Notes under the pieces: model-generated
Databases searched by the model: none
What the model was told of the DNA's origin: nothing
Seen by the model: only the letters and a program-made list of their open reading frames with translations
Assembly (NCBI GenBank): GCA_027078745.1
Contig: JALWWO010000008.1
Location: 1-60,989, forward strand
Length of the DNA stretch: 60,989 nt
Direction of reading: 5' to 3'
Source: Chromatiaceae bacterium
GTDB lineage: Bacteria; Pseudomonadota; Gammaproteobacteria; Chromatiales; Chromatiaceae
Shown here: one piece after another, positions 1 through 60,989 of the stretch
How the letters are laid out: each line of letters opens with the position of its first letter
Numbering within the stretch: position 1 is the stretch's first letter
Made by a program: the position numbers and the translations under genes

Positions 1-1
1 C

Positions 2-568
2 CTGTTGCCCAGACCCCCCGCCCCCAAGCAAGGCCCCTTGCGCCGACTGCTCTTCTTCGGGCGCATCCTGCCCTATAAAGGTCTTTGCCTGTTGCTGGAA
101 GCCTTTCTCCCCCTCGCAGAAACCTATGATCTGGAGCTGCTCATCTTGGGCCAGGGAAAATTGGATGCTGCCTGCGCCCATCGGCTCCCCCACCCTCGGG
201 TGCGATTCCAGAACCGCTGGGTTCCCGAGGACGCCTTGCCCCAAATCTTCCAAGGTGTGGATCTCCTCGTACTGCCCTATCTGGAATCCAGCCAATCCGG
301 CGTGATCGCCGCTGCTTATGCCATGGGTGTTCCCGTACTGAGCACGCCGGTGGGGGGATTGGTGGAACAGGTTGCGCACGGGAAAACCGGTCTCATCGCT
401 GAATCGGTGAGTGCGGAAGCATTGCGCCAAGCCCTGGAAATCCTTTGCCGAGATGCCGAATGCTTGCAGCGCTGTCGGGAAGGGGCTTGGGAAGCGGGCC
501 GATGGGAACCGACTTGGGCGGAGATCGCCCGCAAGCTGGAAGGGATCTTTCGGGAATTAGTCCGTTAG
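2..568 (+). CDS. Glycosyltransferase family 4 (GT-B), C-terminal part, cut by window edge
   Basis: The reading frame is already open at the left edge, so the N-terminal acceptor domain lies outside the window; 188 residues are visible. They form the nucleotide-sugar-binding half of a GT-B glycosyltransferase: a strand-rich start (FFGRILPYKG), then LILGQGKL, and the donor-binding signature with SQSGVIAAAYAMGVPVLSTPVGG, in which a Ser/Glu-type loop precedes the Gly-Val-Pro-Val turn. Family knowledge says such enzymes build surface polysaccharides or LPS at the cytoplasmic membrane face. It converges with the next glycosyltransferase gene, overlapping by 12 bases, and sits beside a polysaccharide ABC exporter. 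Sugar and acceptor cannot be read from the sequence. Confidence 0.85.
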   Translation: MLPRPPAPKQGPLRRLLFFGRILPYKGLCLLLEAFLPLAETYDLELLILGQGKLDAACAHRLPHPRVRFQNRWVPEDALPQIFQGVDLLVLPYLESSQSGVIAAAYAMGVPVLSTPVGGLVEQVAHGKTGLIAESVSAEALRQALEILCRDAECLQRCREGAWEAGRWEPTWAEIARKLEGIFRELVR

Positions 569-1666
569 GCTTTCGAGCAAAGCAAACCACTGTTGGGCGA
601 TGGCTTCCAGGCTGAACCGCGCCTGCACATCCTCCCGCGCCGCCTGCCCCATGCGCTGCCGAAGGTCTTCGTCTTCCATGAGCCGCTGCACCGCCGATCC
701 GAAAGCCTGGCTATTGCCCGAGATGAGAAACCCATCGATCTCCGGGCGCAGGATCTCCCGCGGTCCCGTGGGGCAATCGAAACTCACGATGGGCAAACCG
801 TAGGCTTTCGCCTCGATCAAGACCATGGGCAAGCCTTCCTGACGGGAACCCATGACATAGCAGGAAGCCCGCCGATACCAGCGGTCGATGTCCTGAGTGG
901 CGGGACAGAGCAACACTTGCCCTTCGAGCTGGAGCAATCGGATGAGATCAGCGAGATAGCCGAGATAGGACCAATCGCTGTGGCCCTGTTCCCCGCCCCC
1001 TACAATGACCAGTTTCCAATGGGGATGGGCGTGCAAAGGGGCCTGCAACGCCCAGAGGAGCCGGTCGAACCCTTTGCGGGGAATCAGATGACCCACGCTG
1101 AGCAAAATAGGCTCCTTGGGCACCTCCCGAGGTTCCGGCAGGGGTACCCCGTTGGGAATGATCCAAACCTTCTTGGCGATCTGGGCGAGGGCGGGCCGGT
1201 CCGCTTGGGTCAGACCGACCACCCCGTGCAGCCGGGGATAGCTCAGGCGGCGCACGAGCCGCCAGAATCTCGGGGCCTCCTCGAAGGCGATGTGCTCGCA
1301 GCCGATCTTGATGACCGAGGCGGGCAAGGCCCAAGCCGCCACGCTGGCCCAGTCGTACCAGATGCAGAGGAGGATTTCGATCCCCTCCTCCCGCACATAG
1401 CGGCGGAGTGTCCTGCCGATGCGCACCAGTTCCCAGAGATAGCCGAGCCTGCCCTGATGCGCTCGAACGCAGTTCAGGCTATGGAAAGGAATGCCCGCCT
1501 CCGAGAACACCGGCTTTTCCAAGGGTTCCACTGTGAGCAGTCGGGCTTCGTACCTGGCGCTCAACAGTTTCACCAGATGGGCGGCCACCCGCTGAATGCC
1601 GCCGGCGGCGTTCATGTCGTTGACCAGAACGGCTAAGCGCCGCCGCTGCTGCGCTGGCTTCTCCAA
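557..1666 (-). CDS. Glycosyltransferase family 4 (GT-B)
   Basis: 369 residues with a complete GT4 architecture. The N-terminal acceptor domain begins LAVLVNDMNAAGGIQRV, with the usual Gly-Gly-hydrophobic loop. The C-terminal donor domain has LLSVGHLIPRKGFDRLL, the G-G-G-E turn (VIVGGGEQ) and an E-x7-E-like region (SRQEGLPMVLIEAKAYGLPIV). The start is a TTG four bases after the stop of the methyltransferase gene upstream, so this is the last gene of the minus-strand polysaccharide operon. The role is inferred: retaining transfer of one sugar to a lipid-linked or nascent glycan. No ATG fits better; the next in-frame Met lies inside the first beta-strand region. Confidence 0.88.
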   Translation of the reverse strand: MEKPAQQRRRLAVLVNDMNAAGGIQRVAAHLVKLLSARYEARLLTVEPLEKPVFSEAGIPFHSLNCVRAHQGRLGYLWELVRIGRTLRRYVREEGIEILLCIWYDWASVAAWALPASVIKIGCEHIAFEEAPRFWRLVRRLSYPRLHGVVGLTQADRPALAQIAKKVWIIPNGVPLPEPREVPKEPILLSVGHLIPRKGFDRLLWALQAPLHAHPHWKLVIVGGGEQGHSDWSYLGYLADLIRLLQLEGQVLLCPATQDIDRWYRRASCYVMGSRQEGLPMVLIEAKAYGLPIVSFDCPTGPREILRPEIDGFLISGNSQAFGSAVQRLMEDEDLRQRMGQAAREDVQARFSLEAIAQQWFALLESLTD

Positions 1667-1670
1667 GGGT

Positions 1671-3338
1671 TCAGCCCCGATCTACATGGGAGAAGGTGAC
1701 GATGCTCCGGCAACTGTGCCACATGTCATAGTGGAACCCCTGGGCGGACAGGCAATCGAAGAGGCGCTGCACCCCCCGCCGGCCGATGGTGGGCTGGTGC
1801 ACCTCCAGCAGGATTTTCTGCACGCCGGTCAGATCGACGCCCTCGAACAGGGTTTCCTCCCCTCCCTCGATGTCCACGATCAACAGAGTAGGCCGGATTT
1901 CATTCAAGCGCTGCTGGAAGGGCGTGGTCTTCACCTTGATGGGTTTTCCCAAAAAACTGTGGGTGCCAGAGGCCCAAAAATCTTCGTGTACATAGAAATC
2001 TGTCTCCCCTGCTTCCTTGCCCAGAATCTCATGGTACAGGTGCACTTCCACCTCGTTGACCTCATGGGTCAGCTTGATGAGCTCGATGAGCTTGGGATTG
2101 GCTTCCACGGCGTGCACTGCCTTGGTATGGGGATGCTTGGCGCAATAGGTGGAGAGGAAGCCACAGCCGGCGCCGATCTCTAGGACCACTTCATCGGGCT
2201 GAATCAGGGCATCCAGTTCCCCGACTTCGCTCGCCTCATAGGTGCCTTGGCGCACAGCTTGGGCGATCTGATCGGAAAAGACCCCGGGCACGATGGGAAT
2301 GATGACACCCCGATGTTCCACGAAGTCCACCGCGCTGGGAGAGGCGCCGAGGGCGCGGATCAACTCAGGATCTGCGGAAGGACTGCTGAGCCTCTGTGCA
2401 GCCCGTTGGAGCTTGGATAGCAAGGCTTGCACGCTGCGCATGGGGCGGGCGCCGGTCTCGATAGCGGGGTCCATCCACTGATAGACCCGATGGTTTTCAA
2501 ATCCGTTGACGAAATGAGGAGAGATACTTTCAGGCCAGGCGGTGAGCTCCGCCAGTTTCTGCCGGAAGGTCTGCATATTTGCGGCGAGCTGGGCATCCAC
2601 CGGCGGCGCTTCTACCTTCCGATCTACATCCTGCCCTTGCCAGAACTGATTCTGATAATCCGATTGGATGGGAAAGACCACGGAAGCCCGATGTTCCTGC
2701 TTCTGGGCCAGCACCCCCATGAGCACGGGTTCATGATTCACCAGTTCTACCCGACTCTTCAGTTCTTGGGGACTGCGCACCCGGAAGAAATAGGGCACGT
2801 TCCGAAACAGGAGCATATAGACTTCTACGGTAGAGAATCCGTTGTTTGGCAAATAGTTGAAGAACAGTTCGGGGGAGAACTGATAGAACCCGTGACCCAT
2901 GAAATTGTTGGCCGTGGTGGCGCTGAGGAAGTGCCCCCCTTCCTCCAACAAATCGATGGCATTTTTCAACCCCATGGGAAAGTTGAACACATGTTCCAGG
3001 GAACCAAAATCCACCACACAGCTATAGCGCTGGTGCCATTTCTCGGGAATGGGCTGATTCAGATCATGGAGGAGATTGGCCCCCTCGTAGTCGGAAGCGT
3101 CCAGGCTGTCCACCTGCTCCGCCCCCAGGGTCTGAAACAGCCCCTCCGCATAGGGTTCCGCCAGAATCCGCTGTACCGCCTCTTCTTTCAGGGATTCGCC
3201 GAAGCGCGCGAACATCGCCCGCAAGGTGCCCGCATCCAGAAAATGATGCTGGCGGCCTAACAGGATCGTCTTGCGGAAGTCCACCCCCTTGCGCTTGGCG
3301 AAGAGGGAAAATTGCAGGCCCTGATAGCCAACGCCCAT
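1671..3338 (-). CDS. Tandem methyltransferase protein with C-terminal FkbM domain
   Basis: 555 residues. The C-terminal third is an FkbM-type class I SAM-dependent methyltransferase: motif I VLEIGAGCGFLS at about residue 384, an acidic motif II (HAVEANP), and the FkbM-typical LLIVDIEGGEETLFEG followed by KILLEVHQPTIG. FkbM enzymes usually O-methylate sugars or polyketides. The N-terminal ~200 residues resemble a second, degenerate methyltransferase-like fold (YSCVVDFGSLEHVFN, then LLEEGGHFLSATTANNFMGHG), but no Gly-rich SAM loop is visible. The gene lies between a GT2 and a GT4 in the exporter operon, so methylation of the exported glycan, perhaps as chain-terminating cap, is a reasonable inference. 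The ATG is well placed nine bases after the GT2 stop. Confidence 0.82.
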   Translation of the reverse strand: MGVGYQGLQFSLFAKRKGVDFRKTILLGRQHHFLDAGTLRAMFARFGESLKEEAVQRILAEPYAEGLFQTLGAEQVDSLDASDYEGANLLHDLNQPIPEKWHQRYSCVVDFGSLEHVFNFPMGLKNAIDLLEEGGHFLSATTANNFMGHGFYQFSPELFFNYLPNNGFSTVEVYMLLFRNVPYFFRVRSPQELKSRVELVNHEPVLMGVLAQKQEHRASVVFPIQSDYQNQFWQGQDVDRKVEAPPVDAQLAANMQTFRQKLAELTAWPESISPHFVNGFENHRVYQWMDPAIETGARPMRSVQALLSKLQRAAQRLSSPSADPELIRALGASPSAVDFVEHRGVIIPIVPGVFSDQIAQAVRQGTYEASEVGELDALIQPDEVVLEIGAGCGFLSTYCAKHPHTKAVHAVEANPKLIELIKLTHEVNEVEVHLYHEILGKEAGETDFYVHEDFWASGTHSFLGKPIKVKTTPFQQRLNEIRPTLLIVDIEGGEETLFEGVDLTGVQKILLEVHQPTIGRRGVQRLFDCLSAQGFHYDMWHSCRSIVTFSHVDRG

Positions 3339-3347
3339 CGCTATATC

Positions 3348-4409
3348 CTATCGATTACTCATGAAGCACCGCTGCCAGAGAATGGCACCGTGTTGAACTA
3401 AGGCAGTCAGGCAAGCCACCTTACCGCACCGCATTGCTTGGGGCAAACTGGTCATGACCTCCCGCCCTCGACCCGAACGCCCGAGCTGGAGCAGATGGCG
3501 CACCCAAGCTAAAGCCAAGCGCTGTTGCCACCGGGCATCTCCCTGCACTCGCCTGCAAGCTCCCGCTAAGAGTCGAGCACCTCGGGGGCGGAGGGTGCCC
3601 CCGTTGTCCGCCAGGGCGGCGGCGGTCAGAGCGTGCAGTGGATCCAGGGCATCCGCAGCTTGCAATCTGGGTCGCCAATCGGGGGTTTCCAAAGGATCTG
3701 CGCGTCCCTGCAACCGAAAGTCCTGAGCGATCCGAGCGAGGGCACTGCGGCGGGCTTGGAGCAAGGCATGGCGCTGGGTAACCTGCCCTGCGTGGCGGCG
3801 GCAGAGGATCCAGGGCTGGGGGAGATTGTCGATCTCCGCAACCTCCGACAGGCGCAACCAAAGATCATAATCTTCCGCCCGATCCAGGGCAGGCCGATAG
3901 CCGCCCACCGCTGACAAAGCGCTTCGGCGCATCATGACGCTGGGATGGAGGAGGGCGCAGCTCCGGGCCAAGGCTGCCCGCACCCGTTTTTTTCCACAGG
4001 GCACCCGAATCTTTCCCTGAAGCTGCCCTTGGGCATCGATGCGCAAGGCCTGGGTGCCCAGCACAGCGACTTCTGGATGCCGTTCTAGAAAAGCGTGCTG
4101 GGCGGCCAATCGGCCGGGCAAGGCGAGGTCGTCCGCATCGAGCCGAGCGATGTACGGTGCGCGCGCGTGGGCCAGTCCCAAGTTCAGGGCGCGGGATAAG
4201 CCCCGGCCGGCTCCCGACAGGATGCGCAGCTGGGGGGCGCGACGGGCAAAGGCATCGAGGATCGCCGGCGTTTCATCTCGGCTCCCGTCCTCGATGGCGA
4301 GGATCTCCAGACGCACGCCCGTTTGCTGCAGCAAGCTTTCCAGGGCTTGGGGAAGAAAGCGGGCACCATCGCGCACCGGCAGCAGCACGGAAACCTGAGG
4401 GTGATTCAC
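3348..4409 (-). CDS. Glycosyltransferase family 2 (GT-A)
   Basis: 353 residues from a GTG start whose first four bases (GTGA) overlap the stop of the ABC ATPase gene; the frame stays open further upstream, but that extension is out-of-frame shadow of the ATPase. The protein opens directly with the GT2 core: VSVLLPVRDGARFL, then AIEDGSRDET, and the metal-binding ARLDADDLA (Asp-x-Asp). A later YDLWLRL region matches the (Q/R)xxRW-like end of the GT-A fold loosely. It is predicted to be cytosolic, making an inverting sugar transfer in assembly of the exported polysaccharide. Translational coupling to the exporter ATPase supports that role. Confidence 0.88.
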   Translation of the reverse strand: MNHPQVSVLLPVRDGARFLPQALESLLQQTGVRLEILAIEDGSRDETPAILDAFARRAPQLRILSGAGRGLSRALNLGLAHARAPYIARLDADDLALPGRLAAQHAFLERHPEVAVLGTQALRIDAQGQLQGKIRVPCGKKRVRAALARSCALLHPSVMMRRSALSAVGGYRPALDRAEDYDLWLRLSEVAEIDNLPQPWILCRRHAGQVTQRHALLQARRSALARIAQDFRLQGRADPLETPDWRPRLQAADALDPLHALTAAALADNGGTLRPRGARLLAGACRRVQGDARWQQRLALAWVRHLLQLGRSGRGREVMTSLPQAMRCGKVACLTALVQHGAILWQRCFMSNR

Positions 4410-5167
4410 TGAAAATGGCGATGATAGAAATCCAAGGTTTCCGCCACCGGTCCATCGGCGACGATCTGCCCTTGATCCAAGCAGATAGCTCGGTTGCAGA
4501 TACTGCTGAGCAACCAATCGTAGTGGCTGGCAAAGACCAGAATGCGGGAGCGCTGCACCAACTCCAACATGCGCTGCTGAGCTTTCTCCAGGAACGCCGC
4601 ATCCCCTGCCCCGAGCCATTCGTCTAGCAGCAGGATATCCGGGCGCACGGCGGTGGAGATGGAGAACGCCAGCTTCACTTGCATCCCGCTGGAATAGGTA
4701 CGCACCGGTCGGGAAAGCTGCTCCGGCGTCAAGCCGCTGAACGCGGCGATCTCCGGGCTAAGGGCCCGGGCCTGCTCGGGAGAAAGCCCCAGATACAGCC
4801 CCCGCAGCAGGATGTTATCCCAACCGCTGGCTTCTGGATTCATGCCCAGGGTCACATCGAATAAGGAAGCCGTGTAGCCCACTCGCCGAATCTGCCCCCG
4901 GACGGGCTTGAGCACCCCCGCAATAGTGCGCAACAGGGTGGTCTTGCCGCTGCCGTTGCTGCCCACGATGCCCAACCGTTCCCCATCCCGAATTTCCAAG
5001 TCGATCCCCTTCAGGGCTAACACGCGGGTGCGCTCCTCCGCCACATCCTGCGCCATGCGACCCCGGGACAGAAAGCGGAACAGGGTTTTCTTCAGGGAGC
5101 GGTTGGCGAGTCCGTAGATCACATATTCGATCCAGACATCTTTCAGAACGATGCTTGCCCCTTCCAT
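4406..5167 (-). CDS. Polysaccharide ABC transporter, ATP-binding subunit (Wzt/KpsT-like)
   Basis: 253 residues. Walker A is GSNGSGKTT, the ABC signature YSSGM, Walker B DILLLDEW, and the H-loop ASHYDWL. The Y-S-S-G-M signature and the segment LFDVTLGMNPEASGWDNI are typical of the TagH/Wzt/KpsT branch that exports lipid-linked O-antigen, capsule or teichoic precursors. The length is that of a bare nucleotide-binding domain: there is no C-terminal carbohydrate-binding extension of the kind found in long Wzt proteins of O8/O9a systems. It follows its permease by three bases and overlaps the GT2 gene by four. Confidence 0.92.
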   Translation of the reverse strand: MEGASIVLKDVWIEYVIYGLANRSLKKTLFRFLSRGRMAQDVAEERTRVLALKGIDLEIRDGERLGIVGSNGSGKTTLLRTIAGVLKPVRGQIRRVGYTASLFDVTLGMNPEASGWDNILLRGLYLGLSPEQARALSPEIAAFSGLTPEQLSRPVRTYSSGMQVKLAFSISTAVRPDILLLDEWLGAGDAAFLEKAQQRMLELVQRSRILVFASHYDWLLSSICNRAICLDQGQIVADGPVAETLDFYHRHFQ

Positions 5168-5170
5168 GCT

Positions 5171-6052
5171 TCAGACCCAATAGGCGATGCGGCAGTGAAA
5201 GCGCCGGTAGAACAACAAAGTGATCCCCCCGCCCAGCCCGGTGATGGCCAGGGCCACCGCCCAGTTCAGGCCGCTGGGCATTTGGCCCAGCATGGGGGCG
5301 CGTAGGATCTCGATGAGATGGTAGAAGGGATTGAGATCCACGATGAGCGGGCGATGGCGGGCGGATTCCGGCATCCAGATGATGGGGGTGACGAAGAAGG
5401 CCACTTGCAGCACGCTGGCGACGATCTGGGGGAGATCCCGGAAGCGGGCGGAGAGCATCCCCAACAGGGTGATCCACCAGAGGGCGTTGAGGGTCAGCAC
5501 CAGCAAGCCCGGGATCAACAGCCAGAACGACCCGTTCAGGGGCACCGGAAACCACAGGACTACGATCCCATAGATCAAGGCGTTGTGGAACAGGATGATG
5601 AGATTCCGCCAGGTGGCCCGCAGGGGGAACAGGGAGAGGGGTAGATCCGATTGTCGGATGATGCCCTCGCTCTCGATGAACACCTGGCAGCCTTCGTTCA
5701 AGGTGGCCGTGATGAAGCCCCAGATCAGAAAGCCCGCGGTGAGAAAGGGCAGATAGCGGGGCACATCCATGGAGAAGAGATCCCCATAGATAAAGCCCAG
5801 GGAAAACACCATGACCCCCATGCTGATGGTGAGCCAGAAGGGACCCAGCAGGGAGCGGCGATAGCGGAGCATCACATCCTGCCACCCGATGCGCCCCCAG
5901 AGAGGCCAATATTGCAGCCCGAGGCGGAGATCTTGGGCCATGGACTGGGTGTAGTTCCCGGTCCATTCCCAGACCCGCGGGCGCTGGGAACGCTGGAGGA
6001 CTGAACCCGCTTTGCTTTGGTGTTCTTCGGAGGGTTCAGATCGGGCAATCAT
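5171..6052 (-). CDS. Polysaccharide ABC transporter permease (Wzm/KpsM-like)
   Basis: 293 residues with about six hydrophobic membrane segments, of the ABC-2 type. The early cytoplasmic coupling segment MLRYRRSLLGPFWLT is the hallmark of this family, followed by LPFLTAGFLIWGFI, and a late FFVTPIIWMPESARHR and NPFYHLIEILRAPMLG. It would form the membrane channel for an undecaprenyl-linked glycan, with the ATPase encoded just downstream. It is the first gene of the minus-strand polysaccharide operon. A second, clearly related permease sits at 22802-23632. Confidence 0.92.
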   Translation of the reverse strand: MIARSEPSEEHQSKAGSVLQRSQRPRVWEWTGNYTQSMAQDLRLGLQYWPLWGRIGWQDVMLRYRRSLLGPFWLTISMGVMVFSLGFIYGDLFSMDVPRYLPFLTAGFLIWGFITATLNEGCQVFIESEGIIRQSDLPLSLFPLRATWRNLIILFHNALIYGIVVLWFPVPLNGSFWLLIPGLLVLTLNALWWITLLGMLSARFRDLPQIVASVLQVAFFVTPIIWMPESARHRPLIVDLNPFYHLIEILRAPMLGQMPSGLNWAVALAITGLGGGITLLFYRRFHCRIAYWV

Positions 6053-6289
6053 GGCATGGCGGGGGAAGAAGGATCGAACAGCATATTGCCCAGTATACCC
6101 CGAGGGGTGCGCTTGGAACGAATGGCATCCTGCGGATCTTTACCGGTGCTCCTAGGCTAGGGATTGCCGCGCTGCGCTTTTCCCTTAGCAATGTGTTCCC
6201 GATTGCTAGAAATTCCCTCACTGGGATTGGATAATCTGGCATTGCTTCCCCCATCTCGCTGAATACTTTGAAAAAACTAGGAGATCATT
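6053..6289. other. Intergenic region between divergent genes
   Basis: 237 bases separating the exporter operon (leftward) from the broken coiled-coil gene (rightward). It must carry the exporter promoter. I see no convincing -35/-10 pair, no RNA gene and no repeat. A clear ribosome-binding sequence, ACTAGGAGATC, lies just inside the right end and serves the ATG at 6290. Confidence 0.4.
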
Positions 6290-6974
6290 ATGTCGGATTC
6301 CATCGAACAAAGGCTCCGTAAATTAGAAGAAACCATATTTATATGGAAAGGAATAGTATTAGGTATAACAGCCGTTATAGGAATCTTAGGAGCTATTTTG
6401 GTTATTTCATAGAAGGGCGCATTAGTGGCATTCGTGATGAATTAGAGAATACGCGCTATGAACTGACTGAACTCCAATCGCGGGTCAAGAAAACCAAGCG
6501 GGATTTCGCGGCGTATTTCAGATCGAGGAAGCGCGAATTCAGCGAGCATGTCGCGGCAGAGACGGAAAAGGCCGTTCAAATCCTCGTCGGCAGGAGATTG
6601 ACGGAAGCGGCGAGGCGGGAAATCGCCGCTTTGCAAGCCTACGGGCGGCGGCCGAATCAGCAAAGCGGGGGGTTGCCCGTTTACAATCCGAGATCAGCAC
6701 ACTGACCAAAACAGCAAAGCGAGAAATCAAATCTTTGCAGACCAAGATACAGGATTCGGGTTCTGTATTGCCAGAGATCCGAGCTGCTAACATCAAGATT
6801 GTGAACGGAGACGGAAAAATAGTGCTGTCGATAGGATCTAATATTAGCAGCCATGGTGATCTTAGGCTATATAGAAATGATGGTACAGAGTTGGTTGAAC
6901 TGAACTCGGATTCCGATGAGCCAGGGATCTGGTTCACGGGAACGGACGGCAACAGAAGAAGGGTCGTCCAATGA
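6290..6974 (+). pseudogene. Membrane-anchored coiled-coil/beta-repeat protein, broken by two apparent frameshifts
   Basis: A good ribosome-binding site (AGGAGATC) precedes ATG 6290, which opens a 40-residue stretch with a charged helix and a membrane segment (IVLGITAVIGILGAILVIS) ending at TAG 6410. Protein-like sequence continues one frame back: FIEGRISGIRDELENTRYELTEL and a long Lys/Arg/Glu coiled coil, to about 6640-6670. It then continues one frame back again (VARLQSEISTLTKTAKREIKSL), ending with a strand-rich tail (ANIKIVNGDGKIVLSIGS, GIWFTGTDGNRRR) and a stop at 6972-6974. Each step equals loss of one base; a run of six G at about 6667-6672 is a plausible second site. The simplest reading is one former gene of about 225 codons with two single-base losses, or sequencing error. 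The AT-rich ends differ from the neighbours, which hints at transfer. Function unknown. Confidence 0.6.
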
Positions 6975-6994
6975 GGCTCCATCCCCTGATGGGT

Positions 6995-7021
6995 AGCGCT
7001 GTCGGTCGAGGCGCTGTTTTT
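6995..7021 (+). terminator. Possible rho-independent terminator
   Basis: AGCGC and GCGCT arms flank an 11-base loop and are followed by G then five T. It sits just downstream of the broken gene and upstream of apaH. The stem is short, so the call is weak. Confidence 0.35.
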
Positions 7022-7137
7022 CTCAAAAGCCCAAGCTCCTAGGATGCCCCCAGAGGGCCGCCTTGCGGATTGCGAAGATCGGGCCAGCGTGGGATGCTGT
7101 ATTCTTTTTCCCAATTCTTCTCAGCGCGTTCAGAAAA

Positions 7138-7962
7138 ATGGCGATCTATGCGATTGGCGATATCCAAGGCTGCTACACCGAACTCCGCCGGTTGCTCGAC
7201 CGGCTGCCCTTCGATCCCGATCGGGATCAGCTCTGGTTCGTGGGGGATCTGGTCAATCGGGGGCCCCAATCCCTGGAGACACTGCGATTTGTGATGGAGC
7301 TGGGGGATCGGGCCATCACGGTGCTGGGCAATCACGATCTGCACCTGTTGGCCCTGGCAGCGGGCAATCTGAGACAGGCGGAGAAGAGCAATCTCGGTCC
7401 CGTGCTCCATGCGCCGGATCGGGAGGAACTGCTGTACTGGCTGCGCTGCCGTCCCCTGGTGCACTATGACCCCAAGCGGGATTTTCTCCTGCTTCACGCA
7501 GGCTTGCCCCCCCAATGGGATCTGCTCCAGACCCTTGCCTGTGCAAAAGAGGTAGAAAACCAGTTGCGAGGACCGGAAAGCCAGACATTTTTACGGCATC
7601 TCTATGGCAATGCGCCGGCGAAATGGTCGCCCGACCTCCGGGGGGTGGACCGCTTGCGCTTCATCACCAACTGTTTTACCCGACTGCGTTACTGTGCGCC
7701 GGATGGCACCTTGGCCCTCAAGGAAAAAGGACCTCTGGGCTCTCAGAAACCGGGCCATGTGCCCTGGTTTCAGGTGCCGCATCGCCTCACCCGAAACCAA
7801 CGCATCCTCTTCGGCCATTGGTCCACCCTGGGCTACTATGCCGGGGAAAATGTGTGGTGTTTGGATAGCGGCTGCGTCTGGGGACGGCAGCTCACCGCCG
7901 TACGGGTGCGGAAGCGCAAGCCGTTGACCCCCCTTTCCCTGAGCTGTACGGATCGCGCCTAA
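7138..7962 (+). CDS. apaH: Symmetrical bis(5'-nucleosyl)-tetraphosphatase
   Basis: 274 residues from the ATG at 7138; an open extension further upstream does not match the family. ApaH hydrolyses Ap4A to two ADP and also removes Np4 caps from RNA. The calcineurin-type metallophosphatase motifs are in order: GDIQGCYTEL near the N-terminus, GDLVNRGPQS, and GNHDLHLLAL. The length is close to the E. coli enzyme (about 280). The 3' end overlaps the convergent folA by four bases. In many gammaproteobacteria apaH is near folA, as here. Confidence 0.95.
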   Translation: MAIYAIGDIQGCYTELRRLLDRLPFDPDRDQLWFVGDLVNRGPQSLETLRFVMELGDRAITVLGNHDLHLLALAAGNLRQAEKSNLGPVLHAPDREELLYWLRCRPLVHYDPKRDFLLLHAGLPPQWDLLQTLACAKEVENQLRGPESQTFLRHLYGNAPAKWSPDLRGVDRLRFITNCFTRLRYCAPDGTLALKEKGPLGSQKPGHVPWFQVPHRLTRNQRILFGHWSTLGYYAGENVWCLDSGCVWGRQLTAVRVRKRKPLTPLSLSCTDRA

Positions 7963-8459
7963 CGACGATCTAGGGTGACGAAGATCAGGGGGAACGGGTT
8001 CTTCTTATCCTTTGGCCGTTCTTCCCGATGGATCAATCGCCAATCTTCGGGCTGGAAGGGGGGGAAGAACGCATCTCCATCCGCAATCCGCGTGCCCACG
8101 AAGCTGAGATAGAGGCGATCCGCTCGGGGGAGCAGGGTTTGAAAGACCTGGGCGCCGCCGATGACAAAGACTTCTTCTTCCCCGCGCACTCGTTCCAAAG
8201 CAGCCTGAGGAGAGGGGATGACCACAGCCCCTTCCGCCCGATAATCTGGATTGCGGCTCAAGACGATATGCTTGCGCTCCGGCAGCAGCCCGGGCAGGGA
8301 TTCCCAGGTACGGCGGCCCATGATGAGGCTGTGCCCCAGGGTCAGCCGCCGGAAATGGGCGAGATCGGCGGGAAGATGCCAGGGGAGGCGGTTGTTTCGG
8401 CCGATCACGCCCCGTTCATCCAAAGCAGCGATGATCGAGATGCGGGGGAGGGGGGGCAT
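7959..8459 (-). CDS. folA: Dihydrofolate reductase
   Basis: 166 residues, the usual bacterial DHFR length. It reduces dihydrofolate to tetrahydrofolate with NADPH. Visible landmarks are the N-terminal strand ISIIAALDERGVIGRNNRLPWHLPADL, in which the W-H-L-P-x-D segment carries the catalytic acid, then MGRRTWESL (NADPH contact) and FVIGGAQVF (the Gly-Gly turn). It is convergent with apaH and lies six bases downstream of rsfS on the same strand. Confidence 0.96.
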   Translation of the reverse strand: MPPLPRISIIAALDERGVIGRNNRLPWHLPADLAHFRRLTLGHSLIMGRRTWESLPGLLPERKHIVLSRNPDYRAEGAVVIPSPQAALERVRGEEEVFVIGGAQVFQTLLPRADRLYLSFVGTRIADGDAFFPPFQPEDWRLIHREERPKDKKNPFPLIFVTLDRR

Positions 8460-8465
8460 TATTTC

Positions 8466-8813
8466 CTAAGCGGACGCGGCTGCAGAGGCAGGCGTTGACC
8501 AGAGCCCTTCCAGATTGTAGAAGGCCCGCACCTTGGGGAGCATGAGATGCACGACCACCGTGTTGAGATCTACTAAGGCCCATTCCCCTTCCTGCAACCC
8601 CTCACAGCCCAAGGGCGGCTCCCCCTGTTCCTTGGCCTGAAAGGCTAGGGTTTCTGCCATCGCTTTCACATGACGATCCGAGGTGCCGGAAGCGAGGATC
8701 ATGTAGTCCGTGATGTCGGTCTTGTCCCGTACATCCAAGAGCACGATCTCTTGCGCTTTCATGTCGTCCAACAGATCTAGGACAAATCGTTTCAAGGCTT
8801 CAGTTTCCATCAT
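8466..8813 (-). CDS. rsfS: Ribosomal silencing factor RsfS
   Basis: 115 residues from the first of two adjacent ATG codons; this start lies within the last codons of nadD (overlap 14 bases). RsfS binds ribosomal protein uL14 and blocks subunit joining in starvation. Family features are LLDVRDKTDITDYMILASGTSDRHVKA, the AEG-like block (here PLGCEGLQEGEWALVDLNTVVVHLM) and FYNLEGLW at the end. Coupling to nadD is the standard bacterial arrangement. The frame is open upstream, but the extra residues only mirror nadD. Confidence 0.95.
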   Translation of the reverse strand: MMETEALKRFVLDLLDDMKAQEIVLLDVRDKTDITDYMILASGTSDRHVKAMAETLAFQAKEQGEPPLGCEGLQEGEWALVDLNTVVVHLMLPKVRAFYNLEGLWSTPASAAASA

Positions 8814-9438
8814 GTCGATACAGTCTCTCGCGTTCGATGAGTGCCGCCACTGCGTCCGGTACGAGGAATCTGGGGCTGCCTCCCCGGGCAACCCAGCGGC
8901 GGATCTGGGTGGAAGAGATGGCCAAAGGGGTTACATTCCAGAAAAGAATCCGCCCCGCTGGCGCTTCCCGCAAGCTTTCCTGATGGTCGCATCGATGGGG
9001 AGCTGCCCAGCGGTCCAGCGCTTCGGGCAAGGCCGCCGTGCCCGGGCGATCCATCACCACCAGATGGGCGAGCTGGAGGATCTCCGCCGGACGATGCCAG
9101 GCGAGAAAACCCCGGAAGGTATCTGCCCCGAGCAACAGGCAGATCGGCACCTGCTCACCCAGCTCCGCCCGCAGGGAACAGAGGCTGTCATAGGTGTAGG
9201 AATTTCCCCGCCGCTCCAACTCCCGCTCATCCACCTGAAAACCCGCTTGCCCTGCGATGGCCGCTCGCAGCATGGCGAGGCGCAGCGCAGCGGGCGCTTG
9301 GGGTTCCGCCCGATGCACAGGTTGATGCAGGGGCATGAAGCGCACCTGGTCCAGGGGCAGCCCCTGCAATACCTCCAGCGCCGGCCGCAGATGGCCGAAA
9401 TGAACGGGGTCAAAGGTGCCCCCAAAAAGGCCGATCAC
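8800..9438 (-). CDS. nadD: Nicotinate-nucleotide adenylyltransferase
   Basis: 212 residues. It transfers AMP from ATP to nicotinate mononucleotide in NAD synthesis. The nucleotidyltransferase motif GGTFDPVHFGHLRPA is at the N-terminus, and the second motif near the C-terminus is ISSTQIRRWVARGG (ISSTxIR). LLLGADTFRGFLAWHR is the family's central segment. It sits seven bases downstream of proA and overlaps rsfS at its 3' end. Confidence 0.96.
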   Translation of the reverse strand: MIGLFGGTFDPVHFGHLRPALEVLQGLPLDQVRFMPLHQPVHRAEPQAPAALRLAMLRAAIAGQAGFQVDERELERRGNSYTYDSLCSLRAELGEQVPICLLLGADTFRGFLAWHRPAEILQLAHLVVMDRPGTAALPEALDRWAAPHRCDHQESLREAPAGRILFWNVTPLAISSTQIRRWVARGGSPRFLVPDAVAALIERERLYRHDGN

Positions 9439-9445
9439 GGGTAAT

Positions 9446-10714
9446 TTAGGTGCGGATCTCCCCGTTGCCCAGGACCACGAACTTCACGGAGGTGAGCCCT
9501 TCCAAGCCTACAGGCCCTCGGGCATGGAATTTGTCCGTGCTGATGCCGATCTCTGCGCCTAACCCGTACTCAAAGCCATCGGCGAAGCGGGTGGAGGCAT
9601 TGACCATCACCGAACTACTGTCCACCTCCCGCAGGAAGCGCCGTGCCCGAGAATAGTTTTCTGTGACAATGGCATCCGTGTGCTGGGAACCGTGCTGAGC
9701 GATGTGATCCATAGCTGCCTGCAACCCAGGCACCACGCGAATAGAAAGGATGGGGGCGAGATATTCCGTATCCCAATCTTCTTCGGAAGCGGGCAAGGCA
9801 TCCGGCAGCAAAGCCTGGGTTTTCGGGCACCCCCGCAGCTCCACCCCCTTTTCCTGAAAGGCAGCCCCCAGCCGAGGCAATAGGGCCTCGGCGATGCCCT
9901 CCGCGATCAGCAGGGTTTCCATGGTGTTGCAGGTGCCATAGCGCTGGGTCTTGGCATTCAGGGCGATGGCGAACGCCTTTTCGGGGTCTGCCTGGTCGTC
10001 GATGTACACATGGCAGATGCCATCCAGATGTTTGATGACCGGCACCCGCGCTTCTCGGCTGATCCGCTCGATCAGGCCCCGCCCCCCGCGGGGGATGATC
10101 ACATCCACGAATTCCGGCATGCTGATCAGGGCACCCACTGCCGCCCGATCTGTGGTAGCGATCACCTGCACCCCCGTTTCCGGCAAGCCCGCCTGGGCAA
10201 GTCCCCGATGGATGCAGCGCGCGATGGCCTGATTAGAATGAAAGGCTTCGGAGCCGCCCCGCAGCAGGGTGGCGTTGCCGGATTTCAGGCACAGGGCCGC
10301 CGCGTCGGCGGTCACATTGGGCCGAGATTCGTAGATGATCCCGATCACCCCCAGGGGAACCCGCATGCGGCCCACCTGAATGCCCGAGGGTCGAAACTTG
10401 AGATCTGCGATTTCTCCCACCGGGTCCGGCAGAGCGGCGATCTGCTGCAACCCCTCGATCATGGCATCGCAGCGCGCCGGCGTCAGCTCCAAACGGTCCA
10501 ACAAGGCTGCGTTCAAGCCCTTTTCCACCCCCAAGCGGAGATCCTTCCGGTTTTCTGCCATCAGGGCTTCCCGATCCTCCTGAAGGGCTTCCGCGATGGA
10601 CAGCAAAGCCCGGTTCTTGGTCTCGGTATCCGCCTGAGCCAACACCCGCGCGGCCGCGCGCGCCTGTTCTCCTACCTGCCGCATGTAGGCGGCCACATCC
10701 TGAATCGCTGACAT
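9446..10714 (-). CDS. proA: Gamma-glutamyl phosphate reductase
   Basis: 422 residues from ATG 10714. An in-frame TTG at 10735 would overlap the holA stop (TTGA) and add seven residues, but the ATG matches family length better. ProA reduces gamma-glutamyl phosphate to the semialdehyde in proline synthesis. Visible are [39 protein letters not shown], and the active-site Cys in [12 protein letters not shown]. The ending [31 protein letters not shown] is diagnostic. It lies between holA and nadD in a housekeeping operon; proB is not in the window. Confidence 0.95.
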
Positions 10715-10731
10715 AGATGCTACCCAATCGT

Positions 10732-11745
10732 TCAACCTTCACCGCTCGCCAGACGGTCGGCAATCCGCGCCAGGCTGAGCCAAGGATCTCCTGGGGCTAA
10801 GCCTTTGATCTGACGATCTACCAAAGCGCAAAATAGTAGCAGATCCTGCCAGCCTGCCGGTGGAAACCGTCCCAGGGCAGCGGTCAACAATCTGCGGCGG
10901 GATTCCCAAATCCGCTCCCGCTGGAAGAAGGATGCTAGGGCGGGATCTCCCCCTTGTCGAGCGACCCAAGCCCCCTGGCTCAACAAGCGGATTGCCTGAG
11001 TCAGGTGCCAGAGCACCAAGGGCGCAGGGACCGCTTCCGAGGCGAGCCGGCGCAGAATCCGTTGGGTGCGGAGGCGGTCCCCCGCTAAAGCAGCCTCCGC
11101 CAGGGAGAAGGGACTGAAGCGCGCCTGATCCTCCAGGCTTTCCAACAGAGCGGATTCCTCCAGGATGCCAGGCCCGTGCAACAGGGCGAGCAGGTCGATT
11201 TCCTGGGCAGCGGCTACCAAATTGCCCTCGACCTGGGCAGCCAACCGTTCCACCACCCCGGGACCTGGCACCAAGCCCCGAGACTGCAAGCGCTCTTGAA
11301 TCCATTCCAAGAGCTGGCGACCCTGTAGGGAATAAACCCGCACAAAAACGCCCGTTCGCTCGATGGCCTGCACCCAGCTCGCCTTGCACGCCTTGGGCGT
11401 CAGCTGGGCGACGATCAGCAATAGGGCTTCCTCCGGCGGCTGCTTGCAATAGGCTTGCAAGGCATCGCTGCCTTCCCGACCGATCTTTTCCGACCACAGG
11501 CGCAGTTCGATCCGCTTTTTACGAGAGAACAGGCCGAGGGATTGGCGGGCTGCGGTCAGTTCCGCCCAAACCGAAGGGTCTTCCGCATCGAGCCATTCCC
11601 GTTCCTCAAAACCTGCCCGTCGTGCCGCTGCCCGCACCTGCTCCGCCCCTTCTTCCAACTGCAGGGGCTCATCGCCGCCTAAGAGATAGACAGGGGCCAG
11701 CCCTTTCCGAAGCTGGCTGGACAGCGCTTTGAGGGAGATGGGCAT
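10732..11745 (-). CDS. holA: DNA polymerase III delta subunit
   Basis: 337 residues, normal for HolA. It is the clamp-opening subunit of the clamp loader. The N-terminal [28 protein letters not shown] matches the family's first block (Gly-Asp-Glu-Pro), followed by [15 protein letters not shown]; the C-terminal helical domain contains [30 protein letters not shown]. Its start lies two bases after the lptE stop. Such proteins are weakly conserved, so position beside lptE supports the call. Confidence 0.93.
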
Positions 11746-11747
11746 GG

Positions 11748-12251
11748 TTACAGCAGGGCCGCCCGCAGGCGATAGAGAATTCGCTCCGCTCCTTCTTGGG
11801 CGAGATCCTCATAGATCAGATTCGCCTCTTGCTCCTTACCGAGCACTTGCACGTCGGGATTTTCATAGGTGCGGGAGAGCTGCAAGGATTGCACCGGCAC
11901 CAAGGTTTTTCCCTGCCCATCGGTGGCATCGAAGCGCAGGTGAAGGAACAGCTCGCTGGCCACGACCTTGTTGTTCTCATCCACGGCGGTCACCCGAGAA
12001 GCCTTGGATTCCTGCAAGATCCGCACGATGACCCGCGCAGCTTCCGCGGATTTTGCGGGGCGCACCTGAGATCCTTGCAGGCGATCCAGTAGGGCGGATC
12101 GCACTCGGGAACCCGGCTTCGCTTGGATGTACAGGGGATTCAGGTCGGGTGGAATCTCTACCACCCCCCGCAGATGAAAACCACAGCCTGAAAAGCTGAA
12201 GAGCAAGGGCAGACAATAGGCGAACAGGCGGGGGAGCAGGGGAATCATCAT
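11748..12251 (-). CDS. lptE: LPS-assembly lipoprotein LptE
   Basis: 167 residues with a lipoprotein signal: hydrophobic stretch then FSGC, so lipidation at Cys-23 is expected. The mature start GFHLRGVVEIPPDLNPLYIQ is the LptE signature. LptE plugs the LptD barrel in the outer membrane and helps insert LPS. It is the first gene of the lptE-holA-proA-nadD-rsfS run. In most relatives leuS precedes lptE; here the upstream neighbour is instead a divergent flavoprotein gene, so the usual leuS link is broken. Confidence 0.92.
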   Translation of the reverse strand: MMIPLLPRLFAYCLPLLFSFSGCGFHLRGVVEIPPDLNPLYIQAKPGSRVRSALLDRLQGSQVRPAKSAEAARVIVRILQESKASRVTAVDENNKVVASELFLHLRFDATDGQGKTLVPVQSLQLSRTYENPDVQVLGKEQEANLIYEDLAQEGAERILYRLRAALL

Positions 12252-12364
12252 TCACAAAGTGAGGGAGATTGATACAGGATACAAAGCTTGTGCGGGGGAT
12301 TTCAGGGCTTATCTCCCGAATTCAGCAAACCCGAATTTTTCTGCCAAAGAGAGCGAATGAAATT

Positions 12365-13492
12365 ATGCCTCGAATTACGATCATCGGCTCAGGATTTGCC
12401 GCCCTCACTGCCGTCCGAACCCTGAGAAAACAGGATGCCCAGGCGGAAATCACTCTCATCAGCCCCAAGCCGGAGTTTCTCTATCTACCCGGTTTGATCT
12501 GGATTCCCTCCGGCCTGCGCACGGGGGCGGATCTGCGGATTCCCCTGGAAAACTTCTTCCAGCGCATGGGAGTGAAACATCTGGCCGGGGAAGCGACCGG
12601 TTTGAGCGCCGATGGCCGCACCCTGGAGACCTCTGCGGGCACTTTGGAGAATGACGGCTTGATCATCGCTTCCGGCGGGCGGTTCCTCAAGAAGCTGCCC
12701 GGCATCGAACAGGCGATCACCCCCTGCGAGGGCATCGCGGCCGCCGAGCGCATTCGAGACCGGTTGCAGGAGATGGAAGGGGGTAGCATCGCCATCGGCT
12801 TTGCCAGCAATCCCAAGGAACCCCAGGCCATGCGCGGGGGGCCCATGTTCGAGTTCCTCTTCGGCATCGATCAGCAGTTGCGCAAGGAAGGCCGCCGAGA
12901 TCGCTTTCAGCTGCACTTTTTCACCCCTGCCCCCAAGCCGGGCAACCGCCTGGGCCCCAAGGCGGTGAGCGGTCTACTGCGGGAGATGGAGAAACGCCGC
13001 ATCCAAACCCATCTGGGACAGAAGCTGAAGGGGTTCAGCGATACCCAGGTATTCATGGAGGGCGGTGCGTTCGATGCGGATCTCATCCTGTTCATGCCCG
13101 GCATGACCGGCAACCCTTGGTTCGATCAGACCCCATTGCCCCGTTCTCCCGGGGGGCTGATCCAGGCGGATGCCCATTGCAGGGTGCCCGGGTTCGAGCG
13201 GGTTTATGTGGCCGGGGATTCCGGCAGTTTCCCTGGGCCCGACTGGATGCCCAAACAAGCCCATATGGCGGATCTACAGGCGGAAGCCGCTGCTAAGAAT
13301 CTGCTGGCAGAATTGCAGGGAAAACCGCCGGAGAAAACCTTCCGTGCGGAACTGATTTGCATCGTGGATGCTAACGATCGGGGCATGTTGGTGGCCCGCA
13401 CGGAGAAGCGCAATCTGGTGCTACCCGCTTCCCCCGCCTTCCACTGGATGAAGCGGGGGTTTGAATGGTGGTATCTGCGCCAATACCGCTAG
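12365..13492 (+). CDS. FAD-dependent oxidoreductase, SQR/FCSD/NDH-2-like
   Basis: 375 residues from ATG 12365. The N-terminal Rossmann motif ITIIGSGFAALTAVRTL binds FAD; VYVAGDSGSFPGPDWMPKQAHMADLQAEAAA is the second FAD-contact block, as in sulfide:quinone oxidoreductases, where the C-terminal region meets the quinone. However, the SQR redox motif Cys-x-Gly-Pro is RGGP here (residues 157-160), so one of the paired catalytic cysteines is lost; Cys-121 and a late ICIVDAND Cys remain. The C-terminal FHWMKRGFEWWYLRQY looks amphipathic and could dock on the membrane. A membrane-peripheral quinone reductase of unknown donor is the safest statement. Confidence 0.8.
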   Translation: MPRITIIGSGFAALTAVRTLRKQDAQAEITLISPKPEFLYLPGLIWIPSGLRTGADLRIPLENFFQRMGVKHLAGEATGLSADGRTLETSAGTLENDGLIIASGGRFLKKLPGIEQAITPCEGIAAAERIRDRLQEMEGGSIAIGFASNPKEPQAMRGGPMFEFLFGIDQQLRKEGRRDRFQLHFFTPAPKPGNRLGPKAVSGLLREMEKRRIQTHLGQKLKGFSDTQVFMEGGAFDADLILFMPGMTGNPWFDQTPLPRSPGGLIQADAHCRVPGFERVYVAGDSGSFPGPDWMPKQAHMADLQAEAAAKNLLAELQGKPPEKTFRAELICIVDANDRGMLVARTEKRNLVLPASPAFHWMKRGFEWWYLRQYR

Positions 13493-13503
13493 GGCAGCGG
13501 GCA

Positions 13504-13537
13504 TAAAAAAGGGCCGGATGCCTCAGCATCCGACCCC
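13504..13537 (-). terminator. Rho-independent terminator of the RRM gene
   Basis: On the minus strand a GGGTCGGATGC / GCATCCGGCCC stem with a TGAG loop is followed by six T. It lies between the 3' ends of the flavoprotein gene and the RRM gene; the T run points to the latter. Confidence 0.85.
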
Positions 13538-13560
13538 TTGCTCAGCCGCTGGCTAAGCGC

Positions 13561-13836
13561 TCAGAAGCGGCGACCTCCACGGGATGGGCGTTCCCCCCGA
13601 GGCTTGGCTTGGTTCACCCTGATGTTGCGGCCCTTCAAGGAGGTGTCGTTCAACGCCTTGATGGCGGCGTCGGCCTCCGAGTTATTGGGCATCTCCACAA
13701 AGCCGAATCCCTTCGACTGGCCGGAAAACTTGTCAGTGATCAGGCTGACGCTGGAAATGGCGCCAAAGGCGGCAAAGGCTTCTCGGAGTTCCTCTTCGGT
13801 AACGCTGTACGCCAGGTTGCCTACGTAAATGTTCAT
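13561..13836 (-). CDS. RNA-recognition-motif (RRM) RNA-binding protein
   Basis: 91 residues, a single RRM plus a short Arg/Gly tail. RNP2 is IYVGNL at the N-terminus and RNP1 is KGFGFVEM, both with the aromatic residues that stack on RNA. The tail ends PSRGGRRF. Proteins of this kind are common in proteobacteria and cyanobacteria and are often cold- or stress-induced. A strong terminator follows and a 333-base leader region precedes it, so it is probably monocistronic. Confidence 0.93.
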   Translation of the reverse strand: MNIYVGNLAYSVTEEELREAFAAFGAISSVSLITDKFSGQSKGFGFVEMPNNSEADAAIKALNDTSLKGRNIRVNQAKPRGERPSRGGRRF

Positions 13837-14169
13837 GAATGCGAATCTCGATCAGTGCTGTGCATTGGAGAAAGGAGAAAACAGCCTGCCCATCAATGCA
13901 CGAATCGGCAGGCGGTCGATCCCATCCCGAGGGTTCGGGGCGGAAAAGCTGGGGAATAGGGTAGGGGGCGAATGCCCGGTCGGCGCGGATGAGGAGGTTC
14001 AAATGCACTGTTCTTGCGCAGCAGCGCCGATCCCTTAATCTAGATAATATTTTCCACTATACTAGAAATTTCCCCTAAAGGAAAGTCAAAACACGGGGAA
14101 ACGCAGAGTCTTCAGGAACCCATGCTAGAATAAATTCTTGCCTTTCTCTTCAGCTGCACCGCTATTTCT
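13837..14169. other. Divergent intergenic region, RRM gene / cytochrome c peroxidase
   Basis: 333 bases without a supported gene. The middle (about 14036-14090) is AT-rich, and TATACT at 14058-14063 is a good -10 hexamer for rightward transcription, but I find no matching -35. The rest would hold the RRM leader. No ribosome-binding site stands out before the peroxidase ATG at 14170. Confidence 0.35.
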
Positions 14170-15132
14170 ATGTTTTGGCGTCCTGTTTTTCTCTCGCTCC
14201 TATTCCTGGGCGGTGTTCATCCGGTTTTTGGCGACTTCCCACGCAAGGAACCCATCTCACCCATCCCCGCGCCCCCTGCAGAGGACCCCAGAAAGATCGC
14301 CCTGGGCAAGCGGTTATTCCAAGATCCCCAGCTCTCTCAAGATGGAACCATTAGTTGCGAGCGCTGCCACCGATTGGCGGAAGGCGGGCATGATCCCCGC
14401 CCTTTTTCCAAAGGGGTCGGCGGGGCCTTGGGTTCCGTCAACGCCCCTACCGTGTACAACAGCAGTTTGAATCTCGCCCAATTCTGGGATGGCCGGGCTT
14501 CCAGCTTGGAAGAACAGATCGACGGTCCCTTGCAAAACCCCGTAGAGATGGCTATGAGCTGGCCGGAAGTGCTTCGTCGGCTTCGGGCTGATGCAACCTA
14601 TCAACAAGCCTTCCGAGCGCTCTATCCAGATGGGATCACCGCAGCCAATGTGCGGGATGCCATCGCCGCCTTTGAACGATCCCTGTTGACCTGGAATGCT
14701 CCTTTCGATCGTTGGTTGCGGGGCGACAAAACCGCCCTCAGCCCGCAAGCCCTCCAAGGCTATGAACTCTTCCAATCCTACGGCTGCATCGCCTGCCATC
14801 AGGGGGCTAACGTGGGAGGCAATCTCTATCAGGAGATGGGTGCCATGGGAGATTACTTCGCTGACCGAGGCACGCCCATCACCCGGAGCGATCTGGGCCG
14901 GTTCAATGTGACCGGTCGACCGGAAGACCGGCACTTTTTCAAAGTGCCGAGTCTGCGCCTTGCCGTTCGCACAGCGCCCTATTTTCACGATGCCTCCGCA
15001 AAGACCCTGGAAGAAGCCATTCGTCTCATGGCGCGCTATCAGCTGGGACGGGAAATTCCAGATGCCCATATCCCCCCGATCATCGCCTTTCTGCAGAGTC
15101 TCATGGGTACCCATCCCCTGCTGCGACCGTGA
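14170..15132 (+). CDS. Di-heme cytochrome c peroxidase (CcpA/MauG family)
   Basis: 320 residues with an N-terminal signal peptide (hydrophobic to about residue 22, ending VFGDF). Two c-type heme sites are visible: CERCH in the first half and CIACH in the second. ALGKRLFQDPQLSQDGTISC and FWDGRASSLEEQIDGPLQNPVEM are the typical segments of bacterial di-heme peroxidases, as is FKVPSLRLAVRTAPYFHDASAKTLEEAI. It would reduce H2O2 in the periplasm with electrons from a small cytochrome. Its stop overlaps the GTG start of the large GGDEF-EAL gene by four bases (GTGA), so the two are co-translated. Confidence 0.92.
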   Translation: MFWRPVFLSLLFLGGVHPVFGDFPRKEPISPIPAPPAEDPRKIALGKRLFQDPQLSQDGTISCERCHRLAEGGHDPRPFSKGVGGALGSVNAPTVYNSSLNLAQFWDGRASSLEEQIDGPLQNPVEMAMSWPEVLRRLRADATYQQAFRALYPDGITAANVRDAIAAFERSLLTWNAPFDRWLRGDKTALSPQALQGYELFQSYGCIACHQGANVGGNLYQEMGAMGDYFADRGTPITRSDLGRFNVTGRPEDRHFFKVPSLRLAVRTAPYFHDASAKTLEEAIRLMARYQLGREIPDAHIPPIIAFLQSLMGTHPLLRP

Positions 15133-18100
15133 ATATCCATCGCTTTGGCCTAATTCAATACGCACTTCTCATCGTCACAGCGGTACTCATTCTCGTTTTC
15201 TTGCAGACGCGCCGCTTGGATCTCGCCCAGCACACACATCGCCTAGATCTTCTGTTGCAGCTTCAGCAGACGGAAGCGCAGTTAGATCGAAACACCTTTC
15301 AGATGACCGCTTTTCAACTGGTGCAATACGATCCCTTTGTCACTTATATCCGACGCATTCGGGATCTGCTGCAACAACTCGCAGAATTGGAGGCGGGAGA
15401 GGCAGCATCCAGTACGTTGCATCAAGAGATCGAAGCCTATCGTCAAGCGCTCTCGGATAAATTCACGTTGATCGAGCGGTTGAAATCCACCACAGCTTTG
15501 ATCCGCAATCAACTGCATTATCTGCCTGCCGCTGCCCAAACCCTCTCTGAGACGCACCCTCAGCTAGGCCAGCGCATCGCACCCTTGCTGAACGCGCTCT
15601 ACCGATACAATCTTCTACCCAGTGATCTGGCTCGCCAGCGCCTGCTCCAGGACATGGACGCGCTGGCCGCCTCAGCATATTTGCCAGAAGAGCGCGAAGC
15701 TTTAGACCATCTCCTCTCCCACATGCGCGCGAACTTGCGCTTGATGGAACGCTTAGATGGGCTGCGAGCGCGCTACGCCACCATTCCCACGGATACCCAT
15801 TTTGCCCAGCTCTACCGAGACTACTCCAAACGCCACGAAGCCCAAAGCCGCATCGCCCGTTATTTCAACGCTCTTCTGTTAATCGTCGCCTTGCTGTTGC
15901 TGGTGGGTTTAGGGCTAGCCTTGCGCAAGATCTATCAGGCACAACAGGCGCTGAAAAAGGCCCATGATCAGTTGCACAATGCGGTGGAAAACCTTTCCGA
16001 AGCCTTCGCCCTCTTCGGTGCAGATGGCCACCTGATCTTGCACAATCGACAATATGCGACTTTCTATCCCTGGTTGCGGACGATTCTCTCCAGCCGTCCT
16101 CATATTTCTGACATTCTGGAATGCCAGGCAGCCCAAGAAATCACCCTTTGGGATCTGAAGAACCGGCCCATCCCCCCCTTCAAAGGACGGCTCCCTTGCC
16201 GAAAGGATCGGTTCTATCAAGAAGAGTTACCCAATGGTCGTTGGTATCTGGCCAGCGACACCTGCACTCCCGATAGAGAACTGATCTGCGTGCGGGTAGA
16301 TATCTCTGAGAGCAAGCATTTTGAACTGGAACTGCGCAAACTCTATCGTGCGCTGGAGCAGAGCCCAGCCACAGTGATCATCACGGACTGCGAGGGCAAC
16401 ATCGAATATGTGAACCCGAGATTTGAGGAAACCACGGGATACAAAGCTGCTGAAGTCATCGGCCAGAATCCCAGAATCCTGAAATCGGGGGATAAGTCTC
16501 CCGAGGAGTACAAGGAACTCTGGGATACGATCAAATCCGGCCGCACCTGGCGGGGCCAGTTTCACAACCGGCGCAAGGACGGGAAAATCTATTGGGAATC
16601 TGCCTCTATCTCACCGGTACGAGATGAATCAGGCAAAATCACCCACTTCATCGCGGTCAAGGAAGACATCACTGCCCGCAAGCGGGCAGAAGACCAGCTC
16701 CGCATGAATGCCACCGTCTTCGAGACCACCAACGAAGGAATCATGGTGACGGATGAAAAAAACCGCATCGTCACCGTGAACCCTGCTTTCACCCGCATCA
16801 CTGGATACGAGCCGGAGGAGGTCATCGGCCGCAAGCCCAGCATCCTCAGCTCGGGTCGTCATGACCGAGCGTTCTATCAAAAGATGTGGGAGAGCCTGAA
16901 AAAGCGCGGGGCCTGGAGTGGGGAGATTTGGAACCGGCGCAAGGACGGCAGCGTTTACCCCGAATGGCTGTCCATCGCTGCGATTCATGGTCCAGACCAT
17001 CCCCATCAGGAATACGTGGCCATCTTTTCAGACATCACCCGCCGCAAGCAGGATGAAGCCCAGATCCAGCGGCAGGCCAACTTCGACGCCCTCACCGGAT
17101 TGCCCAATCGCTCTCTGTTTGCCGACCGTTTGGCCCACAGTTTGCGCAGTGCCCGCCGAGAGAACTGGCTCGTCGCCCTGCTGTTCATCGATTTGGACCA
17201 TTTCAAAAGCATCAATGACACCCTGGGCCATGTGGTCGGGGATAACTTGCTCCAGCAGGTCGCCAAACGATTGCGCAGCTGTGTGCGGGAAAGCGATACC
17301 GTGGCCCGATTCGGGGGGGATGAATTCGTCGTCCTCCTCGATGACATCAAAAAGGCGAGCATCGCCGCCAAGACGGCCAAGAAGATCATCGCGGCCCTGC
17401 AGGTTCCTTTCGATCTCGACGGACGCGAGGGCTATATCGGAGCCAGCATCGGCATCACCCTGTTTCCCACCGATGGCCAGGATGGGGACACCCTGTTGCG
17501 CAATGCGGACATGGCGATGTATCGGGCCAAGAGTGCGGGCCGAAACAATTATCAGTTTTTCACGGATTCCATGAATCAGCAGATGCGGGATCGGGCCGCT
17601 TTAGAACAGGATCTGCGCCTCGCCCTGGAACGGGAACAGCTGTTTCTCTATTACCAACCCATCGTAGATTTCAAAACCGGACGGATGACCGGTGTGGAAG
17701 TACTCCTGCGCTGGCATCATCCAACGCGCGGTTTGATCTCGCCGAACCGCTTCATTCCCCTAGCGGAAGAGATCGGGTTGATCGGTCCCATCGGGGCCTG
17801 GGTGCTGGAACACGCCTGTACCCAAGCGGAACACTGGCAGGAGGCAGGGTTAGATCTTCATATCAATGTCAATCTATCCACTCGTCAGTTAGCCCTGGGA
17901 TTGACGCCCACCTATATTGCAGACCTACTGAGAACACACCAGTTCTCTCCCAAACATCTGGTATTGGAAATCACGGAAAGTCTAGTACTCGACAAAAACG
18001 CCGCTTCCCTGAGCTGGATTCACACCCTCAAGGATTTAGGTATCCGCTTCGCGGTGGACGATTTCGGCACCGGCTATTCTTCCCTCAGCTATCTCAAGCG

Positions 18101-18488
18101 TTTTCCCGTCGATATCTTGAAGATCGATCGTTCCTTCGTGCAGGATCTTCCTGAGGATCGGAACGATGCGGCTTTGGTCAAGGCGATCCTTGCTATGGCC
18201 CATAGCTTTGGATTAGAGGTCGTTGCCGAAGGTGTCGAAACCTGCGAACAGCTTCGATTTCTCCAAGCCATCGACTGCCGAAAGGGACAGGGCTATTTGT
18301 TCAGCCCACCCCTGCCACCGGAGCAAATCCCTCTCTTATTCGAGAAGGGTTTCGAAACATGTCTATCGGCGGGGATGCAGACGGTCCAACCGCAAGCGCT
18401 GCCGTTCATCGAAGAGCCGCCGAGCACCCAGCCAGACTGCGAGCATGCTCCCCAGTCCGGTGGCGGCGGAGATCAAGAACATGATTAG
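15129..18488 (+). CDS. Membrane sensor with PAS domains, GGDEF and EAL (c-di-GMP turnover)
   Basis: 1119 residues. Order: TM helix (about 8-27), an entirely helical periplasmic region (about 28-240) like the DAHL-type helical sensor, TM helix (about 240-262), a PAS-like segment (AVENLSEAFALFGADGHLI), two clear PAS domains with PAC tails (ITDCEGNIEYVNPRFEETTGY; VTDEKNRIVTVNPAFTRITGY), then GGDEF and EAL. The cyclase motif is intact (RFGGDEFVVLLDD). The EAL motif reads EVLLRW, and the loop DDFGTGYSSLSYL and KIDRSFV are present, so phosphodiesterase activity is plausible. The GTG start is coupled to cytochrome c peroxidase. Its last 126 bases overlap the convergent fetB-like gene. Confidence 0.93.
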   Translation: MNIHRFGLIQYALLIVTAVLILVFLQTRRLDLAQHTHRLDLLLQLQQTEAQLDRNTFQMTAFQLVQYDPFVTYIRRIRDLLQQLAELEAGEAASSTLHQEIEAYRQALSDKFTLIERLKSTTALIRNQLHYLPAAAQTLSETHPQLGQRIAPLLNALYRYNLLPSDLARQRLLQDMDALAASAYLPEEREALDHLLSHMRANLRLMERLDGLRARYATIPTDTHFAQLYRDYSKRHEAQSRIARYFNALLLIVALLLLVGLGLALRKIYQAQQALKKAHDQLHNAVENLSEAFALFGADGHLILHNRQYATFYPWLRTILSSRPHISDILECQAAQEITLWDLKNRPIPPFKGRLPCRKDRFYQEELPNGRWYLASDTCTPDRELICVRVDISESKHFELELRKLYRALEQSPATVIITDCEGNIEYVNPRFEETTGYKAAEVIGQNPRILKSGDKSPEEYKELWDTIKSGRTWRGQFHNRRKDGKIYWESASISPVRDESGKITHFIAVKEDITARKRAEDQLRMNATVFETTNEGIMVTDEKNRIVTVNPAFTRITGYEPEEVIGRKPSILSSGRHDRAFYQKMWESLKKRGAWSGEIWNRRKDGSVYPEWLSIAAIHGPDHPHQEYVAIFSDITRRKQDEAQIQRQANFDALTGLPNRSLFADRLAHSLRSARRENWLVALLFIDLDHFKSINDTLGHVVGDNLLQQVAKRLRSCVRESDTVARFGGDEFVVLLDDIKKASIAAKTAKKIIAALQVPFDLDGREGYIGASIGITLFPTDGQDGDTLLRNADMAMYRAKSAGRNNYQFFTDSMNQQMRDRAALEQDLRLALEREQLFLYYQPIVDFKTGRMTGVEVLLRWHHPTRGLISPNRFIPLAEEIGLIGPIGAWVLEHACTQAEHWQEAGLDLHINVNLSTRQLALGLTPTYIADLLRTHQFSPKHLVLEITESLVLDKNAASLSWIHTLKDLGIRFAVDDFGTGYSSLSYLKRFPVDILKIDRSFVQDLPEDRNDAALVKAILAMAHSFGLEVVAEGVETCEQLRFLQAIDCRKGQGYLFSPPLPPEQIPLLFEKGFETCLSAGMQTVQPQALPFIEEPPSTQPDCEHAPQSGGGGDQEHD

Positions 18489-19163
18489 CAACTGATACTT
18501 GGCTGCCTCCAGGGGAGGGCTGCCCGCGAGGATCTGACCGGTCATCATGCCCGGCAAACTGACTAATCCGGCCGCAGCCATGGCATTCACGATGGGAATC
18601 AGTCCAGATCGCAGAGCATCCCGCTGCATCTCCGCGATAGCCAACTTCCAGGAATCCCCCAGCAGCAGGCGCGCTTCAATGCGGCCCCGTCCCTCCCAAG
18701 CCTGTCGGGTGAGCTGGTCCAGGGTGATGGCGATACCGTTCATGGTGTTGCCCAGCAGCATGCCCAAGAGGGGAATCAAATACTGGGGTCGATACCAGGG
18801 TTGCACGCCGATGATGAGGTTCAGGCTGAGGAGCAGCACGCTGAAGGAAGAGAGGAACAGGGAAAAGGTACCGATGCCATAGCCCCAGAACCCCAGATAG
18901 GCCCGCTGTTGCCGAGCGCGCACCTCCCAGCCCGCCACCGAAACCATGACTGAGACCATGAGTCCGATCCAGAGGAAATGGGTCTGCCGGAACAGGGCCT
19001 CCAGTAAAAAACCGATGAGGCTGAGTTGCAGAATGCTGCGCAGGGCAGCGATCAGCACCCGCTTTTCCACCCCCAACCGCAAGGCCCAAGACAGGAGAGC
19101 CAGCAAAAGCACGAGCAAGGCGGCGAGGCTCAGATCCCAGGGAGAAAGGGCAATCAGTTGCAT
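18363..19163 (-). CDS. FetB-like ABC transporter permease (UPF0014 family)
   Basis: 266 residues with about seven hydrophobic helices. PLLGMLLGNTMNGIAITLDQL and GLVSLPGMMTGQILAGSPPLEAAKYQLLIMF are the FetB family hallmarks; FetAB is linked to iron export and peroxide resistance in E. coli. The ATP-binding partner FetA, normally adjacent, is absent from both sides: the 502 bases upstream hold no gene. The 3' end overlaps the GGDEF-EAL gene by 126 bases in antiparallel orientation; both C-termini look family-like, so I keep both. Confidence 0.88.
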   Translation of the reverse strand: MQLIALSPWDLSLAALLVLLLALLSWALRLGVEKRVLIAALRSILQLSLIGFLLEALFRQTHFLWIGLMVSVMVSVAGWEVRARQQRAYLGFWGYGIGTFSLFLSSFSVLLLSLNLIIGVQPWYRPQYLIPLLGMLLGNTMNGIAITLDQLTRQAWEGRGRIEARLLLGDSWKLAIAEMQRDALRSGLIPIVNAMAAAGLVSLPGMMTGQILAGSPPLEAAKYQLLIMFLISAATGLGSMLAVWLGARRLFDERQRLRLDRLHPRR

Positions 19164-19665
19164 AGGATGCCACTCATACGGGACTCAAAGTCGATTTCAT
19201 GGTTTCTTCGCCATCGCACTCATTTCAGGCGGCAAACCTGATGCTATCCCGGGCAGGGCGTTTGGAAATCCCCGGGATCAGATTTTCTGTTCCGACAAAA
19301 CGAACCTACCCCAATCGCTTCAAATCTGCATCGCCAGGCTATCCGCGAATAGCCCCTGAGTTCACCTGCTCCCAATGGCACGGAAGAATTCCTTCAAGCA
19401 CTTTCCCCAAAAGCTATTCTCTCAATTGTAAACAGGCACCCACCTGCACCCCGCTGTTCCTTCGGCGGCGATGTTACCCTATAGAAGACATCGGGTTTAC
19501 GAAGACCCATAAGGGCACATCTACTGCCATTCCCTGTATCGCTCTTCAGGGGGAATCGGTGAAAGCACCGCTGATCGCGCTGCCCAAAAACCTCCCAAGG
19601 GGAGCAGCAGCGATCCTGTACCGATGTCCCGCGCAGTCATTGAGGTTCGCAATCCGAGAAAAGCT
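19164..19665. other. Intergenic region upstream of the hybrid kinase operon
   Basis: 502 bases between the divergent fetB-like and kinase genes. No coding segment convinced me. TTCCTT at 19457-19462 and TATAGA at 19480-19485 are 17 bases apart and could be a weak sigma-70 promoter for the kinase operon. In-frame ATG 19624 is a possible upstream kinase start. Confidence 0.3.
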
Positions 19666-21915
19666 ATGAAGTGGATTCCCCTGCCCTACAAGTGGTTGCA
19701 CAATTTCTTACATCCCAAGAGCATCCGCGACCGCTTGATCACAAGGCTGCTCAGTGCCCTCGTCCTCTCCGCCGTGCTCATCCTTCTCTTTGCCAGCTAC
19801 CAGCAAAAACAACTGCTGCGTCAGGACTGGAGAGAGTCCCTTTCTACCCAAGCTCAGCTCCTGGCCAGAAATAGCCACGCGGCTTTGTCGTTCTTCGATC
19901 CCGAAGAAGGAAGACGGATCTTATCCTCCCTTTCCATCAACCCTTCGATCCTAGGGGCGAGAATCCGGCTGTCAGACGGTTCTTTGTTTGCGGAATACCG
20001 ACGTGCTGGTGTCCAAGAAATCCCTTTTTCGGAGATCCCCAAGAGGGAGCACATGCGAGGATATCGCTATGGGGAGGACAGCATCGCTGTGTGGGAACCG
20101 GTGGAAGACTCGGGCGTACCGATTGCTTGGGTGGAAATCATCGCCTCTCTAGAAGAGCTGAAACAAGCCCTGAGGCAGATTTTGCTCAAAACGGCTGTGA
20201 TGCTCCTCAGTTTCCTGGCACTCGCCTGGTATCTGTCCGTGCGCTTTTTGCGCAGGCTCATCCAGCCCTTGGAAGCACTGCACCAACTCATGATGCGCTT
20301 GCAGGCGGATCCGACCCTCCAAGAACGTGCTATCACAGAAGGGGAAGATGAAATCGCCAGCTTGGGGCGGGGGTTTAACCAGCTGGTGGACACGGTGCAG
20401 GCCCGCACCCGAGAGTTAGAAGAATACCATCAGCATTTAGAAGAGCGGGTGGAAGAACGCACCCGCGCCTTGCATCAAGCCACGGAAGAGGCCCAGCGGG
20501 CGAGCCGAGCGAAATCCGATTTCCTCGCCCGCATGAGCCACGAGATCCGCACCCCCATCAACGCCATCATGGGGTTGAGCCATGTGCTGCTGAAAACGGA
20601 TTTAACCTCCCGACAGAAGGATTACCTGCACAAGATCCTCGTCGCCGCCGACGCCCTGTTGCATCAGGTCAATGATGTGCTGGACTATGCCAAACTCGAT
20701 TCCTACCGGTTGTCCTTGGAAAGAATCCGGTTCTCCTTGGATCAAGTATTAACAGAGGTTCGCAGTATCACGGAAGTTAAGGCAAAGGAAAAGGGCATTT
20801 CCCTTCGGATCGAAACCGATCCCCAATTGCCAAAATTCCTCCTAGGCGATCCCAAACGCCTGAATCAGATCCTGATCAACTTGATCGATAATGCCATCAA
20901 GTTCACGGATCATGGGCGAGTACAGGTGCGCATTATTGTCCTGAAGAAGCCTCCGCAGATTCCGGAAGGTCAGGTGTTGTTGCGCTTTCTCGTGCGAGAT
21001 ACAGGCATCGGTATTCCTAAGGAACGGCAAAAAGATCTGTTTTCCCCATTCACCCAGGTGGACGACAGCATAACCCGCAGGTATGGGGGTACGGGGTTGG
21101 GCCTCGCCATCTGCAAGCAATTGGTCGAGTTGATGGGAGGTAAAATCTGGATCGACAGCGCTCCAGGCAAGGGCAGTCTCTTCGGCTTCGAAATTCAATT
21201 CTCCCTCGCTGCGGAAGAAGACGAGGAATCGGCGCAAACCGATCTGCAGGTACGAGAAGAGGATCAGAATTGTTTCCGAAAAGCGCGGGTGCTCGTGGTG
21301 GACGACATCGCCATCAACCGAGAAGTAGCCAGCGCCCTTCTGAAACAACTGGGTGTGCAAGTGAAGACCGCGAACAACGGCTATGAGGCCATCGAGCGTT
21401 TGGAACAGGAACCCTTTGATTTGGTGCTCATGGATATTCAGATGCCTGGATTGGATGGGCTGAGCGCAACCCGTCAGTTGCGTCAGAACCCCGCTTATGA
21501 ACGGCTACCCATCATCGCCCTCAGCGCCCACGCTCTAGCGGAAGATCGAGCCCAGAGCCTGGCGGCAGGCATGAACGATCATCTGGTCAAACCCATCGAC
21601 CCGGAAGCCTTGCGCGCCCTGCTGCTGCGCTGGCTTCCCTGTTGTACTTCAGCCCAGCTCCGAGAACCCGCCCTGATCGATCCGGCAAGCCTACTGGATT
21701 TGCTGATCGATTTATTGCGAAAACAGGATGCGGAGAGCCTATCCCTTGTGCAGGAATTAGAAGCCCATTGGCCCCTTCCAGAAGCGCGGGAATCCTTGAT
21801 TCAGTTGCGAGCTTGGATCGAAGACATGGAATATGAAAGGGCTTTAGAATTCGCGATCACTCTTGGTGCCCGCATTCAGGAAGGTCCTAGGGCATGTCGG
21901 AATTCACCGTCCTGA
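19666..21915 (+). CDS. Hybrid sensor histidine kinase with receiver domain
   Basis: 749 residues from ATG 19666, preceded by GAGAAAAG; ATG 19624 would add 14 residues. Order: TM helix (about 28-47), periplasmic sensor of about 120 residues, TM helix (about 175-195), HAMP, coiled coil, HisKA with H-box FLARMSHEIRTPINAIMG, HATPase_c with N-box LINLIDNAIKFTDHG, G1 DTGIGIP and G2 GGTGLGLAI, and a receiver (VLVVDDIAINRE; phospho-acceptor in LVLMDIQMPGLDG; conserved Lys in VKPID). The C-terminal tail is helical and lacks a clear Hpt histidine. The 3' end overlaps the next response regulator by 22 bases, which is therefore the likely output. Confidence 0.95.
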   Translation: MKWIPLPYKWLHNFLHPKSIRDRLITRLLSALVLSAVLILLFASYQQKQLLRQDWRESLSTQAQLLARNSHAALSFFDPEEGRRILSSLSINPSILGARIRLSDGSLFAEYRRAGVQEIPFSEIPKREHMRGYRYGEDSIAVWEPVEDSGVPIAWVEIIASLEELKQALRQILLKTAVMLLSFLALAWYLSVRFLRRLIQPLEALHQLMMRLQADPTLQERAITEGEDEIASLGRGFNQLVDTVQARTRELEEYHQHLEERVEERTRALHQATEEAQRASRAKSDFLARMSHEIRTPINAIMGLSHVLLKTDLTSRQKDYLHKILVAADALLHQVNDVLDYAKLDSYRLSLERIRFSLDQVLTEVRSITEVKAKEKGISLRIETDPQLPKFLLGDPKRLNQILINLIDNAIKFTDHGRVQVRIIVLKKPPQIPEGQVLLRFLVRDTGIGIPKERQKDLFSPFTQVDDSITRRYGGTGLGLAICKQLVELMGGKIWIDSAPGKGSLFGFEIQFSLAAEEDEESAQTDLQVREEDQNCFRKARVLVVDDIAINREVASALLKQLGVQVKTANNGYEAIERLEQEPFDLVLMDIQMPGLDGLSATRQLRQNPAYERLPIIALSAHALAEDRAQSLAAGMNDHLVKPIDPEALRALLLRWLPCCTSAQLREPALIDPASLLDLLIDLLRKQDAESLSLVQELEAHWPLPEARESLIQLRAWIEDMEYERALEFAITLGARIQEGPRACRNSPS

Positions 21916-22805
21916 TCGTAGATGACGAAACCTTAAATCGAACGCTGCTCACCGAATTACTGCGGGGAGAATCCCGCATCTTGCTCGCCAAAAACGCTAA
22001 ACAGGCCTTTTCGCTGATTCAGCGGCGGAAACCCGATCTCATCCTACTGGATATCCTGATGCCGGACATGGATGGTTATGAAGTGATTCGCATTTTGAAA
22101 GAGGACAGTCAGACGCGGGAAATTCCGGTGATCTTTATCACCTCCTTAGATGATCCCAGAGATGAGGAGAAGGGCTTAGCCCTGGGAGCGGCCGACTATA
22201 TTTCCAAACCGTTTCGCCCGGCGATCGTGCAAGCTCGGGTGCGCAATCAGCTGAAATTGATCCATCAGCGTCGTCTGTTGGAGGAATTGGCACGAATCGA
22301 TGGGTTGACAGAGATTCCCAACCGCCGCCACTTTACCCAAGTCCTTACTAAGGAATGGCGACGTTGCCAGCGTCAGCAGAGCCCTCTTTCCCTCGCCGTG
22401 GTCGATGTGGATCACTTCAAAGCATATAACGACCATTACGGCCATGCGGAGGGGGATCAGGTGTTGCGAACCATCGCCCAAACTTTGCAGAAATCCCTGC
22501 ACCGTGCAAGCGATTTCGTGGCGCGCTATGGGGGCGAAGAGTTCGTGCTCCTGCTGCCGGAAATGGAGGCGCCCGCTGCCACCCAGCTCGCCCAATCCAT
22601 CTGCCAGGCCGTGGAAGCCCTGCGAATTCCTCACAGCCGCTCTCCCGTCAGCCCCTGGGTAACCATCAGCATCGGCGGTACCACGGAAATTCCCCCCGCC
22701 GTTCACCAGGAGCCACTGAGGGATTTCTTCGACACTGCAGATGCTTATCTGTACGAAGCGAAGCGGCGGGGTCGGAATCAGGTGTGCTGGGGGAAGGCCC
22801 ATTGA
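21894..22805 (+). CDS. Response regulator with GGDEF output (PleD-like diguanylate cyclase)
   Basis: 303 residues. The receiver is N-terminal (TVLIVDDETLNR; phospho-Asp in LILLDILMPDMDGYEV; Lys in ISKPFRP). The GGDEF domain starts at DGLTEIPNRRHF, and its active-site motif is YGGEEFVLLLP, an active variant. No RxxD inhibitory site is evident: the residues before GGEEF read DFVARY. It would make c-di-GMP when phosphorylated, probably by the kinase whose gene it overlaps by 22 bases. Its stop overlaps the start of the downstream exporter permease, which suggests that c-di-GMP and glycan export are co-expressed. Confidence 0.95.
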   Translation: MSEFTVLIVDDETLNRTLLTELLRGESRILLAKNAKQAFSLIQRRKPDLILLDILMPDMDGYEVIRILKEDSQTREIPVIFITSLDDPRDEEKGLALGAADYISKPFRPAIVQARVRNQLKLIHQRRLLEELARIDGLTEIPNRRHFTQVLTKEWRRCQRQQSPLSLAVVDVDHFKAYNDHYGHAEGDQVLRTIAQTLQKSLHRASDFVARYGGEEFVLLLPEMEAPAATQLAQSICQAVEALRIPHSRSPVSPWVTISIGGTTEIPPAVHQEPLRDFFDTADAYLYEAKRRGRNQVCWGKAH

Positions 22806-23632
22806 ACGCAGGAAAACAAGGCATCGGGGGCGCGGCCAAGTTTCGTGCCCAGCTGGTCCGAGCCTGGGAAGACATTCTGGCGGGCTGGTGCCGGCGGCAG
22901 CTCTGGGGCACCATTGGCTTGGATCACATCCGCCAGAAATACCGGCGCTCCGTGCTGGGGCCCTTCTGGATCACCCTATCCATGGGGGTGATGGTTTCCG
23001 CCCTGGGTCTGTTGTACGGGAAGATCTTCCAGCAGGATCTACAGGAATATCTGCCCTATATCGCCTCCGGCTTCGTGGTCTGGGGATTGATTGCCAACTT
23101 GATCCTGGACGGTACCCGCGCCTTTATCGTGGCGGAACCCATGATCCGCCAGATTACGGCGCCCATCTCTGTCTATGTGTATCGCAGCCTTTGGTCCAAT
23201 CTCATCACCTTCGCCCATAATATCTGGATCTATGTGTTCATCGCCCTTTGGTTCGGGGTGTCCCCGGGCTGGGCGGTGCTCTGGGTGCTGCCTGCCCTGG
23301 TGCTGCTATTGATCAACGGCCTTTGGCTGGGTTTGCTGTTCGGGCTCATCGGCGTGCGCTTCCGAGATTTTCCCCTGATCGTCAACAGCGTGGTGCAAGT
23401 GATGTTCTTCATCACGCCCATCATCTGGCGGCCCCAGATGTTGCCCGAACGCGCCCTGATCCTGGAATACAATCCCTTCTATCATTTCGTAGAGATCCTC
23501 CGGGAACCCCTCTTAGGTGCCGTGCCGGGCTGGGATCATTGGGTTGCCGTGCTCCTCATCACCTTGCTGGGTTGGGTGCTCACCCTGGCAGCCTATGCCC
23601 GCTACCGGTGGCGAATTCCCTACTGGGCTTGA
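22802..23632 (+). CDS. Polysaccharide ABC transporter permease (Wzm-like), second copy
   Basis: 276 residues from a TTG start that overlaps the response-regulator stop (TTGA) and has the strong ribosome-binding sequence GGGGGAAGG seven bases before it; GTG 22784 is an alternative. ABC-2 type membrane protein with KYRRSVLGPFWITLSMGVMV, the same coupling segment as in the permease at 5171-6052, and FFITPIIWRPQMLPERA. The shared layout with the first exporter shows paralogy, but the sequences differ throughout. It is predicted to export a lipid-linked glycan with the next gene's ATPase. Confidence 0.92.
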   Translation: MNAGKQGIGGAAKFRAQLVRAWEDILAGWCRRQLWGTIGLDHIRQKYRRSVLGPFWITLSMGVMVSALGLLYGKIFQQDLQEYLPYIASGFVVWGLIANLILDGTRAFIVAEPMIRQITAPISVYVYRSLWSNLITFAHNIWIYVFIALWFGVSPGWAVLWVLPALVLLLINGLWLGLLFGLIGVRFRDFPLIVNSVVQVMFFITPIIWRPQMLPERALILEYNPFYHFVEILREPLLGAVPGWDHWVAVLLITLLGWVLTLAAYARYRWRIPYWA

Positions 23633-23644
23633 GGTGATCGATCC

Positions 23645-24421
23645 ATGGCATCCATCCAGCTCGACCGGATTTCCGTTTCCTTTCCCGTCTACACGGCCCG
23701 CGGTCGATCACTCAAAACCCAACTCTTGGATGCGGCTATCGGAGGTGCGATCCGCCGAGCCCCTGGCAATCGCAATGGGACGGTAGTAGAAGCGCTGCGG
23801 GATCTGAGCTTACACCTGAAGGACGGGGATCGGGTGGGGCTCATCGGCCACAACGGGGCGGGAAAGAGCACCTTGCTTCGGGTCATGGCGGGGATCTATG
23901 AACCGAACCGCGGGCGGGTGTCCATTCAGGGTCATGCGGTGCCCCTGCTCAGCAAGGATCTGGGCATGGACCCGGAGAGCACCGGCTACGAAAACATCAT
24001 TCGGCGCGGTCTGTATCTGGGGCTTACGAAGAAACAGGTGCGCGCCCAGCTCGAAGAGATCGCCGAGTTCACGGAGCTGGGGGAATTCCTAGATCTGCCG
24101 GTGCACACCTATTCTGACGGAATGCGGATGCGCCTAGCCTTTGCCGTCTCCACCGCCGTATCTCCGGATATCCTGCTCTTGGATGAAGGCATCGGCGCAG
24201 GGGATGCTGCCTTTCTCAAAAAGGCCGATGAACGGCTCAAGGCCTTCACAGAGCGAGTCTCCATCATCGTTCTCTCCTCCCATTCCAAAGCCCTGATCAC
24301 CAAGATTTGCAGCCACGCCCTGTTGCTCCAGCAAGGCAAGGTGGTGGAGTACGGCGAGGCGGAAGCCGTCTTCACCCGCTATCAGGAGATGAGCAGTCGC
24401 GCGCGCACTGCGGCCGGATGA
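23645..24421 (+). CDS. Polysaccharide ABC transporter, ATP-binding subunit (Wzt-like), second copy
   Basis: 258 residues. Walker A is GHNGAGKST, the signature YSDGM, Walker B DILLLDEG and the switch His in LSSHSKAL. LLSKDLGMDPESTGYENIIRRGLYLGL matches the polysaccharide-export branch. As in the first copy there is no C-terminal glycan-binding domain. It follows its permease by 12 bases and overlaps the start of the two-domain glycosyltransferase (ATGA). Confidence 0.93.
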   Translation: MASIQLDRISVSFPVYTARGRSLKTQLLDAAIGGAIRRAPGNRNGTVVEALRDLSLHLKDGDRVGLIGHNGAGKSTLLRVMAGIYEPNRGRVSIQGHAVPLLSKDLGMDPESTGYENIIRRGLYLGLTKKQVRAQLEEIAEFTELGEFLDLPVHTYSDGMRMRLAFAVSTAVSPDILLLDEGIGAGDAAFLKKADERLKAFTERVSIIVLSSHSKALITKICSHALLLQQGKVVEYGEAEAVFTRYQEMSSRARTAAG

Positions 24422-26346
24422 ACGCCTTCCTCCGCGCCTATCAGGTGCTACGGGTAGAGGGGTTCAGAGTGCTCCGCAGAAAGATCCTGCGCCGTCTGTG
24501 GGGCACGCCGCGTCGTCCCACAAAGCCCCGAGCCCTGCACCTGCCCGAGGATTTACGGAATTTTCCCCGATCTGAAACCCCCTTGGTTTCCCTCCTCCTC
24601 TTCTGCCCAAGGGAAGAGGCCCAGATGCGCGCCCTCGCCGCCTTGCAGCAATGCACCGGAGCAACGCCCGCCTATGAAGTCCTCTTGCTGGGCGGCGCAG
24701 AAAAGCGCGACCGCTTCACAGGCTTGCGCTGGCTTCCGGCCCCCTCGAGTTGGGCGGCGGCTTGCAACGCAGGGGTGGCCAACGCGCGCGGGCGGTACTT
24801 GGTCTTTCTCCAAGCCGATGCCCAAGTACAACCGAATTGGCTGCCTCCCCTGCTCGAAACCCTGGCAGACCGACGGGCGGAATTGGTGGGGCCTGTGTTG
24901 CTCGATCCTGAGGGGCGCTTGCAATCCGCTGGCTATCACGTCGCTTCCGGTATCTTCCGCAACCGAGGCGAAGGCGCCGATCCCGATCAGCCGGAATATG
25001 CCTATCTGCAAGCAGTGGATGCCCTGTCCAGCGCTTGCCTCGCCATGGAGAAAAAGCGATTCCAACAGCTCGGCGGCCTGGACAGCCGATGCCCTTCGGC
25101 GGAACTGGCTGCGGCAGAACTCGCCCTGCGGGTTCGGGCAGCGAGTGCTCGCGTGTGTTGCCAGCCCCTTTCCCGCTTGGTGCAGGGATCGAAGCCCCCC
25201 GCTCGGTTGACGCTCGATTCCTGCCTGGCGCATTGGAAAGATCGTTTGCCGAGACCGGAGAAACCCCGCCATCTGCTGGTCATCGATACCTATATGTTGG
25301 CACCGGATCGGGAGTCCGGTTCCCTGCGCATGGTGAATCTGTTCCAACTCTTTCAGGAGCTGGGCTTTCAGATCAGCTTTGCTGCTTCCAACCTGGAAGC
25401 GCCGGAGCCCTATGTTTCTCGATTGCAGGGGCAGGGGGTCGAAGTGCTCTACCGGCCCCAGGTGCGATCCCTCCGCCAGCATCTGAAAACCCAGGGACAC
25501 CGCTATGCCGTGGTCCTTCTGAGCCGAGCGGACAATGCAGCCCGATTTCTCAAGCTCGCCCGACGCCACTGCCCCCGAGCGCGGATCATCTTCGACACCG
25601 TGGATTTGCACTTTCTGCGGGAAATGCGGCTGGCCGCCCTCTCCGGCAGCAAGAGCATCCAGCGAGCAGCGCAGAGACGCAGGCGGCAAGAGTTGAAGTT
25701 GATCGCGCAAGCAGATCAAACCTGGGTGGTCAGTCCGGTGGAAAAGGCGCTTTTAGCCCGAGAAATGCCGAAAGCCTCGGTGCGGTTGATCTCCAATCTC
25801 CACCGAATCCCGGGCAGCCAGCGCGGTTTCCAAGCGCGGAAGGGGATGCTTTTCATCGGTGCCTTCGCCCATCCCCCCAATCGGGATGCCATGGCCTGGT
25901 TCGGTGAGGAAATCCTGCCGCGCATCCGCGCCAAGGCACCGGATTTGCCCTGCTGGATCATCGGGGCGAATCCGCCCCCAGCCGTGCGGGCGCTGGCTTC
26001 AGAAACTTGCCAGGTGCTGGGCCATGTGCCGGAGGTGGAGCCCTTCTTCCAGCGCTGTCGGCTTTCCATCGCCCCGCTGCGCTACGGAGCAGGGGTCAAG
26101 GGCAAGATCCATCAGAGCCTGGCGCACGGTCTGCCCGTGGTGGCCACTTCCCAAGCTATCGAGGGCATGTATTTACAGGATGGGGCATCCGTATTGGTGG
26201 CGGATGAGCCCCGGGACTTTGCGGAAGCGGTGCTCCGGCTTCATGAAGATCCCGTGCTCTGGGAACGGCTTTCCCGGGGGGGGTTGGCGGTGATGAAAGC
26301 CCATTTCAGCTTCGAAGCCGCCCGCCGCGCCCTGGCAGATCTATAG
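24418..26346 (+). CDS. Two-domain glycosyltransferase (GT2-like plus GT4)
   Basis: 642 residues from ATG 24418; the ATGA overlap with the ATPase gene fixes the start. The N-terminal half (about 55-260) is a GT-A-like domain: VSLLLFCPREEAQM, WAAACNAGVANARGRYLVFLQADAQV, and VDALSSACLAMEKKRFQQLGGLD. The usual Asp-x-Asp is Ala-Asp-Ala here, so metal use is in doubt. The C-terminal half is a GT4-like GT-B domain (MLFIGAFAHPPNRDAMAWFGEEILP; YGAGVKGKIHQSLAHGLPVVAT). Such fusions may add two residues in series or polymerise a repeat. It is the last gene of the plus-strand signalling/export operon and converges with odhB with no gap. Confidence 0.85.
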   Translation: MNAFLRAYQVLRVEGFRVLRRKILRRLWGTPRRPTKPRALHLPEDLRNFPRSETPLVSLLLFCPREEAQMRALAALQQCTGATPAYEVLLLGGAEKRDRFTGLRWLPAPSSWAAACNAGVANARGRYLVFLQADAQVQPNWLPPLLETLADRRAELVGPVLLDPEGRLQSAGYHVASGIFRNRGEGADPDQPEYAYLQAVDALSSACLAMEKKRFQQLGGLDSRCPSAELAAAELALRVRAASARVCCQPLSRLVQGSKPPARLTLDSCLAHWKDRLPRPEKPRHLLVIDTYMLAPDRESGSLRMVNLFQLFQELGFQISFAASNLEAPEPYVSRLQGQGVEVLYRPQVRSLRQHLKTQGHRYAVVLLSRADNAARFLKLARRHCPRARIIFDTVDLHFLREMRLAALSGSKSIQRAAQRRRRQELKLIAQADQTWVVSPVEKALLAREMPKASVRLISNLHRIPGSQRGFQARKGMLFIGAFAHPPNRDAMAWFGEEILPRIRAKAPDLPCWIIGANPPPAVRALASETCQVLGHVPEVEPFFQRCRLSIAPLRYGAGVKGKIHQSLAHGLPVVATSQAIEGMYLQDGASVLVADEPRDFAEAVLRLHEDPVLWERLSRGGLAVMKAHFSFEAARRALADL

Positions 26347-27552
26347 TCAGATCTCCAGAATCAACCGCGCCGGATCTTCCAGACTTTCCTTCACGGCCAC
26401 CAAGAATTGCACGGCCTCCTTGCCGTCGATGAGGCGATGATCGTAGGACAGGGCCAGATACATCATGGGCCGGATGCGGATCTCCCCCCCTTCTGCCACC
26501 GGTCTTTCCTGAATGCGGTGCATCCCCAGGATGGCGCTCTGGGGGGGGTTGAGGATCGGAGTAGACAGCAGGGAACCGAACACGCCCCCATTGGTGATGG
26601 AGAAGGTGCCGCCGCTCAATTCCTCAAGACTCAGGGTGCCCGCTTTCGCCTTTTGGGCGAATTGATCGATGCCCTGTTCGATCTCCGCCATGCTGCGCCG
26701 GTCGCAGTTGCGCAGGATGGGCACCACCAGCCCCCGAGGACTGCTCACAGCGATGCCGATGTCATAGTAACCGTGATAGACAATCTCTTCCCCATCGATG
26801 GAGGCGTTGATCACGGGAAAGCGCTGGAGAGCCGCCACCACCGCCTTCACGAAGAAGGACAGATAGCCCAACCGCACCCCATGGACCCGTTCGAAGGTTT
26901 CCCGATACTTGGCTCGCAGGTCCATCACCGGCTGCATGTTGACTTCGTTGAAGGTGGTGAGGAGGGCGGCGGTCTGCTGTGCTTGCACCAAGCGTTCCGC
27001 GATGCGCGCCCGTATCCGCGTCATGGGCACCCGTCGTTCCGGTCTCGCTTCGGTTTCTTCCGGGGGCTGGGAAAGGGAAACCGTCTCCGGGTCCAAGGAC
27101 TGGGCCTTTTCCTGACGGTCCAAAAAAGCGATGACATCGATCTTTTGAATCCGGCCCTCCTTGCCTGTGCCCGGAATGCGGCTGGGATCCAGATGCAATT
27201 CCTTGATGAGCCGGCGGGCGGCGGGACTCATGCGGGGTTCCTCTGTTTTCTCAGATCGGGCTGATCGTGCGGTGCCTTCCTCCTGCCTCGGGGCATCTGT
27301 CGGCTCGGTCTCCGCCAGTTTCGTCAGGCGAGCCAACACCTGATCTTCCGCAACGCGCTGTCCTTCCGGCGCGAGGATCTCTGCGAGCATTCCGGCTTCC
27401 GGCGCGGGCACTTCCAAGACCACCTTATCGGTTTCCAGATCCACCAGCGTTTCCCCAGGCTGAACCGCTTCCCCGGGTTGCTTGTGCCAGCGCAGCACCT
27501 GAGCATCTGCGATGGATTCGGGCAGCTTGGGCACGCGCACTTCCCCATTCAT
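26347..27552 (-). CDS. odhB: 2-oxoglutarate dehydrogenase E2 (dihydrolipoyl succinyltransferase)
   Basis: 401 residues from ATG 27552, which overlaps the upstream gene's stop (ATGA). The N-terminal lipoyl domain carries the lipoylated Lys in [11 protein letters not shown]. The E3-binding domain is [28 protein letters not shown]. The catalytic domain ends with [16 protein letters not shown], containing the His-Arg-x-x-Asp-Gly active site. This is the TCA-cycle E2, usually beside sucA and lpd. Neither is here; the gene is instead the last of the heme d1 operon, which is odd. A different 2-oxo-acid substrate cannot be excluded, but the sequence pattern is that of SucB. Confidence 0.9.
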
Positions 27553-28631
27553 CGGACTTGCCTGACCTGTAGGGTTTTGCCTTGGACGATCACCGGCAGA
27601 CCGGCGGCAAGGTGCAGGATCACCCGATCCCCGGGGGCAAACTGGATGCCCGTGATGGATTGACCCGGCGCCGGGCGCAGTGTTTTCAGCGGTTCTAAGG
27701 TGTTCGGATCCAGGATGCGCACCTGTTCCCCGCAGCCACCGATCCAGAGCGCGGAAGCCCCTGAGTACAGCTTGCATCCAGCCGCAGGCGCGGGAATCTG
27801 CCGGAGGAGCTTTTTCTCATCGAAATCAAAAACGCGGATCAGGGGTTCTTCCCCATGGGGCAGGCCCAGCAGCAGACGACCGCTTCGCCAGAACGCACCT
27901 CGCCCCAGTTCCAGGGCGGGTTCCAAGGGTAAGGTTCCGATGGACCGGCGCACATCCAAATGAATGAGCTGGACGGCCGGATCTTCCCCCATGCGTCCCA
28001 GGATCATGCGGTTGTCCGGAGTCAAGAGCAGGGCTCGCAGGGGGGCATCCAGCGAAATGCGGCGCGCGGGGAAGCGTCCCGTCTCTCGGGCGATGCCTTC
28101 GTCCATGCGGTAATCGTGCATGGGGCCGTTGTACACCGGCAGGGGATCATCTTCCAACAAGACTTCCCAGAGTTCGGCCAGTTGTTCGAAGCGCAGGAGA
28201 AAGCTTTGCCGGAGGGGAGCCGCCTGAATCTGAAGGATCTTCCCGCTGGGCACGGATTTTAGCAGGGAAAGCCGGACTGCATCCAGGATGAACAGGCCGG
28301 TATCCCCAGCGACGGCGAGATAACGCCCATCTCCTGAAAGTGCTAAGGCATGACTGGGACTGCCGAGATGGGCCCGCGCTGAGACCTTTCCCCGCTTCAG
28401 ATCTAACCGTTGAACTTCCCCCGAGCAGGAGAGGACATAGGCGTTTTTCCCATCGGGAGAAAAGACCGGTCCGTCGCATCCTTTCCCCTGCAGGGGCAGC
28501 TGCTGGCGGAGATTCAGGGTTTCTTCCTCGATGAACAGCAGGCTTTGGCGATCTGGCGAGAAGCTGAGCAGATCCCCCCAAGCCGTGCCGAAAGAAAGCC
28601 AGAGACTGAGGAGCAAAAGACGGGTTTTCAT
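27549..28631 (-). CDS. Secreted d1-type beta-propeller protein, NirF/NirN-like paralogue
   Basis: 360 residues with a cleavable signal peptide (ends about TAWGDL). The rest is WD40-like/cytochrome-d1-like propeller repeats, for instance [25 protein letters not shown] and [25 protein letters not shown]. No heme c site is present. The organisation resembles NirF and the C-terminal domain of NirN, both encoded in this locus, but with little residue identity outside the repeats. It overlaps the c'-like cytochrome gene and odhB by four bases each, so it is translated with the operon. Binding of heme d1 or a precursor is an inference. Confidence 0.75.
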
Positions 28632-29101
28632 AGTGTGCTGGATACCTCGATGCGATAGGCCGCATGGCAGCCTACACAGTTTTGCAGCAATTCGCCCAGG
28701 GCTTGTAAAATCTGCTGGGGATCGCCGAATTGCTCCGCATCCAGGGCGAGCTGATCGAAGCGGCGATGAGTGTCCAGCCCCAACCTCTTGAAGCCCAGGG
28801 GCAGTTTAGCGACGAGCGGAAAGGGGATGTCTTCTCGGGCCGGCATACCCACCGCGCGGGCCGCTTGAACGGCTGGCCTGAGATCCTCGCCCCCAGTCGC
28901 TGCGGCCAGAATTTGCTGGGTGGCAGCGAGGAAGGCGCGCATTTCTTTAAGCACCAGATCCCGTTCTTCCGTGCTGAGCAGCACGGCGGTGCGACCGTCG
29001 GAAGCAGGGGCGACGATGCCCAGAAGGAAGAGATAAGCCAGCAGGGCGAGGACCAGGGCGAGCAGGGCGGCGAGCGTCCAACACCAGCGCATGAACGGCA
29101 C
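28628..29101 (-). CDS. Small membrane-anchored cytochrome c, c'-like (C-terminal heme site)
   Basis: 157 residues. An N-terminal TM helix (about 7-30) looks uncleaved. The only heme site, CVGCH (residues 142-146), is near the C-terminus behind a helical domain, which is the layout of cytochrome c' and related four-helix cytochromes. It starts two bases after nirJ and overlaps the propeller gene by four. It could deliver or take electrons in a late step of heme d1 formation, or serve a d1 enzyme; neither is shown by sequence. Confidence 0.8.
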   Translation of the reverse strand: MPFMRWCWTLAALLALVLALLAYLFLLGIVAPASDGRTAVLLSTEERDLVLKEMRAFLAATQQILAAATGGEDLRPAVQAARAVGMPAREDIPFPLVAKLPLGFKRLGLDTHRRFDQLALDAEQFGDPQQILQALGELLQNCVGCHAAYRIEVSSTL

Positions 29102-29103
29102 TC

Positions 29104-30282
29104 CTACGAGAGTTCGGAAAGGGGGGCGGCCGTTGAAATGGAGCTGCTGACTCCGATTTCCTCATCTGTCAGATAGCAGCCCGGATCCTCCGCCCAGGGG
29201 TTGCCCGTGAGCCGCCAAGCGCGGGTGCGGCTGTTGCCGCCGCAGATCGCGCGATAGCGGCAGCGGGCACAGCGGCCTTCCAAGGGTCTGGGGCGCTGTT
29301 TCAATCCCGCCATCAGGGGGTCGGAACGGTCTTCCCAGATGGCGGAAAAGGGCCGTTCCGTCACCTTGCCCAGGCTGTAATCCCACCACATGGTATCCGG
29401 ATGCACCCGCCCTTCGTTGTCGATGTTGGCGATCTGAACGCCCGAGGCATTGCCCCCCCAGCGGGTCAGCATGGCTTGCAGTTTGGGCACGGCTTCGGGC
29501 AAATGGCGCCGGGCCCACAGGAGCAACCAGACCCCATCCGCATCATTGTTACCCGTGACAAACTCCCGCTTGCGCCCCTGTTGCACATCCTGCCAACAGG
29601 TCTCGAAGAGCAGGTTCATGGCCCAGCGAGTCTGCTGATGCTGCAGATCATCCCTGCGGTTTTTATAGCCGCGGCCCGCATAGTTCAGGTGGGAGAGGTA
29701 GAATTTTTCGATGCCCTCCGCTTCCATGAGTTGGAGCAGATCCGGCAGTTCCCGCGCATTGTCCTGGGTGAGGGTGAAGCGCAAGCCCACCTTCAGCCCC
29801 GCATCTCGACAAAGGCGCAGCCCCCGCAGGGCTTCATCAAAGGCGCCTTGACGGCGGCGGAACCGATCGTGGGTCTCGCGCAGCCCGTCCAAGCTGATGC
29901 CGATGTAATCAAACCGAGCGTTTCGGATCTCCGCCAGCTTGGCTGCATCGATCAGGGTGCCGTTCGTGGACAGCCCCACATAGAAGCCCAGAGCCTTGGC
30001 ACGGGCGCTGATCGGAAAGAGCTGGGGATGCAGCAGGGGTTCCCCGCCGGAGAGGATGAGCACGGACACGCCGTAGGCGTGCAGATCGTCCATGACGGCA
30101 AAGATCTGATCTAAGCTCAGCTCGTTGGGAAAGTCCTTATCGGCGGAAGTGGCGTAGCAGTGCTTGCAGGTGAGGTTGCACCGACGGACTAAATTCCAGA
30201 TCACCACGGGCCCCCGAAGGGCTGGGGGCTGGGGCGGTGAGGGCGATTGCAGGGCGTGCAGATAGCGGCTGAGACGGAACAT
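29104..30282 (-). CDS. nirJ: Heme d1 biosynthesis radical SAM protein NirJ
   Basis: 392 residues. The radical-SAM cluster motif is CNLTCKHC (Cys-35, -39, -42), followed by the SAM-binding LILSGGEPLLHP. A C-terminal SPASM-like cysteine set is visible (CARCRYRAICGGNSRTRAW and a later Cys). NirJ removes propionate side chains from 12,18-didecarboxysiroheme and installs the oxo groups of heme d1. It lies between the siroheme decarboxylase genes and a cytochrome gene on the same strand. The Gly-Gly-Asn-Ser-Arg-x-Arg-Ala stretch is characteristic of NirJ. Confidence 0.95.
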   Translation of the reverse strand: MFRLSRYLHALQSPSPPQPPALRGPVVIWNLVRRCNLTCKHCYATSADKDFPNELSLDQIFAVMDDLHAYGVSVLILSGGEPLLHPQLFPISARAKALGFYVGLSTNGTLIDAAKLAEIRNARFDYIGISLDGLRETHDRFRRRQGAFDEALRGLRLCRDAGLKVGLRFTLTQDNARELPDLLQLMEAEGIEKFYLSHLNYAGRGYKNRRDDLQHQQTRWAMNLLFETCWQDVQQGRKREFVTGNNDADGVWLLLWARRHLPEAVPKLQAMLTRWGGNASGVQIANIDNEGRVHPDTMWWDYSLGKVTERPFSAIWEDRSDPLMAGLKQRPRPLEGRCARCRYRAICGGNSRTRAWRLTGNPWAEDPGCYLTDEEIGVSSSISTAAPLSELS

Positions 30283-30299
30283 AAGCGGGCCTGGGTTTT

Positions 30300-31304
30300 T
30301 CAGGGCGGCGCCGGTTCGAATTGCAGGCGCAAGCCGGTTTTTTTGAGCACAGCAGTGCTGTAGAGCACTTGATGTTGGCGGCAGTGGCTGCCGAGGAGCG
30401 CGGCGATGCGGGCGGTTTTCTCCGCCACCGCCGTTCGGTCGATACCGTGCACCATAGCGAAGAGATTATAGGGCCAATGGGGCAGCCGGCGGGGGCGCAG
30501 ATAGCAATGGCTCACGAAATCCAAGGCTCCCAGCTGTTCCCCCAGGGCGATGGCCCGATCGTCCGGCACATCCCACACGGACATGCCGTTGCCCCGCAGC
30601 CCCAAGCGATAATGATTGGGCACCGCACCGATGCGGCGGATGGCACCGGTGCGCAACATCTTTTCCAACCGTCGCAACAGGGTGTCGAGGGAACAATCGA
30701 GTTGCGCCGCCAGCTGGGCATAGGGTTCGGGCACCAGGGGCAAGCCGCTCTGAGTCGCGGCCACGATCGATTGATCCAGGGCATCCAGGGGTTCTGGGGC
30801 TTCCCGTTCCCTCGGGGGCAGGCGGCGCAGGCGCAAGGCGCCGGTCTCTCCGATCTCCAGCCAGAACCCCAGGTGGAATTCCCGCTGCTTGGGGAAATCG
30901 TAGACGGGCAAGCCGGTCTCCGCTCGGATCAGGTTCAGGGTGGATTGCAAAGCGGTTTCACTGGGGACGGCGAGCACAAACCACATGTTCAGGGCATGAT
31001 CTCGGCGATAGTTGTGCGCCACCTGGGGCAGGGCGTTGACTTGGGCGGCCACGCGGTCGAACGCGGCTTCCGGCACGGACAAGGCCGCCAGGGTGAACCG
31101 CCCGCCCAAGCGCTCCGCGTCGAACAGGGGGCCGAACCGGCTCAAGATGCCCTGTGCCAACAGATCTTGAATGCTGGCGATCAGGACCCCTTCAGCAACG
31201 CCGAGCCGATCGCCGACTTGCCGATAAGGCCGCTCGCTGAGGGGGAAGCCCCCCTGAAAGCCGTTGATGAATGCCCGTTGCAGGGGGGAAAGCTTAGGGA
31301 TCAT
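30300..31304 (-). CDS. nirDL: Siroheme decarboxylase, fused NirD and NirL
   Basis: 334 residues from ATG 31304; the frame is open further upstream but only as shadow of nirH. Two Lrp/AsnC-like units are joined: residues 1-150 (helix-turn-helix, then VAHNYRRDHALNMWFVLAV) and about 175-334 (a second helix-turn-helix, then FVSHCYLRPRRLPHWPYNLFAMVHG). Conserved His/Arg of the active site are present in both. With NirG and NirH it converts siroheme to 12,18-didecarboxysiroheme. In Pseudomonas nirD and nirL are separate genes; fusions occur in some bacteria. The start overlaps nirH by 11 bases. Confidence 0.93.
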   Translation of the reverse strand: MIPKLSPLQRAFINGFQGGFPLSERPYRQVGDRLGVAEGVLIASIQDLLAQGILSRFGPLFDAERLGGRFTLAALSVPEAAFDRVAAQVNALPQVAHNYRRDHALNMWFVLAVPSETALQSTLNLIRAETGLPVYDFPKQREFHLGFWLEIGETGALRLRRLPPREREAPEPLDALDQSIVAATQSGLPLVPEPYAQLAAQLDCSLDTLLRRLEKMLRTGAIRRIGAVPNHYRLGLRGNGMSVWDVPDDRAIALGEQLGALDFVSHCYLRPRRLPHWPYNLFAMVHGIDRTAVAEKTARIAALLGSHCRQHQVLYSTAVLKKTGLRLQFEPAPP

Positions 31305-31770
31305 AGCAGGCGCCCCGCTGGCGGAACCGCCGTCCGCTGAACAGGACGGCATGATCGATGTCTTTGAGCTGGCAGCGCTGCCGGATCTCCTCCACCTGGG
31401 CCAGCACGGCTTCCCGATCTCGCCCATGGATCATGGTGAAAAGATTGTAGGGCCAATGGGGCGGGCGAGGCGGTCGGCGATAGCAGAGAGTAACGAAGGG
31501 CAATCGGCCCATCTGTCGCCCCAATTCCGCAACCCGTTCTTCGGGAATCGCCCAAACCACCATGGCATTGGCCCGATAGCCCAGCTCCTGATGGCGCACC
31601 ACCACCCCGAAGCGCTTGATGGTACCCTGTTCGCGGAGCCGTTGAATGCCCTCGATCACCTGGGCTTCCGGCCATCCCAACCGCTTCGCCAGGGCTGCAT
31701 AGGGACGGGGTTCCAGGGGCAAACCCTGCTGGATGGCCCGGATCAACGCCGTTTCTTCCTCTGCTCTCAT
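31294..31770 (-). CDS. nirH: Siroheme decarboxylase subunit NirH
   Basis: 158 residues from ATG 31770, which shares one base with the nirG stop (TGATG); two GTG codons lie just upstream. Lrp/AsnC-like fold: N-terminal helix-turn-helix (YAALAKRLGWPEAQVIEGIQ) and C-terminal ligand domain with FVTLCYRRPPRPPHWPYNLFTMIHG. This matches the NirL/NirH type. The His found in the equivalent SHCY site of NirL is Leu here (TLCY), so the two are not catalytically equal. H rather than L is assigned because L is fused to D in the next gene. Confidence 0.88.
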   Translation of the reverse strand: MRAEEETALIRAIQQGLPLEPRPYAALAKRLGWPEAQVIEGIQRLREQGTIKRFGVVVRHQELGYRANAMVVWAIPEERVAELGRQMGRLPFVTLCYRRPPRPPHWPYNLFTMIHGRDREAVLAQVEEIRQRCQLKDIDHAVLFSGRRFRQRGACYDP

Positions 31771-32237
31771 CACCACAGGGGAAATCCGAGATCGATGTGA
31801 TAGGACTCGATCATGGGCAGGTCCAGGACGGGAAGGCCGGTGCGCTGCTGGATCTCTTGCAGGATCTCCTGAATGCGGGTTTCATCCGAAGCGGTCAGCA
31901 CGAACCAGAGGTTGAACGGATGCAACCGCTCATAATTGTGATTGACCTCCCGAAATGAATTGACCAAGGCGGCCACGGATTCCAAGCGCTCCGGCGGTAC
32001 TGCCATGGCAGCCAGGGTGCTCGCGCCCACGCGCTGCGGCTGTAAGACCGGACCGATCCGACTGATGGCACCTGCTTGCATCAGGCGTTTCAGGCGCTGC
32101 AACACCTGCGCTTCCGAAATGCCGAGCTGTTTCCCGATCGCCGCAAAGGGCTGGGGACACAGGGGAAAATCCCGCTGAAAATCGTTGAGCAACCGCCGGT
32201 CGATGGCATCGAGCGTCAGGGACGCACTCGCCTTCAT
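31770..32237 (-). CDS. nirG: Siroheme decarboxylase subunit NirG
   Basis: 155 residues. The N-terminal helix-turn-helix (FAAIGKQLGISEAQVLQRLKRL) is followed by the AsnC-like domain with EVNHNYERLHPFNLWFVLTA, the NirD/NirG type. Since NirD is fused to NirL here, this is NirG. It acts with NirDL and NirH on siroheme in the cytosol. It overlaps nirF by four bases and nirH by a shared TGATG. Confidence 0.88.
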   Translation of the reverse strand: MKASASLTLDAIDRRLLNDFQRDFPLCPQPFAAIGKQLGISEAQVLQRLKRLMQAGAISRIGPVLQPQRVGASTLAAMAVPPERLESVAALVNSFREVNHNYERLHPFNLWFVLTASDETRIQEILQEIQQRTGLPVLDLPMIESYHIDLGFPLW

Positions 32238-33397
32238 AGCCCGATCTTGTGTGCCCGAGCAGTCAGGAAGATCCCGCTGGGTTTCTTTGCGGGGAGCGTC
32301 GCCCGGCGAGTGAAGCTGGCGGTGTCATAGACTTGCACCTCGTTTCCATCCCGCACGGATACCCAGACTTCTTCCCCCTTGGGTTCGAACTCCATGTGGA
32401 GCACGGCGGGCCCTGGATGGAGTTCCTTGACCAAAGCTAGAGTCTCGGTGTCGAAGACCTGAATATAGCCATTATCGGGGAAGGCGAAGTTCACCCAGAT
32501 TTGCCGACCGTCCGGTCGCGCCATGACGAACACCGGCTGCCCTTTGACAGGGATTTGCCCGATCTCCTGCCAGGTTTCCATGTCGATGACCAGCACCGCA
32601 TGATGACCCATGGCAGGTACGAAGGCCCGTCGGCCCGCCACCGCCCAGCCCTCCAAATGGGGCATCTTGTAGACGGGCAGCCGCTGATCCCCCTTGCCGT
32701 AATGGGGCAGGATGCGGCGCACGCCCGCTTCCGGATGCCAGAGATCCAGCAGAGCGAAGCCGTCTTCCCCGAAGAGTCCGGCGATGTAATAGCGACCATC
32801 CGGCGTGATGAGGGCATCGTAGGGATTCTTGCCGATCTGGGCAAAGCGCTGGACTTTGGGATGCTGGGGATCCTTGAGATCCGCAATCCAGATCTCCCCC
32901 GCATCCCAGAGGCTGAAGACAAAGCGGTTGCCCGGCGCATCCACCAGGCCCACCACTTTAGACCGCTCGCCCCGCTCGCCATAGGTGGCGGGAATGTCCG
33001 CGACGAGATCCAAGGTCTCGGTATCGAAGATCCGCACTCCCCCGGGCGCATAGTTGGACACGGCGACCAGGCGCCCATCCTGAGAGATGGCCCCGCCGAT
33101 GCTGTTGCCCCCCTGCTGAATGCGCTTGACCAGGCGTTTTTCCAGGAGATCCACCTTGGAAAGCCCCCCGTCCCGACCGAACACGAAGGCATAGCGTTCA
33201 TCTCGGGAGAAGACCACCGAGGCATGGGAGAGATCCCCCAGCCCCTCGATCCGACCCAAGGCGGTATTGCCGGAGGTTTCGATGAGCTGTACGGAACCCG
33301 ATGCCCGTTCGATGAAGAGGCCCAGATCGCCGGTGCCCCGCTCGGCGAAGCTCTGCAAGGGTAGGAGGAGAGAGAGAAGGAATGGGTAGAATTTCAT
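32234..33397 (-). CDS. nirF: Heme d1 biosynthesis protein NirF
   Basis: 387 residues from ATG 33397, which overlaps the nirC stop (ATGA). Signal peptide (MKFYPFLLSLLLPLQSFA), then a d1-type eight-bladed propeller: VVFSRDERYAFVFGRDGGLSKVDL, AISQDGRLVAVSNYAPGGVRIFDTET, and the closing VSVRDGNEVQVYDTASF. NirF is a periplasmic or lipoprotein factor that binds late d1 precursors and partners NirN and NirS. No lipobox Cys is visible, so this one should be soluble or held by an uncleaved signal. Confidence 0.93.
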   Translation of the reverse strand: MKFYPFLLSLLLPLQSFAERGTGDLGLFIERASGSVQLIETSGNTALGRIEGLGDLSHASVVFSRDERYAFVFGRDGGLSKVDLLEKRLVKRIQQGGNSIGGAISQDGRLVAVSNYAPGGVRIFDTETLDLVADIPATYGERGERSKVVGLVDAPGNRFVFSLWDAGEIWIADLKDPQHPKVQRFAQIGKNPYDALITPDGRYYIAGLFGEDGFALLDLWHPEAGVRRILPHYGKGDQRLPVYKMPHLEGWAVAGRRAFVPAMGHHAVLVIDMETWQEIGQIPVKGQPVFVMARPDGRQIWVNFAFPDNGYIQVFDTETLALVKELHPGPAVLHMEFEPKGEEVWVSVRDGNEVQVYDTASFTRRATLPAKKPSGIFLTARAHKIGL

Positions 33398-33717
33398 GGT
33401 TGTTCCAGGAGAAGATTCGCCAGCCAGACAGCTTCTTCCTCCGTGAGGAAGGGTTGCCAGGGGGGCATGGCGGTGCCCGGCCGACCGAAGAGGATGGTGG
33501 CGGCGAGATAGGAAGCCGGTTTTCCCGCGAGGGCAGCCCCCCGCAGCGGCGGCCCTAAGCCCCCGCGCAGTCGAAGCCCATGGCAGGAACCGCAATCCTG
33601 TGCTAACAGATTTCGCAATTCCGCCTGCCGTGCTGGGGAGATCTGAATGTATTCCGTGGCAGACAGGCCCGTCATGAACAGAATTCCCAACGCCAAAGCG
33701 CCCAATCGTTTGCCCAT
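33394..33717 (-). CDS. nirC: Small periplasmic c-type cytochrome NirC
   Basis: 107 residues from ATG 33717, with GAGGAGG upstream as ribosome-binding site; the frame is open further up but without signal-peptide logic. Signal peptide (about 1-21), heme site CGSCH (residues 42-46), axial Met in GTAMPPW. This is the class I cytochrome c55x encoded with nirF in denitrifiers; it can pass electrons to or from NirN/NirS. First gene of the minus-strand operon, divergent from nirN with 94 bases between start codons. Confidence 0.9.
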   Translation of the reverse strand: MGKRLGALALGILFMTGLSATEYIQISPARQAELRNLLAQDCGSCHGLRLRGGLGPPLRGAALAGKPASYLAATILFGRPGTAMPPWQPFLTEEEAVWLANLLLEQP

Positions 33718-33811
33718 CCCCGATACCTCCTCAACGCCTGCGCGCATTCTAAACGAAGGGCAATGCCCTATGATAGATGAATCGCAGTGGCCCAAATGTT
33801 CAGGAAGTCCG
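33718..33811. promoter_or_regulatory. Divergent nirC/nirN promoter region
   Basis: 94 bases that must drive both nirC (leftward) and nirN (rightward). I searched for an FNR/DNR box (TTGAT-N4-ATCAA) and see none that fits on either strand; TGAT followed by GAATC is only a partial match. AGGAAG precedes nirN and GAGGAGG precedes nirC. Confidence 0.45.
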
Positions 33812-35296
33812 ATGTTTCTCTCCTTATTTTTCCTCTCGATCAGCCTTTTGTTTTCCTCTTTCGCCCATGGGGAAGTCGATTCGATCTATCAGCAGCATTG
33901 CGCGGCATGTCATGGGAAGGATCGGCTGGGCGGCATGGGACCGGCGCTGCTGCCGGAAAATCTCAGGCGGCTGAAACCCAAGGCGGCGGCTCAGGTGATC
34001 GCCCAGGGCCGCCCCGCTACCCAGATGCCCGCCTTTGGGGAGAAGCTCCCGCCGGATCAGATCGCCGCTTTGGTCGAGTGGATCTATACCCCGCTGCCGG
34101 AACCCCCTGTCTGGGATCTGGCCGAGATCCGCGCCAGCCAGAAGATCTACTATGCCCCGGGCACCCTGCCGGATCAGCCCAAATTCCAAGCGGACATAGA
34201 CAATCTCTTCCTCGTCGTGGAGCTGGGGGATCATCATGCAACCCTGCTGGACGGCGATCGCTTCACACCCATCTACCGCTTTCCCACCCGCCGCGCTCTG
34301 CACGGAGGCCCGAAATATGCAGCAGGGGGGCGATATGTCTACTTCGCCTCTCGGGACGGCTGGATCAGCAAGTTCGACATTTTCAATCTGACCTATGTGG
34401 CGGAGATCCGGGCCGGCATCAACACCCGCAACTTGGCTGTCTCTCCGGATGGGCGCTATGTGCTGGTGGCGAACTATCTTCCCCATACACTGGTCTTGCT
34501 GGAGGGGGGGGATCTCTCCCCCATTCGGGTGATTCCAGTGCGAGGTGCCCAGGGGAAGAGTTCTCGGGTGAGCGCAGTCTATGCAGCCCCATCCCGCCAT
34601 AGCTTCATCGCCGCCCTAAAGGACATTCCCGAAGTTTGGGAACTGTCCTATGCGGGGGAAGCGGTGGAAAAAGGATTCCCCGTCCGGCGCATTCTCCTGA
34701 AGGATTATCTGGATGATTTCTTCCTCACTCAGGACGAGCGCAAGATCGTAGGCACGGCCCGCGATGGCACTGGACAAGTGGTGGATCTGGACTCGGGGCA
34801 GGCTCTCGAAAAGATCGCATTGCCCGGGATGCCCCACCTGAGTTCTGCCATCACCTGGCCGTATGGAGATACCTGGGTGCTCGCCACCCCGAACATTAAA
34901 ACGGGTAAGGTCAGCGTCATCGATCTGAAGACCTGGCGGGCCATCCGAGAGATTCCCACCCTAGGACCTGGCTTCTTCCTGCGCAGCCACGAGCGTTCCC
35001 CCTATGCCTGGGTAGATGTGTTCTTCGGCAAGGACCGAGATGCCATGCAGGTCATCGACAAGAAAACCTTGCGCATTGTCAAAACCCTGCGGCCCGCACC
35101 GGGCAAGACCTCGGCCCATGTGGAATTCACCAAAGACGGCCGCTATGCCCTGGTGAGTATCTGGGATCTGGACGGCGCCTTGGTCGTCTACGACGGGAAC
35201 ACGCTGGAAGAGGTCAAGCGGATCCCCATGAAGAAACCCTCGGGCAAATACAATGTGCACAACAAGCTCAGCCGCTCTGCGGGAACCAGCCATTGA
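33812..35296 (+). CDS. nirN: Dihydro-heme d1 dehydrogenase NirN (cytochrome c/d1 protein)
   Basis: 494 residues from ATG 33812 (AGGAAG before it), nearly the length of Pseudomonas NirN. Signal peptide to about residue 20, heme c site CAACH (30-34) with axial Met in ATQMPAF, then an eight-bladed d1 propeller. NirN and NirS share this architecture, but NirS has two distal-pocket His. At the matching places here the sequence reads FFLTQDERKIV and HLSSAITWPYG, without them, so nitrite reduction is unlikely. The ending KKPSGKYNVHNKLSRSAGTSH also fits NirN. The role is oxidation of dihydro-d1 to heme d1 in the periplasm. Confidence 0.87.
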   Translation: MFLSLFFLSISLLFSSFAHGEVDSIYQQHCAACHGKDRLGGMGPALLPENLRRLKPKAAAQVIAQGRPATQMPAFGEKLPPDQIAALVEWIYTPLPEPPVWDLAEIRASQKIYYAPGTLPDQPKFQADIDNLFLVVELGDHHATLLDGDRFTPIYRFPTRRALHGGPKYAAGGRYVYFASRDGWISKFDIFNLTYVAEIRAGINTRNLAVSPDGRYVLVANYLPHTLVLLEGGDLSPIRVIPVRGAQGKSSRVSAVYAAPSRHSFIAALKDIPEVWELSYAGEAVEKGFPVRRILLKDYLDDFFLTQDERKIVGTARDGTGQVVDLDSGQALEKIALPGMPHLSSAITWPYGDTWVLATPNIKTGKVSVIDLKTWRAIREIPTLGPGFFLRSHERSPYAWVDVFFGKDRDAMQVIDKKTLRIVKTLRPAPGKTSAHVEFTKDGRYALVSIWDLDGALVVYDGNTLEEVKRIPMKKPSGKYNVHNKLSRSAGTSH

Positions 35297-35394
35297 ATCT
35301 TCAGTTAGGTTTTGATTCCTGGGTGCTTTGTGCTATCTATGAAAACCCGAGACTGAAGCTCGGTGCTACTCCCTTTGAACTCCTGGAGATCTCC

Positions 35395-35838
35395 ATGAAG
35401 ACTGTTTCCAAAACCCTCAGCACGCTGTTCGGTGCTGTCCTCGCCGGTGCTTTTTCCATGAACCTGTCCGCCGGTGAAAATCCCTTCACCTTCTCCCAGC
35501 TCGGCGCGGGCACCCTGCAATTGGCCGGCTCTGGTTATATGAAATGCGGCGGCGCGATGATGGAAGGTATGTCCGGCCAGATGAAATGCGGCGGCGCGAT
35601 GATGGAAGGCATGTCCGGCCAGATGAAATGCGGCGGCAAGATGATGGAAAGCATGCCTGCTCAGATGAAATGCGGCGGCAAGATGATGGAAAGCATGCCT
35701 GCTCAGATGAAATGCGGCGGCAAGATGATGGAAAGCATGCCTGCTCAGATGAAATGCGGCAGCAAGATGATGGAAAACATGCCTGCGCAGATGAAGGGAG
35801 GCAGGTGTGGTACCGGTAAATGCGGCATCGGTAGATAA
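35395..35838 (+). CDS. Secreted Met/Lys/Cys/Gly tandem-repeat protein, HvfA-like metallophore precursor candidate
   Basis: 147 residues from ATG 35395 (GGAGATC upstream). Signal peptide (KTVSKTLSTLFGAVLAGAFSM, cleavage near LSAGE), then ENPFTFSQLGAGTLQLAGSGY, which resembles the leader region of HvfA-type precursors. Then come six 14-residue repeats MKCGG(A/K)MMEGM or MESMPAQ, and a tail GGRCGTGKCGIGR like the (E)GKCG motifs modified by DUF692/MNIO enzymes. The mature part is rich in Cys, Met, Lys and Gly and has no globular core. No DUF692 or DUF2063 gene lies in the window. It sits 98 bases after nirN. Alternatives are a copper- or heavy-metal-binding protein without modification. The class is inferred from composition and layout only. 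Confidence 0.75.
   Translation: MKTVSKTLSTLFGAVLAGAFSMNLSAGENPFTFSQLGAGTLQLAGSGYMKCGGAMMEGMSGQMKCGGAMMEGMSGQMKCGGKMMESMPAQMKCGGKMMESMPAQMKCGGKMMESMPAQMKCGSKMMENMPAQMKGGRCGTGKCGIGR
35539..35790 (+). repeat. Six tandem 42-bp repeats inside the secreted repeat protein gene
   Basis: Units start at 35539, 35581, 35623, 35665, 35707 and 35749. Units 1 and 2 differ at one base; units 3, 4 and 5 are identical; unit 6 has a few changes. Each unit begins ATGAAATGCGGC. The unit length is a multiple of three, so the array can grow or shrink without losing frame. The near-identity indicates recent amplification. Confidence 0.97.
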
Positions 35839-35842
35839 GGCT

Positions 35843-35869
35843 TTCCCCCCCATCTTTCGGATGGGGGAA
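35843..35869. terminator. Hairpin between convergent genes (putative terminator)
   Basis: CCCCCATC (35847-35854) and GATGGGGG (35860-35867) form an eight-base stem with a TTTCG loop, extended by TT/AA pairs. It lies between the repeat-protein gene and pgm, which converge. No long T run follows on either side, so it may need Rho or work as a bidirectional block. Confidence 0.55.
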
Positions 35870-35872
35870 CCC

Positions 35873-37546
<1,674 letters not shown>

Positions 37547-37677
37547 TTAACCGCATTTGGCGTGGACAGCTCGCCCAGAAATGCCCTGGATCGATTCCAC
37601 CCTAACAGCGGGGCATTGTACCCTTCTGAGGGTATGGGTTCATCTCAAATGCGCAAAAGAGGAGGCAGTATTCCCCC

Positions 37678-39576
37678 ATGACGGTTGCACCCCATAAGGA
37701 AACCCTAGCTTTTCAAGCAGAAGTGACCCAGGTGCTCGACCTGGTGATCCGGTCGCTTTACTCGAACAAAGAAATCTTCCTGCGGGAACTGATTTCCAAC
37801 GCTTCGGATGCGGCGGAGAAGCTCCGCTTTGAAGCCCTGACGGACGATGCCTTGCTGGAAGAGGATCCAGAGCTGCGCATCCGGGTGCAGGTGGACAAGG
37901 AGGCGGGCACGCTGACTGTTTCCGACAACGGCATCGGCATGAGCCGGCAGGAAGTGATCGAAACCATCGGCAGCATCGCCAGCTCGGGCACCCGTCGCTT
38001 TTTAGAATCCCTCACCGGCGACCAGGCGACGGACAGCGCCCTCATCGGGCAATTCGGTGTGGGCTTTTACTCCGCCTTCATCGTGGCGGATCGAGTCGTT
38101 TTGACCAGCCGGCGGGCGGGGCTGGGTCCAGAACACGGCGTTCGCTGGGAATCGGACGGTCGGGGCAGCTATGATCTGGAAACCATCGAGCGGCCGGAGC
38201 GGGGCACGAGCGTTACCCTCCATCTCAAAGAAGAGGAAAAGGAATTTCTAGAGCCCTGGCGGCTTCGCAGCATCATCAACAAATTTTCCGATCACATCGC
38301 CTTGCCCATCGAGATGCCCAAGGAATCCGAAGCGGGGGAAAAAGGAAAGGAAATTGTCTGGGAACGGGTGAATCAGGGCAAAGCCCTCTGGATGCGGAAC
38401 AAGTCCGAGATCACGGAAGAGGAATATAAGGAATTCTACAAGCACCTCTCCCACGATTTTGAAGAACCCTTGGCTTGGACCCATCATCGGGTGGAGGGCA
38501 CGAACGAATATACGGTTCTCCTCTACATTCCCAAACGTGCTCCTTGGGATCTCTGGGATCGGGACCAGAAGCACGGGGTGAAGCTCTATGTGCGGCGGGT
38601 CTTCATCCTAGATGAGGCGGACAAGCTCATGCCGCGCTATCTGCGCTTTGTCAAAGGGGTGGTGGATTCCGACGATCTACCCTTGAATGTGTCTCGGGAA
38701 ATCCTGCAGCACAACCGGAAGATCGACACCATCCGAGGCGCCAACACCAAGCGCATCCTCAGTCTACTGGAGCAGATGGCAAAGGAAGAGCCGGAAAAAT
38801 ATCGGACGTTCTGGCAGGAGTTCGGGCGGGTGCTCAAGGAAGGACCGGGAGAAGACTTCACCAATCGGGAGCGCATCGCCGGCCTGCTGCGTTTCTCCAC
38901 CACCAAAACCGAGGGCGCCGACCAGACCGAATCCCTGGATGCCTATCTGGAACGCATGCAGCCCGGGCAGAACAAGATCTATTACATCACGGCCGACAGC
39001 CCAGCCGCTGCCCGCCACAGCCCCCATCTGGAGATCTTCCGCAAAAAAGATGTGGAAGTGCTGCTGCTTTCCGACCGGGTGGACGAATGGTTGGTGACCA
39101 GCCTGACCGAGTACAAGGGGAAAGCCCTGCAATCCGTCACCAAGGGAGATTTGGATCTGGGTGATCTCGAAGATCAAGAAGAAAAGAAAACCGATAAGGA
39201 AGCCCATGAAGCGCTGTTCAAGCGCCTGAAAGAAGCCCTGGGGGAACGGATCAAAGAAGCGCGCCCCAGCAAGCGCCTGGTAGATTCCCCCGCCTGCTTG
39301 GTCGTAGGCGAGCATGAGATGAGCGCTAACCTGGCGCGCGTGCTCAGATCCGTTGGGCAAGATGCACCCCGTACCCAACCCATTCTAGAAGTCAATGTGG
39401 ATCATCCCTTGGTCAAACGGCTGGAAAGCGAGTCGGACAAAGAACGCTTTTCCGATCTCGCCTTGATCCTGTTCGATCAAGCCCAGCTCGCCGAAGGCGG
39501 ACAGCTGGAAGATCCCGCCGCCTTTGTGGGACGGCTCAACAAGCTTATGATGAATCTGTTCCTCTCGGGGCAGTAA
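37678..39576 (+). CDS. htpG: Chaperone HtpG (Hsp90)
   Basis: 632 residues, full length. The GHKL ATPase domain has the ATP-binding blocks YSNKEIFLRELISNASDAAEKLR, DNGIGMS and GQFGVGFYSAF. The middle domain shows YVRRVFILDEADKLMPRYLRFVKGVVDS and the catalytic Arg region LPLNVSREILQHN. The C-terminal dimer domain ends MMNLFLSG. ATP-driven cytosolic chaperone. Monocistronic as far as seen, preceded by a 170-base region between it and the divergent pgm. Confidence 0.98.
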   Translation: MTVAPHKETLAFQAEVTQVLDLVIRSLYSNKEIFLRELISNASDAAEKLRFEALTDDALLEEDPELRIRVQVDKEAGTLTVSDNGIGMSRQEVIETIGSIASSGTRRFLESLTGDQATDSALIGQFGVGFYSAFIVADRVVLTSRRAGLGPEHGVRWESDGRGSYDLETIERPERGTSVTLHLKEEEKEFLEPWRLRSIINKFSDHIALPIEMPKESEAGEKGKEIVWERVNQGKALWMRNKSEITEEEYKEFYKHLSHDFEEPLAWTHHRVEGTNEYTVLLYIPKRAPWDLWDRDQKHGVKLYVRRVFILDEADKLMPRYLRFVKGVVDSDDLPLNVSREILQHNRKIDTIRGANTKRILSLLEQMAKEEPEKYRTFWQEFGRVLKEGPGEDFTNRERIAGLLRFSTTKTEGADQTESLDAYLERMQPGQNKIYYITADSPAAARHSPHLEIFRKKDVEVLLLSDRVDEWLVTSLTEYKGKALQSVTKGDLDLGDLEDQEEKKTDKEAHEALFKRLKEALGERIKEARPSKRLVDSPACLVVGEHEMSANLARVLRSVGQDAPRTQPILEVNVDHPLVKRLESESDKERFSDLALILFDQAQLAEGGQLEDPAAFVGRLNKLMMNLFLSGQ

Positions 39577-39607
39577 GTGCAGTTGCTTCGATCTTCAGGG
39601 AAATGGC

Positions 39608-39883
39608 TTAACCCCGGCTGAAATCCAGATGGCTATGATCGGGGTGCCGGGCATCCTCCCCTTTCAGATCGTGGCGGCAGTGTCGTTTCATGCAGGCGAA
39701 CACATAATGGAGGAGGGTGCCCCCCACGCCGAAAAAGATCAGCAAGCTCGCAGCGATCTGTTCCATAAAACCGGTTTCGGAATAGCTCAGGGTGAGCCAG
39801 GTGAGAAAGGTGCTGAAGCTGGATACCAGGAACACCATGAGGAAGGGCAGCACAGGCTTGTTGCATTTGGGACAGATAGCCAT
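39608..39883 (-). CDS. Small zinc-ribbon membrane protein, unknown function
   Basis: 91 residues from ATG 39883, preceded by a good AGGAGAAG ribosome-binding sequence; the frame opens seven codons earlier without one. An N-terminal CPKCNKP looks like half a zinc ribbon, followed by two TM helices (LPFLMVFLVSSFSTFLTWLTL and ASLLIFFGVGGTLLHYVFA) and a His/Cys-rich tail (CMKRHCRHDL, HPDHSHLD), which could complete the metal site. I do not recognise the family. Confidence 0.65.
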   Translation of the reverse strand: MAICPKCNKPVLPFLMVFLVSSFSTFLTWLTLSYSETGFMEQIAASLLIFFGVGGTLLHYVFACMKRHCRHDLKGEDARHPDHSHLDFSRG

Positions 39884-39951
39884 TCGTCTTCTCCTCTTAA
39901 TCAAGCGGTAACAGTATATCCCCTAAGACAACCCTGAGACCAAAGGAATCC

Positions 39952-40767
39952 TCAATGCAATAATCTGCGACAGGCTGCGGGCAACGTCGGTCGGGCTTTT
40001 TTACTGGATCCTTTCTTCGGATGGCGGGCCTCCTCACTGAACCACCAGGCGAGGCTAGCGTCGCAGCCGGATCCCTTGGGAATCGGAGCTTGCCTGCGGC
40101 AGTCGGGGCTGTCCTTCGGGCACCGCAGGCGCACATGGAAATGAGCGTCATGACCCCACCAGGGGCGCAGTTTGCGCAGCCATTTCCGGTTCTGCTCCGA
40201 TCGGCATAAGGCCCGCTTGATCGCTGGATTCACAAAGATGCGATCTACCCGAGGATCCATGGCTGCCTGATAGAGCAGGAAGCGCTGTGCTTTTCCCCAA
40301 TGTTGGCTCAGGGAGCGACCGTCGGCCCGCACCATGCTGGGGGGATCCTTGGACTCCGGATAACGCCGGGCCGCACCCTGAGGACGGTGGGTCAGCTGAA
40401 ACCAGATGTCCACATCCAAGCCGTTCTGATGGCTGCGATGGGAGGAAGGCATGCGCCCGCCCCGCGGTTGGGAGAGATCCCCGATCAGCAGAGAAGCCCC
40501 TTCATGCTGGGCTACTGCCCTTCCTAGATCTCGGATAAAAGCGATGGTTTGCGGGTGTCCATAATACCGGTTCCGATGGCGGCGGAGGCTGACGAAGCCT
40601 GTTCCCCGCGCAGGCAAGGGCTGCGCCCCCTGGATGCAGCCGTTGGCAGCGCTGCCGATGGATGCGGCGGGACCTGGGGCCGGCGTGCGGATTTTGGACC
40701 AAGGGATAGGCTGGGCTGTGCCGCTCGTCAGGGAAAACAGGAGCATCCAGGAAAGGATTTTTTTCAT
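39952..40767 (-). CDS. mepA: Penicillin-insensitive murein endopeptidase MepA
   Basis: 271 residues with a signal peptide (about 1-19). MepA cuts D-Ala-mDAP cross-links in peptidoglycan. The LAS-type zinc site is visible: MPSSHRSHQNGLDVDIWF (His and Asp ligands) and HDAHFHVRLRCP (final His-x-His). The first block RGTGFVSLRRHRNRYYGHPQTIAFI is family-typical. Six Cys in the mature part suit disulfides. The C-terminus is unusually Lys/Arg-rich. Confidence 0.93.
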   Translation of the reverse strand: MKKILSWMLLFSLTSGTAQPIPWSKIRTPAPGPAASIGSAANGCIQGAQPLPARGTGFVSLRRHRNRYYGHPQTIAFIRDLGRAVAQHEGASLLIGDLSQPRGGRMPSSHRSHQNGLDVDIWFQLTHRPQGAARRYPESKDPPSMVRADGRSLSQHWGKAQRFLLYQAAMDPRVDRIFVNPAIKRALCRSEQNRKWLRKLRPWWGHDAHFHVRLRCPKDSPDCRRQAPIPKGSGCDASLAWWFSEEARHPKKGSSKKARPTLPAACRRLLH

Positions 40768-40834
40768 GGGATGACCCCAAGGGCGAAATGCCCATCATTC
40801 CTAGCCCTCGGGGAATTTGCAAGGGGAAATCCTG

Positions 40835-41662
40835 TTACCTCGCGTTTTCTGCAGATCGGTAGGCCAGAAAGAGTAAGAAAATGCCGGCGAGGATCATGGG
40901 CAGGCTTAACAACTGCCCCATGGTTACCCAGCCTAGGAAGAGATAGCCCAGATGGGCATCCGGCAGCCGGATGAATTCGAGGGCAAAGCGGAAACATCCG
41001 TAGAGCAAGAGGAAGAGTCCGGAGACCGCTCCAACGGGTCTCGGACGGCGGGCAAAGAACCAGAGAATGCAAAAGAGCGCCAAGCCTTCCAGTCCAGCTT
41101 CATAGAGCTGGGAGGGATGCACCGGCGGGCTCCATTGCCCCTCCGTGGCCAAACAGGTTTGGGGAAAGCGATCGCAGGGCAGGTGCATGCCCCAGGGCAA
41201 ATCTGTCAGCTTCCCCCAGAGCTCCCCGTTGATGAAATTACCGATGCGCCCCGCGAAGAGTCCTAGGGGAACTAGGGGTGCGACGAAATCTGTTACCTGA
41301 AAGAATCCCAGTCCCCGACGGCGGGCGAACAGCCAGAGGGCGATCAAAACACCGATCAACCCCCCGTGAAAGGACATCCCCCCTTCCCAGACCCGAAAAA
41401 AACTGAAGGGATCTTCCCGCATCTGCGAAAAATTGTAGAACAGCATATAGCCCAAGCGCCCGCCCAGGATGACCCCCCAGACTCCGTAGAAGAGCACATC
41501 TTCTACCATCTGAGCGGTCCAGCCGGAATTCGGCCGGGCGGCGCGGTAGCGCCCGAGCAGCCAGAAGGCAGCGAAGCCCAGGAGGTACATGAGCCCGTAC
41601 CAATGGATGCGCAGGGGTCCCAAGGCAAGGGCGATGGGATCGATTTCCGGGTAGTAGAGCAT
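40835..41662 (-). CDS. lgt: Prolipoprotein diacylglyceryl transferase
   Basis: 275 residues from ATG 41662. A TTG at 41680 that overlaps the moaA stop would add six residues, but the ATG matches relatives. Lgt attaches diacylglycerol to the lipobox Cys of lipoproteins such as LptE. Seven TM segments; the signature is [13 protein letters not shown], and the essential His region includes [12 protein letters not shown] and [12 protein letters not shown]. It is usually beside thyA; here it is beside moaA. Confidence 0.95.
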
Positions 41663-41676
41663 GGGAAAAAAAGCAC

Positions 41677-42687
41677 TCAACCGCCGGTCATGTTCATGCG
41701 CCGGTTTCCCAAGCTGGACACCCCCACTTCAAAGCGATGGCCCTCGGGCTTCAGTGCCATGGCTTCCTGAATGGCAGCGCGCAGGTAAGCATCATCCTTC
41801 GGGCGGGCCCGAAGGATGGCGCGCAGATCCAGGGAATGTTCCTGTCCCAGGCAGAGGAGCAAGCGTCCCTCTGTGGTTACCCGCACTCGGTTGCAATCGC
41901 GGCAAAAGTTATGGCTATGAGGGGAAATGAACCCCACGCGGGTTTCCGTCTGGGGAATTCGATAGTAACGGGCCGGCCCGCCGGTGGTTTCCGCCGTGGG
42001 CACCAGGGAAAAATGGGGCGCTAGATCTGCCCGAATCTGCTCACTGGAATAGAAGCTGGCGGCGCGATCGTGCTCCCCGAGCTGTCCGATGGGCATCTCT
42101 TCGATGAAGCTGATATTAATGCCCTTCTCGATGGCGAACCGCACCAGATCCAAGACTTCATCCTGATTGCGGTGATTCAGAATCAAGCTGTTGAGCTTGA
42201 TCGATTTGAACCCTGCCGCGATGGCAGCATCGATACCTGCTAGCACCTGCCGCAGATCTCCGTTTCTGGTGATCCGACGGAATCGTTCCGGCCGCAGGCT
42301 GTCCAGGCTGATGTTGATACGGCTCACGCCGGCATTCCGGATGTGCTGGGCCATTCGGGCTAATTGGGAACCATTGGTGGTGAGCACCAGTTCTTGCAGA
42401 CCGGGCAGGGCATGAATTTTTTCCATCAGCCACAGGATGTTAGGGCGAACCAAGGGTTCTCCGCCGGTGAGGCGCACCTTGGTCACCCCGAGGGCTACGA
42501 AGGCCCGGGCGACTGCTAACAGCTCTTCCAAACGCAGCACCGCATCTCGCGGGGCAAAGCGCTGGTTCGGTTCCATGCAGTACAGGCACCGGAAATCACA
42601 ACGATCCGTAACTGAGAGCCGGAGATAGGAAACTCGTCTGCCGAAGCGATCTACCAGAGGAGCACGAGGAGAAAAGGTATCGGACAT
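41677..42687 (-). CDS. moaA: GTP 3',8-cyclase MoaA (molybdenum cofactor synthesis)
   Basis: 336 residues. The radical-SAM cluster is CDFRCLYC (Cys-30, -34, -37); the second 4Fe-4S cluster uses CRDC and a later Cys in [14 protein letters not shown] is the SAM-binding motif. The C-terminal Gly-Gly, needed for activity, is intact (MNMTGG). It makes the first molybdopterin intermediate from GTP. In a nir-bearing genome it would serve a molybdoenzyme such as nitrate reductase, which is inference only. Confidence 0.97.
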
Positions 42688-43034
42688 AGGATCTGATTCT
42701 GCGCGCGTGGTGCTCGAATTCTATACTGGGTTCGGTTCGAGGCGAAGCAACTTCGGGTACGGGGGATCGCGGACCCAAAGAAAACAAATGTTCTGCGGGG
42801 TGTTTTTTCTTGGTCGGAAAATCGCTAGGGTCGCTTGTACTTCTTGTTGTGATTACCCTACATTCCGTTGCTAAAATCCTCCTTGGTTCTCAGTATATCA
42901 GTGTTCAAGAAAATAATTAAATTTATTGTATTTCATATACTTAGCTTTGCCTGATCCATTCGACTTGGGCATCTGTTGTTAGATATACTCTCTGTATGAA
43001 AAAACAACGTCTTGCAACTAAGGGGATCTTTATC
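42688..43034. other. Divergent intergenic region, moaA / outer-membrane protein
   Basis: 347 bases. The right half (42880-42995) is strikingly AT-rich compared with the window. TATACT at 42984-42989 is a good -10 for rightward transcription into the barrel gene; another TATACT occurs at 42722-42727. No Moco-riboswitch-like structure is evident before moaA, and no RNA gene or repeat is recognisable. Confidence 0.35.
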
Positions 43035-43829
43035 ATGACGAAAACCCATCGGATACTGCTCAGCGCTTTCGCAGGACTTTCCATCAGCGCCTCAGGAAAA
43101 GCGGCCGATTTCCGATTCATTCCGAGGGTCAACGTCGGTTACATGGACTATTCCCTGAGGGTTCCCTCCTTGCCAGTGACCTCGGGTTTTCGATTTCCTG
43201 GCACCAAGTTCGGCGTGGAATTCAAATTTCTAGAACTCGGTGGAATCCTAAGCTGGAAGAATTACTACTTCAGTGTCGGCGGACTGACGAGCACCGATGA
43301 ATCTGATTCCCTGGTCGAGCCCGCCTTTCGCTACGAGGAAAAATTCACCGGAGATCGAAAGGATGCTTCCATGGTCCTAGGGATGCGGCCCACTGATCAT
43401 CTGAGCCTCTATTTAGGGTGGAAATGGGGGCGGAGTAAAGCGGATGGCACCCTGCGCAGCGAGCTGGAATTCAAGGAAGATGGTTTCTTCATCGGCGGCA
43501 ACTATGCCTGGAACATCGCGGACAAAGGATTGCTCGCCCTCAATGTGGCGGTGGCTCGGCTGGATGGTGATCTGACGATCGATGCCCCCGCCTTTAGCGC
43601 ACCCGGTGCCGGCGGAGGATTTTTGTTGGATGCCACCAGCCAGACCACGGGTCTCAGCTACGGCATCTCCTGGCATGGGATCCTCACCGACCAATTGACC
43701 TATTCCCTAGCAGTGGATGCTAATCTCTACAAGTTCGACGACATCTATGACAAGGTGCAGGGCAAGATCTCCGGCCAGTTCGACGAGCACATGTACATTT
43801 TCCGCGCAGGCCTCGCCTATCGGTTCTAG
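43035..43829 (+). CDS. Outer-membrane beta-barrel protein, unknown function
   Basis: 264 residues from ATG 43035, with AAGGGG nine bases upstream; ATG 42996 would add 13 residues but has no ribosome-binding site. Signal peptide (about 1-23, ending GKAADF). Mature sequence alternates hydrophobic and polar residues in strands (VNVGYMDYSLRVPSL, LSLYLGWKWGRSK, YIFRAGLAYRF) and ends in Phe, the barrel-assembly signal. Probably 8-12 strands. I do not recognise a named family. Confidence 0.8.
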   Translation: MTKTHRILLSAFAGLSISASGKAADFRFIPRVNVGYMDYSLRVPSLPVTSGFRFPGTKFGVEFKFLELGGILSWKNYYFSVGGLTSTDESDSLVEPAFRYEEKFTGDRKDASMVLGMRPTDHLSLYLGWKWGRSKADGTLRSELEFKEDGFFIGGNYAWNIADKGLLALNVAVARLDGDLTIDAPAFSAPGAGGGFLLDATSQTTGLSYGISWHGILTDQLTYSLAVDANLYKFDDIYDKVQGKISGQFDEHMYIFRAGLAYRF

Positions 43830-43853
43830 ATCTGCAGTTCTAGACTTGGGTTC

Positions 43854-43859
43854 TATACT
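43854..43859 (+). promoter_or_regulatory. Possible -10 element for the pseudokinase gene
   Basis: TATACT about 80 bases before the kinase ATG. No good -35 is seen 16-18 bases upstream. An 18-codon Lys-rich open frame (43864-43920) starts just after it and overlaps the hairpin, but has no ribosome-binding site. Confidence 0.3.
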
Positions 43860-43890
43860 GAATATGCGGCCTTCTGTTAAGACAAAGACC

Positions 43891-43918
43891 AAAAAAAAGC
43901 TGCTCAGGGAAGCAGCTT
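43891..43918 (-). terminator. Strong hairpin with T-run on the minus strand, antisense to flanking genes
   Basis: AAGCTGCT (43897-43904) and AGCAGCTT (43911-43918) pair around a six-base loop. On the minus strand the stem is followed by eight T, the form of an intrinsic terminator. Both flanking genes are on the plus strand. It would stop leftward transcription entering from the kinase gene. On the plus strand it lies in the leader of the kinase gene, 20 bases before its ATG. Confidence 0.6.
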
Positions 43919-43938
43919 AGAAACCACCGGAGGAGCCC

Positions 43939-46020
43939 ATGGAATTCGAGCTGGAAGGCTACAAGATCGGGGGACGCCTGAGCGATAACAAACAGGTCAC
44001 GGTCTATCGCGCGGTAACGGAAAAGACCTCTATCCCAGTGGTCATCAAGGCCATGCGGGTTTTCTCGAAGACACGGGTCTTGACTGCCAAGCGGGTGCGG
44101 GACCAACAACAGAAGCATCCCCTGTCTTCCGTCGTGGAACCCATTGAAATCCGAACGATCCCTTCCTCTGATGCTTACGGGTTTTCCGCCTACATCGTGT
44201 CGGAGTATGTGGCGGGCGGCAATCTGCGGGATCATCTGGGCATACCGCGTGGACCGGAAGAAGCACTGTTCCTAACCCGAAAGATTGCGCTGGCGCTCGG
44301 AGAGCTCTACGGCTGGGCGGCTCAGCATCTTTCCCTACACGGCAATCTTCATCCAGGCAACGTGCTTTTCCTGGCAAGCGATCAGATCGTCCTGGCTGAC
44401 ATCTGTCCCCATAACACCGAACCTTCCGCCACGGCCATTCCCTATCTCAGTCCAGAACAGGTCAAGGAGATCTTGCATGGGCAGGACAAGGGCACGTGCG
44501 TAGACTTTCGAAGCGATTTCTTCAGCCTGGGCACCCTGCTGTTCGAGATGCTCACGGGAAAAAAAGCCTTTCCCGTGGAGGATTTAGCCGCCCTGGAAGT
44601 GTTGCACAACAACCAAAGGCCTCAGCTCCCCTCGCAGCTATCAGACCTCCAACCCTTCCTCAACCAGCTTCTGGCTAAGGACCCAGAAGACCGCTTTTCT
44701 TCTGATCAGGAATTGCTCAAGGCGTTGGACAGGTTGTCGGAAAGTTACCCTCTGGTTCAGGAAGAAGAACCTGAATTAATCCCATCGGAAACGGAATCCG
44801 TCTTAGATGTAACGCCTACCGACCAAACCGTTGAAAAACCTACTCGGTCCCCTTCCGCAAAAGGAATCCTGCTCAGCAGTGGTTTAGCCCTGGCCGCCTT
44901 GGGAAGCGCCTTTTTTTTCTTCTCCACCCAGGAACCGACGACAACCGCCCAAAACCCAAGCGTTTCTCCCGCCCAAACGGGAGAGGAACTGGGGGGGTTT
45001 CTCCTCCAGCCACCAGAACAACAGCCGACTTCTTCCCCCGATGGGGAGCATGCGCCGAGGGAAACGCCTGTCAAGCCGGAGGCAGGCGTCGCCTCGCTTA
45101 GCCCGGAGAACCTCGAAGCCCTGAGGGCACAACAGCGGCTCCAGCAGATTGAACACTGGATGAAAACCGCCCAAAACTACTTTGCGGCGGATCAGCTTCT
45201 ATCTCCGGAAGGAGAGAACGCCTATTTCGCCTATCAGCAAGTGCTCAGGCTCTATCCAGAACATGGGGGCGCGCAACAAGGCTTGCAGGCCATCGGGGAC
45301 CGACTGACGGCCCAGGCCCGAACGCTTTTCGAGCAAGGCAAGCTGGAGCAAAGCCTCGCAGAAGTCAATCGAGGGCTCGGGGTATTGCCCAAGCATGCTG
45401 GATTGCTCGAATTACAACGGGAGATTCAGGCCGCGAAGACACGAGCAGAACAGATTGCTGCACTGCTCGCGGCGGGGGATCAGCAACTTTCAGAGAATCG
45501 CCTCAGCCGTCCGCCGGGGAACAATGCCCTGGAAAGCTATCGCGAAGTGCTGAAGCTAGATCCGGAGAATGAACAGGCGAAGGCAGGCATCACTGCCATC
45601 GCAGATCGATACCAACAGCTTGCCCAAAGCGCCTTGGATCGGAAGGACTACAAGGCCGCGCTGGCGATGAGCGCTAGAGGGCTCGAGATTCGCGACCAAC
45701 ACGCTGGTTTACTAGAGATTCAGGACAAGGCGGCGCAGGCATGGGAAGCGCAGCGCCGAGCAGAAGAACGCCGCCGTCAGCAGATCGCTGCGCGAAAGGC
45801 CCGGGAGCGCGCGGAGCGGGAACGCAAGCAGCAAGAATATCTGCGCCGGCTTGCTGAAGAGAAAAAGCGGCAACAAGCAGAACGAGCACGTCGGGAGCAG
45901 GAACAAGCAGCCCTCCGGCGCGCGGAAGAAGAGCGTCGCCAGCAACAACAAGCCGTTCAGCCGCAACCGGAACCGAAACCGGAACCTGTCAAGAAGCCGG
46001 AAATCTTCCCCTCTTTCTAG
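43939..46020 (+). CDS. Protein (pseudo)kinase domain - TM - TPR-like repeat protein
   Basis: 693 residues, GGAGGAG before the ATG. Residues 1-265 form a Ser/Thr kinase fold: VVIK Lys-37 present, but the catalytic loop reads HGNLHPGN (134-141), so the HRD Asp is Asn-136; Asn-141 and Asp-154 (ADI in place of DFG) remain. The Gly-rich loop is weak. This suggests a pseudokinase. A TM helix follows (about 309-329), then two TPR-like helical repeats (AYFAYQQVLRLYPEHGGAQQGL and ALESYREVLKLDPENEQAKAGI), and a Glu/Arg/Gln-rich coiled coil ending in a Pro/Glu tail. It converges with a MotA/MotB-like pair and overlaps it by four bases. A scaffold spanning the inner membrane is inferred. Confidence 0.85.
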   Translation: MEFELEGYKIGGRLSDNKQVTVYRAVTEKTSIPVVIKAMRVFSKTRVLTAKRVRDQQQKHPLSSVVEPIEIRTIPSSDAYGFSAYIVSEYVAGGNLRDHLGIPRGPEEALFLTRKIALALGELYGWAAQHLSLHGNLHPGNVLFLASDQIVLADICPHNTEPSATAIPYLSPEQVKEILHGQDKGTCVDFRSDFFSLGTLLFEMLTGKKAFPVEDLAALEVLHNNQRPQLPSQLSDLQPFLNQLLAKDPEDRFSSDQELLKALDRLSESYPLVQEEEPELIPSETESVLDVTPTDQTVEKPTRSPSAKGILLSSGLALAALGSAFFFFSTQEPTTTAQNPSVSPAQTGEELGGFLLQPPEQQPTSSPDGEHAPRETPVKPEAGVASLSPENLEALRAQQRLQQIEHWMKTAQNYFAADQLLSPEGENAYFAYQQVLRLYPEHGGAQQGLQAIGDRLTAQARTLFEQGKLEQSLAEVNRGLGVLPKHAGLLELQREIQAAKTRAEQIAALLAAGDQQLSENRLSRPPGNNALESYREVLKLDPENEQAKAGITAIADRYQQLAQSALDRKDYKAALAMSARGLEIRDQHAGLLEIQDKAAQAWEAQRRAEERRRQQIAARKARERAERERKQQEYLRRLAEEKKRQQAERARREQEQAALRRAEEERRQQQQAVQPQPEPKPEPVKKPEIFPSF

Positions 46021-46982
46021 GGAGTGGTGAGCTTGATCTCGATCCGCCGGTTCCGGCGGTTCGCTTCCGCATCGGTGCCCGGATCGAGGGGGCGATATTC
46101 CCCGAATCCCGCCGCAACCAGGCGCCGAGGCGGAATGCCTTCTTTCACCAGATAGCGGACTACAGAGAGCGCCCGCGCGGTGGAAAGCTCCCAGTTCGAA
46201 GAAAAGGGGCTGTTCGAAGCCAAGGGCACGGGATCCGTGTGTCCATCCACCCGCAGGACCCAATCGATGTTTTCCGGAATCTTCTGGCTCAGGGATCGCA
46301 ACGTTTGTGCAAGCTGCCTCAGCTGTTCCTTGCCTGCCACACCCAGTTCCGCCGAGCCGGATGCGAACAGCAATTCGCTCTGAAATACAAATCGATCGCC
46401 TTCAATGCGCAGACCGCTGTTTTCCCCCAGTGCTTTCCGCATTTGCCCGAAGAACTCCGAACGATAGCTTTGGAGTTCATGAACCCGTCGGGCGAGCTCG
46501 ATGTTAAGGCGCTTCCCCAGCTCCTGAATCTGCTCCGCCTGCGCTCGCTTTTCCTGCTCCGCCTGGGCCAGGGCTGCCCCGATGGTCTGCAACTGCTGCT
46601 GCAATGCCTGAATCTGCTGATTGAGCCGGGCGAGTTCTCCGCGGGCATCGGCAGTGCTTTGCCGCTCTTGTGCCAAGGTGGCGGCGAGTTGCTGTTTTTC
46701 ACCGGTTAAAGCGGCGAGGGTCGCGGAAAGCTGTTCCAGCTCTGCCTGCCGCTGCTTGCCCCGAGCCTGTTCCAAGCCCAACTGTTCGATGAGGGTCGCC
46801 AGATGTTCGTGGAGGGCATCCAGCTCGGTTTCCTGTTCGGAAACCAGCTGCCGCAGCAGGAATTGGCTCAGGGTGAAAATCAGCAGCACGAAAATGACCA
46901 CCATGAGCAGGGCGGACAGAGCATCCACATAGCCGGGCCAGACGTTGACTCCCCGACCGCTGCGCCGAATGCCCGTAAACAT
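46017..46982 (-). CDS. MotB/OmpA-like peptidoglycan-binding stator protein
   Basis: 321 residues. One N-terminal TM helix (about 16-41) carries Asp-20 just after WPGYV, the place of the proton-carrying Asp of MotB. A long coiled coil follows (about 45-185), and a C-terminal OmpA-type domain binds peptidoglycan: LLFASGSAEL, VDGHTDPVPL and RRLVAAGFGEYRPLDPG with NRRNRRIEI. The gene starts two bases after its MotA/TolQ-like partner. No flagellar genes are nearby. Confidence 0.9.
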   Translation of the reverse strand: MFTGIRRSGRGVNVWPGYVDALSALLMVVIFVLLIFTLSQFLLRQLVSEQETELDALHEHLATLIEQLGLEQARGKQRQAELEQLSATLAALTGEKQQLAATLAQERQSTADARGELARLNQQIQALQQQLQTIGAALAQAEQEKRAQAEQIQELGKRLNIELARRVHELQSYRSEFFGQMRKALGENSGLRIEGDRFVFQSELLFASGSAELGVAGKEQLRQLAQTLRSLSQKIPENIDWVLRVDGHTDPVPLASNSPFSSNWELSTARALSVVRYLVKEGIPPRRLVAAGFGEYRPLDPGTDAEANRRNRRIEIKLTTP

Positions 46983-46984
46983 CT

Positions 46985-47824
46985 CTACTCCTTCTCCGGG
47001 GCTTCTGCAGGTGCTGAACCGTGCGCCAGGGTCTCCAAGAGCACCCTTTGGGCTTGTAGCTCGGATAACAGCGCCCGTCCGATTTCCCCCTGGAACCCTA
47101 TCTGCCCTTGGGCGCCGAGTCCGGGTTCATCGATGAGTTGGGTGACGCTGGAAAGCCATTCTTCCAAGCTGTTGAAGAAGCGATTTTGTGCGTGGGCGGC
47201 TTGCAGGTCCAGAAATCCCAGGATCAAGGAGCCGCCGAGACCGAACAGGGAGGAGCTGAAAGCGGTGCCCATGCCGGCCAAGGGCTTTTCCAAACCCGCC
47301 TTGAGCTTGCCGAAGGCCGCAGCCACATCGCCGCCGGAAAGTTCCAAACTGCTGATCACCGATCCCACGGCGCTGATAGTGTCCAGCAGTCCCCAGAAGG
47401 TGCCCAGCAGCCCTAGGAAGATCAACAATCCGATGATGTAGCGGGAGATCTCCCGGGATTCATCCAGCCGCTCCCGAATGCCATCCAAGACGATGCGCAG
47501 AGAGAACGCAGAGAGGCGGAACCGATCCTTGCGCTTCCCCTGCAAATGCTTCGCCAGGGGTTTGAGCAACTGGGGTTCTGGAATCACAGAAATGCCCGTG
47601 TCGCCGGTGCGGAACAGCTTGACCCAATTGAGCTCTGGCATCAGCAACAGCACCTGCCGGACATTGATGAGCACGCCGATGCACAGCACGCCCAGGATCA
47701 GGCTGTTAAACCCCCAGTTCGCCAGAAAGGCTTGGCGCAAGGGTATATACAACAGCACGCAGAGTGCGGCGACCAGGCTGAGATAGATCGCCATCCAGAA
47801 GAGGGTATGTTTCGGATTGCTCAT
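46985..47824 (-). CDS. MotA/TolQ/ExbB-like proton-channel protein
   Basis: 279 residues from ATG 47824; a GTG at 47833 is an alternative. Two N-terminal TM helices, then two more at about residues 133-155 (IIGLLIFLGLLGTFWGLLDTIS) and 180-205 (GMGTAFSSSLFGLGGSLILGFLDL). These last two are the MotA/TolQ/ExbB core, with the Gly/Thr-rich helices that line the channel. With the next gene it should form an ion-driven stator; the driven partner is unknown. Confidence 0.9.
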   Translation of the reverse strand: MSNPKHTLFWMAIYLSLVAALCVLLYIPLRQAFLANWGFNSLILGVLCIGVLINVRQVLLLMPELNWVKLFRTGDTGISVIPEPQLLKPLAKHLQGKRKDRFRLSAFSLRIVLDGIRERLDESREISRYIIGLLIFLGLLGTFWGLLDTISAVGSVISSLELSGGDVAAAFGKLKAGLEKPLAGMGTAFSSSLFGLGGSLILGFLDLQAAHAQNRFFNSLEEWLSSVTQLIDEPGLGAQGQIGFQGEIGRALLSELQAQRVLLETLAHGSAPAEAPEKE

Positions 47825-47842
47825 GCGGAACACCTAGCTCAG

Positions 47843-47880
47843 AAAAAAGCCCGAGTGCACGGGATGCATCTCGGGCTTTT
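47843..47880 (-). terminator. Rho-independent terminator after hflC
   Basis: AAAAGCCCGAG and CTCGGGCTTTT arms enclose a 14-base loop. Six T follow on the minus strand, so hflC transcription should end here; four T on the plus strand make it partly bidirectional. Confidence 0.85.
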
Positions 47881-47896
47881 GCCGAACACAGGACGC

Positions 47897-48853
47897 TTAT
47901 TCCGTGGACGGGGTTTGCTCATGTACGGCGGGTTCGGGTGCACCTTGCGCCATCGGTGGCAGCTGAGCAACCGGCAGGGCCTGCCCGCTTTGGAAATAGC
48001 GGAAGAAGGCGGAATCCGGCTGTAAGACCATGAGATTGCCCTTGTCGTCCGAAGAAAAAGCAGTTCGATAGGCATTGAGACTGCGATAGAAGCTGTAGAA
48101 TTCCGGATTCTTGCCATAGGCATCGGCGTAGATCTTTGCCGCCTTTGCATCGCCCTCGCCTCGAATTTCCTGAGAGCGCTTGTAAGCATTGGCAAGAATC
48201 ACCGTGCGTTGCCGGTCCGCATCCGCTCGGATGCGCTCCGCCGCCTCAGAACCCTGGGCCCGCAGATCCCGAGCGACTCGCTCCCGCTCCGCGCGCATCC
48301 GCTCGTAGACCGACCCGCTGACTTCCGGCGGCAAATCGATTTTCTTGACCCGCACATCGACAATCTTAATGCCCAGTTCCGCCACCTGTTGATCGATGGC
48401 TTTAGTGAGTTCTTGCATCAGTTCCAAGCGGTCTTCGGAAACCACTTCCTGAATGGTGCGCTTGCCGAACTCATTGCGCAGGCTCGTGTTGATGCGCTCC
48501 GAGAGCAACCGAGCGGTGCGCCCCAAATCGCCCCCCGTGGAGCGATAGAACTGGCTGGGGTTAGCGATCCGCCATTTCGCGTAGGAATCGACGATCACAT
48601 CTTTTTTCTCGATGGTGAGAAAACGTTCTGGACGGGAATCCAAGGTCTGAATGCGGCCATCGAACTTCTTGATGCTATCGATGACGGGCACCATAAAGTG
48701 CAATCCGGGTTCATATTGATCGTCCACGATCTCCCCGAGCCGGAGCTTCAAGACCACTTCCCATTCCCGCACAATAAATATTGAATTAGAGAGGCCGAAG
48801 GCGATCAGTGTCAGCAGAAAAAAGAGACTGAAAAGTTTTTCCGGATTCATCAA
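47897..48853 (-). CDS. hflC: HflC, membrane-protease modulator (SPFH protein)
   Basis: 318 residues. N-terminal TM helix (SLFFLLTLIAFGLSNSIFIV), then the SPFH/band-7 domain (EPGLHFMVPVIDSIKKFDGRIQTLDSRPERFLT; RIANPSQFYRSTGG) and a coiled coil (VYERMRAERERVARDLRAQGSEAAERIRADADR). With HflK it makes a periplasmic cage around FtsH, whose gene begins at the right edge of this window. Overlaps hflK by four bases (ATGA). Confidence 0.97.
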   Translation of the reverse strand: MMNPEKLFSLFFLLTLIAFGLSNSIFIVREWEVVLKLRLGEIVDDQYEPGLHFMVPVIDSIKKFDGRIQTLDSRPERFLTIEKKDVIVDSYAKWRIANPSQFYRSTGGDLGRTARLLSERINTSLRNEFGKRTIQEVVSEDRLELMQELTKAIDQQVAELGIKIVDVRVKKIDLPPEVSGSVYERMRAERERVARDLRAQGSEAAERIRADADRQRTVILANAYKRSQEIRGEGDAKAAKIYADAYGKNPEFYSFYRSLNAYRTAFSSDDKGNLMVLQPDSAFFRYFQSGQALPVAQLPPMAQGAPEPAVHEQTPSTE

Positions 48854-49998
48854 CGGGATCTCCGCTCACGGTTCACCGTACGGATGGCATGGTTGCGGGG
48901 TTGTCGGGTCTGGGCGACGGGTGATTGTTGGGGCTTGGGAGCAAGTCCGGCGCCCTGCCCTGCATGGCTGCCTTTCAAGAGCTGTTCCACCGGAAGATAG
49001 AGAAGACTGTTCCCCCCCTTTCCATCCAGCAAGATCTTTGGCGTTTCTCCCAAGATCTTTTCCATGGTTTCCAGATACAGGCGCTCCCGAGTGACCACCG
49101 GTGCCTTTTCATATTCCTCGAGCATGGCGAGGAAGCGAGCGGTTTCCCCTTCCGCGCTGGCGATGACCTGATCCCGATAGGCTTTGGCGTCTGCTTCGAT
49201 GCGCGCAGCCTCGCCGCGAGCGCGGGGCAAGATTTCGTTGGCATAGGCTTCCGCCTTGTTCTCCAAGCGCTCCTTATCCTCTCGGGCCTTGATGGCATCG
49301 TCGAAGGCTTCCTTCACCTGCTCCGGCGGTTTCGCCGGCTGCATGTTCACGGAGGTAACCTCCAAGCCCGTCTTATAGGCGTTCATGAGATGCTGCACCC
49401 CCTCCTTGATCTCCGCCGCGATGGCGCTGCGCCCTTCGGTAAGGATGAAGTCCAGTTCGCTGGCACCGATGGTCTTGCGCACCACGGTTTCCGTAGCATC
49501 CCGCAGGGTCTTTTCCGGACTCTGATCTTGGAACAGATAGTTGGCCGCATCCTGGATCCGAGACTGCACGGTCAGTTCCACATCCACGATGTTTTCATCC
49601 TTGGTCAACATGGAAGCCTTGTGGGAGAAGGAAGAGATTTCGTCCACGTTCACCAGGATCACATCTTCGACGGGATAGGGGATGTGCCAATGGGGGCCCG
49701 GCGGCACCATGTCTATATAGCGTCCGAACCGCAAGACCACGCCCCGTTCCGCAGGCTCCACGATATAGATGCCGGAAGCCAGCCAGACCAATACCAGGAG
49801 CACCGCGCCCAAGCTCAGGAGCTTGCCGCTCGGCCCGCTGCCCCTGGGGCGGCGGGCAGTCCGCTTGCTGCCGCCGAACAGATCCCCAAAGCTTTCCCGC
49901 AGCTTGCGGACCACCTCATCCAAGTCAGGCGGGCCCGGATCGCCCCCTCTGCCGCCCCAAGGGTCTTTGTTCCCGCCGCCCGGCTCATTCCAAGCCAT
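48850..49998 (-). CDS. hflK: HflK, membrane-protease modulator (SPFH protein)
   Basis: 382 residues from ATG 49998, giving the standard start MAWNEPGGGNKDPWGG; a longer open frame upstream is not family-like. A Gly/Arg-rich cytosolic head is followed by a TM helix (LLSLGAVLLVLVWLASGIYIV) and an SPFH domain with VDVELTVQSRIQDAANYLF. The C-terminus is Gln/Pro-rich. Partner of HflC in regulating FtsH. Confidence 0.97.
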   Translation of the reverse strand: MAWNEPGGGNKDPWGGRGGDPGPPDLDEVVRKLRESFGDLFGGSKRTARRPRGSGPSGKLLSLGAVLLVLVWLASGIYIVEPAERGVVLRFGRYIDMVPPGPHWHIPYPVEDVILVNVDEISSFSHKASMLTKDENIVDVELTVQSRIQDAANYLFQDQSPEKTLRDATETVVRKTIGASELDFILTEGRSAIAAEIKEGVQHLMNAYKTGLEVTSVNMQPAKPPEQVKEAFDDAIKAREDKERLENKAEAYANEILPRARGEAARIEADAKAYRDQVIASAEGETARFLAMLEEYEKAPVVTRERLYLETMEKILGETPKILLDGKGGNSLLYLPVEQLLKGSHAGQGAGLAPKPQQSPVAQTRQPRNHAIRTVNRERRSR

Positions 49999-50045
49999 AA
50001 CAATGCCTCGTGTGCTGAATACCAGAAAAATTTTAGAGAAAGGAT

Positions 50046-51344
50046 CTAAGATTGCGCAAACTGCGTGCGAGAAAAGCGACTTGCGAGTTGGGGATACTGG
50101 GCGCGCAGCCGACCCAAGGCTTCTTGAGAAAGGCAGACTTCCAAATGCCATCTTCCCTGGGCATCGAACGATTCCCGCACCACCTGCCCATGACGGAAGA
50201 ACCACGCTCGGAGCTTGCCTTCTCCCGCACTCAGGGTGATCCGCCGCTGGATCTGCGCTTGTTGGCAGTGTTCCACCAGCGCGGCGCGCAGCAGGTCCAA
50301 GCCCGCACCGGTGCGGGCGCTCAGCCAGACCCGCCGCACTCGGCCCGCGGCATCCCGTTCTATCCGCGGGGGACAGTCGGGCAACTGATCGATCTTGTTG
50401 AACACTTGGAGTTGGGGGGCTTCCGCGCCGATCTCCTGCAACACGGTTTCCACATCCTGTATGCAGCCTGCGCGGCGGGGGCTGGTGGCATCGACCACAT
50501 GGAGCAACAGCGCCGCCTGGCGGGTTTCCTCCAAGGTTGCCCGAAAGGCGGCGATCAACTCATGGGGTAGATGATTGATGAAGCCCACCGTATCCGCCAG
50601 GATCACGGCTTGTTGTGCAGAGAGGGACCAGCGCCGCAACAGGGGGTCCAGGGTGGCGAAGAGCTGGTCCGCTTCATAGGTATGAGCCTGAGTCAACCGG
50701 TTGAACAGGGTGGATTTCCCCGCATTGGTGTAGCCCACCAGGGACAGGGTAGGCAGATCGGCCCGTGCTCGGGCACGGCGGCTCAAGGCCCGCTGGGAAG
50801 CGATGCGAGCCAAGCGCTTTTTCAACAGGCTGATCCGAGCGCCCAGCAACCGGCGGTCGGTTTCCAGCTGGGTTTCCCCAGGCCCCCGCAGCCCGATGCC
50901 TCCCTTCTGCCGTTCCAGATGGGTCCAGCCCCGCACCAGACGGCTGGACAGGTGCCGGAGCTGGGCCAGTTCCACTTGCAACTTGCCTTCGGAGGAGCGA
51001 GCCCGCTGGGCGAAGATGTCCAGGATCAGGCCGGTGCGATCCAGCACCCGGCATTGCAGATGGCGTTCCAAATTGCGCTCCTGGGCAGGGGTCAAGCTGT
51101 GATTGAAGAGCACCAATTCCGCGCCCGTCGCCTGAATCAAGCTGCGCAGTTCATCCGCCTTGCCGGTGCCCAGAAACAACCTGGGTTCCGGTGCACTGCG
51201 GCTGCCCTGAAGCAAACCGAGGATTTCTGCGCCCGCTGCCCGCGCGAGCAGTCGAAATTCCTCGGTTTCCGCTGGATCGACCGGTTGACCAATGCCCAGA
51301 TGTACCAGTACTGACCGTTCGCCACCCTGGGGACGATCTAACAC
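50046..51344 (-). CDS. hflX: GTPase HflX
   Basis: 432 residues from a GTG start eight bases after the hfq stop. HflX is a ribosome-splitting, heat-induced GTPase. G1 is GYTNAGKST, G2/G3 lies in FATLDP and LADTVGFI, G4 is NKID, and the N-terminal HflX domain contains the Gly-rich linker QKGGIGLRGPGETQLETDRR. Standard gammaproteobacterial position between hfq and hflK. Confidence 0.97.
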   Translation of the reverse strand: MLDRPQGGERSVLVHLGIGQPVDPAETEEFRLLARAAGAEILGLLQGSRSAPEPRLFLGTGKADELRSLIQATGAELVLFNHSLTPAQERNLERHLQCRVLDRTGLILDIFAQRARSSEGKLQVELAQLRHLSSRLVRGWTHLERQKGGIGLRGPGETQLETDRRLLGARISLLKKRLARIASQRALSRRARARADLPTLSLVGYTNAGKSTLFNRLTQAHTYEADQLFATLDPLLRRWSLSAQQAVILADTVGFINHLPHELIAAFRATLEETRQAALLLHVVDATSPRRAGCIQDVETVLQEIGAEAPQLQVFNKIDQLPDCPPRIERDAAGRVRRVWLSARTGAGLDLLRAALVEHCQQAQIQRRITLSAGEGKLRAWFFRHGQVVRESFDAQGRWHLEVCLSQEALGRLRAQYPQLASRFSRTQFAQS

Positions 51345-51352
51345 AGCACCCC

Positions 51353-51613
51353 CTAGAAGCTATTGCCCAAGCCGGGGGGTTCTTCGGGCAGATTCAGGGG
51401 AATCTTCACGTTGCGGGCAGGCACCACCGTGGAAATGGCGTGCTTATAGATCATCTGGCTCACATTGTTCCTCAACAGCACGACGAATTGATCGAAAGAT
51501 TCGATCTGCCCTTGCAACTTGATGCCGTTTATCAGAAAGATAGAGACGGGAATGCGCTCTTTTCGCAGGATATTCAAAAAGGGATCTTGAATCGGTAGTT
51601 GACCCTTAGACAT
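51353..51613 (-). CDS. hfq: RNA chaperone Hfq
   Basis: 86 residues with an AAAGGAGTGC ribosome-binding sequence. Sm1 ([25 protein letters not shown]), with Gln-8 (counting the initiator Met as 1) and Phe/Lys contacts, and Sm2 with the YKHAIST motif. Forms the hexameric ring that pairs small RNAs with mRNAs. The C-terminal tail is short. Follows miaA by 73 bases and precedes hflX. Confidence 0.98.
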
Positions 51614-51686
51614 CTAATGCACTCCTTTAATGGTTATCGCTGGACCCATGCGTAGGGCATCCTAGCACAGGGTACCCCCGCTGATC

Positions 51687-52628
51687 CTAAGCAAGAAACC
51701 GTTCGACGAGCGCTTGCGCTTGCTGCCAAGGTGCTTCCCCATCCAACAGCCAATGGCAATCCGGTTCTCGCCGCAACCAGGTGTACTGGCGTTTCGCCAA
51801 CTGTCGGGTGGCGATGATGGCCTTTTCCCGCATTGTTGCATAACTGGATCTTCCCAAGACATATTGCAACAGCTGCCGATATCCCACGGCCCGCAGGGCG
51901 GGCAGCGATTCATGCAGATCCCCCCGCGCCCAGAGCCGCCGCACCTCTTCTTCAAACCCCGCATCGAGCATAGCTTGGAAGCGCTGGGCGATGCGCTCGT
52001 GGAGCACCGCCCGTTCCGCTGGGGCGCGGACGAGTTTGAGCAACCGATGGGGCAATGAGTTCCCGGGCTGTTCTTGCTGTAACCGGCTCAGGGGTTGACC
52101 GCTGAGCATCCAGACTTCCAAGGCCCGCTGGATTCTCTGGGGGTCCTGAGGGTGGATGCGGGCGGCGGCCTGGGGATCGACGGCAGCCAGGCGGCGATGC
52201 AGGGCAGGCCAACCCAGGATTCGGGCTTCCGCATCCAGGGCGGCCCGAACCGCGGGATCGGCTGCGGGCAGGGGAGAAAGCCCTTGTTGCAGGGCGCGGA
52301 AATAGAGCATGGTGCCGCCTACGAGCAGGGGCACCCGGTTGCGGGCGCGGATCTCCTCCATGAGGCGCAGGGCATCGGCGCGGAATTGAGCGGCGGAATA
52401 GCTTTCCGTCGGGTCGCAGATGTCGATGAGATGATGGGGCGCCAAGGCCCGCACCGCCGGTTCCGGCTTGGCAGTGCCGATGTCCATGCCCCGATAGACC
52501 AAAGCGGAATCCACGCTGATGATCTCACAGGGGAAGTGCTGGACGAGGCGAACCGCTAGTTCCGTCTTGCCGGCGGCGGTGGGTCCCATGAGCAGGATTG
52601 CCGCCGGTCGTGTGTCAGCGGGGGGCAC
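51687..52628 (-). CDS. miaA: tRNA dimethylallyltransferase
   Basis: 313 residues. P-loop [10 protein letters not shown], then [16 protein letters not shown] and [21 protein letters not shown], all MiaA hallmarks; the C-terminal region includes [16 protein letters not shown]. Adds isopentenyl to A37 of tRNAs reading UNN codons. The start overlaps tsaB by 14 bases. Confidence 0.97.
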
Positions 52629-53313
52629 GGTTGGGCGGAAAGGTTACGCGGTTGCGCAGATAGACGGGCAAGGCCTGTTCCGGCGGCACCGCCTGACCGG
52701 CGCGGAACGCAGCTTGGGCGAGCTTGGCCAGATCTTGGGCTTCGCATTCCCTAGGCTCTGCATGCACAGCGGCGAGCCGTTCCCCGAACGCCCTTTCCAA
52801 GGTTTCCCCGTAGATCGTCCAGCCGCTGCCCACTCCGTGCCAGCCGTTGCCCGCGGGCAAAAGGAGCTGATCGGGCTTTGCAACGCCCTCTGCTCCCTGC
52901 AGCACCATGAGACCCGCCGATGCATCCAACGCATAGGCCCCCCAGTACAGTTCCCCCATGCGGGCATCCAAGGCGGGGAAGACCCGCTGCGCTCGCGTGA
53001 GGCGGTGCAGGCCCTGGGCCAGGCCCGCGAGGGTGGAGACGGGCACCACCGGAAGCTCTGCCCCCAATGCCAAGCCCTGCACCACCGCGGCAGCGATGCG
53101 CACGCCGGTGAAGGAACCCGGACCCCGACCGAAGGCGAGGGCATCCAGTTGGGACAGGGTGAGGCCCCCTTCCGCCAGCAGGCTTTCCACCAAGGGCAGG
53201 ATCTGCGCCCCATGGTTGCGGGGGGCCTGCACCAATCTTTGGCGCAGTTGGCCTTCCAGGAGAAGCGCCACTGAACAGGCTGCGCCGGAGGTGTCTAGGG
53301 CTAAAAGTCGCAT
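52615..53313 (-). CDS. tsaB: tRNA threonylcarbamoyladenosine synthesis protein TsaB
   Basis: 232 residues. ASKHA fold: [16 protein letters not shown] at the N-terminus and [24 protein letters not shown], the TsaB signature. Partner of TsaD/TsaE in making t6A37. It overlaps miaA, so two tRNA-A37 modifications are encoded together. Confidence 0.96.
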
Positions 53314-53409
53314 GAAAGTCTTGCTCGCAGATGGCTCGAAGCCATTATCCCACAGCAGGCACCCGGCGCAGTCTGGCCGAGGGGGCGGGGGATCTCGGGC
53401 AATCCTCGA

Positions 53410-56400
53410 TCATCGCCCGTAGTTTCGGATCAAGGCGAGGAGGTCCGGGCTGTCCGTGTCGAGGCGCAGCAGCCGGTTGCGGATCGGGTGATCGGGGGCG
53501 TTGGCAATCTGGTAGAAGTGATCGAGAAAGGCGCGTTGTTCCCGTTGCGAGGCCTCGGGATCATAGGCTGCCAACAGGGGCCTGAGTTCAGCATGGAACA
53601 AGAGCTGTTTTTCTCGCATGTGGTCGTGGAAATAGCATTCCATCACACAGGCATCGATCAGATTTTCCAAGAACGCATAGGCGGCGCTGGCTTCCTGTTT
53701 TGCCAACTGGATCAGGGGCACCAGTTGGTTGAACAACGATGCCTGTTCCTCAGCGGGCGGTTTGATGGGGATTTTCTCGAAGAAGATTTTCCTGACCTCG
53801 TAGGTATTCCCCATTAACTCCGGGAAATTATCTCGGAAACAGCACCGGAACAATGAAGAATTGAGAACACCGATCAGGTAAGTCAGGGAGTCCCTACTCG
53901 CAGTGATGATAAATCCCTTATCATTGGTGAAGAAATGCGTCTTATCATCAAAATAAAACGGCAAATACTTCGTCATATTTGGATAAATAATCTTGGGTTT
54001 GGTGAATTCTTGGTGATAGCCGATGGAATCCTGGGTTTCAAACCAACGATAGGAACCCATCTTTCGCCCCTTCCACTTGCCACCCGCCCAGCCTCTCGGC
54101 TTTGGTTCAAGTCGTTCCCGGTATGCCGATAGATGATCGACAATGGGCTTGGGCAGTGTGTGCAGGTCGTAAGCCAGTGCCGGAAATGTGGCGATCATCC
54201 ATGTTCCATCCCAGTTGGTCCCGTAGCGTTCGATGAACCGACCGCGCAGCAGGGGCACGAGGATTTCCGCGCAGGCGGGATCTTCCGCGATCAGGGCTTC
54301 GCGCTGTTCCGCATTGAGATAAAACGCCTCGTTAAAGCCGGTCTTGATGCCATAATTGATTTCAATATCCCATTGTTCTAGCGGCACGCCCTGTTCCTCT
54401 ACAAGCGCCTTGATCCGCTGGCGGTCCTTGGGCAACACCACCCAGGGCTTCGGGTCGAGTTGGGTTTGCGCCACCGCGTTGGCTTCAAAATAGCCCGCTA
54501 GGTCAGCCAGGGCCGCCCGATCATCGGCGACATAGCAGGCGAGCAGGTTGTGTTGGGGGGGTTCCTTGCTGAAATGCAGCACGCAAGTATAGGTCGTGGC
54601 TGCGCCGAAATTCTGCGCCATGCCGAAATCCAACACCTTGATGGCGTTGACGGCCTGGGAGAGAAAAGCCCGCAGCTTTTCCCCATAGGCCGCCCGCATC
54701 CATTTGTTGGAGGTGATGTAGCAGAGATGGCCGCCCGCCCGCAGCAGTTGCGCCCCCCGTTCGTAGAACAGGCAGTAAATATCCGCCGTCGCCGCATAGG
54801 TCTGGTATCCCTGGGCGATCCAACGATCCTTTTGCGCCTTGGGGAACTTCTGGATCTGGATATAGGGCGGGTTGCCGATCACCACATCAAAGCCGCCGTT
54901 GCCCTCGGGTCGGTGCCAGACTTCCGAGAAATAGACCTGGAAATCAAACCGTTTCCTGCCGTCCGTGATCTCGGCGATCAAGTCCTCGATCTGTTCGTGC
55001 AATCGCTGCTTTTCCTCTGGATGGGTGGCGCTGAAAAAGGCTTGTTTCTTGGCTTCCAGCGCCGAAAATAACTGCTGGTTGAAGAGATCCACTTGGATCC
55101 CGATCAGGGAATCCCCCTGCACGATCTTGTAATCTAAATTCGGCAACGGCTCGATGTGGTCGTAGCGTTCTTCCTCCACGATCATGGAAAGCCACAGGCG
55201 CAATCGGGCGATGTCGATTGCCGATGCATCGATGTCTACCCCATAGAGGGAGGCTTGAATCGCATGGCGCTTGAGGGCATAGGCGCGCTGCTCGTTGCCG
55301 CTGTGGGGGGCCAACACTTGCCGCGCCCGCACGATCTCATGGAGCAGGCCCACGGGAAAGGCACCGGAGCCGATAGCCGGATCGCAGATTTTGATGTCCG
55401 CCAAGGCGGCATCGATCGCTCGGGCATGGGTGCGCACGGATTCGGGGAGCTGAAATCGATAGGTCTTGGTCTCTCGGCCCGCCCGCAATACCCGCTGATC
55501 GTTTTCCCCCATCAGATGCCCCTTGCGGATGAGCAGCGCTAGATCTTCGCGGGGCACGGAATCCGCATCGGCGTTGAGGGCGCGATCGAGGTAATGAATC
55601 AAACTCTCCTGACAGAGATAGTGGACGATCGGGCGGGGCGTGTAAAAAGCCCCTTTGCGCTTGCGCTCGGTAACCTCAAGCAGGTTCTCAAAGACCTTGC
55701 CGAGCATTTCCGGATCGATGGCGACTTCTTTTTCAAGGGGCTCGTCTTCCTTGACGGTGAAGTTGTAGCGGTCAAAGACATCGAGTATGCCCGTTCCCTG
55801 ATCCCCCGCCGGGTTTTTCTCCCGATTGTGGAAGAGTTCGTTCGGCAGATCGAGGGCCGCGCGCCGCCAGTCGTATTCCGCTTCAAAAAGACCGCCGTTT
55901 AGAAACGGAATCTTGCAGTCAAAACGGGCGTAGAAGTCCGGCTCCTCCCCTTCCCGCGCCTGCGCTAGGGCCTCGTAAAACAGATAGTGCAGAAAGTCCC
56001 GGAAATAATTGGCCCCCGCCGGCATCCGGTCGAAGCGCTCGCGCAGGAACCGCTTGGACCCTTGACCCCATTTCCCCCCCCTGGGCACGCCGAGCCAGCC
56101 CTTTTTTTGCAGGAAGTACAGGAAGACGATCTGACCGAGCAGTTTCTTGGCAAAGCGGCTGACCGCTCGATCGGTGGCTTCCGCGGTGTCGCGTTGGAAA
56201 AAGGGCTGCGCTTTGAGATGGGCCGCCAGGTTGAGGAACAATTGCCGGTACTGGGCAAAAAATTCGTCGGAAACCCTTTCCACGGAAAAGGCTGCCTCGA
56301 TCTCCTCGATGGAAGGATCCGTCTGATCCCTGGTCAGGAGGGGCAACAGCTGCTTGGCGGCGGTATGGCTGTTTTCGTGAACGCCCACCAGATAGGAATA

Positions 56401-56853
56401 GCGCCGCGCCGGAGAGAGTTCTTGCCGAAGCCGGACCTTGCCCTTGGCGTCTCGGTAAGCCGCATGCTCGATCTTGACGAAGGAAAAGCGCCAATCCGCC
56501 CCTCGATCTTCCCGCGCATAGAAGGCGATCAAGGCCGCATCCTTTTCAAACTGCTTGAGCCGGTCGACGGCGAAATTGCGCAGGGTAGAACGGGCGCGTT
56601 CCAGTTTGGCCAGGGTTTTGACCTCCACTACCAGCAGATCCAGTGCCTCGCCGGTGGGATCTACATATTTTCCTATGCGCCAGTACTGGTGAATGTGCGT
56701 CTTATAGGCATCCGGCAGATAGCTGCCTGTGTAATGCCCCCTGCGCGGTTCAACATGGTTCAGCAGGTTGCGCAGAAAGTATTCGTAGCGCTGCCGGTCG
56801 AAGGGCTGGGTGAACAGATTGCGAATCAGTTCCGTCGCTTGATGGTGATTCAC
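53410..56853 (-). CDS. Eco57I-like DNA methyltransferase (type IIG-like), part of a two-gene system
   Basis: 1147 residues. The N-terminal ~390 residues are helical, with VVEVKTL as a possible nuclease-type Glu/Lys element. The gamma-class N6-adenine methylase core follows: GAFYTPRPIVHYLCQ (about 402-416), SAM motif ICDPAIGSGAFPVG (about 488-501) and catalytic NPPY in VVIGNPPYIQIQ (about 659). The C-terminal third should be the target-recognition domain with the TaqI-like end (PKIIYPNMTKYLPFYFDD, LIGVLNSSLF). Overlaps the helicase gene by four bases (ATGA), so the two act together. Restriction or phage defence is inferred. Confidence 0.88.
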   Translation of the reverse strand: MNHHQATELIRNLFTQPFDRQRYEYFLRNLLNHVEPRRGHYTGSYLPDAYKTHIHQYWRIGKYVDPTGEALDLLVVEVKTLAKLERARSTLRNFAVDRLKQFEKDAALIAFYAREDRGADWRFSFVKIEHAAYRDAKGKVRLRQELSPARRYSYLVGVHENSHTAAKQLLPLLTRDQTDPSIEEIEAAFSVERVSDEFFAQYRQLFLNLAAHLKAQPFFQRDTAEATDRAVSRFAKKLLGQIVFLYFLQKKGWLGVPRGGKWGQGSKRFLRERFDRMPAGANYFRDFLHYLFYEALAQAREGEEPDFYARFDCKIPFLNGGLFEAEYDWRRAALDLPNELFHNREKNPAGDQGTGILDVFDRYNFTVKEDEPLEKEVAIDPEMLGKVFENLLEVTERKRKGAFYTPRPIVHYLCQESLIHYLDRALNADADSVPREDLALLIRKGHLMGENDQRVLRAGRETKTYRFQLPESVRTHARAIDAALADIKICDPAIGSGAFPVGLLHEIVRARQVLAPHSGNEQRAYALKRHAIQASLYGVDIDASAIDIARLRLWLSMIVEEERYDHIEPLPNLDYKIVQGDSLIGIQVDLFNQQLFSALEAKKQAFFSATHPEEKQRLHEQIEDLIAEITDGRKRFDFQVYFSEVWHRPEGNGGFDVVIGNPPYIQIQKFPKAQKDRWIAQGYQTYAATADIYCLFYERGAQLLRAGGHLCYITSNKWMRAAYGEKLRAFLSQAVNAIKVLDFGMAQNFGAATTYTCVLHFSKEPPQHNLLACYVADDRAALADLAGYFEANAVAQTQLDPKPWVVLPKDRQRIKALVEEQGVPLEQWDIEINYGIKTGFNEAFYLNAEQREALIAEDPACAEILVPLLRGRFIERYGTNWDGTWMIATFPALAYDLHTLPKPIVDHLSAYRERLEPKPRGWAGGKWKGRKMGSYRWFETQDSIGYHQEFTKPKIIYPNMTKYLPFYFDDKTHFFTNDKGFIITASRDSLTYLIGVLNSSLFRCCFRDNFPELMGNTYEVRKIFFEKIPIKPPAEEQASLFNQLVPLIQLAKQEASAAYAFLENLIDACVMECYFHDHMREKQLLFHAELRPLLAAYDPEASQREQRAFLDHFYQIANAPDHPIRNRLLRLDTDSPDLLALIRNYGR

Positions 56854-59800
56854 GGTTTATCCCTCCTGGCGATCTGGTAACCGGATAGAATCACTTCGTG
56901 CCGCGTCGGTGCTCGGCTGCCCTTCCGGTCCGCTGGGTTTTCCACCGTTCGGATATGTTTGCGCAGGATGGCGAGCATTTCGAGGGGTTCTTGCGTCCCG
57001 TCAAATGCTTGCTTGATCTGCTGGGCGACCTTTTTCGCCAAGGTGCCTTGACGCAGCATGTGCCGAACCCCTGCAAGGAATGCTTCATCGGCATCCGTGA
57101 ACTTGGCACAGTTGCGGAAAGCTTTCTCTTTGAGACGCTTTTCGATGTAATTCAGGTTGGATCGACCGCTTTTTCTCCGTCCCGCCGGTTCTTCTGCCTG
57201 GATGGCATCTTGTTCAAATTGCCGCCGGTTGCAGGCGAGCAGGTGATGATAGTCCGCCGGTACCGGATGGCGCGGGCTGTCCGGCTTGCATTCCAATCGT
57301 CGGGCCGCCTCGAAAAAGGTGATTTCCTCCGAACGGCCCTGGGCATAGCAATAGAATTTCTTGAGCTTGCCGATGCGGAAGAAGGTGATCAGTTGATTGT
57401 CGGAAATCCCTTTTACCAAACGGCCAGAGCGGGCCCGCTTGGGCAAGCGCTTGATCCGCTCAAATAGGGCGGGGTCTTCATCTCGAATCTTGCGCATCTG
57501 CGCCAAATATTCCAATTCGGAATCGCCCGCTTCCTCATCCAGATAAGCCTGTTTGCGGCTCAAGGTATCGAACAGCTCTTGACTGCCGATCTCCTCCCCG
57601 TCCGAGAGATACTTAGCATCTTCCCCCAACATATTGTGGAACAGCTGAATCTTATTAATGATGTTGGCTTCCAATCCTAAATGGGCATCCGCTTGTGTCG
57701 TGGGGAAACCGTTGTAAATGAAGAGCTTTTGATGCACTGTGCCCAGGCGATTGATGCGGCCTACCCGCTGCAACACCCTCGTGGGATTCCAGGGCAGATC
57801 ATAATTGATGATGAGGTTCGCCCGATGCAGGTTAATGCCCTCGGATAACACATCCGTAGTGATCAGGATGCGAATCTTTTCATCGGGTGCGCGATGGCTG
57901 GGATCGAAAGCCGCCCGGATCTGCTCTCGGGCGGCGGCAGGGCTGAGGTTGCCCTCATCCGTCTGTCCGCCTCGACTGCTAAAGCCTAGGACTTCCCCCG
58001 GGTACTGGCGGCGGAGGTGATCGAACAGATAGGTGGCGGTCTCTTGGGATTCGGTGAAGAGGATGAGTTTCCGGCCCTGCAAGGTCGGATCCGTTGCCAG
58101 CACCTGGGAAAAGCGCTCTAGTTTCGGGTCCGCCCGCACCCCTTTCCAAAGCTGCTGAATCTGACGGAGCAATGCCAGATCCTGGCGCAGATCGCTGGCG
58201 AAATCGGGCTGAAAATCTTCGGACGGGTATTTCTGGGCCTTGCCTTCCTCGACGAGTTTTTCCAAAGCGGCGAGATCGTCGCTATCCAGCAGTTCATACA
58301 CATTAGTCTTTCTGCTGATATACACAGTGCCCGCCTCAAACATTTCGATGAACCGCTCATAGGATTGAATGAAGCGCCCGACACTCTGCCGGAAAGCGTG
58401 GAAACTGCTCTCCAACCGCTTGATTAAAATGCTCTTCATAAAACCGCCCACATTGCGTTGTTGTTGTTTTTCGAAGGCGGTCAATTGGCGTGTGCCGTTG
58501 TAATACAGGAGCGGAATATATCGAGAATAACGAAATTGTTGGAGCAGGCCTATGGTTTCCTGGAAAACAACTTCCACTTCTCCTTCAAATTGGTAGAGAA
58601 TCCTTCTCGGATCCGCGACTTCAGGAAAGAACAGCCCCTGTGCCTCCAAGTCTTCCCGGAAATAGGTCAACACATCCGTGCGGGTTCTGCGCACCATGAT
58701 GTGCTTGAGAATGCGATCTCGGATTTGATCGGAAACCGCTTTGAGGGTTTCCCGATAGGCGGGATCCTTTCGATCCAACCCTTTGAACCGCCGGCGCAGT
58801 TGCTGAAAATATTTCTCCAAATTGGGGATGCCGGGAATCGTGGAATCCTTGGGACGCTGAAAGAGCTTTAATTGCGCATAGAGGTCTTCTATCGTATTGT
58901 TCAACGGGGTTGCGGTCACTAGAATGACTTTCTTGCCTCGGCAGAGGTCCAATAAATCCGCATAGGCTTGGGTCGATTCATTCCGAAATCGGTGGGCCTC
59001 ATCCACAACCACATAGTCGAAGCGATCGAGACCAAAGCGAATGACTTGATCGAGCTTGCCGAGAGATTCCACCTTGGCCGGCACGCGAAAATCGTGCAGG
59101 CTTTCTTCCCAATAATCCTTCAACCCTGGCGGACAGATGACCAGAATTCGCCCCCGCACTTGTTGCAGCAACTGGGCGGTGATGAAAGTTTTTCCCAGTC
59201 CAACCACATCGGAGAGAAAAACCCCCTGATGTTCTTCCAGCTTCTTCAACGCCTGAATCACCGCTTGCTTCTGATACTTGAGGGCGATAAAGCCGGGCGG
59301 AAGAAAGATCTCTACTTTCTCTTGCAGATTGATATCTTCCTGCAGGTATTCATAGATCAGCTTGAGATACAGCTCGTAGGGAGTGATCGTATCGTTGAGC
59401 CAGGTCTTCTTTTGAATGGTCTGTACAAACTCCCAGGATAGATCCACGGATTGTGCCCAAAGCGCTTCGAATTGATTCAGTGCAAACTGCACATCTCGGC
59501 GCTGGCGCAGCTCTACATTGAATTCCCGATTGGCAACCAGACCGGAATAGGAAAAGTTGCTGGAACCTGTGATGACAAATCCATAATCCCGATCCTCCGG
59601 CGCAAATCGGCCGATGTACACCTTGGCATGGAGATTCCGAGAAGGAAACGCCCGGATTTCGAGCCTCTTCCCGTTGCCCCCCTGCTGTCGATCCCTCTGC
59701 GCAAACGGACAATCGGCTTGCAGCAAGGCCATGAATTTCTTCAGGCCGGTTTCTAGCTGTTCATCCGGTTCGGTCGCATGTTCAATTTCATGGAGGAGTG

Positions 59801-60092
59801 CATCCCGAAAGCGACTTTTCACCCTGGCATGGGATTCGAACTCGATTTCGCCTTGCTGTGTCTCGGGATATAGGGCGCGGTAAACTGTTTCATCTACACC
59901 CAGACCGACGAGAATGCGGATCTTTTCGAGGGGCTCCAGGGCGTCATACAGCTGATAAAACCCGCTGGCATGGAAATAACCGACCAAAATGTCGAACAAC
60001 CGGGTGTCGGATAGCATCGCTTTGAAACGATCCAACAGGGTCTGATTTTTATCATTGGTGAAAAAGGTCAGGTCGGTCTTATCTGTGCACAT
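56850..60092 (-). CDS. PLD-nuclease/SNF2-type helicase fusion, partner of the methylase
   Basis: 1080 residues; GGGAGGATG-type ribosome-binding site before ATG 60092. Residues about 1-200: phospholipase-D-like domain with HAKVYIG and ITGSSNFSYSGL (His-x-Lys and the Ser/Asn block). Residues about 285-480: helicase core with DVVGLGKTF (Walker A), VVVDEAHRFRN and LVTATPLNN. A C-terminal helicase lobe (about 740-785) has TTDVLSEGINLHRANLIIN and RVGRINRLG. A Lys/Arg-rich tail follows. Single-chain PLD plus SNF2 next to a methylase resembles restriction or DISARM-type parts but not their full gene sets. Confidence 0.88.
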   Translation of the reverse strand: MCTDKTDLTFFTNDKNQTLLDRFKAMLSDTRLFDILVGYFHASGFYQLYDALEPLEKIRILVGLGVDETVYRALYPETQQGEIEFESHARVKSRFRDALLHEIEHATEPDEQLETGLKKFMALLQADCPFAQRDRQQGGNGKRLEIRAFPSRNLHAKVYIGRFAPEDRDYGFVITGSSNFSYSGLVANREFNVELRQRRDVQFALNQFEALWAQSVDLSWEFVQTIQKKTWLNDTITPYELYLKLIYEYLQEDINLQEKVEIFLPPGFIALKYQKQAVIQALKKLEEHQGVFLSDVVGLGKTFITAQLLQQVRGRILVICPPGLKDYWEESLHDFRVPAKVESLGKLDQVIRFGLDRFDYVVVDEAHRFRNESTQAYADLLDLCRGKKVILVTATPLNNTIEDLYAQLKLFQRPKDSTIPGIPNLEKYFQQLRRRFKGLDRKDPAYRETLKAVSDQIRDRILKHIMVRRTRTDVLTYFREDLEAQGLFFPEVADPRRILYQFEGEVEVVFQETIGLLQQFRYSRYIPLLYYNGTRQLTAFEKQQQRNVGGFMKSILIKRLESSFHAFRQSVGRFIQSYERFIEMFEAGTVYISRKTNVYELLDSDDLAALEKLVEEGKAQKYPSEDFQPDFASDLRQDLALLRQIQQLWKGVRADPKLERFSQVLATDPTLQGRKLILFTESQETATYLFDHLRRQYPGEVLGFSSRGGQTDEGNLSPAAAREQIRAAFDPSHRAPDEKIRILITTDVLSEGINLHRANLIINYDLPWNPTRVLQRVGRINRLGTVHQKLFIYNGFPTTQADAHLGLEANIINKIQLFHNMLGEDAKYLSDGEEIGSQELFDTLSRKQAYLDEEAGDSELEYLAQMRKIRDEDPALFERIKRLPKRARSGRLVKGISDNQLITFFRIGKLKKFYCYAQGRSEEITFFEAARRLECKPDSPRHPVPADYHHLLACNRRQFEQDAIQAEEPAGRRKSGRSNLNYIEKRLKEKAFRNCAKFTDADEAFLAGVRHMLRQGTLAKKVAQQIKQAFDGTQEPLEMLAILRKHIRTVENPADRKGSRAPTRHEVILSGYQIARRDKP

Positions 60093-60113
60093 GGATCATC
60101 CTCCCAGGAAAGC

Positions 60114-60125
60114 GCCCGATCGGGC
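60114..60125. promoter_or_regulatory. 12-bp perfect palindrome upstream of the helicase gene
   Basis: GCCCGATCGGGC, 22 bases before the helicase ATG. It could be an operator of an unseen controller or simply a GATC-centred chance palindrome. Confidence 0.3.
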
Positions 60126-60206
60126 AGGATAAAGGATGAGGGGAACGCGCTGGAGGATTTTGAACAGGAAGGGCAGCGCCAGCGGGGAACGGCGCAATGC
60201 TCGGCC

Positions 60207-60254
60207 AAAAAAAACGAACCGCCCGATCTGCCAAACGGCAATCGAACCGGTTCG
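60207..60254 (-). terminator. Terminator of tRNA-Ala
   Basis: On the minus strand CGAACCG and CGGTTCG (7 bp) enclose a smaller TGCC-GTTT-GGCA hairpin and are followed by eight T. The first arm also belongs to a perfect CGAACCGGTTCG palindrome (60243-60254). It lies just past the tRNA 3' end. Confidence 0.65.
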
Positions 60255-60262
60255 CCTTGGAT

Positions 60263-60338
<76 letters not shown>

Positions 60339-60457
60339 GTTCCCATCGCATTATGCCAAAATGTAGGCAGGGCTACAAATAGACAAGCAGCACTTCGGAT
60401 CTTCCCCGATGCCCCAATCTAGCCCATACTGGCTAGACACACAGCACGAGTATCTAC

Positions 60458-60989
60458 ATGAACGCAAAACCCCCAGTTCTTATACTCTGGATCGTCCTGC
60501 TCCTCGGACTGTTCCTTTGGTTCAATAGCTTGGGTACCCGACACGCTTTCGACCCGAGCCGCATCAGCTACAGCGAATTCCTTGCGGAACTGTCCGATGG
60601 ACAGATTGCAGAAGTAACCCTGCAGGAACAGGAGATCCAAGGTACCCGCATAGATGGCAGCTTCTTCATCACCTATAACCCCGATGATCCTGGCTTGGTA
60701 GGCGATCTGATCAACCAGGGTGTCACGATCCGCGCCTTGCCACCGGAGCGGCCCGGGGTGCTGATGCAGATCTTAGCCTCCTGGCTGCCTTTCATGGTGC
60801 TCATCGGAGTGTGGGTTTGGTTCATGCGCCGGAGCATGGGAGGGGGTTCCGGGGGGGGGCTGTTCAACTTCGGCAAGAGCCGGGCCCGGTTGCTGTCCGA
60901 AGATCAGGTGAAGGTGACCTTCGCCGATGTGGCCGGCGTGGAGGAAGCCAAGGAAGAGGTGGCGGAACTGGTGGAGTTCCTGCGGGATC
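60458..60989 (+). CDS. ftsH: ATP-dependent zinc metalloprotease FtsH, N-terminal part, cut by window edge
   Basis: 177 codons are visible and the frame is open to the right edge. It starts MNAKPPVLILWIVLLLGLFLWF (first TM helix), then the periplasmic domain with ISYSEFLAEL and GQIAEVTLQEQEIQGT, second TM helix (LASWLPFMVLIGVWVWFMRR), the Gly-rich linker, and the first AAA+ block VTFADVAGVEEAKEEVAELVEFL. The ATPase and zinc sites lie outside the window. It degrades unfolded membrane proteins and is modulated by HflK/HflC, encoded 10 kb away. Confidence 0.95.
   Translation, partial: MNAKPPVLILWIVLLLGLFLWFNSLGTRHAFDPSRISYSEFLAELSDGQIAEVTLQEQEIQGTRIDGSFFITYNPDDPGLVGDLINQGVTIRALPPERPGVLMQILASWLPFMVLIGVWVWFMRRSMGGGSGGGLFNFGKSRARLLSEDQVKVTFADVAGVEEAKEEVAELVEFLRD

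Follow-up and report, generated by a model that had tools for sequence, protein, structure and literature searches.

The window analysed here, 60,989 nucleotides long, is the entire contig C8 of a draft Chromatiaceae genome (2.18 Mb in 24 contigs, 97.17% complete and 0.24% contaminated). It carries a gene for a Met-Lys-Cys-Gly repeat protein that stands alone, flanked by a heme d1 cluster on one side and pgm on the other (Table 1). The reading frame extends from an ATG at 35395 to a TAA at 35836–35838, and a promoter scan of positions 35200–36000 returned no sigma-70-like promoter. The upstream heme d1 cluster encodes NirJ, AhbA/AhbB-type siroheme decarboxylase proteins and cytochrome c/beta-propeller-like proteins (weak matches). 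The minus-strand stretch of the cluster, NirJ included, occupies positions 29107–33397; a 375-residue AhbA/AhbB-type protein (30303–31427, minus strand) matches both subunits and overlaps a 160-residue AhbB-type open reading frame (ORF; 31297–31776). A His-rich ORF of 182 residues on the minus strand (35305–35853), opposite the repeat gene, is most likely a by-product of the repeat sequence.

Table 1 Features of the repeat gene and its flanks
Feature	Position	Strand	Basis
Upstream neighbour: cytochrome c and beta-propeller-like protein, beside the heme d1 cluster	33647..35293	+	Weak matches, below cut-off
GGAG, likely ribosome-binding site, six bases 5' of the ATG	35385..35388	+	By eye
Met-Lys-Cys-Gly repeat protein, 147 residues, probably secreted, HvfA/Buf_EGKCG precursor homologue	35395..35838	+	Sequence and profile
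Signal-peptide-like N-terminus, residues 1–27	35395..35475	+	By eye; aligns with 19 precursor N-termini
Leader ENPFTFSQLGAGTLQLAGSG, residues 28–47, homologous to NPF...L..GYMQ(L/V)A	35476..35535	+	Profile and alignment
Six 42-bp (14-residue) repeats, MKCG(G/S)(A/K)MMExM(S/P)(G/A)Q	35539..35790	+	Tandem Repeats Finder and translation
C-terminal tail MKGGRCGTGKCGIGR, two further Cys-Gly, contains CGTGKCG	35791..35835	+	Translation
GC-rich hairpin in the gap separating the convergent genes, without a T run	35847..35867	.	By eye; not among predicted terminators
Downstream neighbour, converging: phosphoglucomutase (pgm)	35876..37507	-	NF005737, 946.6 bits

The N-terminal segment of the protein looks like a Sec signal peptide, as judged by eye and by alignment, and the leader that follows opens into a core of tandem repeats (Tandem Repeats Finder: 35539–35795, period 42, 6.1 copies, 95% matches, 0% indels, score 398). 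The units, in exact register, are MKCGGAMMEGMSGQ (two copies), MKCGGKMMESMPAQ (three copies) and MKCGSKMMENMPAQ (one copy), and each contributes a single Cys and four Met. Beyond position 26 (121 residues) the protein has 25 Met and eight Cys in all. The first-pass annotation had placed the gene exactly, and the signal-like N-terminus, ENPF leader and CGTGKCG tail that it described are present. Its count of six MKCGG repeats holds for the 14-residue units, seen both by Tandem Repeats Finder and in translation, but MKCGG itself occurs in five of them and the sixth reads MKCGS. A chance repeat or non-coding ORF was rejected on the leader homology and on the ribosome-binding site. The single-sequence AlphaFold model has a mean pLDDT of 41.1 and was unusable for fold comparison.

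Searching with the protein against its own genome and 54 relatives (55 in total) gave matches in seven genomes, its own included. Six foreign loci (L002–L007) encode leader-bearing KCG proteins, each directly adjoining an MNIO gene; a further foreign match (L008) has no KCG-rich protein at its locus, and a related-locus search in genome contigs returned no confirmed relative. A leave-one-out full-length model, built from 19 foreign MNIO-adjacent precursors with the window protein excluded, scores the protein at 60.7 bits. None of 1,000 copies with a scrambled mature part reaches this score (maximum 11.9 bits), nor does any of 1,000 with only the leader scrambled (56.2 bits) or of 1,000 with only the core scrambled (38.6 bits). 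The same model gives 100.5 bits for an orphan precursor in a relative (G104), 37.8 bits for a Rhodocyclales protein (L058), and 24.6 and 15.0 bits for two leaderless Campylobacterota KCG proteins, so that the KCG core alone contributes some of the score. When 25 other leaders are modelled, the post-signal leader obtains 13.2 bits, a score that none of 2,000 shuffles attains (1,635 scored at all; best 12.4 bits), and leader plus signal region together score 28.6 bits, attained by one of 2,000. The usual leader of 26 MNIO-adjacent precursors, NPF....(L/M)..GY(M/L)Q(L/V)A, aligns with ENPFTFSQLGAGTLQLA, in which GYMQ has been altered to GTLQ. Since no leader-scrambled copy attains the leave-one-out score, the protein is, judged by its sequence, a homologue of the HvfA/Buf_EGKCG (captophorin) precursors in leader as well as core, which places the resemblance to HvfA-type precursors remarked on in the first-pass annotation on a footing of homology.

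The set of 26 precursors was freed of same-genome duplicates (L135, L140, L146, L148 and L149) and junk ORFs, with L083 added by hand and two N-termini re-cut; 25 entered the post-signal model. It contains near-redundancy, L083 and L122 being identical proteins and L014 and L056 near-identical. The local MNIO model was built from 21 of 30 MNIO loci.

Comparison with precursor models, which the first-pass annotation had proposed, gave a divided outcome: the models built here match the protein, but the curated NCBIfam cut-offs are missed. The HvfA equivalog NF050188 gives 18.8 bits, below its cut-off of 95, and the protein is absent from matches to the KCGExKCG domain model NF050137 at E up to 1. 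Among five comparison proteins none reaches the NF050188 cut-off and three reach that of NF050137, which the MNIO-adjacent L088 misses (9.8 bits versus a cut-off of 19.5). A Pfam search at E up to 10 listed two matches, neither of them DUF2282 (the Bufferin Buf1 domain), which had also been put forward for comparison. Matches to Galaxin_repeat, DUF3221, Nop10 and MXAN_6577 fell below their own cut-offs and were taken as compositional.

No match to PF05114 (MNIO, DUF692) or to its partner PF09836 (DUF2063) was detected at E ≤ 0.001, either in the window, as previously noted, or across the whole draft assembly. A lax search (E up to 10) with the whole MNIO protein from L014 returned two stretches (E = 0.024 and 0.113; 14.1 and 11.9 bits), compared with 394.5 and 379.8 bits in the positive-control relatives (E = 1.1e-113 in G010 and 2.7e-118 in G014). 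A hidden MNIO was rejected, as the ORFs containing the two stretches resemble, by eye, a permease and FolD. Within the limits of the draft, the genome encodes neither enzyme. The first-pass annotation had left two alternatives, an enzyme acting in trans or an unmodified protein; the former is disfavoured by these searches, and the latter is now the better of the two.

A precursor without an MNIO anywhere in the genome is unusual for the family. A1-type precursors (E ≤ 0.001) occur in 69 of 209 foreign family genomes, and 67 of the 69 encode an MNIO, compared with 80 of the 140 genomes that have no precursor match (Fisher p = 7e-11, a value that ignores shared ancestry). The A1 profile was built from the 19 foreign precursors together with the window protein, and its match to the window's own genome is by construction. 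Precursors without an MNIO occur in G104 (one contig, 100% complete) and G149 (73% complete). For at most 19 of the 77 family precursor places considered (E ≤ 2e-15, with the window gene excluded), no MNIO is listed within 3 kb; this is an upper bound, since MNIO matches were listed down to 329 bits and some contigs (G009) are short. Standing apart from MNIO is thus no sign, taken alone, that the enzyme is absent. Among fully assembled genomes with Buf_EGKCG genes, 67 of 2,583 have no MNIO according to Table 3 of PMC12452194. The orphan in G104 (L194/L204) is a stand-alone classical EGKCG precursor with the same leader type and is not Met-rich; rechecking its genome by the lax MNIO search gave E = 0.22. 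It lies at about 4860728–4861015 (L204 being G104:C1:4855000-4866000), downstream of a catalase-peroxidase-like gene (by eye, signal-like N-terminus).

Methionine makes up 21.0% of the window protein after the NPF motif, compared with 0–14.3% in the 26 MNIO-adjacent precursors (counted from residue 26 where the motif is absent: L020, L119 and L155). Together with the six repeats, this bears out the earlier description of a repeat-expanded, Met-rich variant. Acidic residues account for 5.0% after NPF, versus 7.7–25.4% in the MNIO-adjacent precursors. The tandem MKCG pattern is found in two of 210 genomes of the family, its own and G127 (a chance match), and in three of 369 genomes of the class: its own, G387, whose DNA reads by eye as in Methylococcus L124, and G467 (a chance match at the same place as L082). 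Viral contigs yielded 15 pattern stretches, with no leader-type protein among those translating in frame.

Named genomes, mostly metagenome-assembled genomes (MAGs), contain 117 MKCG stretches. From these, 42 foreign loci were picked by eye for an MNIO tally (L041 serving for taxonomy only), leaving out chance and zinc-ribbon-like matches and some Cys-rich proteins (L053, L084 and L094); the groups were assigned by eye, Pfam identity was checked for six proteins, and the MNIO counts carry no completeness figures. Twelve loci are of leader type, with an MNIO in 11 of the 12 genomes; nine are from Methylococcales, all MNIO-adjacent. Met beside KCG is therefore compatible with MNIO, in agreement with the FonBC assays of PMC13097082. 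Within this group L020 has no NPF, and the NPF leader at L121 sits on a neighbouring precursor rather than on the MKCG protein. L058, from a Rhodocyclales MAG, may parallel the window gene: it is a short NPF-leader MKCG protein whose leader is altered (GTQLA), and its genome gives no MNIO match.

The motif also occurs on other proteins. Twelve cytochrome-c-like proteins from Campylobacterota MAGs end in MKCG/KCG repeats, and none of their genomes has an MNIO match (L021, L027, L029, L038, L049, L065, L080, L097, L105, L115, L117 and L123; grouped by eye, Pfam checked for two of the 12, L029 cut short and without CxxCH). Known copper proteins carry such stretches too, at the C-terminus of two PCu(A)C chaperones (L044 and L079) and internally in two multicopper oxidases (L023 and L026), with an MNIO in two of the four genomes. 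Of the 16 genomes behind these three protein groups, 14 have no MNIO match. Among the 13 genomes that encode other small MKCG proteins, most of which look secreted, two have an MNIO.

MNIO precursors are generally taken as modified. For those without a linked MNIO, Antoine et al. (PMC12452194) left open whether an enzyme from another locus acts on them or whether there is no modification. A precursor that keeps its leader, has a Met-rich repeat core and lies in a genome without a detectable MNIO makes this question directly testable, through Cu(I) binding by the unmodified protein and its status as a substrate of captophorin enzymes. No description of a Met-rich MKCG variant was found in the literature listings searched, which cover few subscription papers, and a term search found no methionine or Met-rich wording in the main texts of PMC12452194 and PMC13097082. 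The chemistry given in the first-pass annotation, conversion of Cys to oxazolone/thioamide pairs, has since been revised to 5-thiooxazole in published accounts (PMC13097082 and PMC13419390).

We give about even weight to the reading that the gene is a stand-alone descendant of a captophorin precursor, persisting without the MNIO–DUF2063 pair, and that its product would be a periplasmic Cu(I) sponge with unmodified Cys and Met. The protein would be exported by Sec to the periplasm, on a signal judged by eye, and without MNIO its eight Cys would stay as thiols. These, with 25 Met thioethers and the M-x-C and MM-x-x-M spacing, could form many Cu(I) sites in a flexible soft-metal sponge that buffers or stores copper, the thioethers compensating for the absent 5-thiooxazoles. 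Copper is proposed as the ligand because the same motif occurs on PCu(A)C and multicopper oxidases. The captophorin leader, the KCG core, the Met-rich repeat expansion and the lack of an MNIO or DUF2063 match favour this reading, as do the second orphan in G104, the published base rate of MNIO-less genomes and the parallel of MKCG stretches on copper proteins and cytochromes c. Counting against it, an MNIO could lie in the missing 3% of the assembly, the leader is retained, presumably for its role with an enzyme partner, and free thiols may oxidise in the periplasm. Moreover, Met-rich MKCG cores adjoin MNIO at nine Methylococcales loci, so that Met enrichment is no proof of enzyme-free life. 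Because the searches for both enzyme genes came back empty, the protein is not classed here as a captophorin or RiPP; it may nevertheless function as one.

It is unlikely that the protein is instead an ordinary captophorin precursor whose MNIO–DUF2063 pair lies in the unassembled part of the genome and converts its Cys to copper-binding 5-thiooxazoles. The near-universal presence of MNIO in foreign family genomes with such a precursor (67 of 69), the unlinked precursor places (at most 19 of 77), the MKCGA-type cores that adjoin MNIO in Methylococcales and an assembly of 97.17% completeness in 24 contigs speak for it. In the FonBC substrate panel reported in PMC13097082, Pro, as well as Arg at motif position 1, blocks the enzyme, the other changes tested at positions 1–2 are tolerated, and only Gly or Ala is functional after Cys; Lys3 and Gly5 are kept in the window protein. 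Both enzyme genes must, however, have been missed. As a rough estimate, a fraction of at most 0.25 unlinked multiplied by 0.03 missing gives about 0.7%, against a base rate of 2.6–2.9% for true orphans. Very roughly, the odds would be 3–4 to 1 that the missing 3% does not contain an MNIO unlinked to this precursor.

A relic, in which the precursor has outlived its lost enzyme and now drifts without a function, is quite improbable. The change of GYMQ to GTLQ, the stand-alone position between the heme d1 cluster and pgm and the lack of a detected promoter would suit such a relic, but the frame, ribosome-binding site and leader are intact, Cys and Met are kept in six of six repeats, and the expansion is in perfect register. 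Near-identical repeats are also expected from recent duplication, and repeat conservation is thus no proof of selection.

Heme d1 (nitrite reduction) genes lie nearby, and Cys and Met are, in general, soft ligands as well as targets of oxidants. Even so, it is very unlikely that the thiols and thioethers serve to trap oxidants, nitric oxide or a soft metal other than copper (Hg or Ag), given that the characterised homologues described in PMC13097082 and PMC12452194 are copper peptides, that the same motif occurs on PCu(A)C and multicopper oxidases, and that the nir-type adjacency may be chance.

The enzyme-free reading can be extended, tentatively and with more doubt than belief, to a broader class of enzyme-free captophorins. 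Lineages that lost MNIO would have kept the exported KCG scaffold and rebuilt copper affinity genetically, through added Met thioethers and repeat multiplication, and Met-Lys-Cys-Gly might be a portable, unmodified copper-binding repeat that Campylobacterota and other groups have also attached to cytochromes c, PCu(A)C and multicopper oxidases.

Csp and Met-rich copper proteins store Cu(I) at multiple sites by thiols or thioethers. The likeness of the window protein to them lies in the proposed storage mode; no sequence link was found. The cytochrome c, PCu(A)C and multicopper oxidase stretches, likened by motif alone, resemble it in bearing MKCG/KCG repeats on exported-type proteins, but are joined to folded domains and have no ENPF leader. 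The EGKCG precursor of G104 has the same leader type and likewise no MNIO in its one-contig genome, and differs in its classical core, which is not Met-rich. With the HvfA/Buf_EGKCG/oxazolin/captophorin precursors (fontiphorin FonA and gonophorin NgoA) the protein shares the signal-like N-terminus, the NPF-type leader and repeated Lys-Cys-Gly; unlike them, it has QMKCGG in a 14-residue Met-rich unit in place of EGKCG, lies below the NCBIfam cut-offs and comes from a genome without an MNIO or DUF2063 match. The Methylococcales MKCGA precursors (L014, L056, L083, L088, L093, L096, L103, L122 and L124) differ from it in having two to three MKCG units, 9.0–14.3% Met and an adjacent MNIO, and share with it Met beside KCG, Met-rich cores and the NPF-type leader (SPF in L056).
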